In this document: piece by piece, positions 1 to 64,000 of the stretch
How positions within the stretch are numbered: the stretch's first letter is position 1
How the letters are laid out: each line of letters starts with the position of its first letter
NCBI RefSeq assembly: GCF_001293165.1
Contig: NZ_CP010552.1
Span: 1,116,001 to 1,180,000 of the forward strand
DNA from: Candidatus Thioglobus autotrophicus
GTDB lineage: Bacteria; Pseudomonadota; Gammaproteobacteria; PS1; Pseudothioglobaceae
Length of the DNA: 64,000 nucleotides
Direction: 5' to 3'
The notes under the pieces: generated by a model
What the model saw: the letters and a program-made list of their open reading frames with translations, nothing else
Database searches by the model: none
What the model was told of the DNA's origin: nothing
Program-made: the position numbers and the translations under genes

Positions 1-1
1 G

Positions 2-943
2 ATGGTTGAGCAGAGTGATTCTGAAGTTGTATTGTCAACTCATTACTTGCCATCAATGGTGAAGATTAACCTAGAAGATAATCAGGTAATTTCAGCAGGT
101 GAAGTTCTAGCTAAAATTCCAAAAGATCAGTCTAAGACTAGTGATATTACGGGTGGTTTGCCACGTGTTGCTGATTTATTCGAAGCACGTAAAGCAAAAG
201 ATCATTCTATTCTTGCAGAAGAGTCTGGTGTGATTAGCTTTGGCAGTCCTACTAAGAGTAAAGATCGATTGATTATTACTTCAGCAGAAGGTGAGCCGAC
301 TGAGATGATGATTCACAAATGGCGTCAAATTAACGTTTTCGACGGTGAAACAGTTGAAAAAGGCGATGTAGTTTCTGATGGACCATCAAATCCTCATGAT
401 ATTTTACGATTGTTGGGTGTTGAAGCGCTAGCGAACTATGTTGTTAAAGAAGTGCAAGATGTTTACCGTCTACAAGGTGTAAATATTTCAGATAAACATA
501 TTGAAGTGATTGTGAAGCAGATGCTTCGTAAGGTGGAAGTATTAGATTCTGGCGACTCTAGATTTGTCAATGGTGAGACTGCTGAATACGCTCGAGTTAT
601 TGAAACCAATAAACAATTAGCGGCCCAAGGAAAGTCTCTGGTTACTTACCAAAGATTACTCATGGGTATTACTAAGGCGTCATTGGCTACAGAGTCGTTT
701 ATCTCAGCTGCCTCTTTCCAGGAAACAACGCGCGTGTTAACAGAAGCTTCGACCACAGGTAGAGTGGATTCTCTACAAGGCTTGAAAGAGAATGTTATTG
801 TTGGTCGTTTAATACCAGCAGGAACAGGCTTTAAGTATCATCAAGAGAAGCGTGCTAAGCGTCCCGCTAGCATGACTCAGAGTGCTGATGCTGAAATGGC
901 ATTAGCAGCAGAGTTAAGCGAAGCAGAAGAGTCACAAGAGTAA
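2..943 (+). CDS. rpoC: RNA polymerase beta' subunit, C-terminal part (partial)
   Basis: This is the last 313 or so codons of the beta' subunit of DNA-directed RNA polymerase; the 5' part lies outside the window, so the ATG at position 2 is internal. The segment [17 protein letters not shown] is a well-conserved landmark of the C-terminal half of bacterial RpoC, and the downstream stretch with [19 protein letters not shown] belongs to the conserved end of the protein near the omega contact region. The protein ends in an acidic, alanine-rich tail. An intrinsic terminator follows about 30 bases after the stop, consistent with the end of the rplKAJL-rpoBC type operon. Identification is firm from the conserved motifs. 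Confidence 0.97.
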
Positions 944-970
944 TACTCTAGCTACCGGCTAACTTTAAAA

Positions 971-999
971 CCGCATCTAATTATGGATGCGGTTTTTTT
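971..999 (+). terminator. Intrinsic terminator after rpoC
   Basis: A perfect 7-bp stem, CCGCATC (971-977) with GATGCGG (986-992), encloses an 8-base loop and is followed directly by seven T residues (993-999). It sits 27 bases after the rpoC stop and just before trpE, so it most likely ends the RNA polymerase operon. Confidence 0.9.
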
Positions 1000-1026
1000 A
1001 TGCCCAAAATCCGTTAAAATGCGTGC

Positions 1027-2481
1027 ATGGATAAAACAAGTTTTAATGCATACATTGACCAGGGGTATAACCATATTCCAGTATTTAGAGAAGTTGTGCT
1101 TGATACCGATACAGCTTTAGGTTTGTATTTGAAATTAGCCAACAACACTTACAGCTATTTATTTGAATCGGTTCAAGGCGGGGAAAAATGGGGCCGATAT
1201 TCAATTATTGGGCTTCATGCGCAAACTGTGATCAAAGTATTTGGCTATGAAATTCAAATCGAGAAGGAATCAAGTGTTGTTGAACGCTTTAAGGTAGAAG
1301 ACCCTTTGGCATGGATTGAGCAATATCAACAGAAATTTAAAGTGCCTGAAATTGGCGAATTACCTGAGTTTAATGGCGGTTTAGTTGGGTACTTTGGCTA
1401 TGAAATTGTTCGCTATATTGAGCCAAAACTCAAAGATATCAATCTTAAAGATGAGCTAAATATTGCCGATATTTTGTTAATGGTGTCAAATGATTTAGTT
1501 GTATTTGATAACTTAGCAAATAAGGCATTTTTATTGACACATGTCAATCCTGAAACCCAAAGTTATGATCAGGCAATGGCTTATCTTGATAGTATCGAAG
1601 CAGATATTGATCGACCGCTTGTTAAACAAGATTATCAGTCAGACAACCTAACAACACAAGATTTTAGCTCCAGTTTTGGTGAACAAAATTATAAAGATGT
1701 TGTTGAGCGTATTCAGCGCTATATCGTTGCTGGGGATGTTATGCAGGTTGTACCTTCTCAAAGACTAAGTGCACCTTATAAAGCACCGTCAGTTGAACTT
1801 TATCGTCAGTTAAGAAGGCTAAATCCCTCGCCTTATATGTATTATTTAAACTTAGGCGATGTTGATGTGATCGGATCTTCGCCTGAAATTCTTACCCGGG
1901 TTGATTGTGATAGGCGTGCGACGGTGCGTCCAATTGCAGGTACCAGAACAAGAGGTGAAGACCAAGCTCAAGATTTAGCCCTTGAGAAAGATTTATTGGC
2001 AGACGAAAAAGAAATTGCTGAACACTTAATGCTGATCGACCTTGGGCGTAACGATCTTGGTCGAATTGCTAAAACAGGCAGTGTTAAATTAACGGATAAA
2101 ATGTTTGTTGAACGATACTCCCATGTCATGCACATTGTTTCTAATGTGGAATGTGAACTCAAAGACGATATGAGTGCTATGGATGTGTTGAAAGCAACTT
2201 TTCCTGCAGGAACACTCAGTGGCGCCCCCAAAGTAAGAGCAATGGAAATTATTAATGAGGTTGAGCCATTGAAACGTAATATTTATTCGGGGGCAATTGG
2301 TTATTTATCTTGGCATGGCGGTATGGATATGGCTATTGCTATTCGAACTGCTATTGTTAAAGATGAGATGCTCTATGTGCAAGCAGGCGCAGGCATTGTG
2401 CATGATTCTGTTCCGCAGTTAGAATGGGATGAGACCATGCATAAAGCTCGCGCTTTAATCGCCGCTGCAGTACAAGTATAA
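1027..2481 (+). CDS. trpE: Anthranilate synthase component I
   Basis: This enzyme converts chorismate to anthranilate, using ammonia from the glutamine amidotransferase partner TrpG, in the first step of tryptophan synthesis. The 484-residue length is normal for TrpE. The N-terminal half is the anthranilate synthase I domain. The C-terminal half is the chorismate-binding domain, with PIAGTRTRGED near residue 303 and FPAGTLSGAPKVRAMEIINE near residue 393, both family signatures. No clear Shine-Dalgarno sequence precedes the ATG. trpG is not adjacent: the next gene is soxX, so the partner must be elsewhere. No tryptophan-rich leader peptide or attenuator is seen in the 83 bases after the rpoC stop. 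Confidence 0.96.
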   Translation: MDKTSFNAYIDQGYNHIPVFREVVLDTDTALGLYLKLANNTYSYLFESVQGGEKWGRYSIIGLHAQTVIKVFGYEIQIEKESSVVERFKVEDPLAWIEQYQQKFKVPEIGELPEFNGGLVGYFGYEIVRYIEPKLKDINLKDELNIADILLMVSNDLVVFDNLANKAFLLTHVNPETQSYDQAMAYLDSIEADIDRPLVKQDYQSDNLTTQDFSSSFGEQNYKDVVERIQRYIVAGDVMQVVPSQRLSAPYKAPSVELYRQLRRLNPSPYMYYLNLGDVDVIGSSPEILTRVDCDRRATVRPIAGTRTRGEDQAQDLALEKDLLADEKEIAEHLMLIDLGRNDLGRIAKTGSVKLTDKMFVERYSHVMHIVSNVECELKDDMSAMDVLKATFPAGTLSGAPKVRAMEIINEVEPLKRNIYSGAIGYLSWHGGMDMAIAIRTAIVKDEMLYVQAGAGIVHDSVPQLEWDETMHKARALIAAAVQV

Positions 2482-2509
2482 AAAACAATATAAAAGTTTT
2501 ATAATAGAG

Positions 2510-2537
2510 TTGCATTTAATTCAAAAATGTATAACAT
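2510..2537 (+). promoter_or_regulatory. Possible sox operon promoter
   Basis: TTGCAT (2510-2515) and TAACAT (2532-2537) are separated by 16 bases, an acceptable sigma-70-like arrangement about 70 bases upstream of soxX. A separate TATAAT at 2500-2505 has no convincing -35 partner. Assigned by sequence pattern only. Confidence 0.35.
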
Positions 2538-2562
2538 GGTTATCTCAGTAAGGGTTTTAACC

Positions 2563-2584
2563 CCCCTTTTATGGGGATTTTTTT
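2563..2584 (+). terminator. Hairpin with T-run in the soxX leader
   Basis: CCCC (2563-2566) can pair with GGGG (2573-2576), and seven T residues follow at 2578-2584. The stem is short. It lies between trpE and soxX, so it could end trpE transcription or act as an attenuator in the sox leader. An overlapping alternative hairpin, GGGTTTTAACCC (2552-2563), shares one C residue with it. Confidence 0.4.
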
Positions 2585-2603
2585 ATATAAAGAGGAGAGA
2601 AAC

Positions 2604-2951
2604 ATGAAGAAAACTATTTCTTCAATTTCGGCAGTAGCCGCTTTAGCAGCATTATTCGTAATGCCGTTACAAGCTGGTGCTAAAGAAATGACAGACGAAG
2701 AGGTTACTTTTGGTCGTAAAGCGGGCAATTGTTTAGCATGCCATATGATTCCAGGCGGAAACCTGCCAGGTAACATTGGTCCACCGCTACTTGCGATGAA
2801 GGCAAGATTTCCAAATAAAGCTGATTTAAGAGCTCAAATTTGGGATGCAACAGCAAAAAACCCAAACACAATTATGCCTCCTTTTGGAAAGCATGGTGTT
2901 TTGTCTGATAAGCAAATCGATCAAGTGACTAACTATATTTACACAAAATAA
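2604..2951 (+). CDS. soxX: SoxX, monoheme c-type cytochrome of the thiosulfate-oxidising complex
   Basis: SoxX is the small subunit of the periplasmic SoxXA cytochrome, which couples thiosulfate oxidatively to the SoxY carrier cysteine. The 115-residue product has a Sec signal peptide (about residues 1-26), one heme-binding CLACH motif (C43-H47) and a later Met in NTIMPPFG (M91), the expected axial ligand. The start is set at 2604, where AGAGGAGAGA gives a strong ribosome-binding site; an upstream in-frame ATG at 2571 lacks one and would spoil the signal peptide. It is the first gene of a tightly spaced soxXYZAK operon. The 9 bases GAGGAGAGA (2592-2600) recur exactly before soxA. Confidence 0.95.
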   Translation: MKKTISSISAVAALAALFVMPLQAGAKEMTDEEVTFGRKAGNCLACHMIPGGNLPGNIGPPLLAMKARFPNKADLRAQIWDATAKNPNTIMPPFGKHGVLSDKQIDQVTNYIYTK

Positions 2952-2961
2952 GGAGAAAACA

Positions 2962-3408
2962 ATGAAAAGAAGATTATTTTTAAAAAGTGCAATGGCAGGT
3001 TCTGCAGTTGCAACAGCAGTAGGCGCAGGCTTACTAACACCTTCAATGGTATTTGCAAACACTGCAGATTTTAAAGCGAAATCAGATGCAGCAACTGCAT
3101 CTATAGCAGCAGCAGGCAAAGGTTCATTTAAATTTAAAGCGCCTAAAATCGCTGAGAACGGTGCAGTAGTTCCAGTAACTGTAGATGCATCTAAGATGGA
3201 AGGTGTGACAAACATCTCTATCTCTGTTACTAAAAACGGTACACCATTGGCAGCTTCATTTAACTTATCTGGTGCAGCAGCAGGTTATGTTTCTACTCGT
3301 ATTAAAATGGGTACAACATCTCCAGTAGTAGCATTAGTTACTGCAGGTGGAGTAACTACTCAAGTTTCTCAGGAAGTTAAAGTAACAATTGGCGGCTGTG
3401 GCGGTTAA
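2962..3408 (+). CDS. soxY: SoxY, sulfur-carrier subunit
   Basis: SoxY carries the sulfur substrate covalently on a C-terminal cysteine during periplasmic thiosulfate oxidation and works as a heterodimer with SoxZ. The product has a signal peptide beginning MKRRLFLKSAMAGSAVA, of the Tat-like type (Arg-Arg, then a hydrophobic stretch) ending near residue 32, and finishes with the diagnostic swinging arm GGCGG (Cys146 of 148 residues). AAGGAG lies just upstream of the ATG, and the gene starts 10 bases after the soxX stop. All visible features match a functional SoxY. Confidence 0.96.
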   Translation: MKRRLFLKSAMAGSAVATAVGAGLLTPSMVFANTADFKAKSDAATASIAAAGKGSFKFKAPKIAENGAVVPVTVDASKMEGVTNISISVTKNGTPLAASFNLSGAAAGYVSTRIKMGTTSPVVALVTAGGVTTQVSQEVKVTIGGCGG

Positions 3409-3445
3409 TTCGGTAACCGAATCAAACAAATAAGGAGAATATAAG

Positions 3446-3748
3446 ATGGGATCAATTAAATTAAAACCAAAAGCTAGAAAAGGTGTAATCGGTATTAAGG
3501 CGCTTATTAAGCACCCTATGGAAACTGGTGCACGTAAAAAGAAAGGTAAATTAGTACCTGCAAATCATATTGTACATATGGTAGTTTCTCATAATGGTAC
3601 AGTTGTGGTAGATGCGGATATTGGTAGTACTATTTCTAAAAATCCGTATTTTAAGTTTAATGTTGCTGGCGCTAAAGGCGACACAATCGAACTTAAGTAC
3701 ACAGACAACAAGGGTAAGACTGGTTCTGAGACTGCAAAGTCTAAGTAA
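3446..3748 (+). CDS. soxZ: SoxZ, partner of the SoxY sulfur carrier
   Basis: SoxZ is a small beta-sandwich protein that pairs with SoxY and presents the carrier arm to the Sox enzymes. The 100-residue length is typical, and the sequence keeps family features such as the IKHPMETGARK segment near residues 22-32. There is no signal peptide, which is normal because SoxZ is exported together with SoxY. AAGGAG precedes the start. It follows soxY by 37 bases and precedes soxA by 25. Confidence 0.95.
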   Translation: MGSIKLKPKARKGVIGIKALIKHPMETGARKKKGKLVPANHIVHMVVSHNGTVVVDADIGSTISKNPYFKFNVAGAKGDTIELKYTDNKGKTGSETAKSK

Positions 3749-3773
3749 TCTCTTATTCAAAGAGGAGAGAGAA

Positions 3774-4589
3774 ATGAAAAAACTAATAACAGTAGTAGCT
3801 GGTATCGGTTTTTTAGTTGGAGCAGCATCTGCGGATGTCGCTTCTGACCAAAAAGATTTGATCGGTTATTTTAAAGCACTTAAACCTAATGTTGAGTTTG
3901 CAGACTACACCAATGGTGTTTATGCATATGATGCAGGTTCAAGAGATCAATTTGAAGAAATTTTAGATGGTATTCCTCCATATGAGGAAGCTGTTGAAAA
4001 AGGCGGAAAGGAGTTTGTTAAGTTCGGTCTTAATAAGTGTGCTGCACTTAAAGATCCTGCTGCAGCTCGTGTGAAGCATCCTTACTTTGACGAAGCAACT
4101 CAAAAAGTTGTAACTCTTGAAGGTGTTCTTAAGGCGTGTTACCTAGAGCAAACGGGTAAGAAGCTAGGCTCTAATAAAGGAAAAATCGCGCGCATTAGTG
4201 CATGGATTTCTGATCAAGCGGCTGGAGAAAAAGTCAATGTAAAGGTTGAAGGTGCTGCTGCAAATGCTGCTTACAACCAAGGTAAAGCTTACTTCTATGG
4301 AAAGCGTGGTGAGTTCAATATGTCATGTGCAGATTGTCATGTATACAATGCTGGTAAAAAAGCTCGTGCTGACATCTTATCACCTGCTCTAGGTCATACA
4401 ACACACGTACCGATGTATCGTGCGAAGTGGGCTGGTTTAGGTACGCTACAACGTCGTTATGGTGGTTGTTTGAAGAATATGCGTGCTAAGCCAATTAGTT
4501 CTCAATCTGAGTTAATGAATAACTTAGAGTATTTCCATCAAGCAATGAGTAACGGTCTAGAAATCACTGACGCTCGTTACAGAAAATAG
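3774..4589 (+). CDS. soxA: SoxA, catalytic cytochrome subunit of SoxXA
   Basis: SoxA, with SoxX, forms the heme enzyme that joins thiosulfate to the SoxY cysteine. The 271-residue product has a Sec signal peptide (about residues 1-20), a single CADCH heme site (C185-H189) and the catalytic cysteine in RRYGGCLKNMRAKP (C232), which becomes the cysteine-persulfide heme ligand. Two further cysteines, C89 and C122, take the place of the N-terminal heme present in diheme SoxA, so this is the monoheme type. The start at 3774 has AGAGGAGAGA immediately upstream and gives a proper signal peptide; reading upstream from 3612 would overlap soxZ. Confidence 0.95.
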   Translation: MKKLITVVAGIGFLVGAASADVASDQKDLIGYFKALKPNVEFADYTNGVYAYDAGSRDQFEEILDGIPPYEEAVEKGGKEFVKFGLNKCAALKDPAAARVKHPYFDEATQKVVTLEGVLKACYLEQTGKKLGSNKGKIARISAWISDQAAGEKVNVKVEGAAANAAYNQGKAYFYGKRGEFNMSCADCHVYNAGKKARADILSPALGHTTHVPMYRAKWAGLGTLQRRYGGCLKNMRAKPISSQSELMNNLEYFHQAMSNGLEITDARYRK

Positions 4590-4598
4590 GAGAATAAT

Positions 4599-4919
4599 AT
4601 GAAAAAGATACTAATAACAGCTCTATCAGTATTCGCCTTAACGGCTCAAGCTAATTTTTTAGGCGCTTCACATGACTGGAACAACGGCTCTTCTGACCCG
4701 TTTAAGTCTGCTATTTCTGCTGCTGAAACTGGCTATAAAGCCAACTTAGCAGTTAATATGGCATGGCGTGATACGGGCAAGATGATTAAGGATGCTAAAA
4801 AACTAAATGCTGCAGGTAAAACTGCTGCTGCAGTTAAGTTAGCAAATGCAGCTCATCATCAGACAGTACAAGCTACTGCTCAAGTTGATGCGGCTTTAAC
4901 TGCTGGTCCTCGTTTCTAA
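4599..4919 (+). CDS. soxK: SoxXA-binding protein (SoxK-like)
   Basis: This small secreted protein of 106 residues has a signal peptide (about residues 1-18, cut after AQA) followed by an alanine-rich, mostly helical mature part with no cysteines. Proteins of this size and composition directly after soxA are known as SoxXA-binding proteins (SoxK/SAXB), which bind SoxXA and raise its activity. The assignment rests on position, size and overall character rather than on a sharp motif. TAGGAG lies before the ATG, which is 9 bases after the soxA stop. It is the last gene of the operon. Confidence 0.75.
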   Translation: MKKILITALSVFALTAQANFLGASHDWNNGSSDPFKSAISAAETGYKANLAVNMAWRDTGKMIKDAKKLNAAGKTAAAVKLANAAHHQTVQATAQVDAALTAGPRF

Positions 4920-4940
4920 TACAAGCTTGGATTTTTAAAA

Positions 4941-4968
4941 AAATACCCCTTTATTGGGGTATTTTTTT
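4941..4968 (+). terminator. Terminator of the sox operon
   Basis: AAATACCCC (4941-4949) pairs with GGGGTATTT (4956-4964) around a 6-base loop and runs into T residues through 4968. It lies 21 bases after soxK and is strong in both directions. Confidence 0.92.
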
Positions 4969-5044
4969 GTCTTAAATAAAGCTAACTATTCATGAAATTG
5001 ATGGATAATTAATTTCTACATTTGATTTAATAAAACCCCTTTTT

Positions 5045-8000
5045 ATGTCTAATTCTGGTTTTTGCCATCTACACTGTCAAAGTGAGTTTTCAGTCGTTAA
5101 CTCCTTAATACGTATACCAAAATTAATCGATTCAGCGGTTGAACTAGGCATGGATAGTGTGGCGTTAACGGATGAATCTAATTTATATGCTGCGGTTAAA
5201 TTTTACCAAAAAGCAATTTCCGCCAATATTAAACCTATTTTTGGCGCACGTATTAATGTCGTAGATGAAGAAGGTGAGTTTTATTCAATTTTATTATTGT
5301 GTCAAAATCATCAAGGTTTTTTAAACTTATCAGAGCTTATTTCCCTATCTTATATGCAAGAGCAATCGCTCGAAGGTGTATCAATTAGTGAGGCGCAACT
5401 TGAAGCGCATCATGAAGGATTGCTTCTAATTGCCACTCCTGTTTATAGTGACGTTGCCAAGCATTTATTGAATAATCAAATTTTGGAGGCGCAGCAAAAA
5501 GCCTCTCATTGGCGTAAGGTTTTTAATAATCGATACTATCTTGCGGTACAAAGAACTTCTAGAGAGTTTGACGAGCGCCACCTGCATTTGTGTATTAATT
5601 TAGCATTGGAATTAGATATTGCTGTTGTTGCAACTAACGATGTCCAATTTCTTGTTAAGGATGATTTTGATGCCCATGAGGCGCGTATTTGTATTTCACA
5701 AGGCGGACTGTTAGATGATGCACGTCGTACACGCCATTTTTCTGATCAACAATACTTGAAGTCAGTTGCACAAATGCAAAGTCTATTCTCCGATTTGCCT
5801 GAGGTGCTGAAAAATACCGTAGAAGTTTCACAACGCTGTAATGTTCATTTTGAGCTTCACCAGAAGAATTATTTGCCAGATTTTCCTATTCCTGAAGGGT
5901 TGAGTATTGCTGAATTTTTCACTCTTGAGTCTGAGCGTGGACTAGCTTCTCGCCTGCAAGGGTTGGAGGTGGATAAGGCTGAGTATGAAGCAAGGCTTAA
6001 GTTTGAGTTAGACGTTATTATTCAGATGGACTTTCCTGGCTATTTTCTAATTGTGGCTGATTTCATTCAGTGGTCTAAAGATAACGATATTCCTGTTGGC
6101 CCTGGACGAGGTTCTGGTGCTGGATCTTTAGTTGCCTATGTACTAGGTATTACCAATGTCGATCCTATTAAACACGAGCTATTATTTGAGCGATTTTTAA
6201 ATCCTGAGCGTGTTTCTATGCCCGATTTTGATATTGATTTTTGCACGGATAGGCGTGACGAAGTTATTGATTATGTGGCTAAAAAATATGGTCGTGAGAA
6301 AGTATCTCAAATTATTACCTACGGTACGATGGCGGCTAAAGGTGTGGTGCGCGATGTTGGGCGTGTACTCGGCCATCCTTATGGCTTTAGTGACAAAATA
6401 TCTAAGCTAATCCCTAATGACTTGAAGATGACCCTTGATAAGGCATTAATGCCAGAATCGGAAGGAGGGTCTGATGATCTTTTGGCGCGCTACGGCTCTG
6501 AGGAAGCGGTCACGGATTTGATTAATCTATCTAAAAAACTAGAGGGTGTGGTGCGTAATGTGGGTACGCATGCGGGTGGCGTGGTGATTGCCCCAAGTAA
6601 GATTAGTGATTTTTGCCCTGTTTATAAAGGCTCAGGCGAGAATGATGGTGTGGTGTCTCAGTTTGATAAAGATGATGTTGAAGCGGTCGGTTTGGTTAAG
6701 TTTGACTTTTTAGGTTTGTCAAATTTAACCGTTATTCAAAAAGCCATCAAAATGATTGAAGCAAAGGGATTGAGTGATAGCAAAATCGACCTTGATAGCT
6801 TGCCGTTGGACGATGAAAAAGTCTATGAATTATTGCAACGTTGCGATACGACGGGTATTTTTCAGTTAGAGTCTGATGGCATGCGTAGTTATTTGAAAAA
6901 ACTACAGGCTGACAACTTTGAAGATATTGTTGCTATGTTGGCCTTGTATCGTCCAGGTCCATTAGATGCGGGCATGGTAGATGACTATATTAATGTTAAG
7001 CATGGTGCTCAGGTTAAGTATCCACATCCTATGTTAGAAGAGATTCTAGCACCAACCAATGGTGTATTTTTATATCAAGAGCAGGTGATGAAATCTGCCC
7101 AAGTCATGGCTGGTTATTCGCTAGGTGGTGCGGACTTATTACGTCGTGCTATGGGCAAAAAGAAAGTAGAAGAGATGGATCGTCAGCGTAGTGTTTTTGT
7201 GGAAGGTGCTGCTGAAAAAAATATTGATGAGAAAAAAGCAAATGAAATTTTTGATCTGATTGATAAATTCTCAGGATATGGGTTTAATAAATCACACTCG
7301 GTTGCGTATGCTTACGTTTCTTATCATACAGCTTGGCTGAAATCTCACTATCCTGCACCTTTTATGGCGGCAGTATTATCAGGCATGATGGATGACACGG
7401 ATCGAGTGTCGTTTACAGTAGGTGAAATTATTCACATGGGGCTGAGAGTTAATGGCCCGAATGTTTGTGAGTCTGATTATCAATTTAGTATTGCAGACGA
7501 CAAAACAGTCGTTTATGGTTTGGGTGCCATTAAAGGTGTGGGTGAAGCTTTGGTTGAAAGACTGATGGCAGAGCGTCAGGCTAATGGTGTTTTTAAAGAT
7601 TTGTTTGATTTCTGTTTTAGAATCGAAAAGCGCTATTTGAATAAACGCGCACTAGAGGCATTAATTTATAGTGGCGCATTAGATGTATTTGACGTTTCAA
7701 GAGCAAGTTTGATTAAGACTTACCCAGTAGCTGTCAAACAGGCAGAACAACGTCAAAATGATCATTCTAGTGGCCAGAGTGGTTTGTTTTCTGTTGTGGA
7801 AGAGCATGTTGAGTATGAAGTACATTATTTAAACGCACCAGACTTTGCTTTTCGACAACGCTTGCAATTAGAAAAAATGGTTATGGGTTATTATTTTTAT
7901 GATCACCCAACTGACGAGTACAAAACTGATACCAGGCATATTAATGCTGTACTACCTTCTGAAATACGCTTTAGGAATAATAAAGATGTGCGTGTGCTGG

Positions 8001-8482
8001 CGTTGATTTCTGAGTTGCGCTATCGACCCACTCGAAAAGGGGGTCAGATTGCCATTGTGGAAGTTGAAGATGGTAGCGTGTCATTGAATGCTGTGGTTTT
8101 TTCAAAGTCTCTAGGTGAGGTAAGCGACAAGCTTATTGTAGATGATGTGGTTATTATTTCAGGCAAGATTCAGCGCGATGATTATCGAGACGGCTGGCAG
8201 ATTATTGTAGATAAAATCGAAAATATTAACGAAGTAAAGATGAATTATGCCAAAGGTTTTGAAGTTAGGCTTGATCATCAGCATCAAGCTATTTTTCACA
8301 AAATTCACCAGCTTCTAGGTGAACATAAAGGCAGTTGTCCAGTTAAAATTTCTTATAATACTGAGCGCTTAAAAGGTAGCATACCATTGAGCAAAGAGCT
8401 TAGTGTTAACCCGGAGCAATCATTAGTCGATGCGCTTAATGCACTAACCTTAACCCAGGCTAGTAAGATTCATTATCATTAA
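5045..8482 (+). CDS. dnaE: DNA polymerase III alpha subunit
   Basis: This is the replicative DNA polymerase subunit. The 1145-residue protein has an N-terminal PHP domain, a C-family polymerase domain with GPGRGSGAGSLVAY near residue 353 and the catalytic PDFDIDFC near residue 392, then helix-hairpin-helix and OB-fold regions toward the C-terminus. The first PHP metal-binding motif reads HLHCQSEFS, so the usual second histidine is a glutamine; gammaproteobacterial DnaE proteins commonly have a degenerate PHP site, and proofreading is then provided by DnaQ. Length matches E. coli DnaE (1160). The gene stands alone between the sox terminator and the convergent comEC. Confidence 0.97.
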   Translation: MSNSGFCHLHCQSEFSVVNSLIRIPKLIDSAVELGMDSVALTDESNLYAAVKFYQKAISANIKPIFGARINVVDEEGEFYSILLLCQNHQGFLNLSELISLSYMQEQSLEGVSISEAQLEAHHEGLLLIATPVYSDVAKHLLNNQILEAQQKASHWRKVFNNRYYLAVQRTSREFDERHLHLCINLALELDIAVVATNDVQFLVKDDFDAHEARICISQGGLLDDARRTRHFSDQQYLKSVAQMQSLFSDLPEVLKNTVEVSQRCNVHFELHQKNYLPDFPIPEGLSIAEFFTLESERGLASRLQGLEVDKAEYEARLKFELDVIIQMDFPGYFLIVADFIQWSKDNDIPVGPGRGSGAGSLVAYVLGITNVDPIKHELLFERFLNPERVSMPDFDIDFCTDRRDEVIDYVAKKYGREKVSQIITYGTMAAKGVVRDVGRVLGHPYGFSDKISKLIPNDLKMTLDKALMPESEGGSDDLLARYGSEEAVTDLINLSKKLEGVVRNVGTHAGGVVIAPSKISDFCPVYKGSGENDGVVSQFDKDDVEAVGLVKFDFLGLSNLTVIQKAIKMIEAKGLSDSKIDLDSLPLDDEKVYELLQRCDTTGIFQLESDGMRSYLKKLQADNFEDIVAMLALYRPGPLDAGMVDDYINVKHGAQVKYPHPMLEEILAPTNGVFLYQEQVMKSAQVMAGYSLGGADLLRRAMGKKKVEEMDRQRSVFVEGAAEKNIDEKKANEIFDLIDKFSGYGFNKSHSVAYAYVSYHTAWLKSHYPAPFMAAVLSGMMDDTDRVSFTVGEIIHMGLRVNGPNVCESDYQFSIADDKTVVYGLGAIKGVGEALVERLMAERQANGVFKDLFDFCFRIEKRYLNKRALEALIYSGALDVFDVSRASLIKTYPVAVKQAEQRQNDHSSGQSGLFSVVEEHVEYEVHYLNAPDFAFRQRLQLEKMVMGYYFYDHPTDEYKTDTRHINAVLPSEIRFRNNKDVRVLALISELRYRPTRKGGQIAIVEVEDGSVSLNAVVFSKSLGEVSDKLIVDDVVIISGKIQRDDYRDGWQIIVDKIENINEVKMNYAKGFEVRLDHQHQAIFHKIHQLLGEHKGSCPVKISYNTERLKGSIPLSKELSVNPEQSLVDALNALTLTQASKIHYH

Positions 8483-8506
8483 TCAAATCAGATTATTAAA
8501 AAAAAA

Positions 8507-10786
8507 CTATTCAGGGCAGCTACGCTGATAATAGCGCTGCTGAGACTCTCTATAGCGGGTCAAGGTAATTTTGTCAGCCATAAGAATATCAATTTGCCCT
8601 GTGCAGCTGGTATTTAACATTTGGATTTTATGGTCTTGATAGCGAGTTACAACGGTTTTAGCAGGATGGTTAAATCGATTTTTGTAGCCACTAGAAACAA
8701 TAACCCACTGAGGCTTTACCACGGCTAAAAATTGATCACTAGATGAGGTTTTGCTACCGTGATGAGGGCTGATGAGTATGTTTGACTGTAGTTGTTTGCC
8801 CCAAGTCCTTAACAAGTGTTGTTCTGCTTTTTTTTCAATATCACCCGTTAAAATAATCGCATGATTCTGGGTGGATATTTTAAGTACGCAAGAGGCGTTA
8901 TTACCGGTAAATTTATGCCCTATATTGAGCATTTGAAAATGAACCCCATCCCATTCCCAGTCGGGTTGTAATTGACACAATTTTGCTGTTTTTGATATTT
9001 TTTCAGGAACAGAGCTGAGTATTTCTCGGCTATTGATATTTTCCAAGATACTATCAAGTCCGCCAATATGGTCATTATCACCATGCGATATAACAATTAA
9101 ATCAAGCGTATCAATCTGTTGTGATCGTAAATAAGGGGTGATGACCGCGTCACCCATATTAAATCCAGAAGGGTATTTTGCACCTGCATCAAATAGCAAT
9201 GTATGATTTTTTGTGCGCACAAGTTGTGACAATCCTTGGCCTACATCTAGGACTGTAATTTGCACCTGCCCGTATTTGATTTTGTCAGCAGGGTGAAGCC
9301 AGATAATAACCACTAAAAATAAAGCTATTTTTCTAAGCTTTAGGGCGCCGGGCAATAGAGCGAATAATACAGCCAGGATTAGCGTGGCCAAATCAAGGCT
9401 TGTGTTTTGAGTGTAGTGCCAAAGATTAAATTTTAACTCTGTCAAAAACTGAAGCAATAAGGATAAGTATGCCAATGATTGGTTGGCGATTGTAAAACTA
9501 AGATGACTTAAAAACTGTACATCGAGATATAAGAATAAAGCGCCTAATAAGGAAAAAGGCGTACTAATAAAACTAAAAACCGGAATTGCCACTAAATTAG
9601 CAATTGGAGAAAGTAGCGAGCCAGAATGAAAAAACCAAGCTATCAAAGGTAGGGTGGCTAGACTGATTAGCAGCTGAATGTAAAGTAGGCGTAAAAACCA
9701 ATGCTTATCTTGATGCTGACCTACACCGTAAATAATAACACCAACAACATAAAAAGAAAGCCAAAACCCGGCACTAAAAATACTCAATGGATTAAAGAAA
9801 AGCACCAAAATAAGCGCTATTCCATAGAGTTGCCAGACATTATGATGACGTCTTAAAATTAATGATAAAAACACTACGCCAGCCATGATAAAAGCACGCT
9901 GTGTTGGAATAGAAAATCCTGCGATAAGTGCATATATTAAAGCACTTGATAGTCCAAAGTAAGCACCTAAAACGTTGGCTGGTAGTTTAGAGGCACAGCT
10001 TGCACAACGCCGCCATATGAAACTAACCAGCATAAATATAAAGCCAGAAATAAGACCAATATGCAAACCAGAAATGACACTTAAATGAGTTGTATTAGTG
10101 GATTTAAACAAATCCCAGTGCTCTTGGTTAATTAAAGATCGATCTCCAATAACAAGCGCATTAATAACGCCTAAAAAAGGAAGGTCAGCTAGCTGGGTAG
10201 CTAGTTTTTGGCGAATATTTTGTCTGATGGAGTCGATTGAAAATCCAGAGCTTTTGCTGATAAGCTGATTGCTATTGCTGTGTCTTACATAGCCTGTTGC
10301 ATCAAACTGCTGATAAAAAAGCCATTGTTCGTAGTCAAAACCACCTTTATTTTGATAGCTGTTGTTATGTTTAATTTTTATTAACAGCTGCCAGGTGTCG
10401 TCATTGTTAAGAACATTTGGTGTTTTTCCATACCAAGAGAGTTTAAGTTTTGCTTGAAAAGGCTCTGACACTTGAAAGCTAAAACGTGATTTTTGCTCAG
10501 ATTGGTCGGGAAGGTTGTGGATTTTTCCAACGACATTAATGGGCTTATTAAAGAATTCTTCAGCAATATTTGAATGCAGTGCATGGCTGGAAAATACACC
10601 CATCCAGACAAATCCAGTGATAAAAAGTATTAAATTTTTAGAAAAGCTTTTATAGCGTTTAAAAGTAGCGAAAACAGCCCCAATTAAGGTTAAAAATAGC
10701 GTAATTTCTAGCGTTGATAATGTTAGGGTATTTTTAAGTGAAAATACCAAGATTCCAAGTAGAAAATTAAGGGCTAAAATTAGCAT
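8507..10786 (-). CDS. comEC: ComEC/Rec2 DNA-uptake channel protein
   Basis: ComEC forms the inner-membrane channel that takes single-stranded DNA into the cytoplasm during natural transformation. The 759-residue protein has an N-terminal membrane segment and soluble OB-like part, a central multi-spanning Competence domain (roughly residues 200-480, with VISGLHIGL), and a C-terminal metallo-beta-lactamase-like domain with the metal motif SHGDNDHIGG near residue 568 and a later SPHHGS. All three parts are complete, so the gene appears functional. It is convergent with dnaE and has a long, AT-rich upstream region that contains DnaA-box-like sequences. Confidence 0.94.
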   Translation of the reverse strand: MLILALNFLLGILVFSLKNTLTLSTLEITLFLTLIGAVFATFKRYKSFSKNLILFITGFVWMGVFSSHALHSNIAEEFFNKPINVVGKIHNLPDQSEQKSRFSFQVSEPFQAKLKLSWYGKTPNVLNNDDTWQLLIKIKHNNSYQNKGGFDYEQWLFYQQFDATGYVRHSNSNQLISKSSGFSIDSIRQNIRQKLATQLADLPFLGVINALVIGDRSLINQEHWDLFKSTNTTHLSVISGLHIGLISGFIFMLVSFIWRRCASCASKLPANVLGAYFGLSSALIYALIAGFSIPTQRAFIMAGVVFLSLILRRHHNVWQLYGIALILVLFFNPLSIFSAGFWLSFYVVGVIIYGVGQHQDKHWFLRLLYIQLLISLATLPLIAWFFHSGSLLSPIANLVAIPVFSFISTPFSLLGALFLYLDVQFLSHLSFTIANQSLAYLSLLLQFLTELKFNLWHYTQNTSLDLATLILAVLFALLPGALKLRKIALFLVVIIWLHPADKIKYGQVQITVLDVGQGLSQLVRTKNHTLLFDAGAKYPSGFNMGDAVITPYLRSQQIDTLDLIVISHGDNDHIGGLDSILENINSREILSSVPEKISKTAKLCQLQPDWEWDGVHFQMLNIGHKFTGNNASCVLKISTQNHAIILTGDIEKKAEQHLLRTWGKQLQSNILISPHHGSKTSSSDQFLAVVKPQWVIVSSGYKNRFNHPAKTVVTRYQDHKIQMLNTSCTGQIDILMADKITLTRYRESQQRYYQRSCPE

Positions 10787-11130
10787 TATTATGGGTTAAA
10801 TTCCAATATTTTTTAAGTTTGGTAAAATATAAGTTTATGATTATCTAATATATCGTGAAACCCTTGATTTAATGCGTGAAACACGTTTAGTTTTCCTCCG
10901 ATGTATTTTTAAAACTATTAATGAGTATTTTCTAATATTACAGTTTTATATATTATTATACAACTAATTGATTTTTAATGAAAAAAATTAAGTGATTAGT
11001 TTTTATTCAAAACCATAAAAAAAGGCAATCTATCAACGTTTTTAGTGATTTTTCAAGAGATATTAACAGAGTTATCCACAGTTTTGTGAGTAACTTTGTT
11101 GGGTGTTGATTTAACGGTATTTTTCAGCGT
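10787..11130. other. 344-base AT-rich intergenic region with a DnaA box
   Basis: No gene is seen between comEC and coaBC, both on the minus strand. The region is very AT-rich, with long A and T tracts near 10,900-11,020. It contains a perfect DnaA-box sequence TTATCCACA at 11072-11080, facing TGTGAGTAA at 11085-11093, whose complement differs from the consensus box by one base. The two boxes form an inverted pair with a 4-base gap. A short hairpin CGTGAAACACG lies near 10,875. The region should contain the comEC promoter; whether it has any role in replication cannot be told from the sequence. Confidence 0.5.
11072..11093. promoter_or_regulatory. Inverted pair of DnaA-box-like sequences
   Basis: TTATCCACA (11072-11080) is the exact consensus DnaA box; TGTGAGTAA (11085-11093) reads TTACTCACA on the other strand, one base off TTATNCACA. 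They face each other across GTTT. Confidence 0.5.
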
Positions 11131-12324
11131 TTATAAGAACTCTTTAATGAAGATTTCAAGGATATTTTTAGCAATCTTGGTTTTGCTATTTTTAGCGATA
11201 TTTTCTTGTTGTTTTTGACTGATAAAAATCACCTGATTTTCATCAGAATTAAAGCCAATTTCCGTTTTAGAAACATCGTTCAGAATAATGGCTTCACAAC
11301 CCTTGTTTTTAAGCTTTAATTGAGCATTTTTGAGTGTATTTTGAGTCTCAGCAGCAAAGCCGATGCATAGAGGTTTTTTCTCAAGTTTACAAACATCTGC
11401 AAGAATATCTTTATTGGGTATTAGCTCCAAAATCAGATTTTCCCCATTTTTTTTGATTTTTTGATCGGACGGGTCTTTTGCTGAATAATCACAAACGGCC
11501 GCACAAGCAATGAATAAATCACATTGATGAACTTGGCTCAAGACGCATTCATACATTTGTTGGGCACTAAGTGTTTGTATATTGGTGGCTTTGTCATTTA
11601 ATGGAATGCTAATATTGCCATAAACACAAGTTACTTGAGCACCCATTTCAATACAGGTATCAACCAAAGCCATACCCATCTTTCCGCTTGAATGGTTGGA
11701 AATAAAGCGCACTGGGTCGATAGCCTCAAGTGTTGCGCCCAGTGTAATTATAATGCGCTTACCACTTAGTTGAGTTGTTTGAAACTGAGTGGCAACCTGT
11801 TCGGCAATATCGCTAGATTCTGGCAATCTTCCAGGGCCAATGTCACCACAAGCCTGAGTGCCTGAATCAGGCGTAATGATATTAACGTTGCGAGATTTTA
11901 ATAGCGCTAGATTAGCTTGAAGGGCGCTAGAATTGTACATTTGTTGGTTCATAGCAGGTGCAATAATAAGCGCTGCATTGCTAGCTAAAATGACATTATT
12001 GAGTAAGTCGGAGGCTTTTCCAGAGGCTATACTAGAAATGACATTGGCACTTGCTGGAGCAATAAGAATACAGTCAGCCCATTTGGCAAGTTCAATGTGC
12101 CCCATAGATAATTCAGCCTCTTTATCCCATAAATTATGATGAACTTTATTTCTGGAAATTGATTGAAGTGAGAGTTCAGTGATAAATTTTGAGCCACCGG
12201 CAGTAAGAATAACTCGAACATCAGCACCTAGATCTTGCAAACGTCTAACAATATCAGGGGCTTTGTATGCAGATATTGATCCGCTAACACCTAGTAAAAT
12301 ACGTTTATTAGTTAAACTTTTCAT
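11131..12324 (-). CDS. coaBC: Bifunctional phosphopantothenoylcysteine decarboxylase/synthetase
   Basis: This coenzyme A enzyme joins cysteine to 4'-phosphopantothenate (CoaB) and decarboxylates the product to 4'-phosphopantetheine (CoaC). The 397-residue protein has an N-terminal flavoprotein decarboxylase domain with GVSGSISAYKAPDIVRRL at its start, APAMNQQMY near residue 123, and the catalytic cysteine in ACGDIGPGRLPE near residue 158. The C-terminal synthetase domain begins near residue 190 (ITLGATLEAIDPVRFISNHSSGKMG). The start overlaps the ribD stop by 4 bases in the ATGA style, so the two are translated as a pair. Confidence 0.96.
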   Translation of the reverse strand: MKSLTNKRILLGVSGSISAYKAPDIVRRLQDLGADVRVILTAGGSKFITELSLQSISRNKVHHNLWDKEAELSMGHIELAKWADCILIAPASANVISSIASGKASDLLNNVILASNAALIIAPAMNQQMYNSSALQANLALLKSRNVNIITPDSGTQACGDIGPGRLPESSDIAEQVATQFQTTQLSGKRIIITLGATLEAIDPVRFISNHSSGKMGMALVDTCIEMGAQVTCVYGNISIPLNDKATNIQTLSAQQMYECVLSQVHQCDLFIACAAVCDYSAKDPSDQKIKKNGENLILELIPNKDILADVCKLEKKPLCIGFAAETQNTLKNAQLKLKNKGCEAIILNDVSKTEIGFNSDENQVIFISQKQQENIAKNSKTKIAKNILEIFIKEFL

Positions 12325-13370
12325 GGTTTTATTGAGGCCGTTATGCGCATATCTTCATCTATCATACGCACATCATGAATAGCTAGGTTGATTTTATCAG
12401 TCATCTGGTTAATAGGTAGTTGTGCCATTGAGTTGGCATGACTACCCATGAGTGTCGGAGCACTATAGATGATAAACTCGTCTATTAAATTGCTTTCAAT
12501 CATAGCGCCAATTAAGCCAGGGCCAGCTTCCAGTAGGACGGTATTAATGCCTTGGTCGCCAAGTTGTAAAAGCACATCTTCAAGTTTTATTTTTCCGTTT
12601 GTAGCTAATTTTGTGTTGTCTGTATTGAATATTTGAGTAGGTGCATCGTTGGAAAAGATATTAAGTGTTTTGTCGGTAATAAGGTGTCCAGAGTCGATTA
12701 CTACTCGAATAGGGGTATGACTCAAACCTTGAAGACGAACGGTCATAGCAGGGTTGTCGGCCAGGATTGTTCCAGAGCCTGTTAGGATAGCTTGATTTTT
12801 AGACCTAAGCTTTTGCACATCAATTCGAGCACTTTCACCCGTAATCCATTTACTCTCCCCAGATTGCATGGAGGTTTTTCCATCTAGACTCATGGCAATT
12901 TTACAAGTAACAAAAGGGAGTCCTGTTTTCATGCGTTTAATAAAGCCGCGATTAAGTTGTTGTGCTTGTTGTTCTAGTAGGCCAGCCAAAACCTCAATAC
13001 CTGCATTCTTAAGCATGGCAACACCCTTGCCACTCACCAAGGGATTAGGGTCGAGCATGGCAATAATCACTTTTTTAGCGCCAGACTCAATAATAGCTTG
13101 AGCACATGGCGGGGTTTTTCCTTGGTGAGAGCAAGGCTCTAAAGTGACATACAAGGTTGCGCCATCAGCTTGATGATTAATTTGATTCAGAGCATTGATT
13201 TCAGCATGAGCTTCACCAAATACTTGATGATAGCCTTGAGCAATAATACGACCGGCTTTTTCAATGACACAGCCCACCATCGGATTGGCGCCAACACCGT
13301 GCATTCCTTGGCATGCAAGTTTGAGTGCCAAGTCCATATTTTGAGTGTCATTTATTGAAAAAGTTGTCAC
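12321..13370 (-). CDS. ribD: Riboflavin biosynthesis deaminase/reductase
   Basis: RibD catalyses the second and third steps of riboflavin synthesis, deaminating the pyrimidine intermediate and then reducing its ribosyl side chain with NADPH. The N-terminal deaminase domain has the zinc motif HAE near residue 55 and [15 protein letters not shown] near residue 79; the C-terminal reductase domain starts near residue 145 ([20 protein letters not shown]). At 349 residues it is slightly shorter than the usual 360-380 but has all motifs. It is divergent from recA with a 57-base gap and leads the ribD-coaBC pair. Confidence 0.96.
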
Positions 13371-13381
13371 AATATTTCGGA

Positions 13382-13387
13382 TATAAT
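13382..13387 (+). promoter_or_regulatory. Likely -10 element for recA
   Basis: A perfect TATAAT lies 40 bases upstream of the recA start codon. No -35 element at good spacing is obvious, and no LexA-type CTGT-N8-ACAG operator is present in the ribD-recA gap. Confidence 0.4.
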
Positions 13388-13427
13388 TGCTAAATTAATT
13401 AAATATATTTTACCTAGGAGAAAGAAC

Positions 13428-14435
13428 ATGGATGAACAGAAAAAACAAGCGCTTAAGGTGGCTTTATCGCAGATTGACAAGCAGTTTGGTAAGGGTTCAG
13501 TTATGTTTTTGGGTGACGAAGGTGCGCAAGCAGACATTGAAGCAGTTTCAACAGGTAGCTTAAGTCTGGATGTGGCACTTGGTATTGGCGGCTTACCTAG
13601 AGGTCGAGTGATTGAAATTTATGGCCCAGAATCTTCAGGAAAAACAACTTTAACTTTACACGTTATTGCCGAAATGCAAAAGCTTGGTGGTACGGCGGCA
13701 TTTATTGATGCTGAACACGCGCTAGATCCACAATATGCCAAGCGCTTAGGGGTTAACACAGATGATTTATTAATTTCTCAACCAGATACAGGTGAGCAAG
13801 CACTGGAAATTACCGATATGCTAGTCAGATCCGGTAGTGTTGATATTGTTGTGGTTGACTCTGTAGCAGCGCTAACACCAAAAGCAGAAATTGAAGGTGA
13901 AATGGGTGCGTCACATATGGGCTTGCAAGCTCGATTAATGTCTCAAGCACTTAGAAAGCTTACTTCAAATATTAAAAAAACCAACACCATGGTTATTTTT
14001 ATTAATCAATTACGTATGAAAATTGGCGTCATGTTTGGCAATCCTGAGACAACAACAGGTGGTAATGCGCTTAAATTTTATGCGTCTGTTCGTCTTGATA
14101 TTCGCCGTATCGGCGCCATTAAAAAAGGTGATGAAATTTTGGGTAATGAAACACGTGTCAAGGTATTGAAAAATAAAGTAGCACCCCCTTTTAAGCAAGC
14201 AGAATTTCAAATTTTATACAATGAAGGCATTTCGCTTGAAAGCGAGATTATTGATTTGGGTGTTAAACTCGGCTTTGTGGAAAAAGCAGGCGCTTGGTAC
14301 AGTGTTGAAGGTGAGAGAATTGGTCAAGGTAAAGACAATTCACGTGATTATTTAAAAGAGCATCCAGAATTGCGCCAAAGTATTGAAGATAAAATTCGTG
14401 AAAAGCTGATGAATAATAGTGACGAGCAAGCCTAG
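13428..14435 (+). CDS. recA: Recombinase RecA
   Basis: RecA coats single-stranded DNA and drives homologous pairing and SOS signalling. The 335-residue protein contains Walker A GPESSGKT near residue 66, the Walker B region [12 protein letters not shown] near residue 140 and the loop [37 protein letters not shown] precedes the ATG. It overlaps recX by 17 bases. The visible upstream region has no LexA operator, so SOS control may be absent or different. Confidence 0.98.
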
Positions 14436-14850
14436 AGAAAAATGCTATGCTAGCGCGATGCGTATGCTTGTTAGGCGCGAGCATTCAACACTTGAGCTAA
14501 CAAACAAGCTAACAGCAAAAGAATTCGATCAAGACGATATTGATTCGGTTATTAGCTCTTTAATTCAGAAAAATTATCAAAGCAATGAGCGCTTTGCTGC
14601 TGAGTTTATTCAGATGCGTTTTAATCAGGGCAAGGGGCCAATTAAAATCAGTCTGGATTTAAAGCAGCGGGGTATTGATCAATTTGATTTATCCGAGTTT
14701 GATTTTTATGCGCTCGCATACAAGATTCGTCAGCAAAAATTTGGTCAAGTGGTGCCAAGTGATTTTAAAGAAAAAGCCAAACAACAACGCTTTTTACAGT
14801 CAAGAGGATTTAGTTTTGAGCACATCAGCCAATCATTTAAAACCGCATAA
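14419..14850 (+). CDS. recX: RecX, regulator of RecA
   Basis: RecX binds RecA filaments and limits their growth. The 143-residue product shows the family's repeated three-helix organisation and the N-terminal pattern [23 protein letters not shown] (key: ML-RREHS-EL), close to the RecX consensus. A GTG start at 14419 is chosen because the conserved alignable part begins only a few residues later; ATG codons at 14458 and 14464 would cut into it. The start overlaps the recA end, so translation is coupled. Confidence 0.9.
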
Positions 14851-14860
14851 ACTGCTTTTG

Positions 14861-15203
14861 ATGCGCTCACCCTTGTATATTAAGTACCCAAATACTGAAG
14901 TGCGAGTTATTGAGAACTTGTTCGAACATCCACAAGGCGTATTGTATTTTGAATTATTTTGGGAAAAGGATCCTCAATACAGTATTCATTTAATCAAGGG
15001 TAATATTACGGGTGATGGCCCTTGGAAAGTAGGCGAATGCTCTTTTCATATTTTAGGTTGTAATCACACGCATCCACAAATGTGTGAAATGCATTCTTTT
15101 TGGCAGCAACAGCGCTTGCAAGATCCGGCTCAATTTCGATCTGCAGAAGTGGTTGAGATTGCTTTAAAAAAAGGCGCTATTGTGCCTAAAGACCACCCAA
15201 TGA

Positions 15204-15220
<17 letters not shown>
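14861..15220 (+). CDS. Uncharacterised protein of about 119 residues
   Basis: I do not recognise this family. The frame is open much further upstream, inside recX, but translation most likely starts at the ATG at 14861, just after the recX stop, giving MRSPLYIKYPNTEVRVIEN. The product has no signal peptide or membrane segment and looks like a small soluble mixed alpha/beta protein with several histidines and cysteines (GECSFHILGCNHTHPQMCEMH), which could bind a metal. It sits between recX and an ATM1-like exporter and overlaps the latter by 17 bases, so it is probably co-transcribed with it. Confidence 0.6.
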
Positions 15221-18125
<2,905 letters not shown>

Positions 18126-18126
<1 letters not shown>

Positions 18127-18491
18127 TGAGTCAAAATCTATTATTTTTTGTCGATGAAGGTGGGTTTGAAGACTTTACCCCATTATTTATTGAGCAAGGG
18201 TTTTCGGTGGATTTTGAAGACTCTCAGCGTAAAGCAAACAAACTCGCCAAGAAAAACACTTATCAAGTGTTGGTGGCAGAGTTTAGCCATAATCCAGAGT
18301 TTCGGGATCGGGTTAGTAATATCGAATCTCTGCTAGCAACTTTAGAGGGTAGCTCCCCGCAAGCCAAAATTGTTATTTTGTACGATGAGATGAATCAGCC
18401 ACAATTAGATCAGCTTAAAGCACGCTACCGTATGGATGCAACTTTAAAATTTCCAATCAATAAAGATTTATTGTGCCAATTCATTGTCTAA
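18126..18491 (+). CDS. Uncharacterised protein, possibly a degenerate receiver domain
   Basis: This 121-residue protein is coupled to tgt by a TAATG overlap. The pattern resembles a CheY-like fold: hydrophobic strand LLFFVDEGG at the start, YQVLVAEFS where the phospho-acceptor strand would be (Asp replaced by Glu), AKIVILYD as strand four, and LKFPINKDLL near the end, resembling the conserved Lys-Pro of receiver domains. The match is weak and no search could be run, so the fold is a suggestion only. It overlaps the end of the convergent mrdA by 24 bases. Confidence 0.6.
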
Positions 18492-20318
18492 GTGTTTATT
18501 AAAATAAACATCTAGAACTTGGCGTGCCAGAGGGGCAGCTTTTGAGCTGCCACTACCGGCGTTTTCAACGACTACTGCGATGGCTATTTGTGGATTTTCA
18601 ATCGGTGCAAAGCCTGTAAATAGAGCATGATCTCTCAGCTTTTCTTCCAGTTTTTCTGCAATATAAACCTCCTCTGCATCTAGGCCAAATACTTGGGCAG
18701 TGCCTGTTTTTCCAGCTAGTGTATAGCCAAGCTTGTTGTTTAATCTTCTGGCCGTGCCTTTAGGTGAGTAGATTACTTGGCGCATGCCATCAATAACAGT
18801 TTCCCAATTTTTAATATCATGAATGGGTATCTGCCTACCTACTGCTTTTTTAACCTCAGTGATTGATTGCCCAAGTAGTTGTGTATTTTTTAATAAGATG
18901 GGTTTGAGTAGTTGGCCTTTATTGGCTAAAGCAGCGGTAGCAACAGCTAATTGTAAGGGGCTGGAGGTCATAAAGCCTTGGCCAATGCCCGTGTTAAGGG
19001 TTTCACCCTTATACCAAGGCTCGTTTTTATTAATTTTTTTCCAAGACTTAGAAGGCAAGATCCCGCCTTGTTCTCCGGGGATATCAATGCCAGTTTTTTG
19101 GCCAAAATTAAAAAGATTTAAGCCGTTATGCAAATTGTCGATACCCATCTTATTGGCTAAATCGTAGAAAAATACATCATTTGATCGGGCGATAGCATCC
19201 GTAACATTAACGCGACCATGGCCATTTCTATCCCAATTATGAAACTTGCGCTTGACGCCAGGTAGCTGATAGTAGCCTCTGTCAAATACGCTAGATTGAT
19301 TATCAATTGTACCTTGCTCTAGCCCAGCAAGTGCCACCATGGGCTTGATAGTGGAGGCAGGCGGGTACAAGCCTTGAACGGTTCGATTAAGCTGGGGTAT
19401 GTCGCTTGAAGATTGCAGTGAATTGTAATTTGCATGAGAGATGCCATTGACAAACCAATTGGGATTGTAGATAGGTGTACTGACCAAAGCCAGCACTTCA
19501 CCATTTCTAGTATCAATCGCGACAATAGCGCCACGCTTGCCTTTGAGTAATTCTTCAGCCTTTTTTTGCATGTCTAAATCTAGACTAAGGTATAGGTTTT
19601 GTCCAGCAATAGCGGGCGTTATAATTTGCGTATCAATCACCCGGCCACTGACATTACGCTCTATTTGTTTCAATCCTGTCTGCCCATGCAACAACGATTC
19701 ATATTGTTTTTCAATACCTACTTTACCAACAAACAAAGTCCCAGAATAATTACGCTTGTCGTATAAAGCTTTATCTTTTTTACTCATCCTGGAAACATAT
19801 CCAAGTGCATGAACGCTAGAAGCATTATGGGGATAAACGCGATGAAAGTAAGGTTCGATATCAACCCCAGGGAATTGATTGCTAACTAAAAATTTGGCAA
19901 CCTGTTGCTCGCTTAAATTTAGCTTAACAGGAATGTTGTGAAACTTCCGAAAACGCTTTCTATTTTTGTAATACAGTTGAATGTCTTCTTGATCAATAAA
20001 ACCTTGCTTTTCCAGGCCGATTAAAGTTTTGCTAATATTGCCAACCTTTTCAGGTGTGAGTGTTAGCTGGTAAGTGAGTTTATTGGTGGCCAGTATTTGG
20101 CCATTGCGATCAAAAATCTTGCCCCGGCTTGGAATGATAGGCAAGGTTCGCATTTGGTTTCCTAATGACTCTTCTTGGTAGTACTCATGGTGAACAACTT
20201 GAAGGTTGTAAATTCGCACTAATAGTAGCAAGGTTAACAGAAAGATGAAAACCAAAGCGAGCTTTAGTCGGGACGACAATAGCGTATTTTCTAGCTGAGT
20301 ATTGCTAATGCTATCCAC
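18468..20318 (-). CDS. mrdA: Penicillin-binding protein 2
   Basis: PBP2 is the transpeptidase of the elongation machinery that cross-links peptidoglycan in the side wall. The 616-residue protein has one N-terminal membrane segment (about residues 17-38), a PBP dimerisation domain, and a transpeptidase domain with the active-site motif STIKPM near residue 322, SND, and KTGTAQ near residue 539. It is the last gene of mreB-mreC-mreD-mrdA and starts 2 bases after mreD. The usual partner rodA does not follow. Confidence 0.95.
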   Translation of the reverse strand: MDSISNTQLENTLLSSRLKLALVFIFLLTLLLLVRIYNLQVVHHEYYQEESLGNQMRTLPIIPSRGKIFDRNGQILATNKLTYQLTLTPEKVGNISKTLIGLEKQGFIDQEDIQLYYKNRKRFRKFHNIPVKLNLSEQQVAKFLVSNQFPGVDIEPYFHRVYPHNASSVHALGYVSRMSKKDKALYDKRNYSGTLFVGKVGIEKQYESLLHGQTGLKQIERNVSGRVIDTQIITPAIAGQNLYLSLDLDMQKKAEELLKGKRGAIVAIDTRNGEVLALVSTPIYNPNWFVNGISHANYNSLQSSSDIPQLNRTVQGLYPPASTIKPMVALAGLEQGTIDNQSSVFDRGYYQLPGVKRKFHNWDRNGHGRVNVTDAIARSNDVFFYDLANKMGIDNLHNGLNLFNFGQKTGIDIPGEQGGILPSKSWKKINKNEPWYKGETLNTGIGQGFMTSSPLQLAVATAALANKGQLLKPILLKNTQLLGQSITEVKKAVGRQIPIHDIKNWETVIDGMRQVIYSPKGTARRLNNKLGYTLAGKTGTAQVFGLDAEEVYIAEKLEEKLRDHALFTGFAPIENPQIAIAVVVENAGSGSSKAAPLARQVLDVYFNKHLDNELAQ

Positions 20319-20320
20319 AG

Positions 20321-20791
20321 TTACTGATGTCTACATTTGGCCAGAAAAAATCGAACCACAGGCCAAATAAGCGCACTGGTGAGCGGTGCTAAGAGTAGGT
20401 AATAGTTATCAGTCAAGCCGTGAATGAGTGCGTGTGTGAGAAAGAAAAAAGCCAAATAAATACTACTAGATAAAAACACATAAACTTGTTGAGTACTTAG
20501 GTTGGATACGTAAAAAGATTGTTTGACATTATTGATAAAAATACTAGCCATGATGAGTGCCAACGCATTTTGACCTAAAAGATCCCCTTGTAAAATATCT
20601 AGTAAAACGCCCAATATGAGAGCGATAAATAGACTACCTTTAACTGGAAAATTAACCAGCCAATAGCTGTAAAGTAGTAGCATCCAAAAAGGCGAGCTAT
20701 CTAGAATAGCCTCATTAAAAGGAAGAGCACTCAGGATGAATGCGAATAGCGTTATTTTGAATAAAAACAGATAAGGGCGCTGAATATTCAT
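20321..20791 (-). CDS. mreD: Rod-shape protein MreD
   Basis: MreD is a small inner-membrane protein of the elongasome. The 156-residue product is almost entirely hydrophobic, with about five membrane segments, and has the conserved pattern LALIMASIFINNVKQSF. It overlaps mreC by 4 bases and lies 2 bases before mrdA, so position adds strong support to a family with low sequence conservation. Confidence 0.9.
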   Translation of the reverse strand: MNIQRPYLFLFKITLFAFILSALPFNEAILDSSPFWMLLLYSYWLVNFPVKGSLFIALILGVLLDILQGDLLGQNALALIMASIFINNVKQSFYVSNLSTQQVYVFLSSSIYLAFFFLTHALIHGLTDNYYLLLAPLTSALIWPVVRFFLAKCRHQ

Positions 20792-21585
20792 AAAGCATCC
20801 AAAATAATAACAAATTCCAAATCATAGATTTGTTGCATAGGTTCAAGCGTGACATGCATAAAAGACTCATTTTTACGCTGTTCTACGTCTGTCACTCGAC
20901 CCACAGGATAGCCATTTGGAAATTTAGAGCCTAGGGCACTGCTAACAAAAATATCGTCGATTTTAATATCCGATTCTGGCTCAATAAATCTAACCAGTAG
21001 TTGGTGTTTATCTTCCGCTATACCTTGACTCATACCTTGAACGCCATTACGAACATTTTTAATTGGTATGTATTGGGTTGGATCACTAACAATTAAGATG
21101 CTAGCATTCGTTGACGTAGTTTGTGTAATTTGTCCGAGTACCCCGTTAGCACCCAAAGCCACTTGACCCACTTTAAGATTGTCATTTCCCCCTTTATTAA
21201 TGACAATTTGTTTTTTTAATCGAGAGCGACTGACGCTTTCAATACGAGCAACAGTAAAGCTAGCTTGTTGTAAGCCGTAGCTGGATTCTAGCAGTGTGTT
21301 TAGTTTTTTGTTTTCGAGTGCCAGTGCGTCTCTATGCTGCAGTTTAACTTTAAGTTTGAGTAGTTCATTATTCAAACTTTGATTGTCATTCAGGAGTTGT
21401 TCTTTAGACGTACCCTGCTCGTTAATCCAAGTATAGAGTTTCTCAGGTAGGCTAACTACCATATAAATGGGCGAAATAAGCGTGGCAACACTTTGTCTTA
21501 GATTATTTAGATAGGAAAACTTATAATCAAAAATAATTAAAAAAATGGCAATCGTAATAGGGGTAAAAATTTTAAGAAAGTTCAT
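20788..21585 (-). CDS. mreC: Rod-shape protein MreC
   Basis: MreC is a bitopic scaffold that links MreB filaments to PBP2. The 265-residue protein has one N-terminal membrane segment (about residues 8-24), a coiled-coil (about residues 60-100, LNDNQSLNNELLKLKVKLQ), and a beta-rich periplasmic domain with the family sequence LIVSDPTQYIPIKNVRNGVQG. It follows mreB by 32 bases and overlaps mreD. Confidence 0.95.
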   Translation of the reverse strand: MNFLKIFTPITIAIFLIIFDYKFSYLNNLRQSVATLISPIYMVVSLPEKLYTWINEQGTSKEQLLNDNQSLNNELLKLKVKLQHRDALALENKKLNTLLESSYGLQQASFTVARIESVSRSRLKKQIVINKGGNDNLKVGQVALGANGVLGQITQTTSTNASILIVSDPTQYIPIKNVRNGVQGMSQGIAEDKHQLLVRFIEPESDIKIDDIFVSSALGSKFPNGYPVGRVTDVEQRKNESFMHVTLEPMQQIYDLEFVIILDAL

Positions 21586-21617
21586 TTTCCCCTAGCCTAA
21601 ATTGAGTGTTGGTCGTT

Positions 21618-22649
21618 TTATTCAGCTGCCAAAAAGCCCATATTATGTTTGCTGATCATGTCTAGTGCAACACCACCACCGCGAGCAACACAGGTTAGCG
21701 GATCGTCAGCAATGCGAACAGGCAGATTGGTTTCTTGGTTGATTAATTTATCAAGTCCGTCTAGTAGTGCACCACCACCCGTTAGCACTAAGCCGTTTTC
21801 AGCAATGTCTGAGCTAAGCTCTGGTGGTGTTTTTTCCAATGCCGTTCTAACAGAGCTAACAATGGTTTTAAGTGGCTCTTGTAGCGCTTCAAGGATTTCA
21901 GAATTGGTAATCTCGAAACTAACAGGGATTCCTTTGGCAACATCTCTACCTCTAAACTCAATTTTTTTAACCACGTTGGTTTTAAATGCAGATCCTACCT
22001 CTTCTTTGATTTGCTCCGCTGTTGCTGGGCCAATGATAATGCCGTGCTCTCGACGTACAAACTTGACAATGGTGTCATCAAAGACATCACCACCAACACG
22101 TAAAGAGTCAGAATAAACAATACCATTAAGTGACATAATAGCGATTTCAGTAGTACCACCACCAATATCGATCACCATAGCACCCGATGCTTCCTCAATC
22201 GCCATACCAGCGCCGAGTGCCGCTGCCATAGGCTCTTCAATAAGATATACATCACGCGCACCCGCACCAACTGCACTTTCTTTAATCGCGCGACGCTCAA
22301 CCTGAGTAGCGCCACAAGGAACACAAATTAGTACTTTAGGGCTTGGTGAGAAAAATCCAGAGCGTAATACTTTACGAATAAAGTGTTGTAGCATTTTTTC
22401 AGTCACTTTAAAATCAGCAATCACGCCGTCTTTCATCGGGCGAATAGCTTCAATTGATCCAGGCGTTCTACCCAACATGCTTTTAGCATCTTGACCTACT
22501 GCAATCACAGTGGCTTCCATTGAGCCTCTATCTTGGCGAATTGCCACAACTGAAGGCTCGTTTAAAACAATCTGGCCATCCATATAAATAAGTGTATTGG
22601 CAGTACCCAAATCAATTGAAAGACTTTGTGCCTTGAAAAAATCAAACAT
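21618..22649 (-). CDS. mreB: Rod-shape determining actin homologue MreB
   Basis: MreB polymerises into membrane-bound filaments that guide side-wall synthesis, so this cell is expected to be rod-like. The 343-residue protein has the actin-type phosphate loops [12 protein letters not shown] at the start and [12 protein letters not shown] near residue 164, and LTGGGALL near residue 287. The length is normal. It heads the mreBCD-mrdA operon and is divergent from fumarase with a 90-base gap. Confidence 0.98.
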
Positions 22650-22739
22650 AAAAATTCCTGATTAATTATTAGTGAAATAAAGAGATATAATACTATAAAT
22701 CATTGGTAAAAATACAACAATCCTAAAGGTGGTAAAAAT

Positions 22740-24230
22740 ATGAAAATTCAGCAAAAACATGTGATTGAGAGCATCTTTAATGCCTTGCAATATATTTCTT
22801 ATTACCATTCGCCTGATTTTATTCAAGCCATGGCAAAAGCCTACGAAAAAGAAACGCATGATACTGCTAAAAACGCCATTGCACAGATTCTGATCAACTC
22901 AAAAATGGCCGCCCTGGGGAAAAGACCTTTGTGTCAAGATACTGGTATTGTTAATGTATTTGTTGAAGTGGGTATGGATGTAACTTGGGAGGCAGAGCTT
23001 TCCTTGGATGAAATGATTAACGAAGGCGTAAGACAGGCCTTTACGTTCGATAAAAATCCATTGCGTGCCTCGATTGTTAAAGACCCTTTGTTTTCAAGAG
23101 AAAACACTAAGGATAATACTCCGGCTGTTATTCATTCAAAAGTGGTAAAGGGCGATCAGCTCAATTTTATTGTTGCTGCCAAAGGCTGCGGTTCTGAAAA
23201 TAAAGCAAAATTCGCCATTCTTAATCCTTCTGCCAGTGTGGCTGATTGGGTGCTTGATATGATTCCAACTATGGGCGCAGGCTGGTGCCCACCTGGGATT
23301 ATTGGTATTGGTGTGGGCGGCACCGCAGAAAAAGCCATGCTCATGGCTAAAGAAAGCTTGTTAGATCCTATTGATATTACGGATATTGCTCAAAAAACCA
23401 ACCCCACTAACCTTGAAAAACTCCGCTTAGAATTGCTAGAAAAGATTAATAATTTAGGAATTGGCGCTCAAGGTTTGGGCGGATTAACAACTGTACTGGA
23501 TGTTAAGATTAAAGATTACCCAACACACGCTGCCTCACAAGCAGTTGCCATGATTCCTAATTGCGCTGCCACGCGGCATTTGCATTTTTCTATGGACGGC
23601 TCAGGCGTGGCAAAGTTGCCAACAGTTGATATGAGTATTTATCCTCAGTTAGAAATGGATTATTCAAAATATAAACACGTTGATTTGAATGCGCTAACGC
23701 GAGAGCAAATGAATGATTGGAAGATTGGCGATACTTTGTTATTAACAGGTACGATTATCACCGGTCGTGATGCAGCGCATGCACGCCTGAAAAAAATGCT
23801 AGACAATGGCGAAGGCTTGCCAAAAGGTGTTGATTTTGATAATAAGTTTATTTATTATGTGGGTCCAGTAGACGCTGTGGGCGATGAAATCATTGGCCCT
23901 GCAGGGCCAACAACAGCCACCCGTATGGATAGATATACCGATATGATGCTTGATAATACCAATATTTTAGGCATGATCGGCAAGGCTGAGCGCGGTGAAA
24001 AAACGGCCAAAAGTATCAAAAAGCATAAGTCTAGCTATTTGATTGCTGTTGGCGGGGCGGCGTATTTGATTTCTAAATCTATCAAGAAGGCTGAAAAAAT
24101 TGCCTTTGCAGACATGGGTATGGAAGCAATTTACGAATTTGAAGTAGAGAATATGCCAGTTACAGTTGCAGTCGATAGCCAAGGTAAGAATATTCATGAC
24201 ATTTTTCAAACGATTCAAAATCTTAAATAG
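22740..24230 (+). CDS. fumA: Class I (iron-sulfur) fumarate hydratase
   Basis: This enzyme interconverts fumarate and malate in the TCA cycle using an oxygen-sensitive 4Fe-4S cluster. The 496-residue single chain joins the alpha (N-terminal) and beta (C-terminal, from about residue 300) domains. Conserved cysteine segments include PLCQDTG near residue 63, GCGSENKAKFA near 148 and IPNCAATRHLHF near 276. The length matches single-chain class I fumarases. AAGGTGG lies before the ATG. The gene is monocistronic, followed by the RNase P RNA gene. Confidence 0.95.
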   Translation: MKIQQKHVIESIFNALQYISYYHSPDFIQAMAKAYEKETHDTAKNAIAQILINSKMAALGKRPLCQDTGIVNVFVEVGMDVTWEAELSLDEMINEGVRQAFTFDKNPLRASIVKDPLFSRENTKDNTPAVIHSKVVKGDQLNFIVAAKGCGSENKAKFAILNPSASVADWVLDMIPTMGAGWCPPGIIGIGVGGTAEKAMLMAKESLLDPIDITDIAQKTNPTNLEKLRLELLEKINNLGIGAQGLGGLTTVLDVKIKDYPTHAASQAVAMIPNCAATRHLHFSMDGSGVAKLPTVDMSIYPQLEMDYSKYKHVDLNALTREQMNDWKIGDTLLLTGTIITGRDAAHARLKKMLDNGEGLPKGVDFDNKFIYYVGPVDAVGDEIIGPAGPTTATRMDRYTDMMLDNTNILGMIGKAERGEKTAKSIKKHKSSYLIAVGGAAYLISKSIKKAEKIAFADMGMEAIYEFEVENMPVTVAVDSQGKNIHDIFQTIQNLK

Positions 24231-24309
24231 CCCTTAATTTTCTCAAACTTTGTTCGTAAATTTTGAGTGAGTGTAACCATGATAATACTAAGCTAGTATA
24301 ATAAGCCTC

Positions 24310-24649
24310 GAAGTTGGTCGGATGGTCGCTGGTAGGTTTGCTTATCAGAGGAAAGTCCGGGCTCCATAGAGCAAAGTGCTAGCTAACAGCTAGGTAGGGT
24401 GACCTAATGGAAAGTGCTGCAGAGATTTAAACCGCCTGTTTCGGCAGGTAAGGGTGAGAAGGTGCGGTAAGAGCGCACCGCGCGGAAGGCAACAACCGTG
24501 GCAAGGTAAACCCCACTTGGAGCAAGCTCAAATAGGCTACCATTGATGCGGCTCGCATAAGGTAGCGGGTAGAGTGCTAAAGGGTATTGGTGACAATGCG
24601 CGTAGATGAATGACTATCTATTACAGAACCCGGCTTATAGACTAACTTC
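24310..24649 (+). ncRNA. rnpB: RNase P RNA, class A
   Basis: This is the catalytic RNA that trims tRNA 5' ends. The ends GAAGTTGGTC (24310-24319) and GACTAACTTC (24640-24649) pair to form helix P1. The conserved core is present: GAGGAAAGTCCGGGCTCC near 24348, the GGTAAGGGTGAGAAGGTG region, AGAGCGCACCGCG, AACCCCACTTGGAGCAAG, and ACAGAACCCGGCTTATAG near the 3' end, which includes the P4 strand. The length of about 340 is normal for gammaproteobacteria. A T-rich stretch follows but no clear terminator hairpin. The 168 bases between rnpB and the next gene hold nothing else recognisable. Confidence 0.96.
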
Positions 24650-24817
24650 TTACTTCTTCTTTTTTCTTTCTACTTTGTTAAGTTTTAAGAAAATACTCAA
24701 TCACATGGTTTTATCCATGTTCAGTCTTATTTTTTAATACTTGCCTCGCATAAAGTAAAAAATAATTGTAATAAGCTAATTATTGAAATTCCTATTTAAT
24801 TGTTGTAGAATGAAACA

Positions 24818-25090
24818 ATGAGCAGATTTCAAAAAATCTTATTAATGGTGTTGCTAGTCTTGTCGGTGAGTGTGTCGGCTGATAAAGCTATATTCTATTC
24901 TGATGACAAGGTTACAATTTATACGGATAACACCGTTGTACAAACTGGCAAAACCACTGCGCCGATATTTGCAGCTTCGAGCACTTGGGTGGAAGAAGAT
25001 TATTTTACTCAGCAAGAAAAATATTGCGAAGTGGATTCTGTTTACAAAGGTAAGTTAAAAATACTTTCGCAAGGTTTTAAAAACCGCTAA
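24818..25090 (+). CDS. Small secreted protein of unknown function
   Basis: This 90-residue product has a convincing signal peptide (about residues 1-21, VLSVSVSA) and a short mature part rich in threonine and aromatic residues, with a single cysteine in KYCEVDSVYKGKL. No family is recognised. It overlaps the convergent dctM by 14 bases. An AT-rich promoter-like stretch precedes it. The signal peptide is the main support that it is a real gene. Confidence 0.6.
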   Translation: MSRFQKILLMVLLVLSVSVSADKAIFYSDDKVTIYTDNTVVQTGKTTAPIFAASSTWVEEDYFTQQEKYCEVDSVYKGKLKILSQGFKNR

Positions 25091-26372
25091 ATCCATACCA
25101 ACTTGGAAAGACGATTAAGCTAATTAAAACACTCACTTGTATAATAATAAAAGGCATAACCCCTTTGTAAATATCCGTAGTTTTAATAGAGGCTGGTGCA
25201 ACACCTTTGAGATAGAACAGACTAAAGCCAAATGGTGGCGTAAGAAAAGAGGCCTGTAAATTCATCGCAATCAAAATTGCAAACCACTCCATGTCAATAC
25301 CAAGAGATAAAGCGATTGGGTAGAAAATCGGCACAATAATGAGTGATATTTCAATAAAATCAATAAAGAATCCCAGGATAAGGATGATCAGCATTGAGAT
25401 TAAAATAAAACTCATTTCTTTAGCAGGCAAGCCCATGATGAATGCTTCAAGCACGGTATCACCACCTGTATAAGTAAACACCATGGAAAATGCTGTTGCG
25501 CCGACTAAAATAGCAAATACCATTGAAGTAACTTTAACAGTTTCAATGCTGGCCTCGCGCACCATATTCCAGTTAAGTCGCCTATAGGCTAATGCTAAAA
25601 ACAAAGAGCCAACCGCACCAATAGAGGCAGATTCAGTCGGTGTAGCAATACCACTAAAGATAGAGCCTAGCACGGCAATAATCAAAGCGAGAGGTGGAAT
25701 AACAGCTTTGGCTACTAGCCAGTATTTTGCACCACTTGATAGATGGCTGTTCTTGTTAGAAGAAGCGGGCGCAGCTTCTTTGTCTAAATGCGAAATGATT
25801 AGTACATACAAGATATAACTACCCACCAGGACTAATGACGGCATAACCGCACTGCGGAAAAGGTCACCAACAGGCACCCCTAAAACATCCGCCAAAATAA
25901 TTAATACAATAGAAGGTGGAATAATTTGCCCCAAGGTTCCTGAAGCGCAAATAACCCCCGTTGACAGTGTTTTTTTATAATTATGCTTAAGCATAACTGG
26001 CAGTGAGATAACGCCCATGGCGATAACACTTGCACCAACTACGCCAGTAGAGGCAGCGAGCAAAGAGCCTACTAAGATAGTTGAAACTGCCAACCCACCT
26101 CGCATACCACCAAATAAATCTCCCATAGCTTCAAGCAATTGTTCAGCCAATTTGGTTTTTTGTAGAACAATACCCATAAAGATAAACAAAGGTACTGCCA
26201 TTAAAATGGTGTTTTGCATCACACTCATAATGCGATAAGGCATAAACCCAAATAGATTAACACCTTCAGTGAGTGTGCCAAAAATAACTGCTACACCAGC
26301 AAAGGTAAAGGCGACTGGAAAGCCTATCATTAACAGCATTAAGGTAACACCAAACATGATTAATCCAATCAT
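25077..26372 (-). CDS. dctM: TRAP transporter large permease
   Basis: DctM is the multi-spanning subunit of a sodium-driven TRAP transporter that imports organic acids delivered by the periplasmic DctP. The 431-residue protein has about 11-12 membrane segments and conserved sequences such as MAVPLFIFMGIVL near residue 55 and GQIIPPSIVLIILADVLGVPVGDLF near residue 148. It starts 4 bases inside the dctQ end, so the two membrane subunits are translationally coupled. Confidence 0.95.
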   Translation of the reverse strand: MIGLIMFGVTLMLLMIGFPVAFTFAGVAVIFGTLTEGVNLFGFMPYRIMSVMQNTILMAVPLFIFMGIVLQKTKLAEQLLEAMGDLFGGMRGGLAVSTILVGSLLAASTGVVGASVIAMGVISLPVMLKHNYKKTLSTGVICASGTLGQIIPPSIVLIILADVLGVPVGDLFRSAVMPSLVLVGSYILYVLIISHLDKEAAPASSNKNSHLSSGAKYWLVAKAVIPPLALIIAVLGSIFSGIATPTESASIGAVGSLFLALAYRRLNWNMVREASIETVKVTSMVFAILVGATAFSMVFTYTGGDTVLEAFIMGLPAKEMSFILISMLIILILGFFIDFIEISLIIVPIFYPIALSLGIDMEWFAILIAMNLQASFLTPPFGFSLFYLKGVAPASIKTTDIYKGVMPFIIIQVSVLISLIVFPSWYGFSGF

Positions 26373-26794
26373 TGTTTTAATACCTTGTAGTTATCTTTGG
26401 CAAATAAAGTGCCTGAAATAATCACTAGAATAAAGCTAATGGGAATAATGCTTTTAATGATAAATCGGTGGGTTAATCCGCCAGGATCACCACTTTGTTC
26501 GTTAATTGTGTAAGCACCATAAGCAAAATCAAGTCCATAATAAGTAATTAAAAGACTAATGGGTAGGATAAAAATAACAAAGCCGATAAGGTTGATTAGG
26601 GCTTGTTTTTTTGGTAATAGGTTGGCATAAAAAATATCGACTCGTACATGCGCATCAGTTTGTAATGTGTATGAAATTCCGAGTAAAAAAAGCGAAGAAA
26701 ATAGGTGCCATTCCATTTCCTGCAAAGCGATAGATGAATTATTGAAGGCGTAGCGAAGTACAACATCAATAAAGACATTAAAGATAGTTAGCAA
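26369..26794 (-). CDS. dctQ: TRAP transporter small permease
   Basis: DctQ is the four-helix small membrane subunit that pairs with DctM. Reading from a TTG at 26794 gives 141 residues beginning MLTIFNVFIDVVLRYAFN, which removes about half of the first membrane helix and the N-terminal lead. The same frame is open upstream to 26856 (a TAG lies beyond) and would add IRSIYTRWLENLTIGLLL, just the kind of N-terminus DctQ proteins have. No ATG, GTG or other TTG is available there; an AUU at 26849-26851, overlapping the dctP stop, would give about 160 residues. A 13-bp perfect hairpin lies over these codons. The family call is firm, the start is not. Confidence 0.85.
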   Translation of the reverse strand: MLTIFNVFIDVVLRYAFNNSSIALQEMEWHLFSSLFLLGISYTLQTDAHVRVDIFYANLLPKKQALINLIGFVIFILPISLLITYYGLDFAYGAYTINEQSGDPGGLTHRFIIKSIIPISFILVIISGTLFAKDNYKVLKQ

Positions 26795-26800
26795 TAAAAG

Positions 26801-26829
26801 CCCGATGGTTAGATTTTCTAACCATCGGG
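26801..26829 (-). promoter_or_regulatory. 13-bp perfect hairpin between dctP and dctQ
   Basis: CCCGATGGTTAGA and TCTAACCATCGGG pair perfectly around a 3-base loop; on the minus strand CTTTTATTG follows, a weak T-run. It lies 17 bases after the dctP stop. It may act as a processing or attenuation site that keeps dctP mRNA in excess over dctQM, as is usual for binding-protein transporters, or it may be a leaky terminator. The same bases also read as plausible N-terminal dctQ codons. Confidence 0.65.
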
Positions 26830-26846
26830 TATAGATTGATCGAATT

Positions 26847-27950
26847 TTAATTGCCTAAAGCATTAAGATAAGATTGATCAGAAATTGCAGTCCAAGCACG
26901 TGCTTTCGCTAAATAAGCCTGCTGAGAGTCAATAATTTCTTTAGCAACTGGATCTGATTTAGCGCGCTCTTCTAGTAGTTCAGTATTAGCCTGCTTCAAA
27001 GCATCAAAGACGGGTTTAGGGAATGTCTTAACCTGGATATTTGGATAATCCTTTTTCATAGTTGCCCAGTTTTTTGCACTAGCGTATTCTGAATGTGCGT
27101 ACATATCATAAGCGGCAAGCTCCATAGCATTCGTTAAAATATCTTGCAAGTCTTTTGGTAGTGAGTTTAATTTTTTCAAATTAATCAAGAATTGCAATTC
27201 TGTTGCTGGTTCGTGCCAACCCGTGTAGTAATACGGAGCAACTTTATGAAAGCCCATGCGTAAATCTAGCGACGGACCCACCCATTCTAGCGCATCAATC
27301 GTACCGCGATCAAGTGCTGTGTAGAGCTCACCCGCTGGAATGTTGGTAGGTTTGGCACCTACTTTGGCCATTACATCACCCGCAAATCCAGGGATGCGCA
27401 TCTTTAAACCTTGAAGATCTTCAACTGTGTTGATTTCTTTTTTAAACCAGCCACCCATTTGGTTGCCTGTATTACCGCCAATAATAGACTTCATGCCGTG
27501 TTTGGCATAGACTTTGTCCATAAGTTCCTGACCGCCACCATATGCAAACCAAGCGTGCTGTTCAGAAGCCGTCATACCAAATGGCATGGTGGTAAAGTAC
27601 AATGTATTCGCATCTTTGCCTTTCCAGTAGTATGAGGCTGAATGGCCTAAATCATATTGACCAGATTTTACAAAATCAAAAATACCTAGTGCTGATTTAT
27701 GCTTGTTCTTTGAATCGATTCTAATCGCTAAACGCCCGCCAGACATATCATGAGCGAGCTGTGCAAATTTTTTGGTAGCATCGCCAAAAACAGGGAAGTT
27801 GCTAGGCCAAGTTTCGGCCAACGTTAAGGTGTAGACCTTATTATCTTGTTTTGCTTCAGTTGCTTTGTCGTCTCCATCAAACCAGCCAGCGTTTGCATTG
27901 GTTATGGTGACAAGTGCAACTGCTGTAAATAATTGCATTAATTTTTTCAT
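26847..27950 (-). CDS. dctP: TRAP transporter substrate-binding protein
   Basis: This periplasmic receptor captures the substrate for the DctQM permease. The 367-residue protein has a signal peptide (about residues 1-21) and the DctP-family core, including IPAGELYTALDRGTIDALEWVGP near residue 212 and YYYTGWHEPATELQ. The last segment resembles the TakP-type receptors for 2-oxo acids, so pyruvate-like acids are a reasonable but unproven substrate. Its ribosome-binding site contains GAGGAGAGA, the same nine bases as soxX and soxA. It heads dctP-dctQ-dctM. Confidence 0.93.
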   Translation of the reverse strand: MKKLMQLFTAVALVTITNANAGWFDGDDKATEAKQDNKVYTLTLAETWPSNFPVFGDATKKFAQLAHDMSGGRLAIRIDSKNKHKSALGIFDFVKSGQYDLGHSASYYWKGKDANTLYFTTMPFGMTASEQHAWFAYGGGQELMDKVYAKHGMKSIIGGNTGNQMGGWFKKEINTVEDLQGLKMRIPGFAGDVMAKVGAKPTNIPAGELYTALDRGTIDALEWVGPSLDLRMGFHKVAPYYYTGWHEPATELQFLINLKKLNSLPKDLQDILTNAMELAAYDMYAHSEYASAKNWATMKKDYPNIQVKTFPKPVFDALKQANTELLEERAKSDPVAKEIIDSQQAYLAKARAWTAISDQSYLNALGN

Positions 27951-27968
27951 CGTCTCTCCTCGTTGAGA

Positions 27969-28757
27969 TTAATTTTTAACCTGTGCCAAAACAGCACGGT
28001 CTTTGGAATTATAGTCCTTGAAAGTCTGAATGTGGGTAAAATTTTCTGTTAATAATTCAACAATTCTAGCTTGTTGATCGTGGCCATGTTCAAGTAGTAA
28101 AAAGCCATTATTTTCAAGATGATTAGGCGCTTGATTAATAATAATTCTAATATCATCCAAGCCATCTTTTCCTGCTGTGAGCGCACTAATTGGCTCGAAA
28201 CTCAAATCGTCAAGATAGCTGTCATTTTCTTCAATATAAGGTGGATTAGAAATAATCAAATCAAATGTCTGGTCAGCTACAGGCTCAAACCAACCGCCTT
28301 GTAAAAATTCAATCTGAGTGGTGGCGTTGGATTTTGCCACCTCAAGCGCTTGAGCTGAGTAGTCAGTTGCGCTCACTTGCCAGTGCGGGTTTTTATCTGC
28401 CAAAGTAATGGCAATAATGCCACTACCTGTGCCCAAGTCTAATACCTTTAAGTCTTGATTTGAATAAGGAAGTTCTAGAGCAATATCAATCAACAGCTCG
28501 GTTTCTGGGCGTGGAATAAGGGTATCAGGCGTCACTTTAAAATCCAAATGATAAAAGCCACGATTACCACTTAAATACGCAAAAGGCATGCCTTTCTGTC
28601 TTTTTAGAATAAAGCTTTCTAGGCGAGATTTTTCACCCAAGCTGAGCTGGTAATGGTTGTTTGAAATAAGCTCGGTACCACTTTTTTCCAGCACCAAAGA
28701 TAAAAGTGGTGCAATATCAATCGCACCACTTTTAAGGTAGTCTTGGACGGTTTTCAA
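27969..28757 (-). CDS. prmC: Release-factor glutamine methyltransferase
   Basis: PrmC methylates the glutamine of the GGQ motif in peptide-chain release factors. The 262-residue protein has the N-terminal helical domain and a SAM-binding fold with VLDLGTGSGIIAITLA near residue 105 and the catalytic NPPYIEE near residue 171. It usually lies next to prfA, which is not seen here. It begins 3 bases after the stop of the rhodanese-like gene. Confidence 0.95.
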   Translation of the reverse strand: MKTVQDYLKSGAIDIAPLLSLVLEKSGTELISNNHYQLSLGEKSRLESFILKRQKGMPFAYLSGNRGFYHLDFKVTPDTLIPRPETELLIDIALELPYSNQDLKVLDLGTGSGIIAITLADKNPHWQVSATDYSAQALEVAKSNATTQIEFLQGGWFEPVADQTFDLIISNPPYIEENDSYLDDLSFEPISALTAGKDGLDDIRIIINQAPNHLENNGFLLLEHGHDQQARIVELLTENFTHIQTFKDYNSKDRAVLAQVKN

Positions 28758-28760
28758 GGT

Positions 28761-29387
28761 TTATAGCTTGACAGTCGTCAACCCTAGAGATTTCCAGTTT
28801 TGCATGCCACCACGGAAATATTTAATTTTAGCAGCTGGGTAGCCGTAGCTAAGTAGCGCTTTGACCGCCGCAGGCGTTTGTCCACACCAAATACCGTTGC
28901 AATACATCACCAAGGTTTTGGCGTAAGTAAAGTCAAACACATCATCTACTTGCACACCAAGCTGATCTTCCATGATCTCTAGCGCTTTATCTTTTTTCTT
29001 GAATTTGGTATATGGAATATTAACTGCAGTCGGTATGCCACCTGAAATCGTTACCCAGTTTGGAGTGCGAGTATCGATCACCATGATTGAATCATCACCA
29101 GAAGATTTTTGTTTGACATAATTAATCATATCAAGCTCACCAATAGTTTCAACCAAGTTCGGTGCAAACGGGTTCATGGGTTGGATTTTCCCACGTGCAG
29201 TTTTTAGGTAAAAATCAGAAATTTCATTATCCTGATCTTGATCACGCTGTAGTTTGACAGTTTTGTCATTATGCATAACCTCAATCGAAACTACTCCCGG
29301 AGACATAAACACTTGTTTGGTTTTTTCGCCTTCGGCACTGGCCATAAGCGGTAGTGTACTTATTAATAAAATTGCTAATTTATTCAT
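28761..29387 (-). CDS. Secreted rhodanese-like protein, CNGxWC type (paralogue 1)
   Basis: This 208-residue protein has a signal peptide (about residues 1-18), a conserved lead segment (KLQRDQDQDNEI, GKIQPMNPFAPNLVETIGELDMINYV) and a rhodanese domain whose active-site loop reads CNGIWCGQTP near residue 160. Rhodanese domains transfer sulfane sulfur through the first loop cysteine; the second cysteine three residues on is unusual. Two close relatives lie at 46825 and 47586. The periplasmic location suggests a role in handling thiosulfate-derived sulfur, an inference from the family and the sox-containing genome. GAGGAGAAA precedes the start. It is between rnfE and prmC, probably in one transcript. 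Confidence 0.85.
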   Translation of the reverse strand: MNKLAILLISTLPLMASAEGEKTKQVFMSPGVVSIEVMHNDKTVKLQRDQDQDNEISDFYLKTARGKIQPMNPFAPNLVETIGELDMINYVKQKSSGDDSIMVIDTRTPNWVTISGGIPTAVNIPYTKFKKKDKALEIMEDQLGVQVDDVFDFTYAKTLVMYCNGIWCGQTPAAVKALLSYGYPAAKIKYFRGGMQNWKSLGLTTVKL

Positions 29388-29404
29388 TTCTTTCTCCTCT
29401 TTTT

Positions 29405-30040
29405 TTAAACTTTTTTTAAATCAAAATAATTTTTAACCGCCACAATCAGCCCTAAGCCAATAAACGCCCCGGGCGGCAATACGGCTAATAACGTGCCTTG
29501 ATAATCTTCAAATACGGTAATGCTTAGGGTGTCGCCCAAAGAGCCAAGTATTAAAGAAGATTGATCAAATAAAGTGCCTGAGCCAATTAGCTCGCGCATA
29601 GCACCTAAAATAACCAAAATAATAGAAAATCCCACGCCCATCATCAGCCCATCAAGTGCTGATTTATCCCAGCTATTTTTGCTCGCGTAAGCTTCTGCTC
29701 GCGCCAGAATTGCACAATTAGTAACGATCAGAGGTACAAAAATACCCAAAATCAAATACAGATCATAAAAATATGATTGCATTAATAGCTCAACAATCGT
29801 CACAAATGAGGCGATTAATAAGACAAAAATGGGAATACGAACTTCCTTGCGAATCTGATTTCTAAAGACTGATACTGTTATATTTGAAGCAACCAATACA
29901 AAAGTTGTCGCTAGTCCCAAGCCAATTGCATTAACGATGTTATTAGTCACCGCCAAAAGTGGACACAAGCCCAACAGCGCCACCAAAGCTTGGTTGTTGG
30001 TCCACAGGCCGTTTTTAGCAATTTTAAGATAATCGTTCAT
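29405..30040 (-). CDS. rnfE: Electron transport complex subunit RnfE/RsxE
   Basis: RnfE is a membrane subunit of the Rnf complex, which moves electrons between ferredoxin and NADH coupled to ion flow. The 211-residue protein has six membrane segments and the family pattern [23 protein letters not shown] near residue 25 and [19 protein letters not shown] near residue 103, shared with NqrD; gene size and the [17 protein letters not shown] end fit RnfE. The other rnf genes are not here: upstream is an accessory island, so rnfE is either separated from its operon or the island marks a break in it. Confidence 0.9.
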
Positions 30041-30170
30041 AAGCTTTAATTATATCAATAACTATCCATTGGAAAGCGGCTTAAATATTGATACTAAAAA
30101 TTTCGCAAATTTTGGAAATTACAGTACACAGCCTAACAAGTAAGACTTGTTTAGGTTGATTAACGGCTAA

Positions 30171-30452
30171 AACCCCTGGGATCCGAATAAAGCAAAAACC
30201 AATCTGTCAAAGCACAAAATAAACTTTGAAGATGCTGTTTCTATTTTTAAAGATAAAAATGCTATTTCAATTTATGATGATAAACACAGTATCCATGAGG
30301 ATAGATGGGTTACAATTGGTTTAGATGATAAAACAAGAATGCTGGTTGTTATTCATTCATTTGTTATTATTGATAAAAATGATTGTAACGTAAGAATTAT
30401 TAGCGCTAGGAAGGCAACAAAATTAGAGAATAAAGTATATCAACAAGGATAA
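30171..30452 (+). pseudogene. brnT: BrnT-type toxin gene lacking a normal start
   Basis: The frame reads NPWDPNKAKTNLSKHKINFEDAVSIFKD at its beginning and RIISARKATKLENKVYQQG at its end, matching the whole BrnT (DUF497) ribonuclease toxin apart from the first few residues. An in-frame TAA lies directly upstream at 30168-30170, and the only early potential start is an unlikely CTG; the first ATG is more than halfway in. The toxin therefore appears disabled by loss or mutation of its 5' end, unless a non-standard start is used. The rest is free of stops, suggesting recent damage. It is followed after 2 bases by the antitoxin gene. Confidence 0.75.
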
Positions 30453-30454
30453 TC

Positions 30455-30667
30455 ATGGAAGCAGAATACGATTTTACAAAGGGAGAAAGAGGTAAGTTTT
30501 ATAATAAAAACGCTCAATTTCATTTGCCTATTTATCTCGAGCCAGAAGTTGAAAAATTTTTTATTAAATTAGCAAAGAAGCAAGAGAGCAACTTAACAAA
30601 AATTGTTAATAGTTTGCTTTATAAAGATAAAGAGTTGATTGAGATAGCAAATAGAAAATCTTCATAA
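30455..30667 (+). CDS. brnA: BrnA-type antitoxin
   Basis: This 70-residue protein matches short CopG/BrnA-like antitoxins: the start EAEYDFTKGERGKFY, followed by NAQFHLPIYLEPEVEKFF and a ribbon-helix-helix-like end with NLTKIVNSLLYKDKELIE. Such proteins neutralise BrnT and repress their own operon. It is intact although its toxin partner is damaged. AAGGAT lies before the ATG, overlapping the end of brnT. Confidence 0.8.
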   Translation: MEAEYDFTKGERGKFYNKNAQFHLPIYLEPEVEKFFIKLAKKQESNLTKIVNSLLYKDKELIEIANRKSS

Positions 30668-30783
30668 AAGCTTAATATTTTAGGATCGTTAATTAGCGAT
30701 GAGCTTACTGAGGCTGTAGGCTATCCGAATAGCTTGGCGGTTAAGGTTGGGTTGAGGTTTTAAGCTTGTAATAATTGTTAACT

Positions 30784-30810
30784 AAAAAGGAGGCTTTCGC
30801 CTCCTTTTTT
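30784..30810. terminator. Bidirectional terminator before the clpB end
   Basis: AAAAAGGAGGC (30784-30794) pairs with GCCTCCTTTTT (30799-30809) around TTTC. With A residues on one side and T residues on the other it can work on both strands, ending clpB (minus) and the small island (plus). Confidence 0.9.
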
Positions 30811-30828
30811 ATAAGTATTAATCAGGCT

Positions 30829-33387
30829 TTAAGAAAACACAAGCTCATGGTTGATTACATCAGCCTTGATGGTTGAGCCCGGTAGAGAGTCGCCAGCTAA
30901 AATCTTTTGTGAGAGTGGATTTTCCAATAATTGCTGAATGGTGCGTTTGAGTGGTCTTGCGCCAAACACAGGGTCGTAACCTTTGTCAATAATCAAATTC
31001 ATCGCTTCATCGCTAAGCTCAAGTTTAAGATCTAAATCAGCCAATCGTGAAGATAAAATCTCAATTTGTATTTTAGCAATACCTCTGATTTGTTCCTTAC
31101 CAAGACTGTTAAAGGTAACGATTTCATCGATACGATTAACAAACTCAGGTCTAAAGTGCTCACCGACTAATTGGGTTAACTCAGCCGAAACATCTTTGCC
31201 CGGGTTGTCCTGAATTAGGTGTGAGCCTAAATTTGAGGTCATGACAATCACGGTGTTTTTAAAATCAACCGTGCGTCCTTGGCCATCCGTTAGTCTGCCA
31301 TCATCCAGCACTTGCAAGAGAATATTAAATACATCTGGATGGGCTTTTTCAACCTCATCTAAAAGAATAATTGAATACGGCTTGCGACGCACAGCTTCGG
31401 TTAAAACACCGCCTTGTTCATAGCCAACATAGCCTGGAGGTGCGCCGATTAGTCGTGATACTGAGTGTTTTTCCATAAACTCACTCATATCAACGCGTAC
31501 AATCGCCTGCTCTGTGTCAAACAAGAAATCAGCCAAAGCCTTGGTCAGCTCGGTTTTACCCACGCCAGTAGGACCCATAAACATAAACGAGCCATCAGGA
31601 CGATTAGGATCGGATAATCCAGCACGCGAACGGCGCACCGCATCGGCAATGACTTTAACAGCCTTGTCCTGTCCAACTAGGCGCTTGGTGATAATGCCTT
31701 CCATATTAAGCAGTTTGTCTTTCTCACCTTCCATCATTTTATCCACAGGGATGCCTGTCCAACGCGCTACAATTTCGGCAATTTCACTTTCAGTTACCTT
31801 GTTGCGCAGTAGAGTCATTTCTTCAACGTCAGCAGATTCTGCTTGGGTGATTTTTGCTTCAAGTTCGGGTATTTTTCCGTATTGAAGCTCGCTCATTTTG
31901 GCTAGATCGTTGTTACGTGAAGCGGTTTCAAGCTGGGCTTTAACTTGCTCTAATTCTTCTTTAAGGTGTTGCGCACCTTGAACCTGGGATTTTTCTTTTT
32001 TCCAAATTTCTTCAAGATCAGCATATTCTTTTTCAAGATTTTTAATGACATTTACAAGCTCTTTAAGACGCTCCTTAGAGGCCTTGTCTTTTTCTTTTTT
32101 AAGTGCCATGCGCTCAATCTTAAGTTGTACTAATTTGCGATCAAGTTTGTCCATTGACTCAGGCTTTGAATCAATCTCCATGCGAATTTGTGAGGCGGCT
32201 TCATCGATTAAATCAATGGCTTTATCGGGTAATTGTCGGTCAGTAATGTAGCGTGTTGAGTAAGTAACCGCGGCAATAATTGCCGGATCGGTAATTTCCA
32301 CACCGTGATGAACTTCGTATTTTTCCTTTAGGCCACGCAAAATAGCAACCGTGTCTTCTTCAGTTGGCTCATCAACCAAGACTTTTTGAAAGCGACGCTC
32401 CATAGCGGAGTCTTTTTCAATGTATTGTCGATATTCATCGAGTGTGGTAGCGCCCATACAATGAAGATCACCACGAGCAAGTGCCGGCTTGAGCATATTG
32501 CCGGCATCCATAGAGCCTTCACCTTTTCCTGCGCCCATCATGGTGTGGAGCTCGTCAATAAATAAAATAATTTGACCGTTTGCCGCTTCCACTTCTTTAA
32601 GCACAGCTTTCATCCTTTCTTCGAATTCACCTTTGTATTTTGCACCGGCAACCAGTGATGCCATATCAAGCGATAATAGATGTTTACCTTTAATACCTTC
32701 TGGCACCTCGCCATTAATAATGCGCTGCGCTAAGCCTTCGGCAATGGCAGTTTTGCCCACGCCAGGCTCACCAATGAGCACGGGGTTGTTTTTGGTGCGA
32801 CGTTGCAATACTTGAATAGCACGGCGAATTTCGCCGTCACGACCAATAACGGGGTCTAGTTTTCCTTGCTCAGCAAGCTCGGTTAAATCTTGGGTGTATT
32901 TATTTAGCGCGTCTCTTTGTGTTTCTGCATTTTGTTCGTTCACGTTTTTTCCTCCTCTAAAGGTTTCAATGGCTGTGCTTAACGCTTGCTCATTAACACC
33001 TGAATTTTTTAATAATTTTGTGGTTATATCGTTACCTTGAATAACGGCTAGTAAAAAAATCTCTGTGGACAAATAGCTATCACCTTTTTCGGTGGCTATT
33101 TTTTCTACCGAGGTTAATAATCGCAATAAATTTTGAGAAATTCCAATATCGCTATTTGGGTTATTAACCACGGCCAAGTTTTGCATTTCTAAATCAAGCT
33201 TACTTTTTAGCTTGCTTGTCTCTATATTAATAGATTTTAAGATATTACTAACACTAGAGTTTTGATCACTCAACATAGCACTTAGCACATGCAATGCTTC
33301 AATACCACTGTGGTTGTTGCCAACAGCGAGTGATTGCGCAGAGCTAAGATCTTGTTGAAATTGAGAGGTTAATTTTTCAATATTCAT
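30829..33387 (-). CDS. clpB: ATP-dependent disaggregase ClpB
   Basis: ClpB, with DnaK, pulls apart protein aggregates after heat stress. The 852-residue protein has the N-terminal Clp repeat domain, a first AAA+ domain with Walker [14 protein letters not shown] near residue 203, a long coiled-coil middle domain (about residues 405-520) and a second AAA+ domain with [15 protein letters not shown] near residue 602 and [13 protein letters not shown]. The middle domain separates it from ClpA and ClpX. A heat-shock-type promoter lies upstream. Confidence 0.98.
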
Positions 33388-33423
33388 TGATTTATTCGTT
33401 GTTTTTGTTTAAGTTAGCTTCTA

Positions 33424-33451
33424 TCTATGGGATGATATTGCAATATTCAAG
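33424..33451 (-). promoter_or_regulatory. Sigma-32-like heat-shock promoter of clpB
   Basis: Reading the minus strand, CTTGAA (33451-33446) is followed after 14 bases by TCCCATAGAT, close to the sigma-32 consensus CTTGAA-N13/15-CCCCATNT. It lies about 37 bases upstream of the clpB start codon. Pattern match to the known consensus. Confidence 0.7.
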
Positions 33452-33468
33452 GTCCAAAATAAAATATT

Positions 33469-33930
33469 ATGTTAAATTTAGTCTTGTTCGAACCTGAAAT
33501 CCCCAATAACACCGGTAGCCTTATTCGCTTGTCAGCCAATATGGGTGCAAGTTTGCACTTAATTAAACCTTTTGGGTTTGAGATTACCGATAAGCGCCTA
33601 AGGCGTGCAGGACTTGACTATAAAGAGCTAGCCAATGTGGTTGAATATGAAAATTTTGAAGATTATTTGGCCAAGGCTAGGCCGCAACGTTTGTTTGCAG
33701 TGAGCTCAAAAGTGGATCAAATTTATACCGATCCAGTTTATCAAAGTGGGGATAGTTTTTTATTTGGCCCAGAGACCCGTGGCTTACCACAAGAGATTTT
33801 AGATCAATACCCAGGCATTACGCTACCTATGCAAGCAGGATCTAGAAGTTTAAATTTGTCTAATTGTGTCTCTATTGTGGCGTATGAAGCTTGGCGTCAA
33901 ATTGGCTTTGTCGGCAAAGTCTCAAAATAG
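33469..33930 (+). CDS. trmL: tRNA (cytidine(34)-2'-O)-methyltransferase
   Basis: TrmL methylates the wobble ribose of tRNA-Leu isoacceptors. The 153-residue SPOUT-class protein has the conserved EPEIPNNTGSLIRL at its start, LFGPETRGLP near residue 103 and MQAGSRSLNLSNCVSIVAYEAWRQ near residue 126, the knotted SAM site. The size is typical of this single-domain enzyme. It is divergent from clpB and overlaps the end of the convergent permease gene by 9 bases. Confidence 0.94.
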   Translation: MLNLVLFEPEIPNNTGSLIRLSANMGASLHLIKPFGFEITDKRLRRAGLDYKELANVVEYENFEDYLAKARPQRLFAVSSKVDQIYTDPVYQSGDSFLFGPETRGLPQEILDQYPGITLPMQAGSRSLNLSNCVSIVAYEAWRQIGFVGKVSK

Positions 33931-35127
33931 TAAGTAAAAGGCAATAAAGCCTGTATTGGTTATAAGCCCAATTAGTGGTAAGCTGAAATGATAGCGCCTG
34001 ATATTTTTACTAGGTTTGGGTTGCTTTGCCTTGATAACCAGCAACGCAAGATGCATTAGTGAAAAAATAATTAAGATAAATAAACTGGTTAATTCTGCCA
34101 GTGTCATAATTGGCAACCAAAGCGCCAAAACATAAATAATAAGTACAACAATTAAAGTGGCGTAAACAGGGGTTCTGGTTGTTTTGTTAATGTTGCTCAA
34201 TATACTAGGCAGCCATTTTTGCTTGCTCATGCCGTAGAGAACGCGAGAAGCCATAATAATTTGTATGAGTGCGCCGTTAATAATGGCAAGCATACCGATA
34301 ACGGCAATTAAGTTGGGCGAAAGTCCGCTAAGCTGTTCGTAAATAAGCGCTAGTGGTGCTTGGTGTGCAGATAGGGCGTCTAGTGGTACGGCGCTAACAG
34401 CTACTAGTGACACCAATATGTAAATAACACTGGCAATAGCAAGAGACAGAATAATGGCTTTTGGCATATTTTTTTCTGGCTCAATAACCTCTTCAGCGAC
34501 GTTAACCATATCCTCAAAACCAATAAATGCATAAAATGCCAAAAAAGAGCCTGCAAATATACCACCCCAAATGGCTAAATCGCCAAATTTAAAAGTGTTT
34601 AAATACGCTTGAGTGTCGATGTTATGGAGATAGTCACGACCAAACCAAATGATAATCAGTAATCCTGTAATTTCTATTAAGGTTAAAAGTGCAGCCACCT
34701 GGACGGATTCTTTAATACCCCAAATAGCTAAAACCCCTAATACTGTTAATAGCAGTGTAATCGTAACAAGGCTGGATAAATCAACAAAAATATCCAAATA
34801 ACCAATAAAGCCAACAGTGATCGTGGCAGAAGATAGAACGCCCGTTATAACAATCATAATGCCGACTATAAAGGACAGGTGTCGATTGCCAAACGCTTTA
34901 AACAAATAAACCGCCTCACCAGCACTCACAGGATAACGCGATGATAGTTCGCTGTAAGTAAAGGCTGTTGTAACAACCAATAGCGATGCGACAAAAAATG
35001 ATAACGGTGCCATCATGCCCGCTACACCTGAGACCTTACCAATTAGAACATAAATACCAGCGCCTAAAATATTGCCTAACCCGTAAAGTGTGAGTAATGG
35101 CAAAGTTAGGGTACGCTTAAGGGGCAT
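33922..35127 (-). CDS. APC-family amino-acid permease
   Basis: This 401-residue membrane protein has about 12 hydrophobic segments and the family sequence GLGNILGAGIYVLIGKVSGVAG near the N-terminus (key: G-GxGIY). Residues FYAFIGFEDMVNVAEEVIEPEKNMPKAI, near 205, are characteristic of cationic amino-acid type APC carriers. The substrate cannot be told. It starts 2 bases after the fmt stop, so it is likely in the argH-fmt transcript. Confidence 0.88.
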   Translation of the reverse strand: MPLKRTLTLPLLTLYGLGNILGAGIYVLIGKVSGVAGMMAPLSFFVASLLVVTTAFTYSELSSRYPVSAGEAVYLFKAFGNRHLSFIVGIMIVITGVLSSATITVGFIGYLDIFVDLSSLVTITLLLTVLGVLAIWGIKESVQVAALLTLIEITGLLIIIWFGRDYLHNIDTQAYLNTFKFGDLAIWGGIFAGSFLAFYAFIGFEDMVNVAEEVIEPEKNMPKAIILSLAIASVIYILVSLVAVSAVPLDALSAHQAPLALIYEQLSGLSPNLIAVIGMLAIINGALIQIIMASRVLYGMSKQKWLPSILSNINKTTRTPVYATLIVVLIIYVLALWLPIMTLAELTSLFILIIFSLMHLALLVIKAKQPKPSKNIRRYHFSLPLIGLITNTGFIAFYLLF

Positions 35128-35129
35128 GA

Positions 35130-36059
35130 TTATTCCAGTATTGTTAGCGTGTAAGCGTTTGTGAAATCTTTAATATCGACGGCTTTTTTGCCAGCAAGCT
35201 GTACTTTTTCTAAACTTAGCGCACCATCACCCGTTGCAACAATGCAAACCCCTTTGCCGTATTCAGCCACTTCACCGGGTTTTGCGTCATAGGCCTTGCC
35301 TATGACGCAGGCAGATAAAATGCGTAACACTTTTGATTCGAATTTATTACTGCTCGCATTTGTTTGAGCAATTGGATAAGGGTTAAAAGCTCTAATTTGT
35401 TGGTTGATTTGTACGGCCGATTTTGACCAATCAATCCAGGCTTCATCTTTAGATAGTTTTTTGGCGTAGGTAATGCCCGCTTCATTTTGTGGGGTTGGCG
35501 ATAGGGTGTTAAGATTGGCTAAAGCTTTAACAATGCCTTGTGCACCGAGTATGGCTAGCTTGTCATGTAAAGATTGGGCAGTATCAGACTCAAGAATATC
35601 GCAAGTTTTTTCCAGCAAGATGTCGCCTGTATCTAAGCCTTCATTCATTTGCATAATGCCAATCCCTGTTTGCTTATCACCGGAAATAATCGCACGCTGA
35701 ATCGGTGCAGCCCCGCGCCAACGTGGCAGTAGCGAGGCATGAATATTAAGACAGCCGTATTTAGGTGTCTCTAACACCTCTATTGGTAAAATTTGCCCGT
35801 AAGCTACCACCACCATCACATCAGCATTTAAGCTGGCTAATTGTTGTTGAGCTGTCTTATCTTTTAGGCTTTCAGGTTGAAAGACCGGTAAGTTGAGTTC
35901 AAGTGCTTTTTCTTTAACGGGGCAGGCAGTTAATACACGACCACGACCCTTGGGACGGTCGGGCTGGCAATATATACCAACTAATTTATGCTCACCTTGA
36001 GCAAGCGCTTCGAGTATGCCAACTGAGAATTCAGGCGTACCCGCAAAAATAACCCGCAT
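35130..36059 (-). CDS. fmt: Methionyl-tRNA formyltransferase
   Basis: Fmt formylates initiator Met-tRNA using 10-formyl-tetrahydrofolate. The 309-residue protein has the N-terminal formyltransferase domain with NIHASLLPRWRGAAPIQRAI near residue 106 and EGLDTGDILL near 141, and the C-terminal tRNA-binding domain. The usual neighbour def is absent. The gene overlaps argH by one base. Confidence 0.96.
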   Translation of the reverse strand: MRVIFAGTPEFSVGILEALAQGEHKLVGIYCQPDRPKGRGRVLTACPVKEKALELNLPVFQPESLKDKTAQQQLASLNADVMVVVAYGQILPIEVLETPKYGCLNIHASLLPRWRGAAPIQRAIISGDKQTGIGIMQMNEGLDTGDILLEKTCDILESDTAQSLHDKLAILGAQGIVKALANLNTLSPTPQNEAGITYAKKLSKDEAWIDWSKSAVQINQQIRAFNPYPIAQTNASSNKFESKVLRILSACVIGKAYDAKPGEVAEYGKGVCIVATGDGALSLEKVQLAGKKAVDIKDFTNAYTLTILE

Positions 36060-37468
36060 TAGATTAAGTTTTTTCTGGCAGTCTTAATGGCGTATTTAAC
36101 TTGATTAGGCGAAGTTGCACCTAGGTGGTCACGCGCACAAAGTGAGCCTTCTAATGACAAAATATCAAACACATCGTTTTCAATGCGATCATCAAACAAT
36201 TGTAGCTCTTCTAAGCTGAGCTCTGCCAAATCTTTTTGGTGCTCGATGCCGTAAGAAACGGACTTACCAACAACCTCATGTGCATCTCTAAAGGCTAAAC
36301 CTTTGTTGACTAGATAATCGGCCAAATCAGTTGCTGTAGTGTAGCCTTTTTTGGTTGAGTTATACATGGTGTCACGTCGCGTCTCGATCGTTGGTACCAT
36401 ATCAGCAAATACACGCAAGCAAGCTTTAAGAGTATCAACTGTATCAAACAATGGCTCTTTGTCTTCTTGATTGTCTTTGTTGTAAGCCAAAGGTTGAGAT
36501 TTCATAATGGTGAGCATGGAGGTTAAATTTCCATACACGCGCCCTGTTTTTCCGCGCACAAGCTCTGGTACGTCAGGGTTTTTCTTTTGCGGCATGATAG
36601 AAGAGCCAGTGCAAAAGCTATCTGGCAGCTCTATAAAATTAAACTGCGCAGAAGACCATAAAATTAACTCTTCTGAAAAGCGTGATAGGTGCATCATAAT
36701 CATGCTGGCAGCAGACAAGAACTCAATGGCAAAATCGCGATCACTAACGCCATCAAGTGAATTTAAGCAAATACGATCAAAGCTCAGTAGTTCGGCAGTT
36801 CTTTCACGGTTTATTGGATAAGTAGTTCCTGCTAAGGCAGCAGAGCCTAGCGGCATGGAGTTCATACGCTTACGACAATCAACTAAGCGTTCACCGTCTC
36901 GAGTTAGCATTTCAAAATAGGCCATCATATGGTGGCCAAAACTCACAGGCTGTGCTGCTTGGAGATGAGTAAATCCTGGCAAGATGGTGCTGGCTTCTTT
37001 TTCTGCTAAATCGAGCAAGGCCTGTTGTAAGCGATTAATCTCAACTAGAATATCATCAACTTGATCGCGCAGATATAGGCGAATATCAGTCGCTACTTGA
37101 TCATTGCGAGAGCGGCCTGTATGGAGTTTTTTGCCCGCATTGCCAATCAATTGCGTGAGACGTGATTCAATATTCATATGCACATCTTCCAGTGCAACAG
37201 ACCATTCAAACTTACCTGTATTGATTTCTTCCAAAATTTGATCCAGACCCGTTAGAATTTGGTCTTTTTCGTCTTCGGTTAATAAGCCTACTTCTTGCAA
37301 CATGGTGGCGTGCGCTCTAGAACCGGCAATGTCGTATGGGGCTAAAATTTTGTCAAAAAAGACAGAAGCACCAAAAATTTTGACAAATTCATCAGTTGGC
37401 TCGCTAAAGCGTCCACCCCAAGATTGATTCGTGTGTGTTTGGCTTGAATTTTGTGTGTTATTGGTCAT
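36059..37468 (-). CDS. argH: Argininosuccinate lyase
   Basis: ArgH splits argininosuccinate into arginine and fumarate, the last step of arginine synthesis. The 469-residue protein carries the superfamily signature [20 protein letters not shown] near residue 287 and [13 protein letters not shown] near residue 112. Length is normal. It overlaps the upstream thioredoxin-like gene by 4 bases. Confidence 0.97.
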
Positions 37469-37944
37469 AATTTTGCACTAAGTTGTTTGTTAATTTTTAG
37501 AGTAGAGCTATCAATTAGCTTGTCAAGATCGGTCCAATAATAATCTTCATTGGTAACGCCTAAGACTTTTTCCAAAACCACGCCATAGTTGTCTACCAAC
37601 ATAACCGTTGGAAAGAAATTAACTGCATACTTAAAGGCAAACTCATTTTGAGAAACAGTTTCATTGTAAAAATCATTGATTTCATCAAAGCTATTAGCAT
37701 TGATATGGCGAATGATTACTTTATCTTGGTATTCCTCGAGATCTGCCATAGGGCCAATGGTATTTTCTTTGACTTTTTTGCAATATCCACAATCAGGAAT
37801 GGAAAACATTATTAAAATAGGTATCTTTTTCTTCCAAACTTGTTGTGAGTCTAAAAAGAAATTTTTTGCGTCTGGCAGGTTGAGTTCTTGCGCGATCGCA
37901 AAATTTGATAAAAAGACGGCAACTAATAGATAAAATCTAAACAT
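37465..37944 (-). CDS. Periplasmic thioredoxin-like protein (CGYC)
   Basis: The product has a signal peptide ([19 protein letters not shown]) and a thioredoxin fold with the active-site pair CGYC in [13 protein letters not shown] and the cis-proline in [10 protein letters not shown]. Residues resemble the SoxW/thiol-disulfide type used to keep periplasmic cysteines reduced. The start at 37944 gives a clean signal peptide; an in-frame upstream ATG at 37977 adds 11 unneeded residues and reaches the divergent hemC start. Its place ahead of argH is probably incidental. A related gene lies at 42595. Confidence 0.8.
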
Positions 37945-37975
37945 TGGCACTATTTTAATACAAACTCCTTGAAGC

Positions 37976-38893
37976 ATGAATAAAACCCTGAAAATTGCAA
38001 CTCGAAAATCTCCGCTAGCACTTTGGCAAGCAGAGCACGTAAAAGCTAGGCTGGAGGCGATTCATCCAGATTTAAAAGTAGAGTTGGTTAAGATGACCAC
38101 CAAGGGTGACCAGATTTTAAATTCACCTTTATCTAAAATTGGTGGCAAAGGTTTGTTTATTAAAGAATTAGAAATAGGCATGATGGAAGGGGTGGCTGAT
38201 ATTGCTGTGCATTCGATGAAAGATGTGCCTTATGAGATTCCACCTGGATTTGAGCTAGGCGCTATTTTAAAGCGTGAAAATCCATTTGATGCATTTGTGT
38301 CTAATCATTACGATGGTATTAATGATCTACCACAAGGCGCTAAAGTGGGCACTTGTTCAATGCGCCGAATTGTGCAGCTGAAAGCTCAACGCCCAGATTT
38401 AGAAATTCTAGACTTACGAGGCAATGTAAACACCCGACTTCAAAAACTCGATGACGGTGAGTTTGATGCGATTATCTTGGCGTGTGCGGGTCTTATTCGC
38501 CTTAAGTTTGAAACGCGTATTAAGCAAGAGATTCCAGCGATCGATTCTTTGCCTGCAGTTGGCCAAGGGGCAGTAGGGATTGAGATTCGCGAGAATGATC
38601 AGACTATTCTAGATTTAATTAGCCCTTTGATTGATCAAGAAACTACTTACAGGGTAAATGCAGAGCGGGCGATGAATGCACGTCTAGAAGGTGGGTGTTC
38701 AGTGCCTATAGCAGGGTTTGCCACACTGGATGGTGACCAGCTTAATGTGACGGGCTTGGTGGGCAATGTTAAATCTGGCGTTATTTTAAAACACCAAGTA
38801 TCTGGGCACGTGAGCGAGGCACAGGCTTTGGGTGAAGAGTTGGCCGATCAGTTGATTGTCATGGGTGCTAAAGATATTTTAAAAGTTGACTAA
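37976..38893 (+). CDS. hemC: Porphobilinogen deaminase
   Basis: HemC joins four porphobilinogen units into hydroxymethylbilane for heme synthesis. The 305-residue protein has the start [13 protein letters not shown], the substrate-binding HSMKDVP near residue 80, and the cofactor cysteine in [12 protein letters not shown] near residue 241. The length is normal. hemD does not follow. The stop overlaps the phhB start by one base. Confidence 0.97.
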
Positions 38894-39174
38894 TGACTGA
38901 TTTGCAGGCTTTGCAGCAACTGCCAGACTGGTCAATTGTTAATCAAAAATTACATCGGCAGTTTGTTTTTCAAGACTTTGTCCAAGCTTTTGATTTTATG
39001 ACGCAAGCGGCCATCATGGTTGAAAAAATGGATCATCATCCAGAGTGGTCAAATAGTTATAATACGGTCGATGTTGAATTGATTACGCATTCTCAGAAGT
39101 GCATCAGCCAATTAGATATTGAGTTGGCAGTATATATGAACGATATCTTTAAACACAGTCTTACCAAGGAATAA
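38893..39174 (+). CDS. phhB: Pterin-4a-carbinolamine dehydratase
   Basis: This small enzyme dehydrates 4a-hydroxytetrahydropterin, recycling the cofactor of aromatic hydroxylases, and in some bacteria has other roles in pterin metabolism. The 93-residue protein has the family motif EKMDHHPEWSNSYNTVDVEL (key: HHP-W-Y-V-V) with a following THS. No phenylalanine hydroxylase gene is near. It is coupled to hemC by a one-base overlap. Confidence 0.9.
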   Translation: MTDLQALQQLPDWSIVNQKLHRQFVFQDFVQAFDFMTQAAIMVEKMDHHPEWSNSYNTVDVELITHSQKCISQLDIELAVYMNDIFKHSLTKE

Positions 39175-39177
39175 AGC

Positions 39178-39855
39178 ATGTTGAAATTTATGGAAAAAAG
39201 TTTTTTTAGTCTCGTACAAAAAATAGGTTTATTGTTCGCGCTTATCTCATTTACTTTGGTTGTTTTTCTGGGCTGGTTTAGTTATGAAAAAATCAATAGC
39301 AGAGCAACAGATGAAATTAGCAAGCCGATGATTGAACTCGCTAAATATCAAAATCCAATCAGCTTACAGCTGGAAACTGTCCCAACTGATGCAATGATCA
39401 GTAGTGCCCCGAGTGCTTCCCAAGCAGCTTTTAATCAAAAGTTCGATGCTTATATTGAGCAAATTATGGCCAATTTACAAGCATTGCCAAATGAGGTTAT
39501 TGGCAAAAGTGATGCGCAGTTTCAAATTAAGGTGATGATTAAAATCAAGTCTAATGCCTATGTGCCAGCACTTAAGTTAAGCTATGTAGAGTCTTTATCT
39601 AGGCTAACCAGGCAGTTGGTTAACGTAGGAGGTGATCAAGTGAATGTTGATGAGTTTCTGCATTGGCACGATCAAGAATTTGCCCGCCAAGTTGAGCAGC
39701 AAACTCAGCAAAATTTAATCAAAATGGGTACAGCTAAATCTGATCAAATGACAGGATTTATCTCTTTAGGCATGATGGGCGCTGCACTTGGATTTTTTAT
39801 TATGTTTGTCATGATGCTAGCCATGTTGCGCATTGAAAGAAACACGCGCCGATAA
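39178..39855 (+). CDS. Uncharacterised inner-membrane protein
   Basis: This 225-residue protein has one membrane segment near the N-terminus (about residues 15-36) and a second near the C-terminus (about residues 192-217), with a mostly helical part of about 150 residues between them, likely periplasmic. No enzymatic motif is seen. It starts 3 bases after phhB and overlaps the region before the next gene, so it is probably co-transcribed with hemC-phhB. I do not recognise the family. Confidence 0.7.
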   Translation: MLKFMEKSFFSLVQKIGLLFALISFTLVVFLGWFSYEKINSRATDEISKPMIELAKYQNPISLQLETVPTDAMISSAPSASQAAFNQKFDAYIEQIMANLQALPNEVIGKSDAQFQIKVMIKIKSNAYVPALKLSYVESLSRLTRQLVNVGGDQVNVDEFLHWHDQEFARQVEQQTQQNLIKMGTAKSDQMTGFISLGMMGAALGFFIMFVMMLAMLRIERNTRR

Positions 39856-39856
39856 C

Positions 39857-40846
39857 ATGCAAGCAATTGGCTATAACGGCTGTGATTTTATTGAGTTTGA
39901 AAAACCTTTAGAAAATCCTGCAGGCCAAGATCTTTTGGTTGAGATAAAAGCCATTTCTATTAATCCAATTGACACTAAAGTTAAGCAAACTATTACTAAA
40001 GATAGCGCGGTAAAAATTCTAGGCTATGATGCTTGCGGTGTTGTTCGTGCGGTTGGAGAGGAGGCATCGATTTTTAAAGTGGGCGATGAAGTTTTCTATG
40101 CAGGCGACGTAACCCGAGATGGGTCTAATGCCACACATCAACTTGTAGACGAGCGCATTGTCGGCCGTAAGCCAAAATCGCTCAATTTTGAACAAGCCGC
40201 CGCACTACCTTTAACCAGTATTACCGCTTGGGAATCGTTATTTGACCGCCTAAAAATTACCCCAAAAGATAAAAACAAAACATTATTACTGATTGGTGCA
40301 GCAGGTGGCGTCGGCTCTATGGCGATACAATTTTCCAAACAAATTATTAGCATGAATGTCATTGCCACTGCCTCACGACCAGAGTCAAAAGCTTGGTGTA
40401 AGCAGATGGGTGCTGATACGGTACTGGATCATCAACAGCTTGCTAAGCAATTTAAGCAGCAGTCATTAACTGCTCCAGATTATATTTTATGCATGGGTGT
40501 GCCTGATGATTATCTCGAGCAAATGGTTGATTTAATCGCGCCACAAGGATGTATTTGTTTGCTTGCGAACACTCAAAAAAGCTATGATCTTAACTTATTA
40601 AAAGCCAAAAGCATTACACTGGTTTGGGAGATGATGTTCACCCGCTCGATGTTTCAAACTACCGATCTAATAAAGCAGCACCAGCTACTCAACAAAGTGT
40701 CTGATTTAATTGATCAACAGCAGATTGTGAGTATTGCCACGCAACAACTTAGCCCAATTAATATTGATAATATCACTAAAGCTCATCAGCTAATCGAACA
40801 GGGTGATATGATTGGAAAATTAGTCATTTGTGAGCAGCATTTGTAA
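39857..40846 (+). CDS. Quinone oxidoreductase-type (MDR) dehydrogenase
   Basis: This NAD(P)H-dependent enzyme belongs to the medium-chain dehydrogenase family. The 329-residue protein has the N-terminal GroES-like domain (SINPIDTKV) and a nucleotide-binding fold with LLIGAAGGVGSMAIQFSK near residue 145. The zinc-ligand cysteines of alcohol dehydrogenases are absent, as in quinone/enone reductases. The start at 39857 (MQAIGYN) matches the family; a TTG at 39833 overlaps the previous gene. Its substrate is unknown. Confidence 0.88.
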   Translation: MQAIGYNGCDFIEFEKPLENPAGQDLLVEIKAISINPIDTKVKQTITKDSAVKILGYDACGVVRAVGEEASIFKVGDEVFYAGDVTRDGSNATHQLVDERIVGRKPKSLNFEQAAALPLTSITAWESLFDRLKITPKDKNKTLLLIGAAGGVGSMAIQFSKQIISMNVIATASRPESKAWCKQMGADTVLDHQQLAKQFKQQSLTAPDYILCMGVPDDYLEQMVDLIAPQGCICLLANTQKSYDLNLLKAKSITLVWEMMFTRSMFQTTDLIKQHQLLNKVSDLIDQQQIVSIATQQLSPINIDNITKAHQLIEQGDMIGKLVICEQHL

Positions 40847-40881
40847 GAAAAAGTGTCGAGGATTCGCTATTTCAAATGAGA

Positions 40882-41361
40882 CTATTCAATAACTATTAAT
40901 ACCTTTGGTATGGCTATATTAGTCGCATTTCTTAGATCAGGTGTTTGTTTGACTACGCCAGAGATGGGAGATTTAATTTGATATTTTTCCAGCTCAATCA
41001 TTTGAATTTTGATCAGTACATTATGTGCATCTAGCTCACGTTTTTGAGCATTACGAGCCATTTTAGCAATATCCAAATCACGATGAGAAGCGACCATGCG
41101 ATCATATAATTCTTGAGTTTGATCAAATACAAGAAGTGCATCGTCAAAAGCTTGTTGCTTGATATTACCAATGGCTTTAAGGTGTTGCAAGGTTAGCTGA
41201 GCTTGCCTATCATCCAATTTGACCAATACATCGCCAGAGCTAACTTGCTTTCCTGGCGGGATTATCTCAACAATGGTGCTAGATACTTGTGGGTAGATAT
41301 CCAGCGCCAAAGTAGCGCCAGACAGAAGCATGCTTAATGCTAACCAGGAATTAAATTTCAT
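40882..41361 (-). CDS. Minimal HlyD-like membrane fusion (adaptor) protein
   Basis: This 159-residue protein has a signal peptide (about residues 1-19), a lipoyl-like half (VEIIPPGKQVSSGDVLVKLDD), a helical hairpin (about residues 50-125) and the second lipoyl half (YQIKSPISGVVKQ). It resembles the core of periplasmic adaptors but lacks most of the C-terminal beta-barrel domains. It starts at 41361, with GGAG just upstream; an in-frame ATG at 41373 is less likely. It follows the TolC-like gene with an 11-base overlap. No inner-membrane pump gene is adjacent. Confidence 0.8.
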   Translation of the reverse strand: MKFNSWLALSMLLSGATLALDIYPQVSSTIVEIIPPGKQVSSGDVLVKLDDRQAQLTLQHLKAIGNIKQQAFDDALLVFDQTQELYDRMVASHRDLDIAKMARNAQKRELDAHNVLIKIQMIELEKYQIKSPISGVVKQTPDLRNATNIAIPKVLIVIE

Positions 41362-42598
41362 AATCTTCTCCAATCAAGTGATGTAATTTTTTAAGGGTAA
41401 TGACATAGTTAAATTCATTCTCAGCTAGTTTTCTTTCAGTATCTGTGTAGTTGACCATAGCCTTACCGATGTCACTTTTGATCTCCATTTCATAATTGGC
41501 ACGCGCTTTTTCCAAATACAAATCTCGATAGTCCAATTCAACGATTAGCGCTTTATGGATTTGCCTTAATGCACTAAGATTAAGGTGATGATCCAATGCT
41601 TCCCCTAATAAATCTTGCTGAATCTTTTCAATCTCAAGTTGTTTTTTCTTAGATTGAATCATGAGTTGAGATATCTCACTATCTTGTTTGGCATCAGTAC
41701 CAAAAGGCATAGATAGCTGAATTCCAGCACGCCATTGGCCATTTTTCTCGCGCAGATAGCCTTGTTCTCCAATTCGAGCGCTTGAGTTAAGCACAATACC
41801 TAAATTACTTTTTTGCTGAGAAATTTGACGACCGATGGCTGATAAAGCTTGTTTCAATTGTTTAAGCTTTAAGTTGTCTGTAAGCTTTTCTTGATAATAA
41901 GAAAACTCGGCCAGCTCTTTTTTAAATAAAGACTTGTAATTAGGCATAACAACATCATCAGGACGATCTTCATAACTAATATTAAGTAGCTGAGCCAACT
42001 TAGCTCGAGTTTGAATTTGCTTAGATTCTGCCCTAATACGGTGAATTTGACTAATTTGCGTTTTGGTTTGTTTTTCTAATAAGGTTACTTCTGATGCACT
42101 TTGAATGTCGTAATCATCTTTAACTCGACCTTCCTGAACAGCAAACATTGCCAGCTCCTCTAGTGCAGTTTCATAAGATAAGTCTGCTAAAACGATGTCA
42201 AAATAAGCGCGCATTATCCCAATGGTTTTATCTTGCTGTAATTGCTGAAAAGACAAAGTTGCATTATTAAGTGTATTTAGCTGTGTATTTTTTCCAATTT
42301 CAATGGCTTGATTGTAAAGTGTTTTTTTAAGAAAAATAAAGGCGTGAGAATTATTAATAGCAGAGTTGTAGTCGCTTCGCTTTGCAAGCTGTAAATCAAT
42401 ATTTGACGTTACATCGTATTGGTTTTCCCAATCACTCAGTCGATGTTGCTCAGAATCAATATTTAAAAGCTGCTGTTTTTCAGCGAAGTTATGCTCATCA
42501 GAAAGTTTTAGAGCGTCACCCAGTGTTAAAGGGTTAGGCAGTTGCTCTGAGTGAACAAAACTAGATACTAGCAATAATAAGAAGCTTAAAAATTTCAT
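41351..42598 (-). CDS. TolC-like outer-membrane efflux protein
   Basis: The 415-residue product has a signal peptide (about residues 1-17) and long amphipathic helices in two similar halves, the pattern of TolC-family trimeric channels, including NPLTLGDALKLSDEHN at the start and KARANYEMEIKSDIGKAMVNYTDTERKLAENEFNY near the end (key: LEKARANYE, E-KLAENE). Families of this kind export small molecules or proteins across the outer membrane. It overlaps the upstream thioredoxin-like gene by 4 bases. Confidence 0.85.
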   Translation of the reverse strand: MKFLSFLLLLVSSFVHSEQLPNPLTLGDALKLSDEHNFAEKQQLLNIDSEQHRLSDWENQYDVTSNIDLQLAKRSDYNSAINNSHAFIFLKKTLYNQAIEIGKNTQLNTLNNATLSFQQLQQDKTIGIMRAYFDIVLADLSYETALEELAMFAVQEGRVKDDYDIQSASEVTLLEKQTKTQISQIHRIRAESKQIQTRAKLAQLLNISYEDRPDDVVMPNYKSLFKKELAEFSYYQEKLTDNLKLKQLKQALSAIGRQISQQKSNLGIVLNSSARIGEQGYLREKNGQWRAGIQLSMPFGTDAKQDSEISQLMIQSKKKQLEIEKIQQDLLGEALDHHLNLSALRQIHKALIVELDYRDLYLEKARANYEMEIKSDIGKAMVNYTDTERKLAENEFNYVITLKKLHHLIGEDYEI

Positions 42599-43092
42599 CG
42601 GTTTTTACGCTTATAGCGAATAAATTTTTCCTCTAAGTAGGCGTCTTCAACCATAAATTTGGCGAGTAGTAAAAAGTCTGCTTGGTTAGCAAATCCAGTG
42701 CGTCTAACCACTCGGTTACCCTTGAGATCAAAAAAAGCGAGTACAGGTGTTGCACCAATTCGATTGTGTTTTTTTGCAAAAACTCTTTCAACCGTATCAT
42801 TGCCGTCAAAATCAACTAATTCAAGATTTGAATTGGTATTGATTTTGTAATTTAAAAAATGCGTTTTAAAATATTTAATAACGTCAGGCTGATTTAATAC
42901 TTGGCGCTCCATTTTTTGGCAAAAAGGACAGTCATCCATAAAGAAAAAAACAAACACACCTTTTTTGTTGGCATCCTGAGCATCACTCAAATTTTCAGAA
43001 TAATCATTAAAATGCTCGTCAAATAAATCGCCATCCGACATTGCTTGAAATGATACGAGTAAACCTAAGATTAATATTAGTTTTTTAAACAT
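42595..43092 (-). CDS. Periplasmic thioredoxin-like protein (CPFC)
   Basis: This 165-residue protein has a signal peptide (about residues 1-19) and a thioredoxin fold with active site CPFC in MDDCPFCQKMER and cis-proline in GATPVLAFFD. The type resembles SoxW-like proteins that act on periplasmic disulfides. It is the first gene of a three-gene operon with the TolC-like and adaptor-like genes, which is an unusual partnership. AAGG precedes the start. Confidence 0.85.
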   Translation of the reverse strand: MFKKLILILGLLVSFQAMSDGDLFDEHFNDYSENLSDAQDANKKGVFVFFFMDDCPFCQKMERQVLNQPDVIKYFKTHFLNYKINTNSNLELVDFDGNDTVERVFAKKHNRIGATPVLAFFDLKGNRVVRRTGFANQADFLLLAKFMVEDAYLEEKFIRYKRKNR

Positions 43093-43150
43093 TAAGCGAC
43101 CTTAAAAAAAATATGTATAGTTTGATTAGAGCTATCGTAAATAATCATAC

Positions 43151-43175
43151 CATTTGAAGTTATTAATTTCAAATG
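43151..43175. promoter_or_regulatory. Inverted repeat upstream of the thioredoxin/TolC/adaptor operon
   Basis: CATTTGAA (43151-43158) and TTCAAATG (43168-43175) form an 8-bp inverted repeat with a 9-base spacer, about 60 bases upstream of the operon start. It has no T-run, so it is more likely an operator than a terminator. No binding protein can be named. Confidence 0.35.
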
Positions 43176-43198
43176 AAAATTAACCTTAGATATGAGTA

Positions 43199-44143
43199 CT
43201 ACTCAAACAATGCGTCGACAAACTTTTTAGCGTTAAAAGGCTTTAAATCATTAATCCCTTCACCAACACCAATATAGCGTACGGGCAATTTAAGCTCATC
43301 AGAAATAGCAAATACCACACCACCTTTAGCAGTGCCATCAAGCTTGGTGATACTAATGCCGCTTAGTCCAACTGTCTTGTTAAACTCTTTGGCCTGATTA
43401 ATGGCGTTTTGCCCCGAGCCGCCATCAATAACCAGCATGGTTTCATGTGGGGCATTTTCATTGTGTTTTTTTAGTACGCGCTTTATTTTTCCAAGCTCTT
43501 GCATTAGATTACCTTGAGTATGCAACCGTCCTGCGGTATCAGCAATAAGAATATCAATATTTTTAGCCCGTGCTGATTCATAGGCATCGTAAATCACCGA
43601 GGCGGCGTCAGAGCCAGTTGTTTGAGCAACAACTGGTATTTCGTTGCGCTCACCCCATACTTTTAGCTGTTCAACGGCGGCGGCGCGAAAAGTATCGCCT
43701 GCTGCGAGCATGACAGACTTGCCTTGATTTTGAAAAGATTTGGCCAGTTTGCCGATGGTGGTGGTTTTGCCAGCACCATTAATACCCACTACTAAAATCA
43801 CAAATGTTTCGTTGGTATCGGTATTTAATTGGCTGTCTTTAATCAGTAATTCAGATAATTCATCTTTTAAGAATTGATACAAACTATCAGAGTCTTTTAG
43901 TATTTTTCGTGAGGCGTTTTTGCGTACCGATTCAAGCACTTTGTCTGTAGTGCTAATGCCAATATCTGCTGTGATTAGGAGCGTTTCCAGCTCATCTAGC
44001 AAATCCTCATCAATGGCTTTTTTACCTAATAGTAAGCTGGATAATCCCGAGCCTAATTTTTGCCTAGATTTGGCCAGGCGCTCTTTTAGCGAGGTGGATT
44101 TTTCTATTGGGTCAGATTTATCTTTTTTAAAAAAATTAAACAA
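43199..44143 (-). CDS. ftsY: Signal recognition particle receptor FtsY
   Basis: FtsY is the membrane receptor for ribosomes carrying membrane proteins bound to SRP. The 314-residue protein has the NG domain with GINGAGKTTTIGKLA near residue 118, AAGDTFRAAAVEQL near 145, the guanine-binding ITKLDGTAKGG near 258 and the end VGEGINDLKPF. The acidic N-terminal A domain of enterobacterial FtsY is missing, which is common outside enterics. It is divergent from the M16 peptidase genes with a 25-base gap. Confidence 0.97.
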   Translation of the reverse strand: MFNFFKKDKSDPIEKSTSLKERLAKSRQKLGSGLSSLLLGKKAIDEDLLDELETLLITADIGISTTDKVLESVRKNASRKILKDSDSLYQFLKDELSELLIKDSQLNTDTNETFVILVVGINGAGKTTTIGKLAKSFQNQGKSVMLAAGDTFRAAAVEQLKVWGERNEIPVVAQTTGSDAASVIYDAYESARAKNIDILIADTAGRLHTQGNLMQELGKIKRVLKKHNENAPHETMLVIDGGSGQNAINQAKEFNKTVGLSGISITKLDGTAKGGVVFAISDELKLPVRYIGVGEGINDLKPFNAKKFVDALFE

Positions 44144-44168
44144 AGCTTCTCGCTATAATGGTTTGAAT

Positions 44169-45500
44169 ATGAAGAATCTAATTTTACTAGCCTTTTTTTT
44201 GTCCACCAGTGCTTTTTCTAACTCCGTTAGCGCCAAGGTCGATGACACCGTGACCCAAACAACACTCGATAATGGGCTAAAAATTATCGTTAAAACCGAC
44301 CATCGAGCACCTGTATTTATCTCTCAACTTTGGTATAAAGTGGGCGCTAGCGATGAATCTAGGCCTAATACTGGCATCTCTCACATGCTAGAACATATGA
44401 TGTTTAAAGGGACGCACGATTATAAAGTAGGTGAATTTTCAAAAATTATCGCGCGTAATGGTGGCGATGATAACGCCTTTACTTCAAAAGACTATACAGC
44501 CTATTATCAAAAAATGCATCGCTCAAAATTGGAGCTAGCCATTAAGATGGAAGCTGATCGCATGCGTAATTTAACCTTCTCAGGCAGTGAGCTAGAAAAA
44601 GAAAGACGTGTGGTAATCGAAGAGCGTAGATTGCGTGTGGAAGACAATCCCAATGCTCAAGTTTACGAGCATTTACGTCTTATTTCGTTTGATCAAAAAG
44701 GTGCGTATCATGCGCCTGTGATTGGCTTTAAAGCCGATATTGAAACTTATCGACTGAATGACTTACGCCAATGGTACCAAACCTATTATGCACCGAATAA
44801 TGCCACGTTGGTAGTAGTGGGCGATGTTGACCCTCAAGTGGTTATCCAACACGCACAGCGCTATTTTGGTCATTATCCGTCAAATCCTAAAATTAACACC
44901 ATTAAACGCCATCCATCGATCGCCAAAATAGGGCAATCTAAAGCGCTCAAACTCAAGGCAAAACTGCCTTTTTATACACTTGCATTTCACGTGCCTAGTT
45001 TGAAAACTGCGCTCAATGAAAAACAAGCCTACCAATTAGAAATGTTGGCCTATATTTTGGATAATGGCTTATCTAAAAAACTGATTCGCAACCAGCAAAT
45101 TGCCTCGGCCATTAGTGTCGGGTATCGTCTTTATGATAAATACAACACCCTGCTGAGCATTAGTTTTGTACCAGCCAAAGGCGTGGATAAGCAAATACTG
45201 ATTGACGCCATTAAAACCCAAGTTAAAGCATTAATTGAACATCCTAAACTGATTGAAGATGAGCTTGTGCGTACCAAAGCTCAGTTGGAAGCAAGTTTTA
45301 TTTTTGAGCAAGACCTTATTCATACCCAAGCTTATTATTTAGGCATGCTCGAAACGGTGGGTTTAGGTATTGATAAAATGTTTGAATATGTTGATAAAAT
45401 GAACGAAATAAGCGCTAAAGATGTGTCAAATGTTGCTAACACCTATCTTGATTTTTCACAAGCAAACAGCGTTGAACTCATCACTCAGGAGCTTAAATGA
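44169..45500 (+). CDS. M16 family zinc peptidase
   Basis: This secreted metallopeptidase has a signal peptide (about residues 1-22) and the inverted zinc motif in HMLEHMMFKGT (HxxEH, near residue 76), with a downstream glutamate region ERRVVIEERR. The 443-residue length is typical of single-fold M16 proteins that work in pairs. It starts at 44169; the longer frame from 43920 runs through ftsY and is unlikely. It overlaps the second M16 gene by 4 bases. The substrate is unknown. Confidence 0.93.
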   Translation: MKNLILLAFFLSTSAFSNSVSAKVDDTVTQTTLDNGLKIIVKTDHRAPVFISQLWYKVGASDESRPNTGISHMLEHMMFKGTHDYKVGEFSKIIARNGGDDNAFTSKDYTAYYQKMHRSKLELAIKMEADRMRNLTFSGSELEKERRVVIEERRLRVEDNPNAQVYEHLRLISFDQKGAYHAPVIGFKADIETYRLNDLRQWYQTYYAPNNATLVVVGDVDPQVVIQHAQRYFGHYPSNPKINTIKRHPSIAKIGQSKALKLKAKLPFYTLAFHVPSLKTALNEKQAYQLEMLAYILDNGLSKKLIRNQQIASAISVGYRLYDKYNTLLSISFVPAKGVDKQILIDAIKTQVKALIEHPKLIEDELVRTKAQLEASFIFEQDLIHTQAYYLGMLETVGLGIDKMFEYVDKMNEISAKDVSNVANTYLDFSQANSVELITQELK

Positions 45501-46786
45501 AGCTATTAGCACTATTACTGCTACTAATTACTCAAGTAGAGGCTAAAGTAAACATTGAGCAGTGGTATACGCCTGAAGGTGCCAAGGTATTATTTACTCA
45601 AACTCAAGGCCTGCCAATGCTTGATGTGGCACTTAACTTTGATGCGGCTAGCTCACGAGATGGTGAAAAACACGGCCTAGCAAGTTTGACCAATAGCCTA
45701 ATTGGTACGGCGAGTAAGTATCGCAGCGAAGAGCAAATTATTAACCAGTTTGAATCACTGGGCAGTGAATTTTCTACCGCCTCACTTAAAGACATGTCGA
45801 TTATCTCTATGCGCAGTTTAACGCGCCGTGATATTTTGCAATCTTCATTAGACTTGTTTACTGAAGTGGTGTCCAAAGTAGACTACCAACAACGCTATTT
45901 AAGTCGTGAGAAAAAACAAACGCTACGCGCCATTGAGGCTGCCAAGCAAAGCCCAGGCAGTGTTGCTAATACTCGATTTAATGAGTTGGTATTTGGCGAA
46001 CATCCCTATGCACACAAAAAAATTGGCACCCAAGAATCGCTTCAACAAATCAAATTGATTGATTTAAAACAGCATTATCAACGCTATTATGTCGCCAAAA
46101 ATCTCACCATTGCCTTGGTGGGTGATATTTCCAAAGCGCACGCCAAGCAAATAGCCCGCCAAATCTCACATGGGCTAAACAGTGGGCAAAAAGCGCGTGA
46201 TAATCAGTCAGTCTTGCCTTTGTCAAAAGCCATACAAGAGCATATTGAATTCCCCTCAACGCAAACGCATTTACTCATCGGGCAAGTTGGTATTAACCGT
46301 GCACATCCTGATTATTACGCGCTTTATTTAGGCAATCATATTCTCGGCGGTAGTGGGCTAACTTCTATTTTGAGTGATGAGGTGCGTGAACAAAGAGGTT
46401 TGGCTTATTCGACTTCTAGCTATTTTACCAAGATGAAGTCCAACGGCTATTTTTTAATCAAACTACAAACCAAAAACTCACAAGCCGATCAAGCCAAAAA
46501 AGTCGCGCTAGAAACACTCAAAAATTTCAGAAATAATGCGATTGATGCGCAAAAACTACAAGATGGCAAGGATAATATCATCGGCGGCTTTGCTTTAGAG
46601 ACAGCTAGCAATGCCAATATCCTTACTTATCTCTCTATTATTGGATTTTATGAGCTACCTTTGGACTTTTTGAACGCTTTTATTGACAAAATAACACCTA
46701 TTAGTGTATACGACATTCAAAAAGCCTATAAAAGACTGATTAATATGGATAAACTGGTTGTTTTGAGTGTCGGTGCTAAAAAATAG
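45497..46786 (+). CDS. M16 family partner protein without zinc site
   Basis: This 429-residue protein has a signal peptide (about residues 1-16) and the M16 fold, but the place of the zinc motif reads EKHGLASLTNSLIGT, lacking HxxEH. Such inactive subunits pair with an active M16 partner and help bind substrate. The motif DEVREQRGLAYSTSS near residue 293 contains the substrate-binding R/Y residues typical of the partner subunit. It is coupled to the preceding gene. Confidence 0.92.
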   Translation: MKLLALLLLLITQVEAKVNIEQWYTPEGAKVLFTQTQGLPMLDVALNFDAASSRDGEKHGLASLTNSLIGTASKYRSEEQIINQFESLGSEFSTASLKDMSIISMRSLTRRDILQSSLDLFTEVVSKVDYQQRYLSREKKQTLRAIEAAKQSPGSVANTRFNELVFGEHPYAHKKIGTQESLQQIKLIDLKQHYQRYYVAKNLTIALVGDISKAHAKQIARQISHGLNSGQKARDNQSVLPLSKAIQEHIEFPSTQTHLLIGQVGINRAHPDYYALYLGNHILGGSGLTSILSDEVREQRGLAYSTSSYFTKMKSNGYFLIKLQTKNSQADQAKKVALETLKNFRNNAIDAQKLQDGKDNIIGGFALETASNANILTYLSIIGFYELPLDFLNAFIDKITPISVYDIQKAYKRLINMDKLVVLSVGAKK

Positions 46787-46824
46787 CCCATTTTCATTAT
46801 TTTCGAAATTTTTTTATTGGTTCA

Positions 46825-47475
46825 ATGATGCTACGTCAATTTTTTTATAAGTTTAATTTTTCTATATTGCTAGTCAGTGCTAGTTTGCAAATTATTGCAG
46901 ATAGTGAGGTGCCTGTAAAAGAGGTGTTAATCCAGAAAGACTTTAAGTCGATCAATGTTATTCATCATAGTGTTCCTGTTGATATTGAGCGAAATCAAGA
47001 TCGTAAAAATAATATCATGGCGTTTTATCAGGGAACTTGGCGTGGGAAAATACAGCCATTACATCCGTTTAAGCCTCACCCAGTAGAAACAGTAGCCGAG
47101 CTTGAAATGATCGATTATATTGATAAAATGTCCCATGGTGATGATTCTATTATGATTGTTGATTCACGCCCTAAATCAGCTATTTTAATTACCGGCATGA
47201 TTCCTGGTGCAACTCAGGTTGATTATATCGACATTGTTTCTAGTCATTACAGAGTAAAAGCTTTTGAATTATTTAATGTTAAAAAGAATAATTCCCAATG
47301 GGATTTTACCGATGCCAAAATATTAGTTATTTATTGCAATGGCCTTTGGTGTGGAAAATCTCCAAGAATGATTCGAAAGTTAATTAAACTTGGTTATCCA
47401 GCACAAAAAATTAAATACTATCGTGGCGGTATGCAAGCTTGGAAATCAGTCGGACTAACAACTGTTAAGGAATAA
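46825..47475 (+). CDS. Secreted rhodanese-like protein, CNGxWC type (paralogue 2)
   Basis: The 216-residue protein has an N-terminal hydrophobic signal segment (about residues 8-26), the shared lead WRGKIQPLHPFKPHPVETVAELEMIDYI, and the active-site loop CNGLWCGKSP near residue 171, followed by the shared end KIKYYRGGMQAWKSVGLTTVKE. It closely parallels the genes at 28761 and 47586. It is expected to move sulfane sulfur in the periplasm. No ATGGTTTACCAT palindrome is found before it; it may be read through from the M16 genes 38 bases upstream. Confidence 0.85.
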   Translation: MMLRQFFYKFNFSILLVSASLQIIADSEVPVKEVLIQKDFKSINVIHHSVPVDIERNQDRKNNIMAFYQGTWRGKIQPLHPFKPHPVETVAELEMIDYIDKMSHGDDSIMIVDSRPKSAILITGMIPGATQVDYIDIVSSHYRVKAFELFNVKKNNSQWDFTDAKILVIYCNGLWCGKSPRMIRKLIKLGYPAQKIKYYRGGMQAWKSVGLTTVKE

Positions 47476-47498
47476 TTTTTCCTTATTGTTGGATAATC

Positions 47499-47531
47499 AT
47501 GGTTTACCATAATATCATATTATTCTAATAT
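47499..47531 (+). promoter_or_regulatory. Palindromic operator and -10 element of the rhodanese-like gene
   Basis: The perfect palindrome ATGGTTTACCAT (47499-47510) is followed by AATAT and, 15 bases after the palindrome, TAATAT (47526-47531) as a probable -10. The segments ACCATAATAT and TTCTAATA occur at the same spacing before the cytochrome gene (53854-53886). The palindrome sits where an activator replacing a -35 element would bind. Confidence 0.65.
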
Positions 47532-47585
47532 AAATTAAAATACACACCTGGAATTATTAAAATTAAAAAAAATCTAGGGGTAAAT

Positions 47586-48293
47586 ATGAAATTGTTAGTC
47601 TTGATACCTGTTTTTACAGCTATTATCTTTGCGTCTGTAAGTGCCAATCAGCCAAATAAAGAAGTAATTAATGCTGTTGAATATAATTCAGTTATAAATA
47701 CTTCTAATGTTAAAAAAATAAAAAAGAAAAAGCCGGTATGGCTTAAACCTGGTGTTATTGGCACCACTCTGGTTGTAGACGGCAAGCCTTTTGTTATTGC
47801 TAGAAATCAGGATAGAAAACATCTTATTGCTAAGATTTATCAAAAAACAGGTCGGGGCATTATTAAGCCAATGCATCCGTTTAAACCGCACGCTGTAGAG
47901 ACTATTGCTGAGCATGAAATGATTTCATATATTTCTCGTTTATCATCGAAGAAGGGCGATGTTGTTGTGGTTGATGCCAGAAAATCAATTTGGCCAACAT
48001 TGACTGGAAGTCTTCCAGGGGCAATTCACGTGCCATTTCATCGATTTAAGAAAAACAAAAAATATGCACTCGAGACTCTTGAAGATGAATTCGGTGTTGT
48101 GATTAATAATAAGGGTGAAATGGATTTCTCCAATGCTAAAACATTAGCGGTTTATTGCAATGGAAATTGGTGCAAAATGTCTCCAGAACTTATTTGGGCG
48201 TTATTGGATTATGGCTATCCAGCTCACAAAATCAAATATTATCGTGGCGGCATGCAAGCTTGGCAACTGCTCGGATTGACCACTGTTGATTAA
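47586..48293 (+). CDS. Secreted rhodanese-like protein, CNGxWC type (paralogue 3)
   Basis: The 235-residue protein has a signal peptide (about residues 1-20), a lysine-rich linker (NVKKIKKKKPVW), the shared lead GRGIIKPMHPFKPHAVETIAEHEMISYI and the loop CNGNWCKMSP near residue 190. The end KIKYYRGGMQAWQLLGLTTVD is nearly the same as in paralogue 2. The protein is likely periplasmic and acts in sulfane-sulfur transfer. A palindromic operator lies 75 bases upstream. AGGGG precedes the start. Confidence 0.85.
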   Translation: MKLLVLIPVFTAIIFASVSANQPNKEVINAVEYNSVINTSNVKKIKKKKPVWLKPGVIGTTLVVDGKPFVIARNQDRKHLIAKIYQKTGRGIIKPMHPFKPHAVETIAEHEMISYISRLSSKKGDVVVVDARKSIWPTLTGSLPGAIHVPFHRFKKNKKYALETLEDEFGVVINNKGEMDFSNAKTLAVYCNGNWCKMSPELIWALLDYGYPAHKIKYYRGGMQAWQLLGLTTVD

Positions 48294-48325
48294 CAGCTGG
48301 ATTAATACATCAGCCTTTGATTTGT

Positions 48326-48357
48326 ATGGTTTACCATGATATAGGTCAACTGATATC
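48326..48357 (+). promoter_or_regulatory. Palindromic operator before the sensor kinase gene
   Basis: A second exact ATGGTTTACCAT (48326-48337) lies 36 bases before the kinase start. GATAT follows it, and TGATAT or GATATC (48351-48357) is near the -10 position seen at the sister sites, off by about 2 bases. This suggests that the two-component system controls its own gene. Confidence 0.55.
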
Positions 48358-48373
48358 AGTGTTAAAATAAGAC

Positions 48374-50077
48374 ATGTCTTGGTATAAGTTTATTACCACT
48401 ATTGTTTTGTTATTTAGTTTCAATGCAGCCTTTAGTGCCAAACCCACTGAAATTACGATTGCTATTCAATCTTTTTTAGGGAAAGATGCTGCGTATCAAA
48501 AATGGCAGTCCACTACCGATTACCTTTCTCGTCGGATGCCCGATTATTCTTTCAACATTATTGTTGTTGATGCGCCAGATGATGCTTTGTTATACGATAT
48601 GGTGAAGCAAAAAAAAGTTGATTATGTCATTACCCAGCCTATTGCATCTGTTGAGCTTAATCGTCTATACAATACAAAAATTAATTTAACAAAAGTCAAC
48701 CAAGCAGGTGTTGATCAGCTTGGTGGTGTCATATTTACTTCGGTTAATAATCATTCCATTACTACTATTGAGGCATTGAAGGGTAATAGCTTTGCCGCTT
48801 CAACGCCAAGGCGATTAGGCGGTTGGCTGCTTGCCTTGGATTATTTACGCGATAAGGGTATAAACCCCCAAAGTGATTTTTCTAAAGTTGTTTTTTTAGG
48901 CTCTCAAGATAATATTGTCAATGCGGTTGTTAACGGTTTGGTTGATGCTGGCACGGTACGAACGGGCGTTATTGAAAAGATGATCGATTCAGGTCAATTG
49001 CGTATGGAACAGATTAAAGTACTCAATAATAAACAAAATTCTTCTTATTTTATAACGACAAAAACAGCGCCAGAATGGTCATTTTCATCACTCGAGCATA
49101 CTGATGTAGCACTCTCTAAAGAGGTGCAAATAGCATTGTTAAATTATCATGTTAACGGCCAAAAGCAGTGGAAAAAAGCACTAGATTATGAAGGTGTTCG
49201 TGCGTTAATCAGAAAGCACAGAATTGGCATCTATCAAGATCCTGGACATATTAATTTTTATAAAAAGAATTATCAATTAATTTTAATTATTTTACTGTTG
49301 ATTGCTTATTTATTGTTCATGTTAAAAAGCCGCCGAGAGTCTGAGATTCATAACTACAAGCTCAAGCTTGAAGAGTTATACAAAGTCTCATCAGTTGATC
49401 AGTTACTGTCAGAAATAGCACACGAACTGGCTCAACCCATTACTTCACTCAAAATTGATGCGCATATGTTAGATAGTATGCTGAAAAATCATGACAGCTG
49501 TCAGTTAGATGAAATTCGATCAACCTCAGATGGGTTGCGTGAAAAGACAGACCATTGTGTTGATTTGATTTTGAATATTCGTCAATTCTTATCAACAAAA
49601 ACCACTGTTAAGGAAATTTTCAATATTAATAATAATGTTGAAAGAATTATTCGATTATTAAAAAATGAACTCAATGAGCATAATATTGAGGTGAGATTAT
49701 CCCTTAAACAGAACTTACCAGATGTTAATATGAGCCCCGTTGAGCTTGACCAAGTGCTACTTAATTTAAGTAAAAATGCCATCAGCGCCATGGCAGATAA
49801 TCAAAAATCTGACAATGTGCTTAGTATTTTTACAACTGATAAACAAGGTTTTGTTGAGATTATAGTCAGTGATACCGGCTCAGAAATTAAAGATAAATTG
49901 CATTTATTTGATTTGTTTAAAACATCAAAAAAGCAAGGAGAGGTAGAGGGATTGGGTATTGGTTTGAGTTTGAGTCGACGCATTGTTCGTTCTTATGCGG
50001 GTGAATTATCGTTAGAATCTAGTTCAATTGGGGGTAGTCAATTTATGGTAAAAATTCCGAGTATTAAAGATGAATGA
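48374..50077 (+). CDS. TtrS-like sensor histidine kinase with PhnD-type periplasmic domain
   Basis: The 567-residue protein has a signal segment (about residues 1-22), a PhnD-like periplasmic binding domain (about 25-290, with DYVITQPIASVELNRLYNT and GNSFAASTPRRLGGW), one membrane segment (about 300-318), and a kinase with the phospho-acceptor EIAHELAQPITS (H350), the N box LLNLSKNAISAM, a D box SDTGS and the G box GLGIGLSLSRRIV. This layout is that of TtrS, the tetrathionate sensor. In a sox-bearing cell tetrathionate, thiosulfate or a related sulfur compound is a reasonable signal, but the ligand is inferred. No tetrathionate reductase genes are near. It overlaps the regulator gene by 8 bases. 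Confidence 0.85.
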   Translation: MSWYKFITTIVLLFSFNAAFSAKPTEITIAIQSFLGKDAAYQKWQSTTDYLSRRMPDYSFNIIVVDAPDDALLYDMVKQKKVDYVITQPIASVELNRLYNTKINLTKVNQAGVDQLGGVIFTSVNNHSITTIEALKGNSFAASTPRRLGGWLLALDYLRDKGINPQSDFSKVVFLGSQDNIVNAVVNGLVDAGTVRTGVIEKMIDSGQLRMEQIKVLNNKQNSSYFITTKTAPEWSFSSLEHTDVALSKEVQIALLNYHVNGQKQWKKALDYEGVRALIRKHRIGIYQDPGHINFYKKNYQLILIILLLIAYLLFMLKSRRESEIHNYKLKLEELYKVSSVDQLLSEIAHELAQPITSLKIDAHMLDSMLKNHDSCQLDEIRSTSDGLREKTDHCVDLILNIRQFLSTKTTVKEIFNINNNVERIIRLLKNELNEHNIEVRLSLKQNLPDVNMSPVELDQVLLNLSKNAISAMADNQKSDNVLSIFTTDKQGFVEIIVSDTGSEIKDKLHLFDLFKTSKKQGEVEGLGIGLSLSRRIVRSYAGELSLESSSIGGSQFMVKIPSIKDE

Positions 50078-50669
50078 TTTACTTAAACAATCAGTCAATG
50101 TCTATATTGTTGATGATGAGGCTGAAATTAGAGAGTCGTTGTCACGATTTTTTACTTATCATGGTTGCCAGGTTGAAGTTTTTGCTGATGCAAAAAGCTA
50201 TCTCGATCAGCTTGATCAAAGTCAAGTAGGTTGTTTGGTGAGTGATATTGATATGGAAGGGATGAGTGGTCTTGGGCTTCAGCGTCATTTGCAAGAGATT
50301 AACTGTATTCGCCCCACTATTTTTATGACGGGTCATGGTAGTGTAAATCTTGCTGTTAAGGCAATGAAGCTGGGTGCAACTGACTTTATTGAAAAGCCTT
50401 TTGATCCAAATATTTTGCTTAAAAAAATTAAAATTTGTATTGATTCAAATCGTAAGCAAATTGAATTGCTTGGTCGTTATCGCACGCTTACCAAAAAAGA
50501 ATGTGAAATTTTTGAGTGTGTTGCTAAAGGTAAAAAGAATAAGGAGATGGCCGAAAATTTGTGTATTTCTATGCCCACTGTTGAAGCGCACCGCTCTCGG
50601 GTTATGAAAAAGATGCAAGCAAGCTCTTTGTCAGAGTTGGTAAAAATGTCAGTTACTCTGTCAAAATAA
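50070..50669 (+). CDS. TtrR-like response regulator (FixJ family)
   Basis: The 199-residue protein has an N-terminal receiver domain (IVDDEAEIRE, phospho-acceptor in VSDIDMEGMSG near residue 59, switch lysine in EKPFDPN) and a C-terminal LuxR-type helix-turn-helix (TKKECEIFECVAKGKKNKEMAENLCISMPTVEAHRSRVMKKM; key: LT-E, VA-G--NKE-A--L-IS--TVE-HR). It is the partner of the upstream kinase. It probably binds the ATGGTTTACCAT palindromes found nearby. Normal for the family in length and motifs. Confidence 0.9.
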   Translation: MNDLLKQSVNVYIVDDEAEIRESLSRFFTYHGCQVEVFADAKSYLDQLDQSQVGCLVSDIDMEGMSGLGLQRHLQEINCIRPTIFMTGHGSVNLAVKAMKLGATDFIEKPFDPNILLKKIKICIDSNRKQIELLGRYRTLTKKECEIFECVAKGKKNKEMAENLCISMPTVEAHRSRVMKKMQASSLSELVKMSVTLSK

Positions 50670-50700
50670 ACCTAAGAACGCTTAACTGTTTAAACTAAAG

Positions 50701-51270
50701 CTAAATCATATTGTGTTTGATTAATGTTGGTTTAAAGATGACCAATGCTGCAATAATAAAAACAATACCGCCTAAAATTCCACTAATTGAATATGATTGC
50801 ATAAACCATGTCCAATCATCAATAATTTTTCCATTCATTGGATAGACTATCAACTTACCGAGCGTTGCAAGAAAAACAGTTAAAACAATCAATGCTAGAA
50901 TGTGCGCATAGTTCGCTTTTCCGGCAAAGAAAAAATTACCAAAATTAGCAGATCGCATTGCCCAGATAGCGATAACTGGTGCTAAACTATCAATAACCTT
51001 TCCCAAATAGCTATTGATGTAGACCATGTCAAAGCCTCCTTTGATAATAAGGGCGGCAACCAAGTATCCGGCCAAAACACCAAAAAACGCTCGATTTCCA
51101 AATATTAAGATTGCAAAGATGGAAGCCCCCATTGGAAGCCAAATGTAATTGGCTACAGAAATATTATAATGATCAAATGGAATGATTGCGTATCTCGATA
51201 AAAAAACTGCAACAAAAGCTATTAAGTTATATTGTATAAACCTTTTATTTATTATACTATTTTCAGACAT
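50701..51270 (-). CDS. MASE1-like integral membrane protein
   Basis: This 189-residue protein has about five or six membrane segments and contains YIWLPMGASIFAILIFGNRAFFGVLAGYLVA (key: W-P-G, G-RA--G-LAGYL), the pattern of MASE1 membrane sensor domains. Unlike most MASE1 proteins it has no attached output domain, so it may be a stand-alone membrane sensor or partner. It is convergent with the response regulator gene (31 bases apart), and its upstream side is disrupted by the insertion sequence. Confidence 0.6.
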   Translation of the reverse strand: MSENSIINKRFIQYNLIAFVAVFLSRYAIIPFDHYNISVANYIWLPMGASIFAILIFGNRAFFGVLAGYLVAALIIKGGFDMVYINSYLGKVIDSLAPVIAIWAMRSANFGNFFFAGKANYAHILALIVLTVFLATLGKLIVYPMNGKIIDDWTWFMQSYSISGILGGIVFIIAALVIFKPTLIKHNMI

Positions 51271-51449
51271 TGTCTACCTTTACCATCTATATTGGTATCT
51301 AATTTTAATATTTGGTATTATAAACATTGAGGTTATTTAATTATTATCATTAAAAGCATTTATTATATGGTTTTTTTTAAAACTATTTTTCAAGCTCGCT
51401 TATTAGGAACAAAATAATCTAGAAATTTATCTATGGACCAATATAAACT

Positions 51450-51453
51450 ATAA
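51450..51453. repeat. Target-site duplication, left copy (ATAA)
   Basis: ATAA directly before the left inverted repeat matches ATAA directly after the right inverted repeat (52758-52761). Four-base duplications are in the range for IS3-family elements. Confidence 0.6.
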
Positions 51454-52757
51454 CACCCCAATAAATTAAGACAACAATTTAAGATTTCTTATTTCGAACG
51501 AGTTAAACTTAACCCAACAATTCGGAGTAAAAAATTATGAGTAAAAAACGTACAACCTACAGCTCAGCATTTAAAACAAAATTAGTACTTGAACTATTAC
51601 AAAATGCAGATACCCTGGCAGAGATTGCCAGCAAGCATAACATTCTTCCACAAAACCTAGTGAACTGGAAGAAGACCTTCCTTGCCAACGCAGAGATTGC
51701 TATGGAGCCCTCTAAAGCAGTTAAAGAGTACAAGGAGGAGCTTATTAAATCACAAGAGAAGAACGAGCGCTTAACAGCGCTGGTAGGTAAAGTAACCGTA
51801 GAGAAGGAATGGTTAGCAAAAAAGCTAAAAAGCTTGGGCTCATCTAAACTAAAACAATTAGTTGATCTCAAGCCATCACCAGCATCTATCTCTATTAATC
51901 ATCAATGTCAGCTGCTTGGCATTAACAGAAGTGGCTTGTATTACAAGCCACGAGTTAACCACGCCAAGCAAACAATTAAGAGTCATATCACCAAGGTGTT
52001 TGAACAGATACCCATTTACGGCGAGAAGAAGGTGCATCAGCAACTGCTTGAGGATGGTATCAAGGTCAGCTTAAATACGGTAGCTCGCTACCGTCAAGAG
52101 TTGGGCTTAAAGGCTGTATTGGCCGTTAAACAAGTCAATACAACCATGCCAATCAAAGAGCATAAGAAATACACCTATAAGCTCAGAGGGCTTAATATTA
52201 GCCATGCTAATCATGTCTGGAGTACCGACATCACCTACATCAAGATTGCCGGTGGCATGGTCTATATGGCAGCCATCATTGATTGGCACAGCAAAGCTGT
52301 GCTATCACACAGAATATCTAACACCATGGATGTTCAGTTAGTGATGAGTGTGCTCAATGATGCACTAGCTAAGTATCCATATCCAGAGATCTTTAACACC
52401 GATCAAGGTAGCCAGTACACCAGTGAGATACACACTCAAAGGCTTAAAAATCTAGGTATTACTATATCCATGGATGGTAGGGGTAGAGCCACAGATAATA
52501 TCTGCATTGAGCGCTTCTGGCGAAGCGCCAAATGCGAAAGAATCTATTTGAACGAATACCAAAATATCAATGAGTTAACCACTGATGTAGATGACTATAT
52601 TGAGTTTTACAACCATCGAAGATTCCATCAAACGCTAGACTACAAAAAACCAATGGACGTGTACCAAGAAAGTATAAAATTAAACCAGAATAAGAAGAAG
52701 GCCTCTTAGGATGTTCTATATAAGAAATTTTAAAAAGTTGTCAGAGGTTTTGGGGTG
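51454..52757 (+). mobile_element. Complete IS3-family insertion sequence
   Basis: The 1304-base element has imperfect inverted repeats of about 39 bases: the left begins CACCCCAATAAATTAAGACA (51454 on) and the right, read on the minus strand, begins CACCCCAAAACCTCTGACAA (52757 back). Both run to a shared TTTCTTA. It encodes one intact transposase and is flanked by ATAA duplications, so it may still be active. It inserted directly beside, or into the edge of, an older relative whose 3' part survives at 52763-53260. Confidence 0.9.
51537..52709 (+). CDS. IS3-family transposase (fused OrfAB)
   Basis: The 390-residue protein combines an N-terminal helix-turn-helix (KRTTYSSAFKTKLVLELL, as in OrfA), a leucine-rich coiled-coil (about residues 65-105), and an integrase catalytic domain with the DDE triad: D in WSTDITY near residue 230, D in NTDQGSQYTS near 288 and E in CIERFW near 324. 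Many IS3 elements make the fusion only by frameshifting; here one frame encodes the whole protein. GGAG lies before the ATG. Confidence 0.93.
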   Translation: MSKKRTTYSSAFKTKLVLELLQNADTLAEIASKHNILPQNLVNWKKTFLANAEIAMEPSKAVKEYKEELIKSQEKNERLTALVGKVTVEKEWLAKKLKSLGSSKLKQLVDLKPSPASISINHQCQLLGINRSGLYYKPRVNHAKQTIKSHITKVFEQIPIYGEKKVHQQLLEDGIKVSLNTVARYRQELGLKAVLAVKQVNTTMPIKEHKKYTYKLRGLNISHANHVWSTDITYIKIAGGMVYMAAIIDWHSKAVLSHRISNTMDVQLVMSVLNDALAKYPYPEIFNTDQGSQYTSEIHTQRLKNLGITISMDGRGRATDNICIERFWRSAKCERIYLNEYQNINELTTDVDDYIEFYNHRRFHQTLDYKKPMDVYQESIKLNQNKKKAS

Positions 52758-52762
52758 ATAAA

Positions 52763-53212
52763 GTGTATATGGCAGCCATCATTGATTGGCATAGTAAAGC
52801 TGTGCTATCGTATAAGATATCAAATACCATGGATACTCAGCTTGTCATGGGTGTACTTAATGAAGCTTTGGAGAAATACCCACATCCAGAGATATTTAAT
52901 ACTGATCAAGGCAGTCAATACACCAGCGAGATACATGCGCAGCGCCTTAAAAATCTAGGTATTACTATATCCATGGATGGTAAAGGTAGAGCGACAGACA
53001 ATATCTGCATTGAGCGCTTCTGGCGAAGCGCTAAAGTTGAAAGAATCTATTTAAATGCATACCAATCCATTGGCGAGTTAACTACCGATGTAGATGACTA
53101 TATCGAATTTTACAACCATCGTAGATTCCATGAAACACTAGACTACAAAAAACCAATGGATGTGTATCAAGAGAGTATAAAATTGAACCAGAATAAGAAG
53201 AAGGCTTCTTAG
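52763..53212 (+). pseudogene. Truncated IS3-family transposase fragment
   Basis: The fragment encodes the last 149 residues (MYMAAIIDWHSKAVLSYKIS onward) of an IS3-type transposase. It retains NTDQGSQYTS and CIERFW but lacks the first catalytic aspartate and the DNA-binding region, so it cannot be functional. The GTG at 52763 is only the accidental edge of the homologous segment. Confidence 0.9.
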
Positions 53213-53260
53213 GATGTTCTATATAAGAAATTTTAAAAAGTTGTCAGAGGTTTTGGGGTG
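52763..53260 (+). mobile_element. 3' remnant of a second IS3-family element
   Basis: From 52763 the sequence is homologous to the last 500 bases of the intact element, ending in the same inverted repeat (TTTTGGGGTG at 53251-53260). Everything upstream of the catalytic centre is missing. The transposase part differs at about 15 of 149 residues from the intact copy, whereas the 3' non-coding end is nearly identical, so it is a separate, older element rather than a duplicate of the present insertion. Confidence 0.9.
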
Positions 53261-53277
53261 GTGAAAACCTTTCAAAT

Positions 53278-53310
53278 ATGGTTTACCATAATAGACTATT
53301 TATTCAATAT
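53278..53310 (+). promoter_or_regulatory. Palindromic operator and -10 element before a candidate small RNA
   Basis: A third exact ATGGTTTACCAT (53278-53289) lies 17 bases beyond the end of the IS remnant. It is followed by AATA and, at the same spacing as before the rhodanese gene, CAATAT (53305-53310). No protein gene lies downstream on this strand before the terminator at 53405-53435. Confidence 0.55.
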
Positions 53311-53316
53311 TTAGGA

Positions 53317-53436
53317 TAATAGAATTAGTTGCATTGGTTTTCTATCTCTCCTCAGATTTATTTTTCTAGTGCAACACCCTATTTGATAGTTGAATGCTAA
53401 TTATAAAAAACCCTAATCATTGATTAGGGTTTTTTA
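53317..53436 (+). ncRNA. Candidate small RNA with an anti-Shine-Dalgarno loop
   Basis: This gene-free stretch has a promoter-like upstream site, a 5' stem-loop and an intrinsic terminator. GTTGCATTGG (53328-53337) pairs with CTAGTGCAAC (53366-53375), including two G-U pairs. The 28-base pyrimidine-rich loop contains TCTCTCCTC (53345-53353), exactly complementary to GAGGAGAGA in the ribosome-binding sites of soxX (2592-2600), soxA (3762-3770) and dctP. The start near 53317 is estimated from the -10 position. The RNA and its function are inference; an alternative is that the stretch is just the 3' region of the convergent cytochrome gene. Confidence 0.4.
53405..53435. terminator. Bidirectional terminator
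   Basis: AAAAAACCCTAATCA (53405-53419) and TGATTAGGGTTTTTT (53421-53435) form a strong hairpin with A residues on one side and T residues on the other. It can end the candidate small RNA (plus) and the cytochrome gene (minus). Confidence 0.9.
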
Positions 53437-53454
53437 TGTCAGTGATATTTTGGC

Positions 53455-53802
53455 TTAGTATGAGTTACTGGCTTGGACTACTTTGACATTCATAATAAAT
53501 TGATAATATTCATCATTTAAATATTTAACGATTTCCTTTTCCTCTTCTGGAAACCAAGCAGAATCGTAGTAGTTTGAGCAGCGATTAATTTGACCTTTTA
53601 AATCGGCAAAGTTTTTGATCTTGGCGCCACCTAAAGAACGAGACTCGTAAAATTCTCGATTATGACTATAATTCGCACCACTATCTTTATGACAATTCAA
53701 ACAGGTTTCGTTGTGAATATCTTGAGCGTTAAAAGCCGTAGCTGTATTTAATAGGCTAAAACTTAGTGTGATTGCTAGTGCTTTTAAAATCTTAACTTTC
53801 AT
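53455..53802 (-). CDS. Small periplasmic monoheme c-type cytochrome
   Basis: The 115-residue protein has a signal peptide (about residues 1-23), one heme motif CLNCH (C34-H38), and the ending CSNYYDSAWFPEEEKEIVKYLNDEYYQF (key: C----WFPEEE--VKYLN--YY) common to a group of small cytochromes acting with sulfur- or nitrogen-compound enzymes. The later cysteine near 75 is typical. It probably passes electrons in the periplasm; the partner is unknown. An operator-like palindrome with matching -10 lies 72 bases upstream. Confidence 0.88.
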   Translation of the reverse strand: MKVKILKALAITLSFSLLNTATAFNAQDIHNETCLNCHKDSGANYSHNREFYESRSLGGAKIKNFADLKGQINRCSNYYDSAWFPEEEKEIVKYLNDEYYQFIMNVKVVQASNSY

Positions 53803-53853
53803 ATAATTTCCTTGTTATATAATTGTCCTCAAGTGATGTGTATATTATATTTT

Positions 53854-53886
53854 GTATTAGAAGATTAGTATATTATGGTATTCCAT
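53854..53886 (-). promoter_or_regulatory. Palindromic operator and -10 element of the cytochrome gene
   Basis: On the minus strand ATGGAATACCAT (53886-53875) is followed by AATAT and by TAATAC (53859-53854), with ACCATAATAT and TTCTAATA in the same relative places as before the rhodanese gene at 47499-47531. The palindrome keeps ATGG/CCAT but differs at two central bases. The distance to the cytochrome start is also nearly the same (72 against 75 bases). Confidence 0.65.
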
Positions 53887-53908
53887 ATTTATGATGAGAG
53901 GCTCGCTA

Positions 53909-54250
53909 GTGAGTGAAATAAAATTACTTTTTTCTTATGGAACTCTGCAAAACAGATTGGTGCAGCTAGAAACTTTTGGTCGAGAATTAGTGGGTAATGA
54001 AGATCAATTATTAGGCTATAAATTAGAGATGGTTAAGATTGGTGATCAGCAGGTTGTAGCCTTAAGTGGTAAAACCCACCACCCGATTGCGGTTGCCTCT
54101 CAGGATAAAAGTGATTTTGTGTCAGGTGTTATTTTTGAAATTACATCTGAAGAATTAACACAATCAGACTTATATGAAGTGAGTGATTATAAGCGGGTGA
54201 TGGGCGCGTTTAAATCTGGCCAAAAAGCTTGGGTGTACGTACAAGCCTAA
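53909..54250 (+). CDS. Gamma-glutamylcyclotransferase-like (AIG2 family) protein
   Basis: The product has the family start KLLFSYGTLQNR and the later YEVSDYKRV, typical of the AIG2/GGCT fold; related enzymes release 5-oxoproline from gamma-glutamyl peptides, but here no substrate is known. The expected catalytic glutamate is not obvious at the usual position, apart from those in EVSD. A GTG at 53909 is chosen because GAGAGG lies 7 bases before it; the ATG at 53891 has no ribosome-binding site and lies just after the palindrome. The gene is divergent from the cytochrome and convergent with the large dehydrogenase. Confidence 0.75.
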   Translation: MSEIKLLFSYGTLQNRLVQLETFGRELVGNEDQLLGYKLEMVKIGDQQVVALSGKTHHPIAVASQDKSDFVSGVIFEITSEELTQSDLYEVSDYKRVMGAFKSGQKAWVYVQA

Positions 54251-54256
54251 AGACTT

Positions 54257-57200
54257 TTAAAGTAGTACTTTTTCGATATTAACCGATTGTATAAAGTCTT
54301 TCTGCCAATTCTCACCCAGTTGTTGTTCGGCGATAAGCTCAATCGGATAAACAGGCTCAATGTTAGTAGTACTTTGGTAGCGCGATAAACCTTGTCTACA
54401 AGCTGGGCAAGTAGTGAGCATTTTAACGGGCTTGTCGGTTTTGGCAATAGTGGCTATGTCTTTTTTGATTTCCAGCTCTTTTCTGTATTTGGCTTGCTTG
54501 GCGATATCAGGGCGCGCTACGGCAAATGTGCCAGCTTCACCACAACAACGATCGTTGCTAATGACTTCACTATTAACTATTTTAGAGATGAGATCGCTAG
54601 ATTCCTCTGATTTAATCGGATCATGACAAGGTGCATGATAGAGGTATTGTTCACCTGTAGCTTTTAGCGTAACGTCTTGCTCTAGTAAGTATTCGTGAAT
54701 ATCTGTTAAGCTAGAATCTTTAAAAATATCGCCAAGTTCGTAAGTCATCAGCTGGTCAATACAAGTACCACATGAGGTAAGCACATGCTTGATATCCAGG
54801 TAGTTTAAGGTGTTGGCCATGCGATGGAAGAGTACACGATTATCAGTTGAAATAGCTGTACTCTTGGCTTCATCGCCACTGGCTCTTTGTGGATAGCCGC
54901 AACATAAATAGCTCGGTGGTAAAACCACTTTAACCCCTTGATGATAAAGCAGAGCAACAGTCGCTAAACCAATTTGAGAATAGAGGCGCTCAGACCCGCA
55001 ACCTGGAAAGTAAAACACACTGGGTGAATCGGCATTGGATTTGGTTGGATGCGATAAAATTGGCACACTGGTGTTGTCGAGAATATCAAGCAACTCACGC
55101 ATTGGCTGAAGCCCTGTATCCGTTGGTAGAGGCTTATCTAGCAAAGTAGTTAGCTCAATGGCCATACTTGGCCTGCCCACAGTTTTATTAGGTTGTTTGC
55201 TTAAGAATGGCTTGGCAAGTCGTGAGGCGATATTTTGCGCTTTGTAAGCGTAATCAATCAGTAGTTTTTTCGCCAGTTTTATTTTCCAAGGCTGAGTGGC
55301 ATTCAAATAGGCTATTGAAGCTTTTGAGGCTAGGTTTGTTTGGCGCTTGCCCTGCTTGATTAGGATTGATTTCATCTTAATAGAGACATCGCCAAAATCA
55401 ATATCAACTGGGCACGGCGTCGCGCAACGATGGCAAATAGTACAATGATCAGCAATATCGTCAAGCTCTACAAAGTGATTGAGCGAAATGCCTCGGCGTG
55501 TTTGCTCCTCATATAAAAAAGCTTCTGAGATGAGGTTGGTGCCGATAATCTTGTCACGCGGTGAATATAGTAGGTTGGCTTCTGGCACGTGCGTAGTACA
55601 CACACCCTTACACTTGCCACAACGCAGGCAAGACTTAACCATATCATTAATTTCACCAATTTCACTACTTTCAAGAATAAGAGCCTCTTGTTCTACCAAA
55701 TGTAGAGAAGGTGTAAAGGCACCATTGAGTCCGCTGCCAGGCATTAACTTGCCTTTGTTGAAATGATTGTTTGGATCAACTTGGTTTTTATACTCAACAA
55801 ATTCTTGTTTGAACTCGTCAGATAAATATTGGTATTTGGTGAGACCAATGCCGTGCTCACCAGAAATAACACCACCAAGATTGGTCGCTAGAATCATAAT
55901 CTCATCAACCACGCTTTCGGCCTTATGTAGCATCTGCACATTGTGAGAGTGTACTGGAATGTTGGTGTGCACGTTGCCATCACCGGCATGCATATGTGTG
56001 GCAACAAACAAGCGAACATTGCGATGTTCGGCGTGAATGGCTTGAATATCGTTACGTATGTCGGTAAATACATCGCCCATGAGTAGGTCGTTCAGCGGGT
56101 GTGCAAATTCATCCATGTAGGAGATAACACGTTCAGCCGTTTGTACTTTTCTAAAGACTTTTGAGTCGTCTAGCTGATCAAGAATGGTTTGCCATTGACT
56201 GCTAATCTGGTTTAATAACTCGATAGCGGCCACACTCTTTTCTTTAACCAGATGGGTCTTTGGCTTAATACTACCAAGATAGGTTTGAGCTTCACTGAGT
56301 GTGTCTAGTTTGTTTTTAATAGACAGGCGAATATTGATATGTTCAATACCGTCGTTATAATCAGCCAGCTTATCTAGCGGGATAACCACATCTTCGTTAA
56401 TCTTAAAAGCATTGGTGTGAGCGGCAATGGCAGCGGTATTGGCACGATCTTTCCAAAAAGTTTGTCGTGTGCTGGCAGCTTTTGCAATAAAGCACTCGCC
56501 TTCTTTCTGGGTGGTAATAGCCTGGATTTTTTCGCCTATGCTGTCCAGTGATGATTGGGATTGGCTAGAAATATCAACCAATAAAACCATTTTTGGCAGC
56601 TCAGATTTATTGGCTTTAGTGGTGTATTTAACTGCCTTAATATAGCGTGCATCGAGATGCTCCATACCGACAAGATCTACTTCTATTGCATGATCAATTA
56701 AATCTTTAATGTCAACAATACTAGAAACTGCCGCTTTTAAATCATGGCCAAAGAATTCTAAACATAGGGTGTTAATATGCTTTAAAGGCTGATGTAGAAC
56801 AAATTCTGCTGAGGTAATAAAGCCATCACAGCCTTCTTTTTGAATGCCTGGAAGCCCATCTAAAAATTTGTTGGTGACATCTTTGCCCAAGCCGCTTTTG
56901 CGTAGGTTTTTGGTGTCAATGGTTAAGACTCTAGAGCTGACGATGGTTTTAGAGTCATTCTCGAGCGTGTCAATTTTGAAACTAATTGATTTTAGTAGTT
57001 GGATTTTGTCTTGATTATGCTCTAAACGTTCTATACGTAACCAAGAGCCATCAGGCGTTACCATTTTCCAAGACAGTAGGTTGTCAATGGTGGTACCCCA
57101 TCTAAGGGCTTTTTTACCGCCTGCGTTCATTGCTACATTGCCACCAATGGTACAAGCATCTTGTGAAGTTGGGTCTACGGCAAAAACTAAATTATTTGCT

Positions 57201-57940
57201 GCGGCCAATTCGCTTACGCGTTTAGTAATAACACCCGCACCAACATTAACACTTTGCAGGTTATTGGTATTTTTAATGTCACTGATAAAACTAAGTTTTT
57301 CAGTATTAATAACCGCTGTTTGTGTGTGCAATGGGATGGCACCACCGGTGTAGCCTGTGCCACCACCACGTGGGATAATGGTTAGTCCGAGCTCAATACA
57401 AGCTTTGACAATAGCGGCAATTTCAAGCTCAGTATCTGGGGTGATAACAACTTGTGGGTATTCCACGCGCCAATCAGTTGCATCGGTTGCATGCGATGAG
57501 CGAGAAAGCGCATCAAAGCGAATATTGTTGTTATGAGTGACTTTGAGTAGGGCTTGTTTAATGCGCTTTTTGTGCCGTTTAAAATCACTTAAACAGAGTT
57601 CAAACTTAGCCACTGCCAGATCAGCACTATGAAGTAGCTCTAAAACTTTGCTGTTGTTTTTGGCGCGCTTTCTAACGAGGTCTAGGCGTGAATTAAGCGC
57701 TTCAATCAGAGACTTCCAGCGACGCTGATTTTTGATCAAGTCTTCTTGTAAATAAGGGTTTCGATCAACCACCCACATATCGCCCAAAACTTCAAACAAC
57801 ATTCTAGCGCTACGCCCTGTATTGCGATTAGCACGAAGAGATTCTAGCAACTCCCAAGCATCTAAGCCTAAAAAGCGACATACAACCTCTTTGTCAGAGA
57901 ATGAGGTGTAATTGTAGGGTATTTCTCGGTATTGCTTCAA
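54257..57940 (-). CDS. Giant FAD-linked oxidase/iron-sulfur dehydrogenase (DUF3683 type)
   Basis: This 1227-residue protein joins an N-terminal DUF3683-like region (about 1-130), an FAD-binding oxidase domain (about 145-700, with IPRGGGTGYTGGAIPL near 188 and GEHGIGLTK near 695), two 4Fe-4S sites (CLRCGKCKGVC near 773 and CTICHRCATPCP near 830) and a C-terminal heterodisulfide-reductase-like part with two cysteine-rich CCG units (FPGCGSERL...CCGYP and CCGEAG...CPAC). It resembles fused GlcD-GlcF or D-lactate dehydrogenase systems that feed electrons to quinone. The substrate is unknown. It stands alone. Confidence 0.88.
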   Translation of the reverse strand: MKQYREIPYNYTSFSDKEVVCRFLGLDAWELLESLRANRNTGRSARMLFEVLGDMWVVDRNPYLQEDLIKNQRRWKSLIEALNSRLDLVRKRAKNNSKVLELLHSADLAVAKFELCLSDFKRHKKRIKQALLKVTHNNNIRFDALSRSSHATDATDWRVEYPQVVITPDTELEIAAIVKACIELGLTIIPRGGGTGYTGGAIPLHTQTAVINTEKLSFISDIKNTNNLQSVNVGAGVITKRVSELAAANNLVFAVDPTSQDACTIGGNVAMNAGGKKALRWGTTIDNLLSWKMVTPDGSWLRIERLEHNQDKIQLLKSISFKIDTLENDSKTIVSSRVLTIDTKNLRKSGLGKDVTNKFLDGLPGIQKEGCDGFITSAEFVLHQPLKHINTLCLEFFGHDLKAAVSSIVDIKDLIDHAIEVDLVGMEHLDARYIKAVKYTTKANKSELPKMVLLVDISSQSQSSLDSIGEKIQAITTQKEGECFIAKAASTRQTFWKDRANTAAIAAHTNAFKINEDVVIPLDKLADYNDGIEHINIRLSIKNKLDTLSEAQTYLGSIKPKTHLVKEKSVAAIELLNQISSQWQTILDQLDDSKVFRKVQTAERVISYMDEFAHPLNDLLMGDVFTDIRNDIQAIHAEHRNVRLFVATHMHAGDGNVHTNIPVHSHNVQMLHKAESVVDEIMILATNLGGVISGEHGIGLTKYQYLSDEFKQEFVEYKNQVDPNNHFNKGKLMPGSGLNGAFTPSLHLVEQEALILESSEIGEINDMVKSCLRCGKCKGVCTTHVPEANLLYSPRDKIIGTNLISEAFLYEEQTRRGISLNHFVELDDIADHCTICHRCATPCPVDIDFGDVSIKMKSILIKQGKRQTNLASKASIAYLNATQPWKIKLAKKLLIDYAYKAQNIASRLAKPFLSKQPNKTVGRPSMAIELTTLLDKPLPTDTGLQPMRELLDILDNTSVPILSHPTKSNADSPSVFYFPGCGSERLYSQIGLATVALLYHQGVKVVLPPSYLCCGYPQRASGDEAKSTAISTDNRVLFHRMANTLNYLDIKHVLTSCGTCIDQLMTYELGDIFKDSSLTDIHEYLLEQDVTLKATGEQYLYHAPCHDPIKSEESSDLISKIVNSEVISNDRCCGEAGTFAVARPDIAKQAKYRKELEIKKDIATIAKTDKPVKMLTTCPACRQGLSRYQSTTNIEPVYPIELIAEQQLGENWQKDFIQSVNIEKVLL

Positions 57941-58043
57941 TTGAAGTAAAGTTCACAAAAATTAAATTTTATTTTACTATAATGGTTGATAGTTAAGGTT
58001 AGTTGTTTACACCCTTGAAAGGGTGATTTAAAAAGGAAAAAAC

Positions 58044-58466
58044 ATGTTGTGGATTAAGGCGTTTCATATTATTAGTATTATTACTTGGTTTGCAGCTTTG
58101 TTTTATTTGCCGCGTTTATTTGTCTATCATGCGATGAGCCAAGATAAGGTTAGTCTTGAGCGTTTCAAGGTGATGGAGCGCAAGCTTTACCGCGGCATTA
58201 TGACGCCAAGTATGATTTTGGCAGTTGTTTTAGGTACTTGGATGGTGGTGGATGGCTGGGAGATTTACCAGACTCAGTATTGGCTACATGCCAAGCTAGC
58301 TTTAGTAGTGCCTCTGATTGTTTATCATTTTTATTGCGGGCATTTATTGCAAATCTTTAAGCAAGATAAAAATACACGTTCTGATGTTTTTTATCGTTGG
58401 TTTAACGAGTTTCCTGTTTTAGTTTTGATCGCTATTGTTGTTTTAGTGGTGGTTAAGCCTTTTTAA
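58044..58466 (+). CDS. hemJ: Protoporphyrinogen IX oxidase HemJ
   Basis: HemJ is a heme-containing membrane enzyme that oxidises protoporphyrinogen IX in cells lacking HemG or HemY. The 140-residue protein has four membrane segments and the family sequence WIKAFHIISIITWFAALFYLPRLFVYH (key: K--H---I--W-A-L-YLPR-FVYH), and MERKLYRGIMTPSMIL. AAAGGA precedes the start. It overlaps the end of the convergent CLC gene by 4 bases. Confidence 0.93.
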   Translation: MLWIKAFHIISIITWFAALFYLPRLFVYHAMSQDKVSLERFKVMERKLYRGIMTPSMILAVVLGTWMVVDGWEIYQTQYWLHAKLALVVPLIVYHFYCGHLLQIFKQDKNTRSDVFYRWFNEFPVLVLIAIVVLVVVKPF

Positions 58467-59734
58467 TTCTTGGTTAGTTTTAAATAGTTTTCCGCCAAGG
58501 CTTCGTAAATAGGCTGGGTGAATATCTGCTTGCTAATCCAGTTAGCAATAAAAGCCACCAGCAATCCTGGAATGAGTAAATTAATTGCAGCACTCATTTC
58601 CAAAATGACAAAAGTTGCGGTGAGTGGCGCTCTAATGACAGCACTTAAATAAGCAATCATTGACATCATTAAAATCACTTGAGCATCAATATTTGAGTAG
58701 TAGGGCGCGATCTCAGCACCAATGCCTGCACCAATAGAAATACTGGGCATGAATAAGCCACCTGGAATGGTTGAGACTAGCGAAGTGAGTGTGGCAAAGT
58801 ATTTCATGAATACAAACTCAAGTCCTAGTTGGTTGCCTGCTAGCATTAGAATAACTTCATCTCGTCCAGAACCGGCAATTTTTCCAGCCGACAGGTAATT
58901 AAAAAGACCAATAATCAAGCCTAAAAATAAAGCAATGGTAATCACGCGTGCTTTATTATGGCTAATGAATTTGGCGATTAAATAAAGAATACTTTTGGAG
59001 AATAGACCGCCGACAACACCTGCTAAAACAGCTAAAGGTATGAGTTGCCAAATAAGCTCAAGATTTAGGGAGTGGGCTGAGAAATCACCCAAATAAGGGG
59101 TGTTACCTCGATAGAGCAAGGTTAATACGTAGACCAAAGCACTAACAATTGCAATGAGTACTAAAGCTTGTTTTTTAAGTTTTCTACCAATTTCTTCGTA
59201 AGCGAATAAAAACCCTGCAAGTGGTGCATTAAAGGCGACAATTAATCCAGCGCTACCACCAATTGCGATTAATGAATGGATGAGGAGTTTGCGTTTTAAT
59301 TTTAAAAACCGATTAAATCCATAAAAAATTGAGCCACCAATATGAATACTTGGCCCTTCAATACCAATGGGTGCACCGCCAAGCATACCGACAAAAATAA
59401 AAACAATTTTGCCTACAGCTACTCGGAATGAAAGTAGTTTCTCGCGAATGGTTTTGTTGCGTGAATCGTTCGCTGCGATAAGTTGTGGAATGCCGCTACC
59501 TTGAATATAGTGGCAGAAGTATTTAGCTGTGTAAACGATTAAAATGAAAGTAATCGGAGTGATGGCAAAACTTAAAGCAGGGTTCTTGCCAATAAGATGT
59601 TTAAACGCATGTTGTGCATAGTCACTCGATAATAAAAAAAAATCAATAGCAATAACAGTTAATACGCTAGCCAGTATTAATGAAATATAGGTTTTTAACT
59701 CGTTTGGAAATTGATGCGAGAGATATCTGCGCAT
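58463..59734 (-). CDS. CLC-family chloride channel/antiporter
   Basis: This 423-residue membrane protein has the CLC signature sequences GSGIPQ near residue 78, GIEGPSIHIGGS near 123 (with the gating glutamate), FNAPLAGFLFAYEE near 165 (with the internal proton glutamate) and GGLFMPSISIGAG near 324. Because both glutamates are present, a proton/chloride antiporter is likely. It starts 3 bases after cysM and may be the last gene of the hom-thrC-cysM transcript. Confidence 0.93.
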   Translation of the reverse strand: MRRYLSHQFPNELKTYISLILASVLTVIAIDFFLLSSDYAQHAFKHLIGKNPALSFAITPITFILIVYTAKYFCHYIQGSGIPQLIAANDSRNKTIREKLLSFRVAVGKIVFIFVGMLGGAPIGIEGPSIHIGGSIFYGFNRFLKLKRKLLIHSLIAIGGSAGLIVAFNAPLAGFLFAYEEIGRKLKKQALVLIAIVSALVYVLTLLYRGNTPYLGDFSAHSLNLELIWQLIPLAVLAGVVGGLFSKSILYLIAKFISHNKARVITIALFLGLIIGLFNYLSAGKIAGSGRDEVILMLAGNQLGLEFVFMKYFATLTSLVSTIPGGLFMPSISIGAGIGAEIAPYYSNIDAQVILMMSMIAYLSAVIRAPLTATFVILEMSAAINLLIPGLLVAFIANWISKQIFTQPIYEALAENYLKLTKN

Positions 59735-59737
59735 GGT

Positions 59738-60631
59738 CTATTTGGCGTTAAACAAGCCAGTGGATAGGTAGCGATCGCCACGGTCACAAACAATGGTAAC
59801 AATGGTGGCATTGTTGACATTTTTTGAGAGCTCTAGCGCTGCTGCGACTGCACCACCACTAGAGACACCGGCAAAAATCCCTTCTTTAGTGGCCAGCTCA
59901 CGTGCGGTTTGTTCAGCAACAGATTGTGAAACATCCATTATAGAGTCAACTTTTGAGGCGTTAAAAATTTTCGGTAAATAGGCTTTTGGCCAGCGACGAA
60001 TGCCCGCAATTTGTGATCCATCTTCTGGTTGTACGCCGATAATTTGAATATCGATATTTTTTTGTTTAAGCGCTGTAGAAGCACCCATAATAGTGCCAGT
60101 TGTACCCATGGCAGAGACAAAATGGGTTATCTCACCATGGGTATCTCGCCATATTTCTTCAGCCGTGGTATTAATATGTGCACCAGAATTGTCGAAATTA
60201 GCAAACTGGTTAAGTTGCAAGCCTTTACCGTCTTGCTCTAATTTGTCTGCTAAGTCACGTGCACCTTCCATGCCGGCTTCTTGGGTAACAATCAGTAGCT
60301 CTGCACCGTAGGCGGTCATGGCGTCACGACGCTCTTGAGAGAGGTTTTCAGGCATGATTAACATCATCTTGTAACCCTTGATAGCAGCCACCATTGCCAG
60401 TGCAATACCGGTGTTGCCACTGGTTGCCTCAATGAGTGTATCTCCAGGCTTGATATCCCCCCGGATTTCAGCTTGAGTAATCATGTTAAAAGCAGCGCGA
60501 TCCTTAACCGATCCTGCTGGATTATTACCCTCAAGTTTGACCAATACAATATTAGACGGATTTGGGTTGAGACGTTGCAATCTAACCAAGGGTGTGTTGC
60601 CAATAGTTTGGTCGATGGTTTGATACGGCAT
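59738..60631 (-). CDS. cysM: Cysteine synthase B
   Basis: CysM makes cysteine from O-acetylserine with sulfide, or S-sulfocysteine with thiosulfate, using PLP. The 297-residue protein has the PLP lysine in NPAGSVKDRAA near residue 42 and the phosphate-binding EATSGNTGIALA near 68, and EEIWRDTHGEITHFVSAMGTTGT, typical of the CysM rather than the CysK branch. Thiosulfate use would suit a sox-containing cell, an inference from the branch. It follows thrC with a 34-base gap that contains a hairpin. Confidence 0.93.
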   Translation of the reverse strand: MPYQTIDQTIGNTPLVRLQRLNPNPSNIVLVKLEGNNPAGSVKDRAAFNMITQAEIRGDIKPGDTLIEATSGNTGIALAMVAAIKGYKMMLIMPENLSQERRDAMTAYGAELLIVTQEAGMEGARDLADKLEQDGKGLQLNQFANFDNSGAHINTTAEEIWRDTHGEITHFVSAMGTTGTIMGASTALKQKNIDIQIIGVQPEDGSQIAGIRRWPKAYLPKIFNASKVDSIMDVSQSVAEQTARELATKEGIFAGVSSGGAVAAALELSKNVNNATIVTIVCDRGDRYLSTGLFNAK

Positions 60632-60642
60632 TGTTCCCCCTA

Positions 60643-60667
60643 AAATCTACATAAAGTTTGTAGATTT
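60643..60667 (-). other. Intercistronic hairpin between thrC and cysM
   Basis: AAATCTACA (60643-60651) and TGTAGATTT (60659-60667) form a 9-bp stem with a 7-base loop overlapping the thrC stop. Without a T-run, it is more likely an mRNA-stabilising element than a terminator. The cysM ribosome-binding site AGGGGGA follows directly. Confidence 0.55.
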
Positions 60668-61730
60668 ACATATTGTTTAAAATTGCATCACGCACTTCAC
60701 TCATCACTGGATTGATGTTGATCATCTCACTAGCGCATTGTGAGATGGCTGTATCTGGATCTTTCAGACCATGACCTGTCAATGTGCAAACCACTTTAGA
60801 GCCTTCAGGAATTTTGCCAGTTTGAATGTCGCGCATTGCGCCTGCTAATGAGGTGGCAGAGGCAGGCTCACAAAAAATTCCTTCTTGTTCGGTGAGTAAC
60901 TTTTGTGCGGCTAGAATTTCAGTATCAGTTAATGAGTCAAACCAGCCGTTAGATTCGCTTTGTACTTTGTGAGCCAAGCCCCAGCTTTGGGGGTGACCAA
61001 TGCGAATAGCAGTTGCAATAGTTTCAGGATTATCAACCATTGCACCTTTAACAAAGGGCGCTGCACCTGCGGCTTGATAGCCCACCATTTTTGGCTTATT
61101 TGTTGCTTTGCTATCATCAAAATATTCCTTATAACCCATCCAATGGGCTGAGATATTGCCAGCGTTGCCTACAGGCAAGCAGTGATAATCAGGTGCATTG
61201 CCTAATTCTTCAATAATCTCAAAGGCAGCAGTTTTCTGACCTTGTAGACGATAAGGATTAATCGAATTAACAATGGCAACAGGCGCATGGTCTGCCACTT
61301 CTTTTACTAAGCGCATACCATCATCAAAGTTACCTTTTATTTGAATAATAACTGCACCGTGGATCATAGCTTGAGCCAGTTTTCCTAGGGCAATTTTTCC
61401 TTCGGGGATTAGTACAAATGCTTTGATACCAGCGCGAGCGGCGTAAGCCGCAGCTGCAGCAGAGGTATTACCTGTTGAAGCGCAAATAATGGCTTTTGAG
61501 CCTGCTTCAACTGCCTTAGTTACCGCCATGGTCATACCGCGATCTTTAAACGACCCAGTTGGGTTTAGACCTTCGTATTTGATATAGATATCTACATCTT
61601 TACCTAGTGTGGCAGGAATGTTTTCCAAGCGAATTAAGGGCGTATTACCCTCGCCAAGACTGATTAGTTTGGTGTTTTCGTCAACTGGAAGTCTATCGCG
61701 GTAGTTTTCAATTAGGCCTGTATATCTCAT
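60666..61730 (-). CDS. thrC: Threonine synthase
   Basis: ThrC turns O-phosphohomoserine into threonine using PLP. The 354-residue protein is of the shorter class, with the PLP lysine in [15 protein letters not shown] near residue 61 and the phosphate site [19 protein letters not shown] near 84. It lies 12 bases after hom, the enzyme two steps earlier, with thrB not in the pair. Confidence 0.96.
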
Positions 61731-61742
61731 TGTAAATTCTCC

Positions 61743-63029
61743 TTAATCTAGGTTTTCTACATGAATAATTTTAACATCCTCTTGGATGAATTCATGACTT
61801 TGGATTTCTGTTATGGCAGTATTTAAACTAGCAGTACTGACACGATTAGTGATAATGGCAATGTGAGCATTATTTTGTGCATCAATTTGTTTTTGAATGA
61901 CCGACTCAACACTGATATTATGTTTGGCAAGGGTGGTGGTAATATCTGCCAACGCGCCAGGTTTGTCAGTGGCTAGTAGACGTAAATAAAATACACTATC
62001 AATGTTATCTGGGTCGCAATTAGGGATTTCAGTGAGTGCTTTCCAGCCTAATACATCGTGACTTACTGTTTCTTTAATAATGTCAACCAAATCGGCAATG
62101 ACCGCACTGGCAGTGGCTTCATCGCCTGCACCTGCGCCATAATAAAGTGTTGGGCCGACTGCATTACCTTTGACCAATACCGCGTTCATCACGCCATCAA
62201 CATTAGCTAAGAGTTGGGTTTTAGGGATAAGCGTTGGGTGAACACGCATTTGTAGCTCGCCATTGACTTTTTTAGCAATACCTAAATGCTTGATTGAATA
62301 ATTAAGTTCGGTGGCAAACGCAACGTCTTCGCCACTAATTTGGCTAATACCTTGTGTCGATACTTTATCCATTTGTAATTCACAGCCAAATGCAATAGAA
62401 GCTAAGATCGCAAGTTTGTGAGCAGCATCAATGCCCTCTACATCAAAAGTTGGATCTGCTTCGGCGTAGCCTAAATCTTGAGCTTCTTTTAATACATCGG
62501 CAAAGTCTCTGCCTTTATCACGCATTTCAGTAAGGATGAAATTGCCTGTACCGTTAATGATGCCAGCGACTAACTCAATTTTATTAGCACTTAAACCTTG
62601 TTCTAAAGATTTTAGAATGGGAATACCACCAGCAACAGCCGCCTCAAACAACAAATGCACGTTTTTTTCTTTGGCCAAAGTTAATAGCTCATTACCGTGA
62701 GTGGCAATTAAAGCCTTGTTGGCAGTAATAACATGCTTGTTGTTGTTGATTGCCGCTATGACTAATTCTTTGGCAATGGTTGTGCCACCAATAAGCTCTA
62801 AAACAACGTCTATTGTTGGATTGTTAACTATTTCAAAAGCGTCTTCGGTGATATTGATATTGCCATCTGCGCAAATTCTAGGCTCAGAAATGCTTTTAAC
62901 TGCGCCGTGGGTAACGTTGATCTGTTCACCAGTGCGCGCAAAGATTTCATTTTCATTTTTACTTAAAACGTTGACAACGCCACCGCCTACAGTACCCAGT
63001 CCTAAAATTCCAATATTCACGTTACTCAA
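61743..63029 (-). CDS. hom: Homoserine dehydrogenase
   Basis: This enzyme reduces aspartate semialdehyde to homoserine, the branch to threonine and methionine. The 428-residue protein has the NAD(P) site GILGLGTVGGGVVNVL at the start, the catalytic domain with GIINGTGNFILTEM near residue 167 and AEADPTFDVEGIDAAHKLAIL near 201, and a C-terminal ACT domain (from about 350) for feedback by threonine. It heads the hom-thrC-cysM group. Confidence 0.96.
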   Translation of the reverse strand: MSNVNIGILGLGTVGGGVVNVLSKNENEIFARTGEQINVTHGAVKSISEPRICADGNINITEDAFEIVNNPTIDVVLELIGGTTIAKELVIAAINNNKHVITANKALIATHGNELLTLAKEKNVHLLFEAAVAGGIPILKSLEQGLSANKIELVAGIINGTGNFILTEMRDKGRDFADVLKEAQDLGYAEADPTFDVEGIDAAHKLAILASIAFGCELQMDKVSTQGISQISGEDVAFATELNYSIKHLGIAKKVNGELQMRVHPTLIPKTQLLANVDGVMNAVLVKGNAVGPTLYYGAGAGDEATASAVIADLVDIIKETVSHDVLGWKALTEIPNCDPDNIDSVFYLRLLATDKPGALADITTTLAKHNISVESVIQKQIDAQNNAHIAIITNRVSTASLNTAITEIQSHEFIQEDVKIIHVENLD

Positions 63030-63106
63030 TCCTTTTTCAAAATGTTTGATAAGAGGGGAATTATACCAACTGGATATTGCTGTATAAAGGTATTAGAGTT
63101 GGGAAT

Positions 63107-63652
63107 TTATTTGGTTTTGTCTAGCGTAATGGCAGAGCACTTGAGTGGGCGTGAATAATGTGCAGGAATAGTGTGTTGATTGTTAAAAAGTACAGGTGCT
63201 AGTGCCTTTAACATATCTTCGTAAATTGGCTTTTTAAAGTCAATCACTTTTTCGATAGGATGCCAATAATCTACCCAAGCCCATTCGTCAAATTCAATAT
63301 CAGAATGTGTATCTAGCTTAATATTTTCTTCGCCTGAGGTTAGGCGTAGTAGAAACCAAACCTGCTTTTGTCCAACGCAAATAGGTTTTTGAGAGCGTCT
63401 AATGTGGCAGTCTGGCAGATCGTAACGTAGCCATTTTGGTGTTTTAGCAAGCACACTAACGTGATGAGACTCTAATCCAACCTCTTCGTTGAGTTCGCGA
63501 AAAAGCGCCTCTACATCGCTTTCACCTTGATCAATGCCACCTTGTGGCAGCTGCCAAGAATTTTGCTTATAGCGCTTGGCTAATAAAACTTGGTGTTTGT
63601 CATTGGTGATAACAATGCCAACATTGGCACGATATCCCTCACTGTCAATCAT
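63107..63652 (-). CDS. rppH: RNA pyrophosphohydrolase
   Basis: RppH removes pyrophosphate from mRNA 5' ends and so starts decay. The 181-residue protein has the start MIDSEGYRANVGIVI, and the Nudix box GGIDQGESDVEALFRELNEEVG near residue 38 (pattern GX5EX7REUXEEXGU). The size and start are typical for the family. It lies between hom and a BI-1 family gene. Confidence 0.95.
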   Translation of the reverse strand: MIDSEGYRANVGIVITNDKHQVLLAKRYKQNSWQLPQGGIDQGESDVEALFRELNEEVGLESHHVSVLAKTPKWLRYDLPDCHIRRSQKPICVGQKQVWFLLRLTSGEENIKLDTHSDIEFDEWAWVDYWHPIEKVIDFKKPIYEDMLKALAPVLFNNQHTIPAHYSRPLKCSAITLDKTK

Positions 63653-63675
63653 GATTAGGTGGCGTTTTTTACGCT

Positions 63676-64000
63676 TTAATCGTCGTTAGAAAAGGCGCCT
63701 AGCAGATGTAATAAGCTGGTAAACATATTGTGGAGTGCCAGGTAAAGACCAACAGTTGCAGAAATGTAATTTGTTTCGCCACCATTGATAATGGCAGACA
63801 TTTGACTAAGCATGAAAGCACCCATAATCATCACCACGGCAAATGAAATAAGAAGGCTAAAAGCAGACGACTCAAGGAAGAAGAAGTTCAATAAAGACAA
63901 AATAATAATACCCACCATAGCGAAAAAGATCATGCCATTTAAAAAGCTAAAATCTTTCGTGGTATTTTGAGCGTAAAAACTAATGGCAAAAAACGCAACA
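63676..64000 (-). CDS. BI-1/YccA family membrane protein, C-terminal part (partial)
   Basis: The frame is open from the window edge at 64000 down to the stop at 63676, giving about 108 residues of the C-terminal half of a Bax inhibitor-1 like membrane protein. Several hydrophobic segments end in INGGETNYISATVGLYLALHNMFTSLLHLLGAF (key: YI-AT--LYL---N-F--LL-LLG), the diagnostic end of this family. The 5' end lies outside. Such proteins act as membrane-stress or ion-leak proteins, for instance YccA with FtsH. Confidence 0.9.
   Translation of the reverse strand, partial: VAFFAISFYAQNTTKDFSFLNGMIFFAMVGIIILSLLNFFFLESSAFSLLISFAVVMIMGAFMLSQMSAIINGGETNYISATVGLYLALHNMFTSLLHLLGAFSNDD

Follow-up and report, generated by a model that had tools for sequence, protein, structure and literature searches.

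Removal of the sulfane sulfur from SoxY is an open step in sulfur oxidizers that lack SoxCD, and SoxL has been proposed to perform this step. In Allochromatium vinosum, SoxL (Alvin_2171) is described as a rhodanese-like periplasmic sulfurtransferase, the gene of which is found directly after soxX-soxA-soxK; it is said to transfer sulfane sulfur and to regenerate the SoxY cysteine, and was proposed to stand in for SoxCD (PMC3368242). According to PMC4136832, which cites earlier work on this point, SoxL is most likely active in SoxYZ turnover. Single-domain rhodaneses such as GlpE and yeast RDL2 have an active loop of six residues, which in RDL2 spans Cys106 to Arg111, and replacement of this arginine (R111I) leads to loss of persulfide formation from thiosulfate (PMC8533005). 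On the regulatory side, the proven thiosulfate operator of ThsR from Shewanella is TATGTGGTTTACCACAAT (PMC5408782).

Here, we describe a family of rhodanese-like proteins encoded in a stretch of 64,000 nucleotides (referred to as the window) from Candidatus Thioglobus autotrophicus, the genome of which is a single contig of 1,512,449 bases. We consider it rather likely that the window proteins are SoxL-type sulfurtransferases that act on a Sox-bound persulfide and in which a second loop cysteine would function as a resolving thiol.

Rhodanese Paralogues of the Window

The features of the window are collected in Table 1. An earlier reading, made from the sequence alone, had pointed to three paralogues that share a signal peptide, a lead segment and a CNGxWC loop. 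The observation is real: all three genes are intact open reading frames, and their products have the lead segment, the loop and a hydrophobic N-terminus of the secretion type (seen by eye) and match the rhodanese profile PF00581 with E-values from 4e-11 to 7e-10 (39.7, 43.3 and 43.6 bits, cut-off 22.2). The three genes stood, but two points had been missed: copy 3 is encoded on the minus strand (translated on the plus strand, 28761-29387 is full of stops), and the genome harbors two additional copies, which form a tandem pair (G000:C1:204811-206190) with a CPPFC motif in their lead. The two-cysteine family makes up five of the 16 PF00581 matches in the genome. Copy 3 is flanked by an RnfE-like gene and prmC, and many SUP05 relatives have the same flanks; the closest relatives of copy 1 (L015 and L016) adjoin regulators of the FixJ/TtrR type. 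An alpha/beta hydrolase gene recurs beside SUP05 members of the family (L009, L015, L016 and L092), and the one in L015, the sole one profiled, matches DUF3530.

All three copies are located away from the sox cluster of the window. Within this cluster SoxA was named by the profile TIGR04484, and SoxX, SoxY and SoxZ by sequence reading; SAXB, the SoxAX-binding protein, matches NF052674 with E=4.5e-15, which is under the profile cut-off. This SAXB (4599-4919) and one genomic rhodanese paralogue (L009:6809-7495) have a common WNNGSS motif right after the signal peptide.

Table 1. Positions of the rhodanese genes, their active loops, the operator-like sites and related genes within the window.
Feature	Position	Strand	Basis
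SoxL-type rhodanese copy 1, 216 aa	46825..47475	+	intact ORF, PF00581 match
Active loop CNGLWC of copy 1, residues 171-176	47335..47352	+	
SoxL-type rhodanese copy 2, 235 aa, palindrome 5' of gene	47586..48293	+	intact ORF, PF00581 match
Active loop CNGNWC of copy 2, residues 191-196	48156..48173	+	
SoxL-type rhodanese copy 3, 208 aa	28761..29387	-	intact ORF, PF00581 match, AlphaFold2 model
Active loop CNGIWC of copy 3, residues 163-168	28884..28901	-	
Sox cluster: SoxX, SoxY, SoxZ, SoxA, SAXB; rhodanese absent	2571..4919	+	profiles and sequence reading
Palindromic operator-like site CATGGTTTACCATAATAT, 5' of copy 2, contains TGGTTTACCA	47498..47515	+	sequence
Palindromic operator-like site TATGGTTTACCATGATAT, 5' of histidine kinase	48325..48342	+	sequence
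Third operator-like site, edge of transposase remnant	53277..53294	+	sequence
Degenerate operator-like site, 2 mismatches, 5' of small CxxCH protein; weak	53870..53887	-	
Membrane histidine kinase, PhnD-like periplasmic sensor, TtrS/ThsS architecture	48374..50077	+	PF12974 E=2.5e-35
FixJ/TtrR-type response regulator	50070..50669	+	GerE and receiver domains

An AlphaFold2 model of copy 3 (pLDDT 91.4, pTM 0.84) displays a rhodanese fold over approximately residues 67-208, for which the best VIA-align match is 3o3w (Z 13.0, rmsd 2.7, 108 aligned residues); a CPxxC member of the family from L092 was modeled with pLDDT 90.5 and pTM 0.83. Residues ~30 to 66 of copy 3 are confidently ordered in the model and yet reside outside the rhodanese fold, i.e., the lead segment is real. 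The earlier claim that the lead is not part of the classical rhodanese domain therefore holds up to about residue 66, but not for the VETIGELE end, with which the rhodanese domain starts. The fold and the six-residue active loop are common to GlpE, RDL2 and the window family, but the latter differs in having a secretion-type N-terminus, a lead of ~40 ordered residues and a Cys instead of an Arg at loop position 6.

Distribution and Link to Sox Genes

Relatives in contigs of named genomes were collected in one scan with the fetch patterns KIKY[YF]RGG and PF[AK]P..VET, in which the loop is not included, and were then confirmed through whole-protein similarity; 186 were found, 80 of which were kept as loci. 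The hosts of these 80 named loci include SUP05/Thioglobus, Thiotrichaceae, Neptunomonas, Marinobacterium, Thiomicrorhabdus, a Solemya symbiont, Arcobacteraceae and others. Together with loci from other genomes, 154 non-redundant proteins matching the family profile were obtained. Among 56 viral pattern matches that were checked, none was a true family member. The Pfam and NCBIfam profiles gave no family-specific match; TIGR03865 (PQQ-associated CXXCW protein), which is also rhodanese-like, matches weakly around the loop (E about 1e-3), but with only 19-24 bits (19.0 to 19.5 for the window copies) at a cut-off of 128, and its name carries a different motif.

Of 370 gammaproteobacterial genomes that were drawn, 89 have the family, 183 have SoxA (TIGR04484, E<=1e-10) and 84 have both. 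In other words, SoxA is present in 84 of the 89 family-positive and in 99 of the 281 family-negative genomes (Fisher p 3e-25, uncorrected for phylogeny). Sox genes are found within 10 kb of the family gene in 21 of the 80 named loci, and in 20 of the 80 the family gene is located 12-43 bp upstream of soxB on the same strand (SoxB was checked in one such locus, L046, E=1.8e-250; SoxA, SoxC, SoxX, SoxY and SoxZ were each profile-checked in one sox-linked locus). The gene order is soxA, SAXB, rhodanese in L157, and a soxCD part, X, Y, Z, A, SAXB, rhodanese, soxB in L158 and L159, while in L160 the rhodanese has soxZ, soxY and soxA as neighbors, together with flavocytochrome c genes (part of the ORFs were profiled). 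In L155 and L156 a single open reading frame encodes an N-terminal SAXB fused to the rhodanese; in the L156 fusion the SAXB match covers residues 13-102 (E=3.7e-24, slightly under the cut-off) and the rhodanese residues 193-314. The proteins almost certainly form a family that serves the Sox system in sulfur transfer. The family is not essential to Sox because it is absent from 84 of the 167 genomes in which SoxA scores over its cut-off.

The position after soxXAK, found for A. vinosum SoxL, is matched in L157, in L155 and L156 the rhodanese is fused to the SoxK/SAXB part, and the trait of adjoining soxX-soxA-soxK is found in relatives L155-L159. Rather than being new, the family is probably the one already known as SoxL, a likeness based on gene position in relatives rather than on sequence. 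There are also differences: the window copies are scattered outside the sox cluster, are part of a set of five in the genome and in one case adjoin a two-component system.

The proposal that SoxL stands in for SoxCD can be compared with the distribution of SoxC. Where SoxA scores over its cut-off, SoxC is found in 14 of 83 family-positive and in 19 of 84 family-negative genomes (p 0.44), i.e., it is neither depleted nor enriched where the family is present, and a role of SoxL as a mere substitute for SoxCD was rejected. The family also occurs with soxC in one and the same cluster, in Arcobacteraceae and in G025 and G338. Its role thus goes beyond a replacement of SoxCD.

In SoxA, a cysteine persulfide is the ligand of the active-site heme. 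One may therefore ask whether the rhodanese serves SoxA instead of SoxY, i.e., installs or repairs this persulfide. The SAXB fusion would place the enzyme at SoxAX and speaks for SoxAX no less than for SoxYZ; the soxA-SAXB-rhodanese order in other genomes, the strong co-occurrence with SoxA and the absence of a relation to SoxC also fit with a SoxA function. Nevertheless, we regard this explanation as unlikely, because SoxA can mature without the rhodanese in the 84 of 167 genomes mentioned above, and SoxL is reported to act most likely in SoxYZ turnover.

The Two-Cysteine Loop

The second cysteine of the loop (Cys2) is found at +5 from the nucleophile (Cys1), i.e., where ordinary rhodaneses carry the loop-end Arg. 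Of the eleven other rhodaneses encoded in this genome, six were read, and all six have Arg at this position (CRSGSR, CRSGNR, CHHGIR, CGRNLR, CLSGAR and CTGGIR). Two fragments among the 154 family-profile proteins stop before the loop; in the remaining 152, Cys2 is kept in 151 (the exception is an Asp) and Cys1 in 149, with 149 Cys-Cys, two Ser-Cys and one Ser-Asp pairs. The Ser-Cys pairs are found in the second tandem copies of Thiomicrorhabdus (L056:9860-11383 and L071:9902-11355). In an alignment of 49 diverse members, Cys1 is nearly invariant and Cys2 is invariant, and the CNGxWC motif is kept in plasmid relatives from Salipiger, Hoeflea, Sulfurovum and Xanthobacter (4 of 10 plasmid matches) at identities down to 28%. 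The two-cysteine loop is a hallmark of the family. The cysteine at +5 noted in the sequence-only reading is thus conserved beyond chance throughout the wider family, and no known family with a non-sulfur function was found to account for these proteins. A divergent gammaproteobacterial member (L118:1447-2148) has the loop SNGNWD, in which both cysteines are gone; its host genome, G029, is without a SoxA match.

The number of cysteines was surveyed in 131 proteins. This set omits 23 of the 154, i.e., the two loopless fragments, two partial copies (L053 and L115) and 19 copies of normal full length (16 sox-linked ones of Campylobacterota, one of Neptunomonas and two tandem copies of L109); the same 23 proteins are excluded from the CPxxC count and from the tree of 124 rows given below, while the partial and the full-length ones are included in the loop count of 152 proteins. 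The number of cysteines after residue 25 is mostly even (four in 77 and two in 44 of the 131 proteins), and 75 of the 131 have a CPxxC motif in the lead. The lead type, with or without CPxxC, switches at least two times on the tree.

Such even numbers would be expected if the two cysteines of the loop were joined in a disulfide with a structural or protective role in the oxidizing periplasm, i.e., a redox switch and not a relay, with the CPxxC of the lead as a second disulfide, and the retention of Cys2 in the two Thiomicrorhabdus copies where Cys1 is replaced by Ser also speaks for this reading. However, a permanent Cys1-Cys2 bond would block the nucleophile of a sulfurtransferase, and the partnerless Cys2 of the Ser copies is not explained by a plain disulfide, which makes this explanation quite unlikely.

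Proposed Reaction Model

For the SoxL-type sulfurtransferase we envisage the following sequence of events. At the SoxAX-SoxYZ complex, Cys1 would accept sulfane sulfur from the persulfide of the SoxY carrier, such that SoxYZ would become free for the next round. Cys2, at the loop-end site that is occupied by Arg or Thr elsewhere, would then attack the Cys1 persulfide and resolve it as a disulfide or trisulfide, and this step would release sulfide or hand the sulfur on. Finally, the rhodanese would be re-reduced by a thioredoxin-like protein. A cluster of thioredoxin-like genes (named from its sequence) is found near the family gene in 15 loci, and these recurrent neighbors could supply the reductant; in L066, the one locus checked, a cytochrome-thioredoxin protein follows soxB.

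Family Cys2 occupies the same +5 position as Arg111 of RDL2. The loop-end Arg or Thr of thiosulfate-active rhodaneses is absent from the family (Cys in 151 of 152, Asp in one), and with the arginine lost, free thiosulfate is presumably a poor donor; by analogy with RDL2, thiosulfate as a direct donor is doubtful. A general periplasmic thiosulfate sulfurtransferase or scavenger of sulfane sulfur that has no Sox partner would be consistent with the position of the window copies outside the sox cluster, with the occurrence of members in five genomes of gammaproteobacteria that have no SoxA match at E<=1e-10 and with plasmid members (no sox gene in the four regions, from Alphaproteobacteria and Sulfurovum, opened of the ten matches), but is very unlikely considering the presence of SoxA in 84 of 89 family-positive genomes, the operon position, the SAXB fusion and the Arg to Cys replacement at the position that RDL2 needs for thiosulfate cleavage.

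More tentatively, the proteins may represent a separate class of sulfurtransferases of the Sox system. Their rhodanese loop would have a resolving Cys in exchange for the Arg that cleaves thiosulfate, they would dock to SoxAX through SAXB, sometimes within one polypeptide, and a Cys-S(n)-Cys relay would act on persulfides of the SoxY arm or of the SoxA heme ligand, one copy in the window organism being switched on by a ThsSR-like thiosulfate sensor; this broader scheme is possible rather than probable. In the titles and abstracts of the literature searched, no Sox rhodanese with a second loop cysteine was recognized.

Putative Thiosulfate Control

Palindromes of sequence ATGGTTTACCAT are found at 47499 (copy 2) and 48326 (kinase), with a third at 53278. 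The observation that only one copy has the operator is true among the three window paralogues (the 47586 copy), which differ upstream; the same palindrome also precedes the adjacent kinase gene (48325), with a third copy at 53277. The pattern ATGGTNNACCAT occurs at four sites in the genome, three of which are these window sites, while the reversed control pattern occurs twice. A ten-base core, TGGTTTACCA, is common to the window palindromes and the ThsR operator. Four copies of this core are found in the genome, three of them in this region, and the reversed control yields four and three copies on the two strands, respectively; the argument is therefore the clustering of the sites and not their rarity alone. 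No operator above chance was found near the tandem pair at 204.8-206.2 kb.

The window system has a PhnD-like sensor kinase, a FixJ-like regulator and the core TGGTTTACCA in common with ThsSR and TtrSR. Unlike these systems it adjoins rhodaneses rather than a thiosulfate or tetrathionate reductase, and it scores under the TtrS and TtrR cut-offs (kinase against NF040750: E=7e-52, 176.7 bits, cut-off 750; regulator against the TtrR profile: 147.3 bits, cut-off 290). Just downstream, at 51537-53212, an IS3-type transposase is followed by a truncated second copy, with the third operator-like site at the far edge. On the minus strand, 53455-53802 encodes a small protein that looks secreted, has a single CxxCH motif and matches no profile of Pfam or NCBIfam; the degenerate operator-like site is located upstream of it. 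In L016 (12537-15107), beside a relative of copy 1, a kinase with NMT1 and SBP_bac_3 periplasmic sensors replaces the PhnD-type kinase.

A comparable arrangement is found in a genome of another family (G217), where a PhnD-sensor kinase (PF12974 E=3.9e-38), 29% identical to the window kinase over the sensor part, and a regulator 43% identical to that of the window are located between a divergent SoxB-like ORF (read from the sequence) and soxX-soxA-SAXB::rhodanese. A near-identical operator-like site, AGGTTTACCATTATAT, is found there just after the regulator and before soxX. Across the 370 genomes the 15-bp operator pattern yields 10 sites in nine genomes, compared to four for the reversed control. 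Two of the ten are the window's own, and among the other eight only that of G217 adjoins sox genes; around the remaining seven, the readable ORFs within about 1.5 kb include neither sox genes nor a two-component system or a member of the family. No operator was found within one mismatch in L015 and L016, or within four mismatches in the soxX promoter of G110.

Judging from the operator and the kind of sensor, copy 2 would be induced, together with the kinase-regulator pair, by thiosulfate or a similar oxyanion, and copies 1 and 3 would be outside the control of this site. Like the proposed loop chemistry, regulation by a thiosulfate-type sensor, as suggested by these sequence features, is a good and testable prediction.

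Conclusions

Cys2 is as conserved as the nucleophile and is located at the site of the Arg involved in thiosulfate chemistry; the alignment therefore offers a sharp test of the proposed chemistry. The lack of any link to SoxC speaks against a simple replacement of SoxCD by SoxL. For SUP05-type bacteria, which are important in oxygen-minimum zones of the ocean, the operator points to a thiosulfate regulon that can be put to the test.

Follow-up and report, generated by a model that had tools for sequence, protein, structure and literature searches.

The interval 53327-53436 probably encodes a trans-acting small RNA, sRNA1, which together with sibling anti-Shine-Dalgarno (anti-SD) sRNAs would repress the translation of SoxXA and of a rhodanese; we put the probability of this reading, which is drawn from sequence analysis, at about 0.68. 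All positions refer to the window, i.e. the whole stretch of 64,000 nucleotides that was analysed, corresponding to bases 1116001-1180000 of the 1,512,449-bp single-contig genome of Candidatus Thioglobus autotrophicus EF1, a cultured SUP05 chemoautotroph (PMC4616170). The anatomy of the RNA, the covariation of its stem, the conservation of its loop, the preferential conservation of the SDs complementary to it, and an operator shared with other promoters at the same spacing were all seen in the sequence. By its structure and loop, sRNA1 appears to belong to a group of three or more sibling hairpin RNAs found in SUP05 bacteria. The original prediction of one candidate RNA stood for sRNA1 itself but was incomplete, as the most widespread of the siblings, sRNA2, lies outside the window.

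Anatomy and predicted structure of sRNA1

The predicted transcript of about 110 nt was delimited on the basis of the spacing of its -10 element, its fold and covariance-model homologs in four genomes (G003, G010, G099 and G020). It comprises the following elements, listed with those of its promoter:

53278-53293, + strand: operator-like palindromic box ATGGTTTACCATAATA of sRNA1, with three perfect copies in the genome
53315-53320, + strand: -10 element GATAAT, by sequence, at the 37-nt distance from the box start that the other promoters have too
53327-53436, + strand: predicted sRNA1 transcript
53328-53375, + strand: main stem-loop with a 10-bp stem (arms 53328-53337 and 53366-53375)
53345-53353, + strand: anti-SD loop TCTCTCCTC, the exact complement of GAGGAGAGA
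53405-53435, + strand: terminator-like hairpin, by fold, with a counterpart in G003

The palindromic site and the -10-like element named in the original prediction were both found, and the promoter formed by them was recognised by sequence alone. The 5' stem-loop was also confirmed, as sRNA1 folds at -35 kcal/mol in comparison to -19.2 +/- 2.9 for shuffled sequences (z = -5.4). For the proposed terminator the outcome was mixed: the hairpin at 53405-53435 is present in the fold, and G003 has a similar one, yet it was not flagged by a simple terminator scan. This hairpin reads AAAAAACCC..GGGTTTTTT and so could act on either strand. In G010, TTTTTTT comes after the main stem of the sRNA1 homolog. 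No gene lies behind sRNA1 on its own strand. The sole Rfam match at gathering score within the window was the class A RNase P RNA at 24310-24653.

Conservation of sRNA1 in related genomes

Homologs of sRNA1 were found by Blast and the covariance model in two members of the EF1 genus, G003 and G010, and in two genomes from other genera, G099 and G020, giving, with EF1, five genomes in total, all of Thioglobaceae. When these were compared, as had been suggested together with the original prediction, the stem showed compensatory changes around an invariant loop core: 98% of the cells of its ten pairs are paired, three pairs are changed on both sides, and the core TCTCCTCAG is identical in all five genomes. 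Model R2 gave nothing further outside Thioglobaceae among 369 genomes of the class; the weak R1 and R2 matches (G087, G007, G026 and others) were taken as chance, with the exception of G010:C42, which is sRNA3 (see below).

In G003, G010 and G099, sRNA1 comes after the regulator and MASE1-like genes of a sensor kinase locus. In EF1, the MASE1-like gene is inverted (region 50701-53258), and an IS3-type element is located between it and the sRNA1 operator, just upstream of the latter. The IS remnant described earlier was found there as well, as a second, truncated transposase copy beside the fuller one (82% identical over 300 nt).

Sibling RNAs

A second hairpin, sRNA2 (genome positions 796218-796277, outside the window), likewise has TCTCTCCTC in its loop, and its stem, again of 10 bp, starts approximately at the expected transcription start. 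Of the 83 genomes in the family, 40 are matched by the sRNA2 model at E <= 0.05, one with a weak score (E > 0.01), and these span nine of the 11 genera. No match was obtained in the g3 and g9 genomes searched, and the two complete g3 genomes were also without a SoxA match. In the 38 aligned copies, 99% of the cells are paired and eight of the ten pairs are changed on both sides, and none of 500 shuffles gave pairing as good. The loop CTCTCCCCCAAGAATTATTCTCTCCTCAAGAGATAAGG is near-invariant in most copies, and a sigma-70-like promoter (TTGACATATTA..ATGATATAAT, -35 and -10) is conserved. In the g4 genomes, intrinsic terminators of varying sequence follow immediately after sRNA2; in Thioglobus-like genomes no terminator was seen behind it, and for sRNA3, described next, none was established either.

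The third RNA, sRNA3, is located 0.4-0.85 kb beyond sRNA2 and consists of two hairpins, with CTCTCCCCC and TTCTCCTCAAG in their loops, followed by a CCTCCTC stretch. When the sRNA2 loop was used as an exact pattern against 84,980 species, hairpins were obtained solely in SUP05, Thioglobus, symbiont and gammaproteobacterial records, including Ca. Thioglobus pontius, T. perditus, an uncultured SUP05 bacterium, a Ca. Ruthia, a Ca. Ruthturnera and the symbiont of Bathymodiolus heckerae. Matches to the pattern in Tenacibaculum, Legionella and Brevinema were rejected, no such hairpin being present there. The C/U-rich strand is most probably the RNA, because G.U cells outnumber A.C cells in the stems of both sRNA2 (24:1) and sRNA1 (6:0).

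We also noticed, in Thioglobus-like genomes, the start of a small exported protein about 25-30 nt downstream of sRNA2, not preceded by an obvious SD; in EF1 this protein has 81 residues and no Pfam match (L208:1560-1800, genome 796277-796520). On the upstream side of sRNA2 lies a tRNA gene, which has this position in g4 and g10 too. A further hairpin in G008 (L296:226-279) holds TTATTCTCTCCTCAAGAG on an unrelated stem, GGGCAGCT/AGCTGCCC, with no recognisable promoter, and is a possible fourth sibling.

Predicted target sites

The complementarity of the sRNA1 loop to the SDs of soxX, soxA and a dctP-type gene, on which the original prediction was built, was confirmed at the following sites:

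2592-2600, + strand: soxX SD, predicted target site GAGGAGAGA, exact in 13 of 18 genomes
2604-2951, + strand: soxX, above the NCBIfam SoxX cut-off
3762-3770, + strand: soxA SD, predicted target site GAGGAGAGA, exact in 19 of 24 genomes
3774-4589, + strand: soxA, above the NCBIfam SoxA cut-off
27953-27961, - strand: SD of a dctP-type gene, GAGGAGAGA match in EF1

By chance, 0.15 copies of GAGGAGAGA would be expected in the window. The whole EF1 genome has eight: six are SDs, located 2-3 nt before an ATG, and the other two are the complements of the sRNA1 loop and of the sRNA2 loop (genome position 796247). The six SDs precede soxX, soxA, two dctP-type genes and the genes for an MBL-fold protein and a rhodanese, and all six proteins have signal-peptide-like starts, as expected of exported proteins. 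An order-2 Markov model predicts about 2.9 copies in the genome, and six copies in SD form are modestly above naive expectation. As a background for SDs we used 448 genes, called crudely from the window and from 400 kb of evenly spaced genome stretches; AGGAG was found in 60 of their leaders and GAGGAGAGA in three, exactly those of soxX, soxA and dctP. With eight copies genome-wide and three in 448 leaders, GAGGAGAGA is therefore rare and not the usual SD of hundreds of genes, the finding that would have spoken against the original prediction. Ranked by duplex energy with the sRNA1 loop, the six EF1 sites took places 1, 2, 3, 4, 7 and 10 among 451 leaders, three of the six having been added to the set because they match.

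Across 24 genomes, GAGGAGAGA is exact in 32 of the 42 soxX and soxA leaders and in none of the 60 leaders of soxY, soxZ and soxK, which mostly have AAGGAGAA or TAGGAGAA instead; the lack of a nine-base match in these three genes, initially noted for EF1, thus extends to its relatives. The exported rhodanese keeps the motif in about 13 of 22 cases and its tandem paralog never does. Among six close orthologs of one dctP gene with GAGGAGAGA (not the copy in the window), only two have the motif; dctP, placed beside soxX and soxA in the original prediction, was accordingly dropped as a conserved target, and the sulfur rhodanese is predicted from these counts to be the better third one.

The loop and the SDs also tend to go together. 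G033, a reduced endosymbiont whose soxX and soxA were located from 800 kb in stretches, has a decayed sRNA2 loop, and the motif is gone from both SDs; since loop and motif are both degraded, this is co-loss and not compensatory change, and it also fits general decay in an endosymbiont. GAGGAGAG is present in 28 of 31 soxX and soxA leaders from genomes with an intact sRNA2 loop and in 5 of 12 from genomes without one (Fisher p = 0.002, from a tally made by hand and ignoring shared ancestry). G021 has an intact sRNA2 loop but a changed soxA SD. As a separate observation, in EF1 and G001 (L156:199 and L297:238) a GAGGAGAG SD-like site before an ATG is enclosed in a hairpin of the self-complementary form TTTTTTATAAC..GTTATAAATAA, which may make it a start site regulated in cis.

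Shared operator and two-component locus

The sRNA1 operator recurs at the neighbouring locus of a two-component system and at genes beside it:

47499-47514, + strand: box ATGGTTTACCATAATA before an exported rhodanese gene
47586-48293, + strand: exported rhodanese-domain protein behind the box (Pfam Rhodanese)
48326-48341, + strand: box ATGGTTTACCATAATA before the kinase operon, conserved in G003 and G010
48374-50077, + strand: TtrS-like sensor kinase with a PhnD-like periplasmic domain (Pfam, NCBIfam)
50070-50669, + strand: FixJ/TtrR-type response regulator (Pfam, NCBIfam)
53455-53802, - strand: small exported c-type cytochrome-like protein (CLNCH), by sequence, with no Pfam or NCBIfam match
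53871-53886, - strand: variant box ATGGAATACCATAATA before the cytochrome-like gene, in the same arrangement in G003 and G099

Perfect copies of ATGGTTTACCATNATA occur three times in the genome, before the rhodanese (47586), the kinase-regulator operon (48374) and sRNA1, and a gapped form of the box was absent from 400 kb of sampled genome. Counting the variant box before the cytochrome-like gene, there are four such promoters, and at each of them the distance from the box start to the first base of the -10 element is exactly 37 nt. The spacing recurs at the orthologs in G010, G099 and G003, in the last with a shift of one base at sRNA1. The operator sequence ATGGTTTACCAT is a candidate site for the response regulator, which would bind the box and act as an activator, as suggested by the box centre near -43 and by the presence of the box at the regulator's own promoter. 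The pair scores 176.7 and 147.3 bits against the NCBIfam TtrS and TtrR models, below the respective cut-offs of 750 and 290.

The predicted -10 element of the kinase operon (48363-48368) is so near the ATG at 48374 (region 48363-48376) that the mRNA would be leaderless or its translation would begin at a downstream codon; the G003 kinase has an annotated-looking ATG that overlaps the operator itself. EF1 has several exported rhodanese paralogs, at 28773-29261 and as a tandem pair beside the kinase operon (46825-48293), in which only the downstream member (47586) has the operator.

Discussion

The SDs in question hold AGGAG, needed for ribosome binding anyway, and their conservation could in part serve translation itself. 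Carried further, this means that the hairpins could be real RNAs that act elsewhere or bind a protein, while GAGGAGAGA is kept only for translation initiation. The motif indeed persists in the G001 and G008 drafts, where no sRNA2 was found, and no target is assigned here to the CTCTCCCCC half of the sRNA2 loop. However, the flanking G and GA, unneeded for pairing with the ribosome, are kept at soxX and soxA, while the neighbouring sox genes keep another SD and the rhodanese differs in the same way from its tandem paralog, and so we consider this explanation unlikely, though deserving of attention. The sRNA2-type hairpins might instead act in cis, as 5' leaders for the small exported protein, whose reading frame in Thioglobus-like genomes begins about 30 nt downstream with no terminator seen between; this is improbable because of the stand-alone copies of sRNA2 in g4, where terminators follow directly, and in g2, where the frame is missing, and sRNA1 likewise has no gene behind it.

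It is very improbable that the functional RNA lies on the opposite strand as a decoy of the CsrB/RsmZ kind with GGA loops. GAGGAG does occur in the complement of each loop, and the sRNA1 terminator-like hairpin is symmetric, but the promoters and the g4 terminators point the other way, as does the excess of G.U over A.C cells; assignment to the CsrB/RsmZ class was rejected, the GGA loops of that class being absent from the C/U-rich strand that promoter, terminator and G.U asymmetry indicate as the transcribed one. It is equally hard to credit that the U/C-rich loop and the purine-rich SDs match by chance. Purine-rich SDs do make matches likely, a caveat already attached to the original prediction, and the Markov expectation for the 9-mer is about 2.9 genomic copies; nevertheless, covariation around an invariant loop core across genera, together with the preferential conservation of the SDs in comparison to their controls, goes beyond chance and led us to reject it.

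The reading of sRNA1 as an anti-SD RNA, by contrast with these alternatives, agrees with the conserved unpaired C/U-rich loop and with complementarity kept at soxX, soxA and the rhodanese of relatives. A loop complementary to the start signals of soxX, soxA and a sulfur gene could lower the production of their proteins. In the mechanism we propose, a stem beginning at the predicted transcription start would hold out the fixed C/U-rich loop of sRNA1, which would pair with the SD GAGGAGAGA of soxX, soxA and the periplasmic rhodanese and block ribosome binding, so that translation of SoxXA and the rhodanese would drop and soxY, soxZ and soxK would be spared. From its sigma-70-like promoter, sRNA2 would set a standing, basal level of control, and sRNA1 would contribute a pulse on top of it in response to a signal. 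Sensing of a periplasmic, probably sulfur, ligand would fall to the adjacent TtrS/TtrR-like system, whose regulator, bound to ATGGNNNNCCAT, would turn on sRNA1 along with the operon of the system itself, a different rhodanese and a cytochrome. The net effect would be that one rhodanese is swapped for another while SoxXA is lowered. No match to Hfq was obtained in the window and the sampled stretches, which cover part of the genome. The link from sulfur sensing to SoxXA drawn in the original prediction is upheld in part, by the covarying RNA, by the SDs kept at soxX and soxA and by the operator common to sRNA1 and the adjacent system; transcription, pairing in the cell, repression, regulator binding and the identity of the ligand are what we infer from these features.

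SUP05 bacteria rank among the major sulfur oxidisers and dark-carbon fixers of oxygen minimum zones and hydrothermal plumes, and their relatives are symbionts of mussels and clams. With concrete RNAs and exact predicted target sites for thiosulfate oxidation in the cultured EF1, post-transcriptional control of Sox becomes directly testable; if true, it would be a way to tune SoxXA apart from SoxYZ inside one operon. At about even odds, SUP05 bacteria, the mussel and clam symbionts included, control the SoxXA step post-transcriptionally by family-wide sibling anti-SD RNAs, one of them driven by a sulfur-sensing system that also switches on a rhodanese and a cytochrome, which would amount to a layered RNA switch between modes of sulfur oxidation.

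Comparison with known systems

The sRNAs of the AbcR1/AbcR2 type of rhizobia are a homologous pair that act post-transcriptionally on metabolism and use anti-SD motifs on the mRNAs of transport proteins. Unlike sRNA1 and sRNA2, they are alphaproteobacterial, and the EF1 RNAs have no Rfam match: no family of Rfam 15, the described sibling sRNAs included, reached its gathering cut-off. No small RNA of SUP05 bacteria was found in the literature searched.

NmsRA and NmsRB of Neisseria meningitidis are also siblings, whose UC-rich loops or single-stranded stretches complement the SDs of metabolic targets, and their tandem arrangement resembles that of sRNA2 and sRNA3 (PMC5362039). They differ in sequence and in targets, the TCA cycle in comparison to Sox as predicted here for RNAs known from sequence. 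The NmsRs depend on RelA (PMC5362039), whereas control of sRNA1 appears to lie with a two-component system. The related TtrS/TtrR and ThsS/ThsR systems of Shewanella sense thiosulfate and tetrathionate, and FixJ-like inverted repeats have been discussed as their operators (PMC5408782). The model nearest to the EF1 kinase is that of TtrS, and the kinase has a PhnD-like sensor domain and is paired with a FixJ/TtrR-type regulator; unlike TtrS/TtrR, the EF1 pair is far below the equivalog cut-offs, and its neighbours are a rhodanese, a cytochrome and an sRNA, while no operon for a reductase was seen next to it. Judged by analogy with these systems, the RNA family is a new one, its working mode, that of sibling anti-SD sRNAs such as NmsRA/B, would be one already known, and its physiological role appears to be new.
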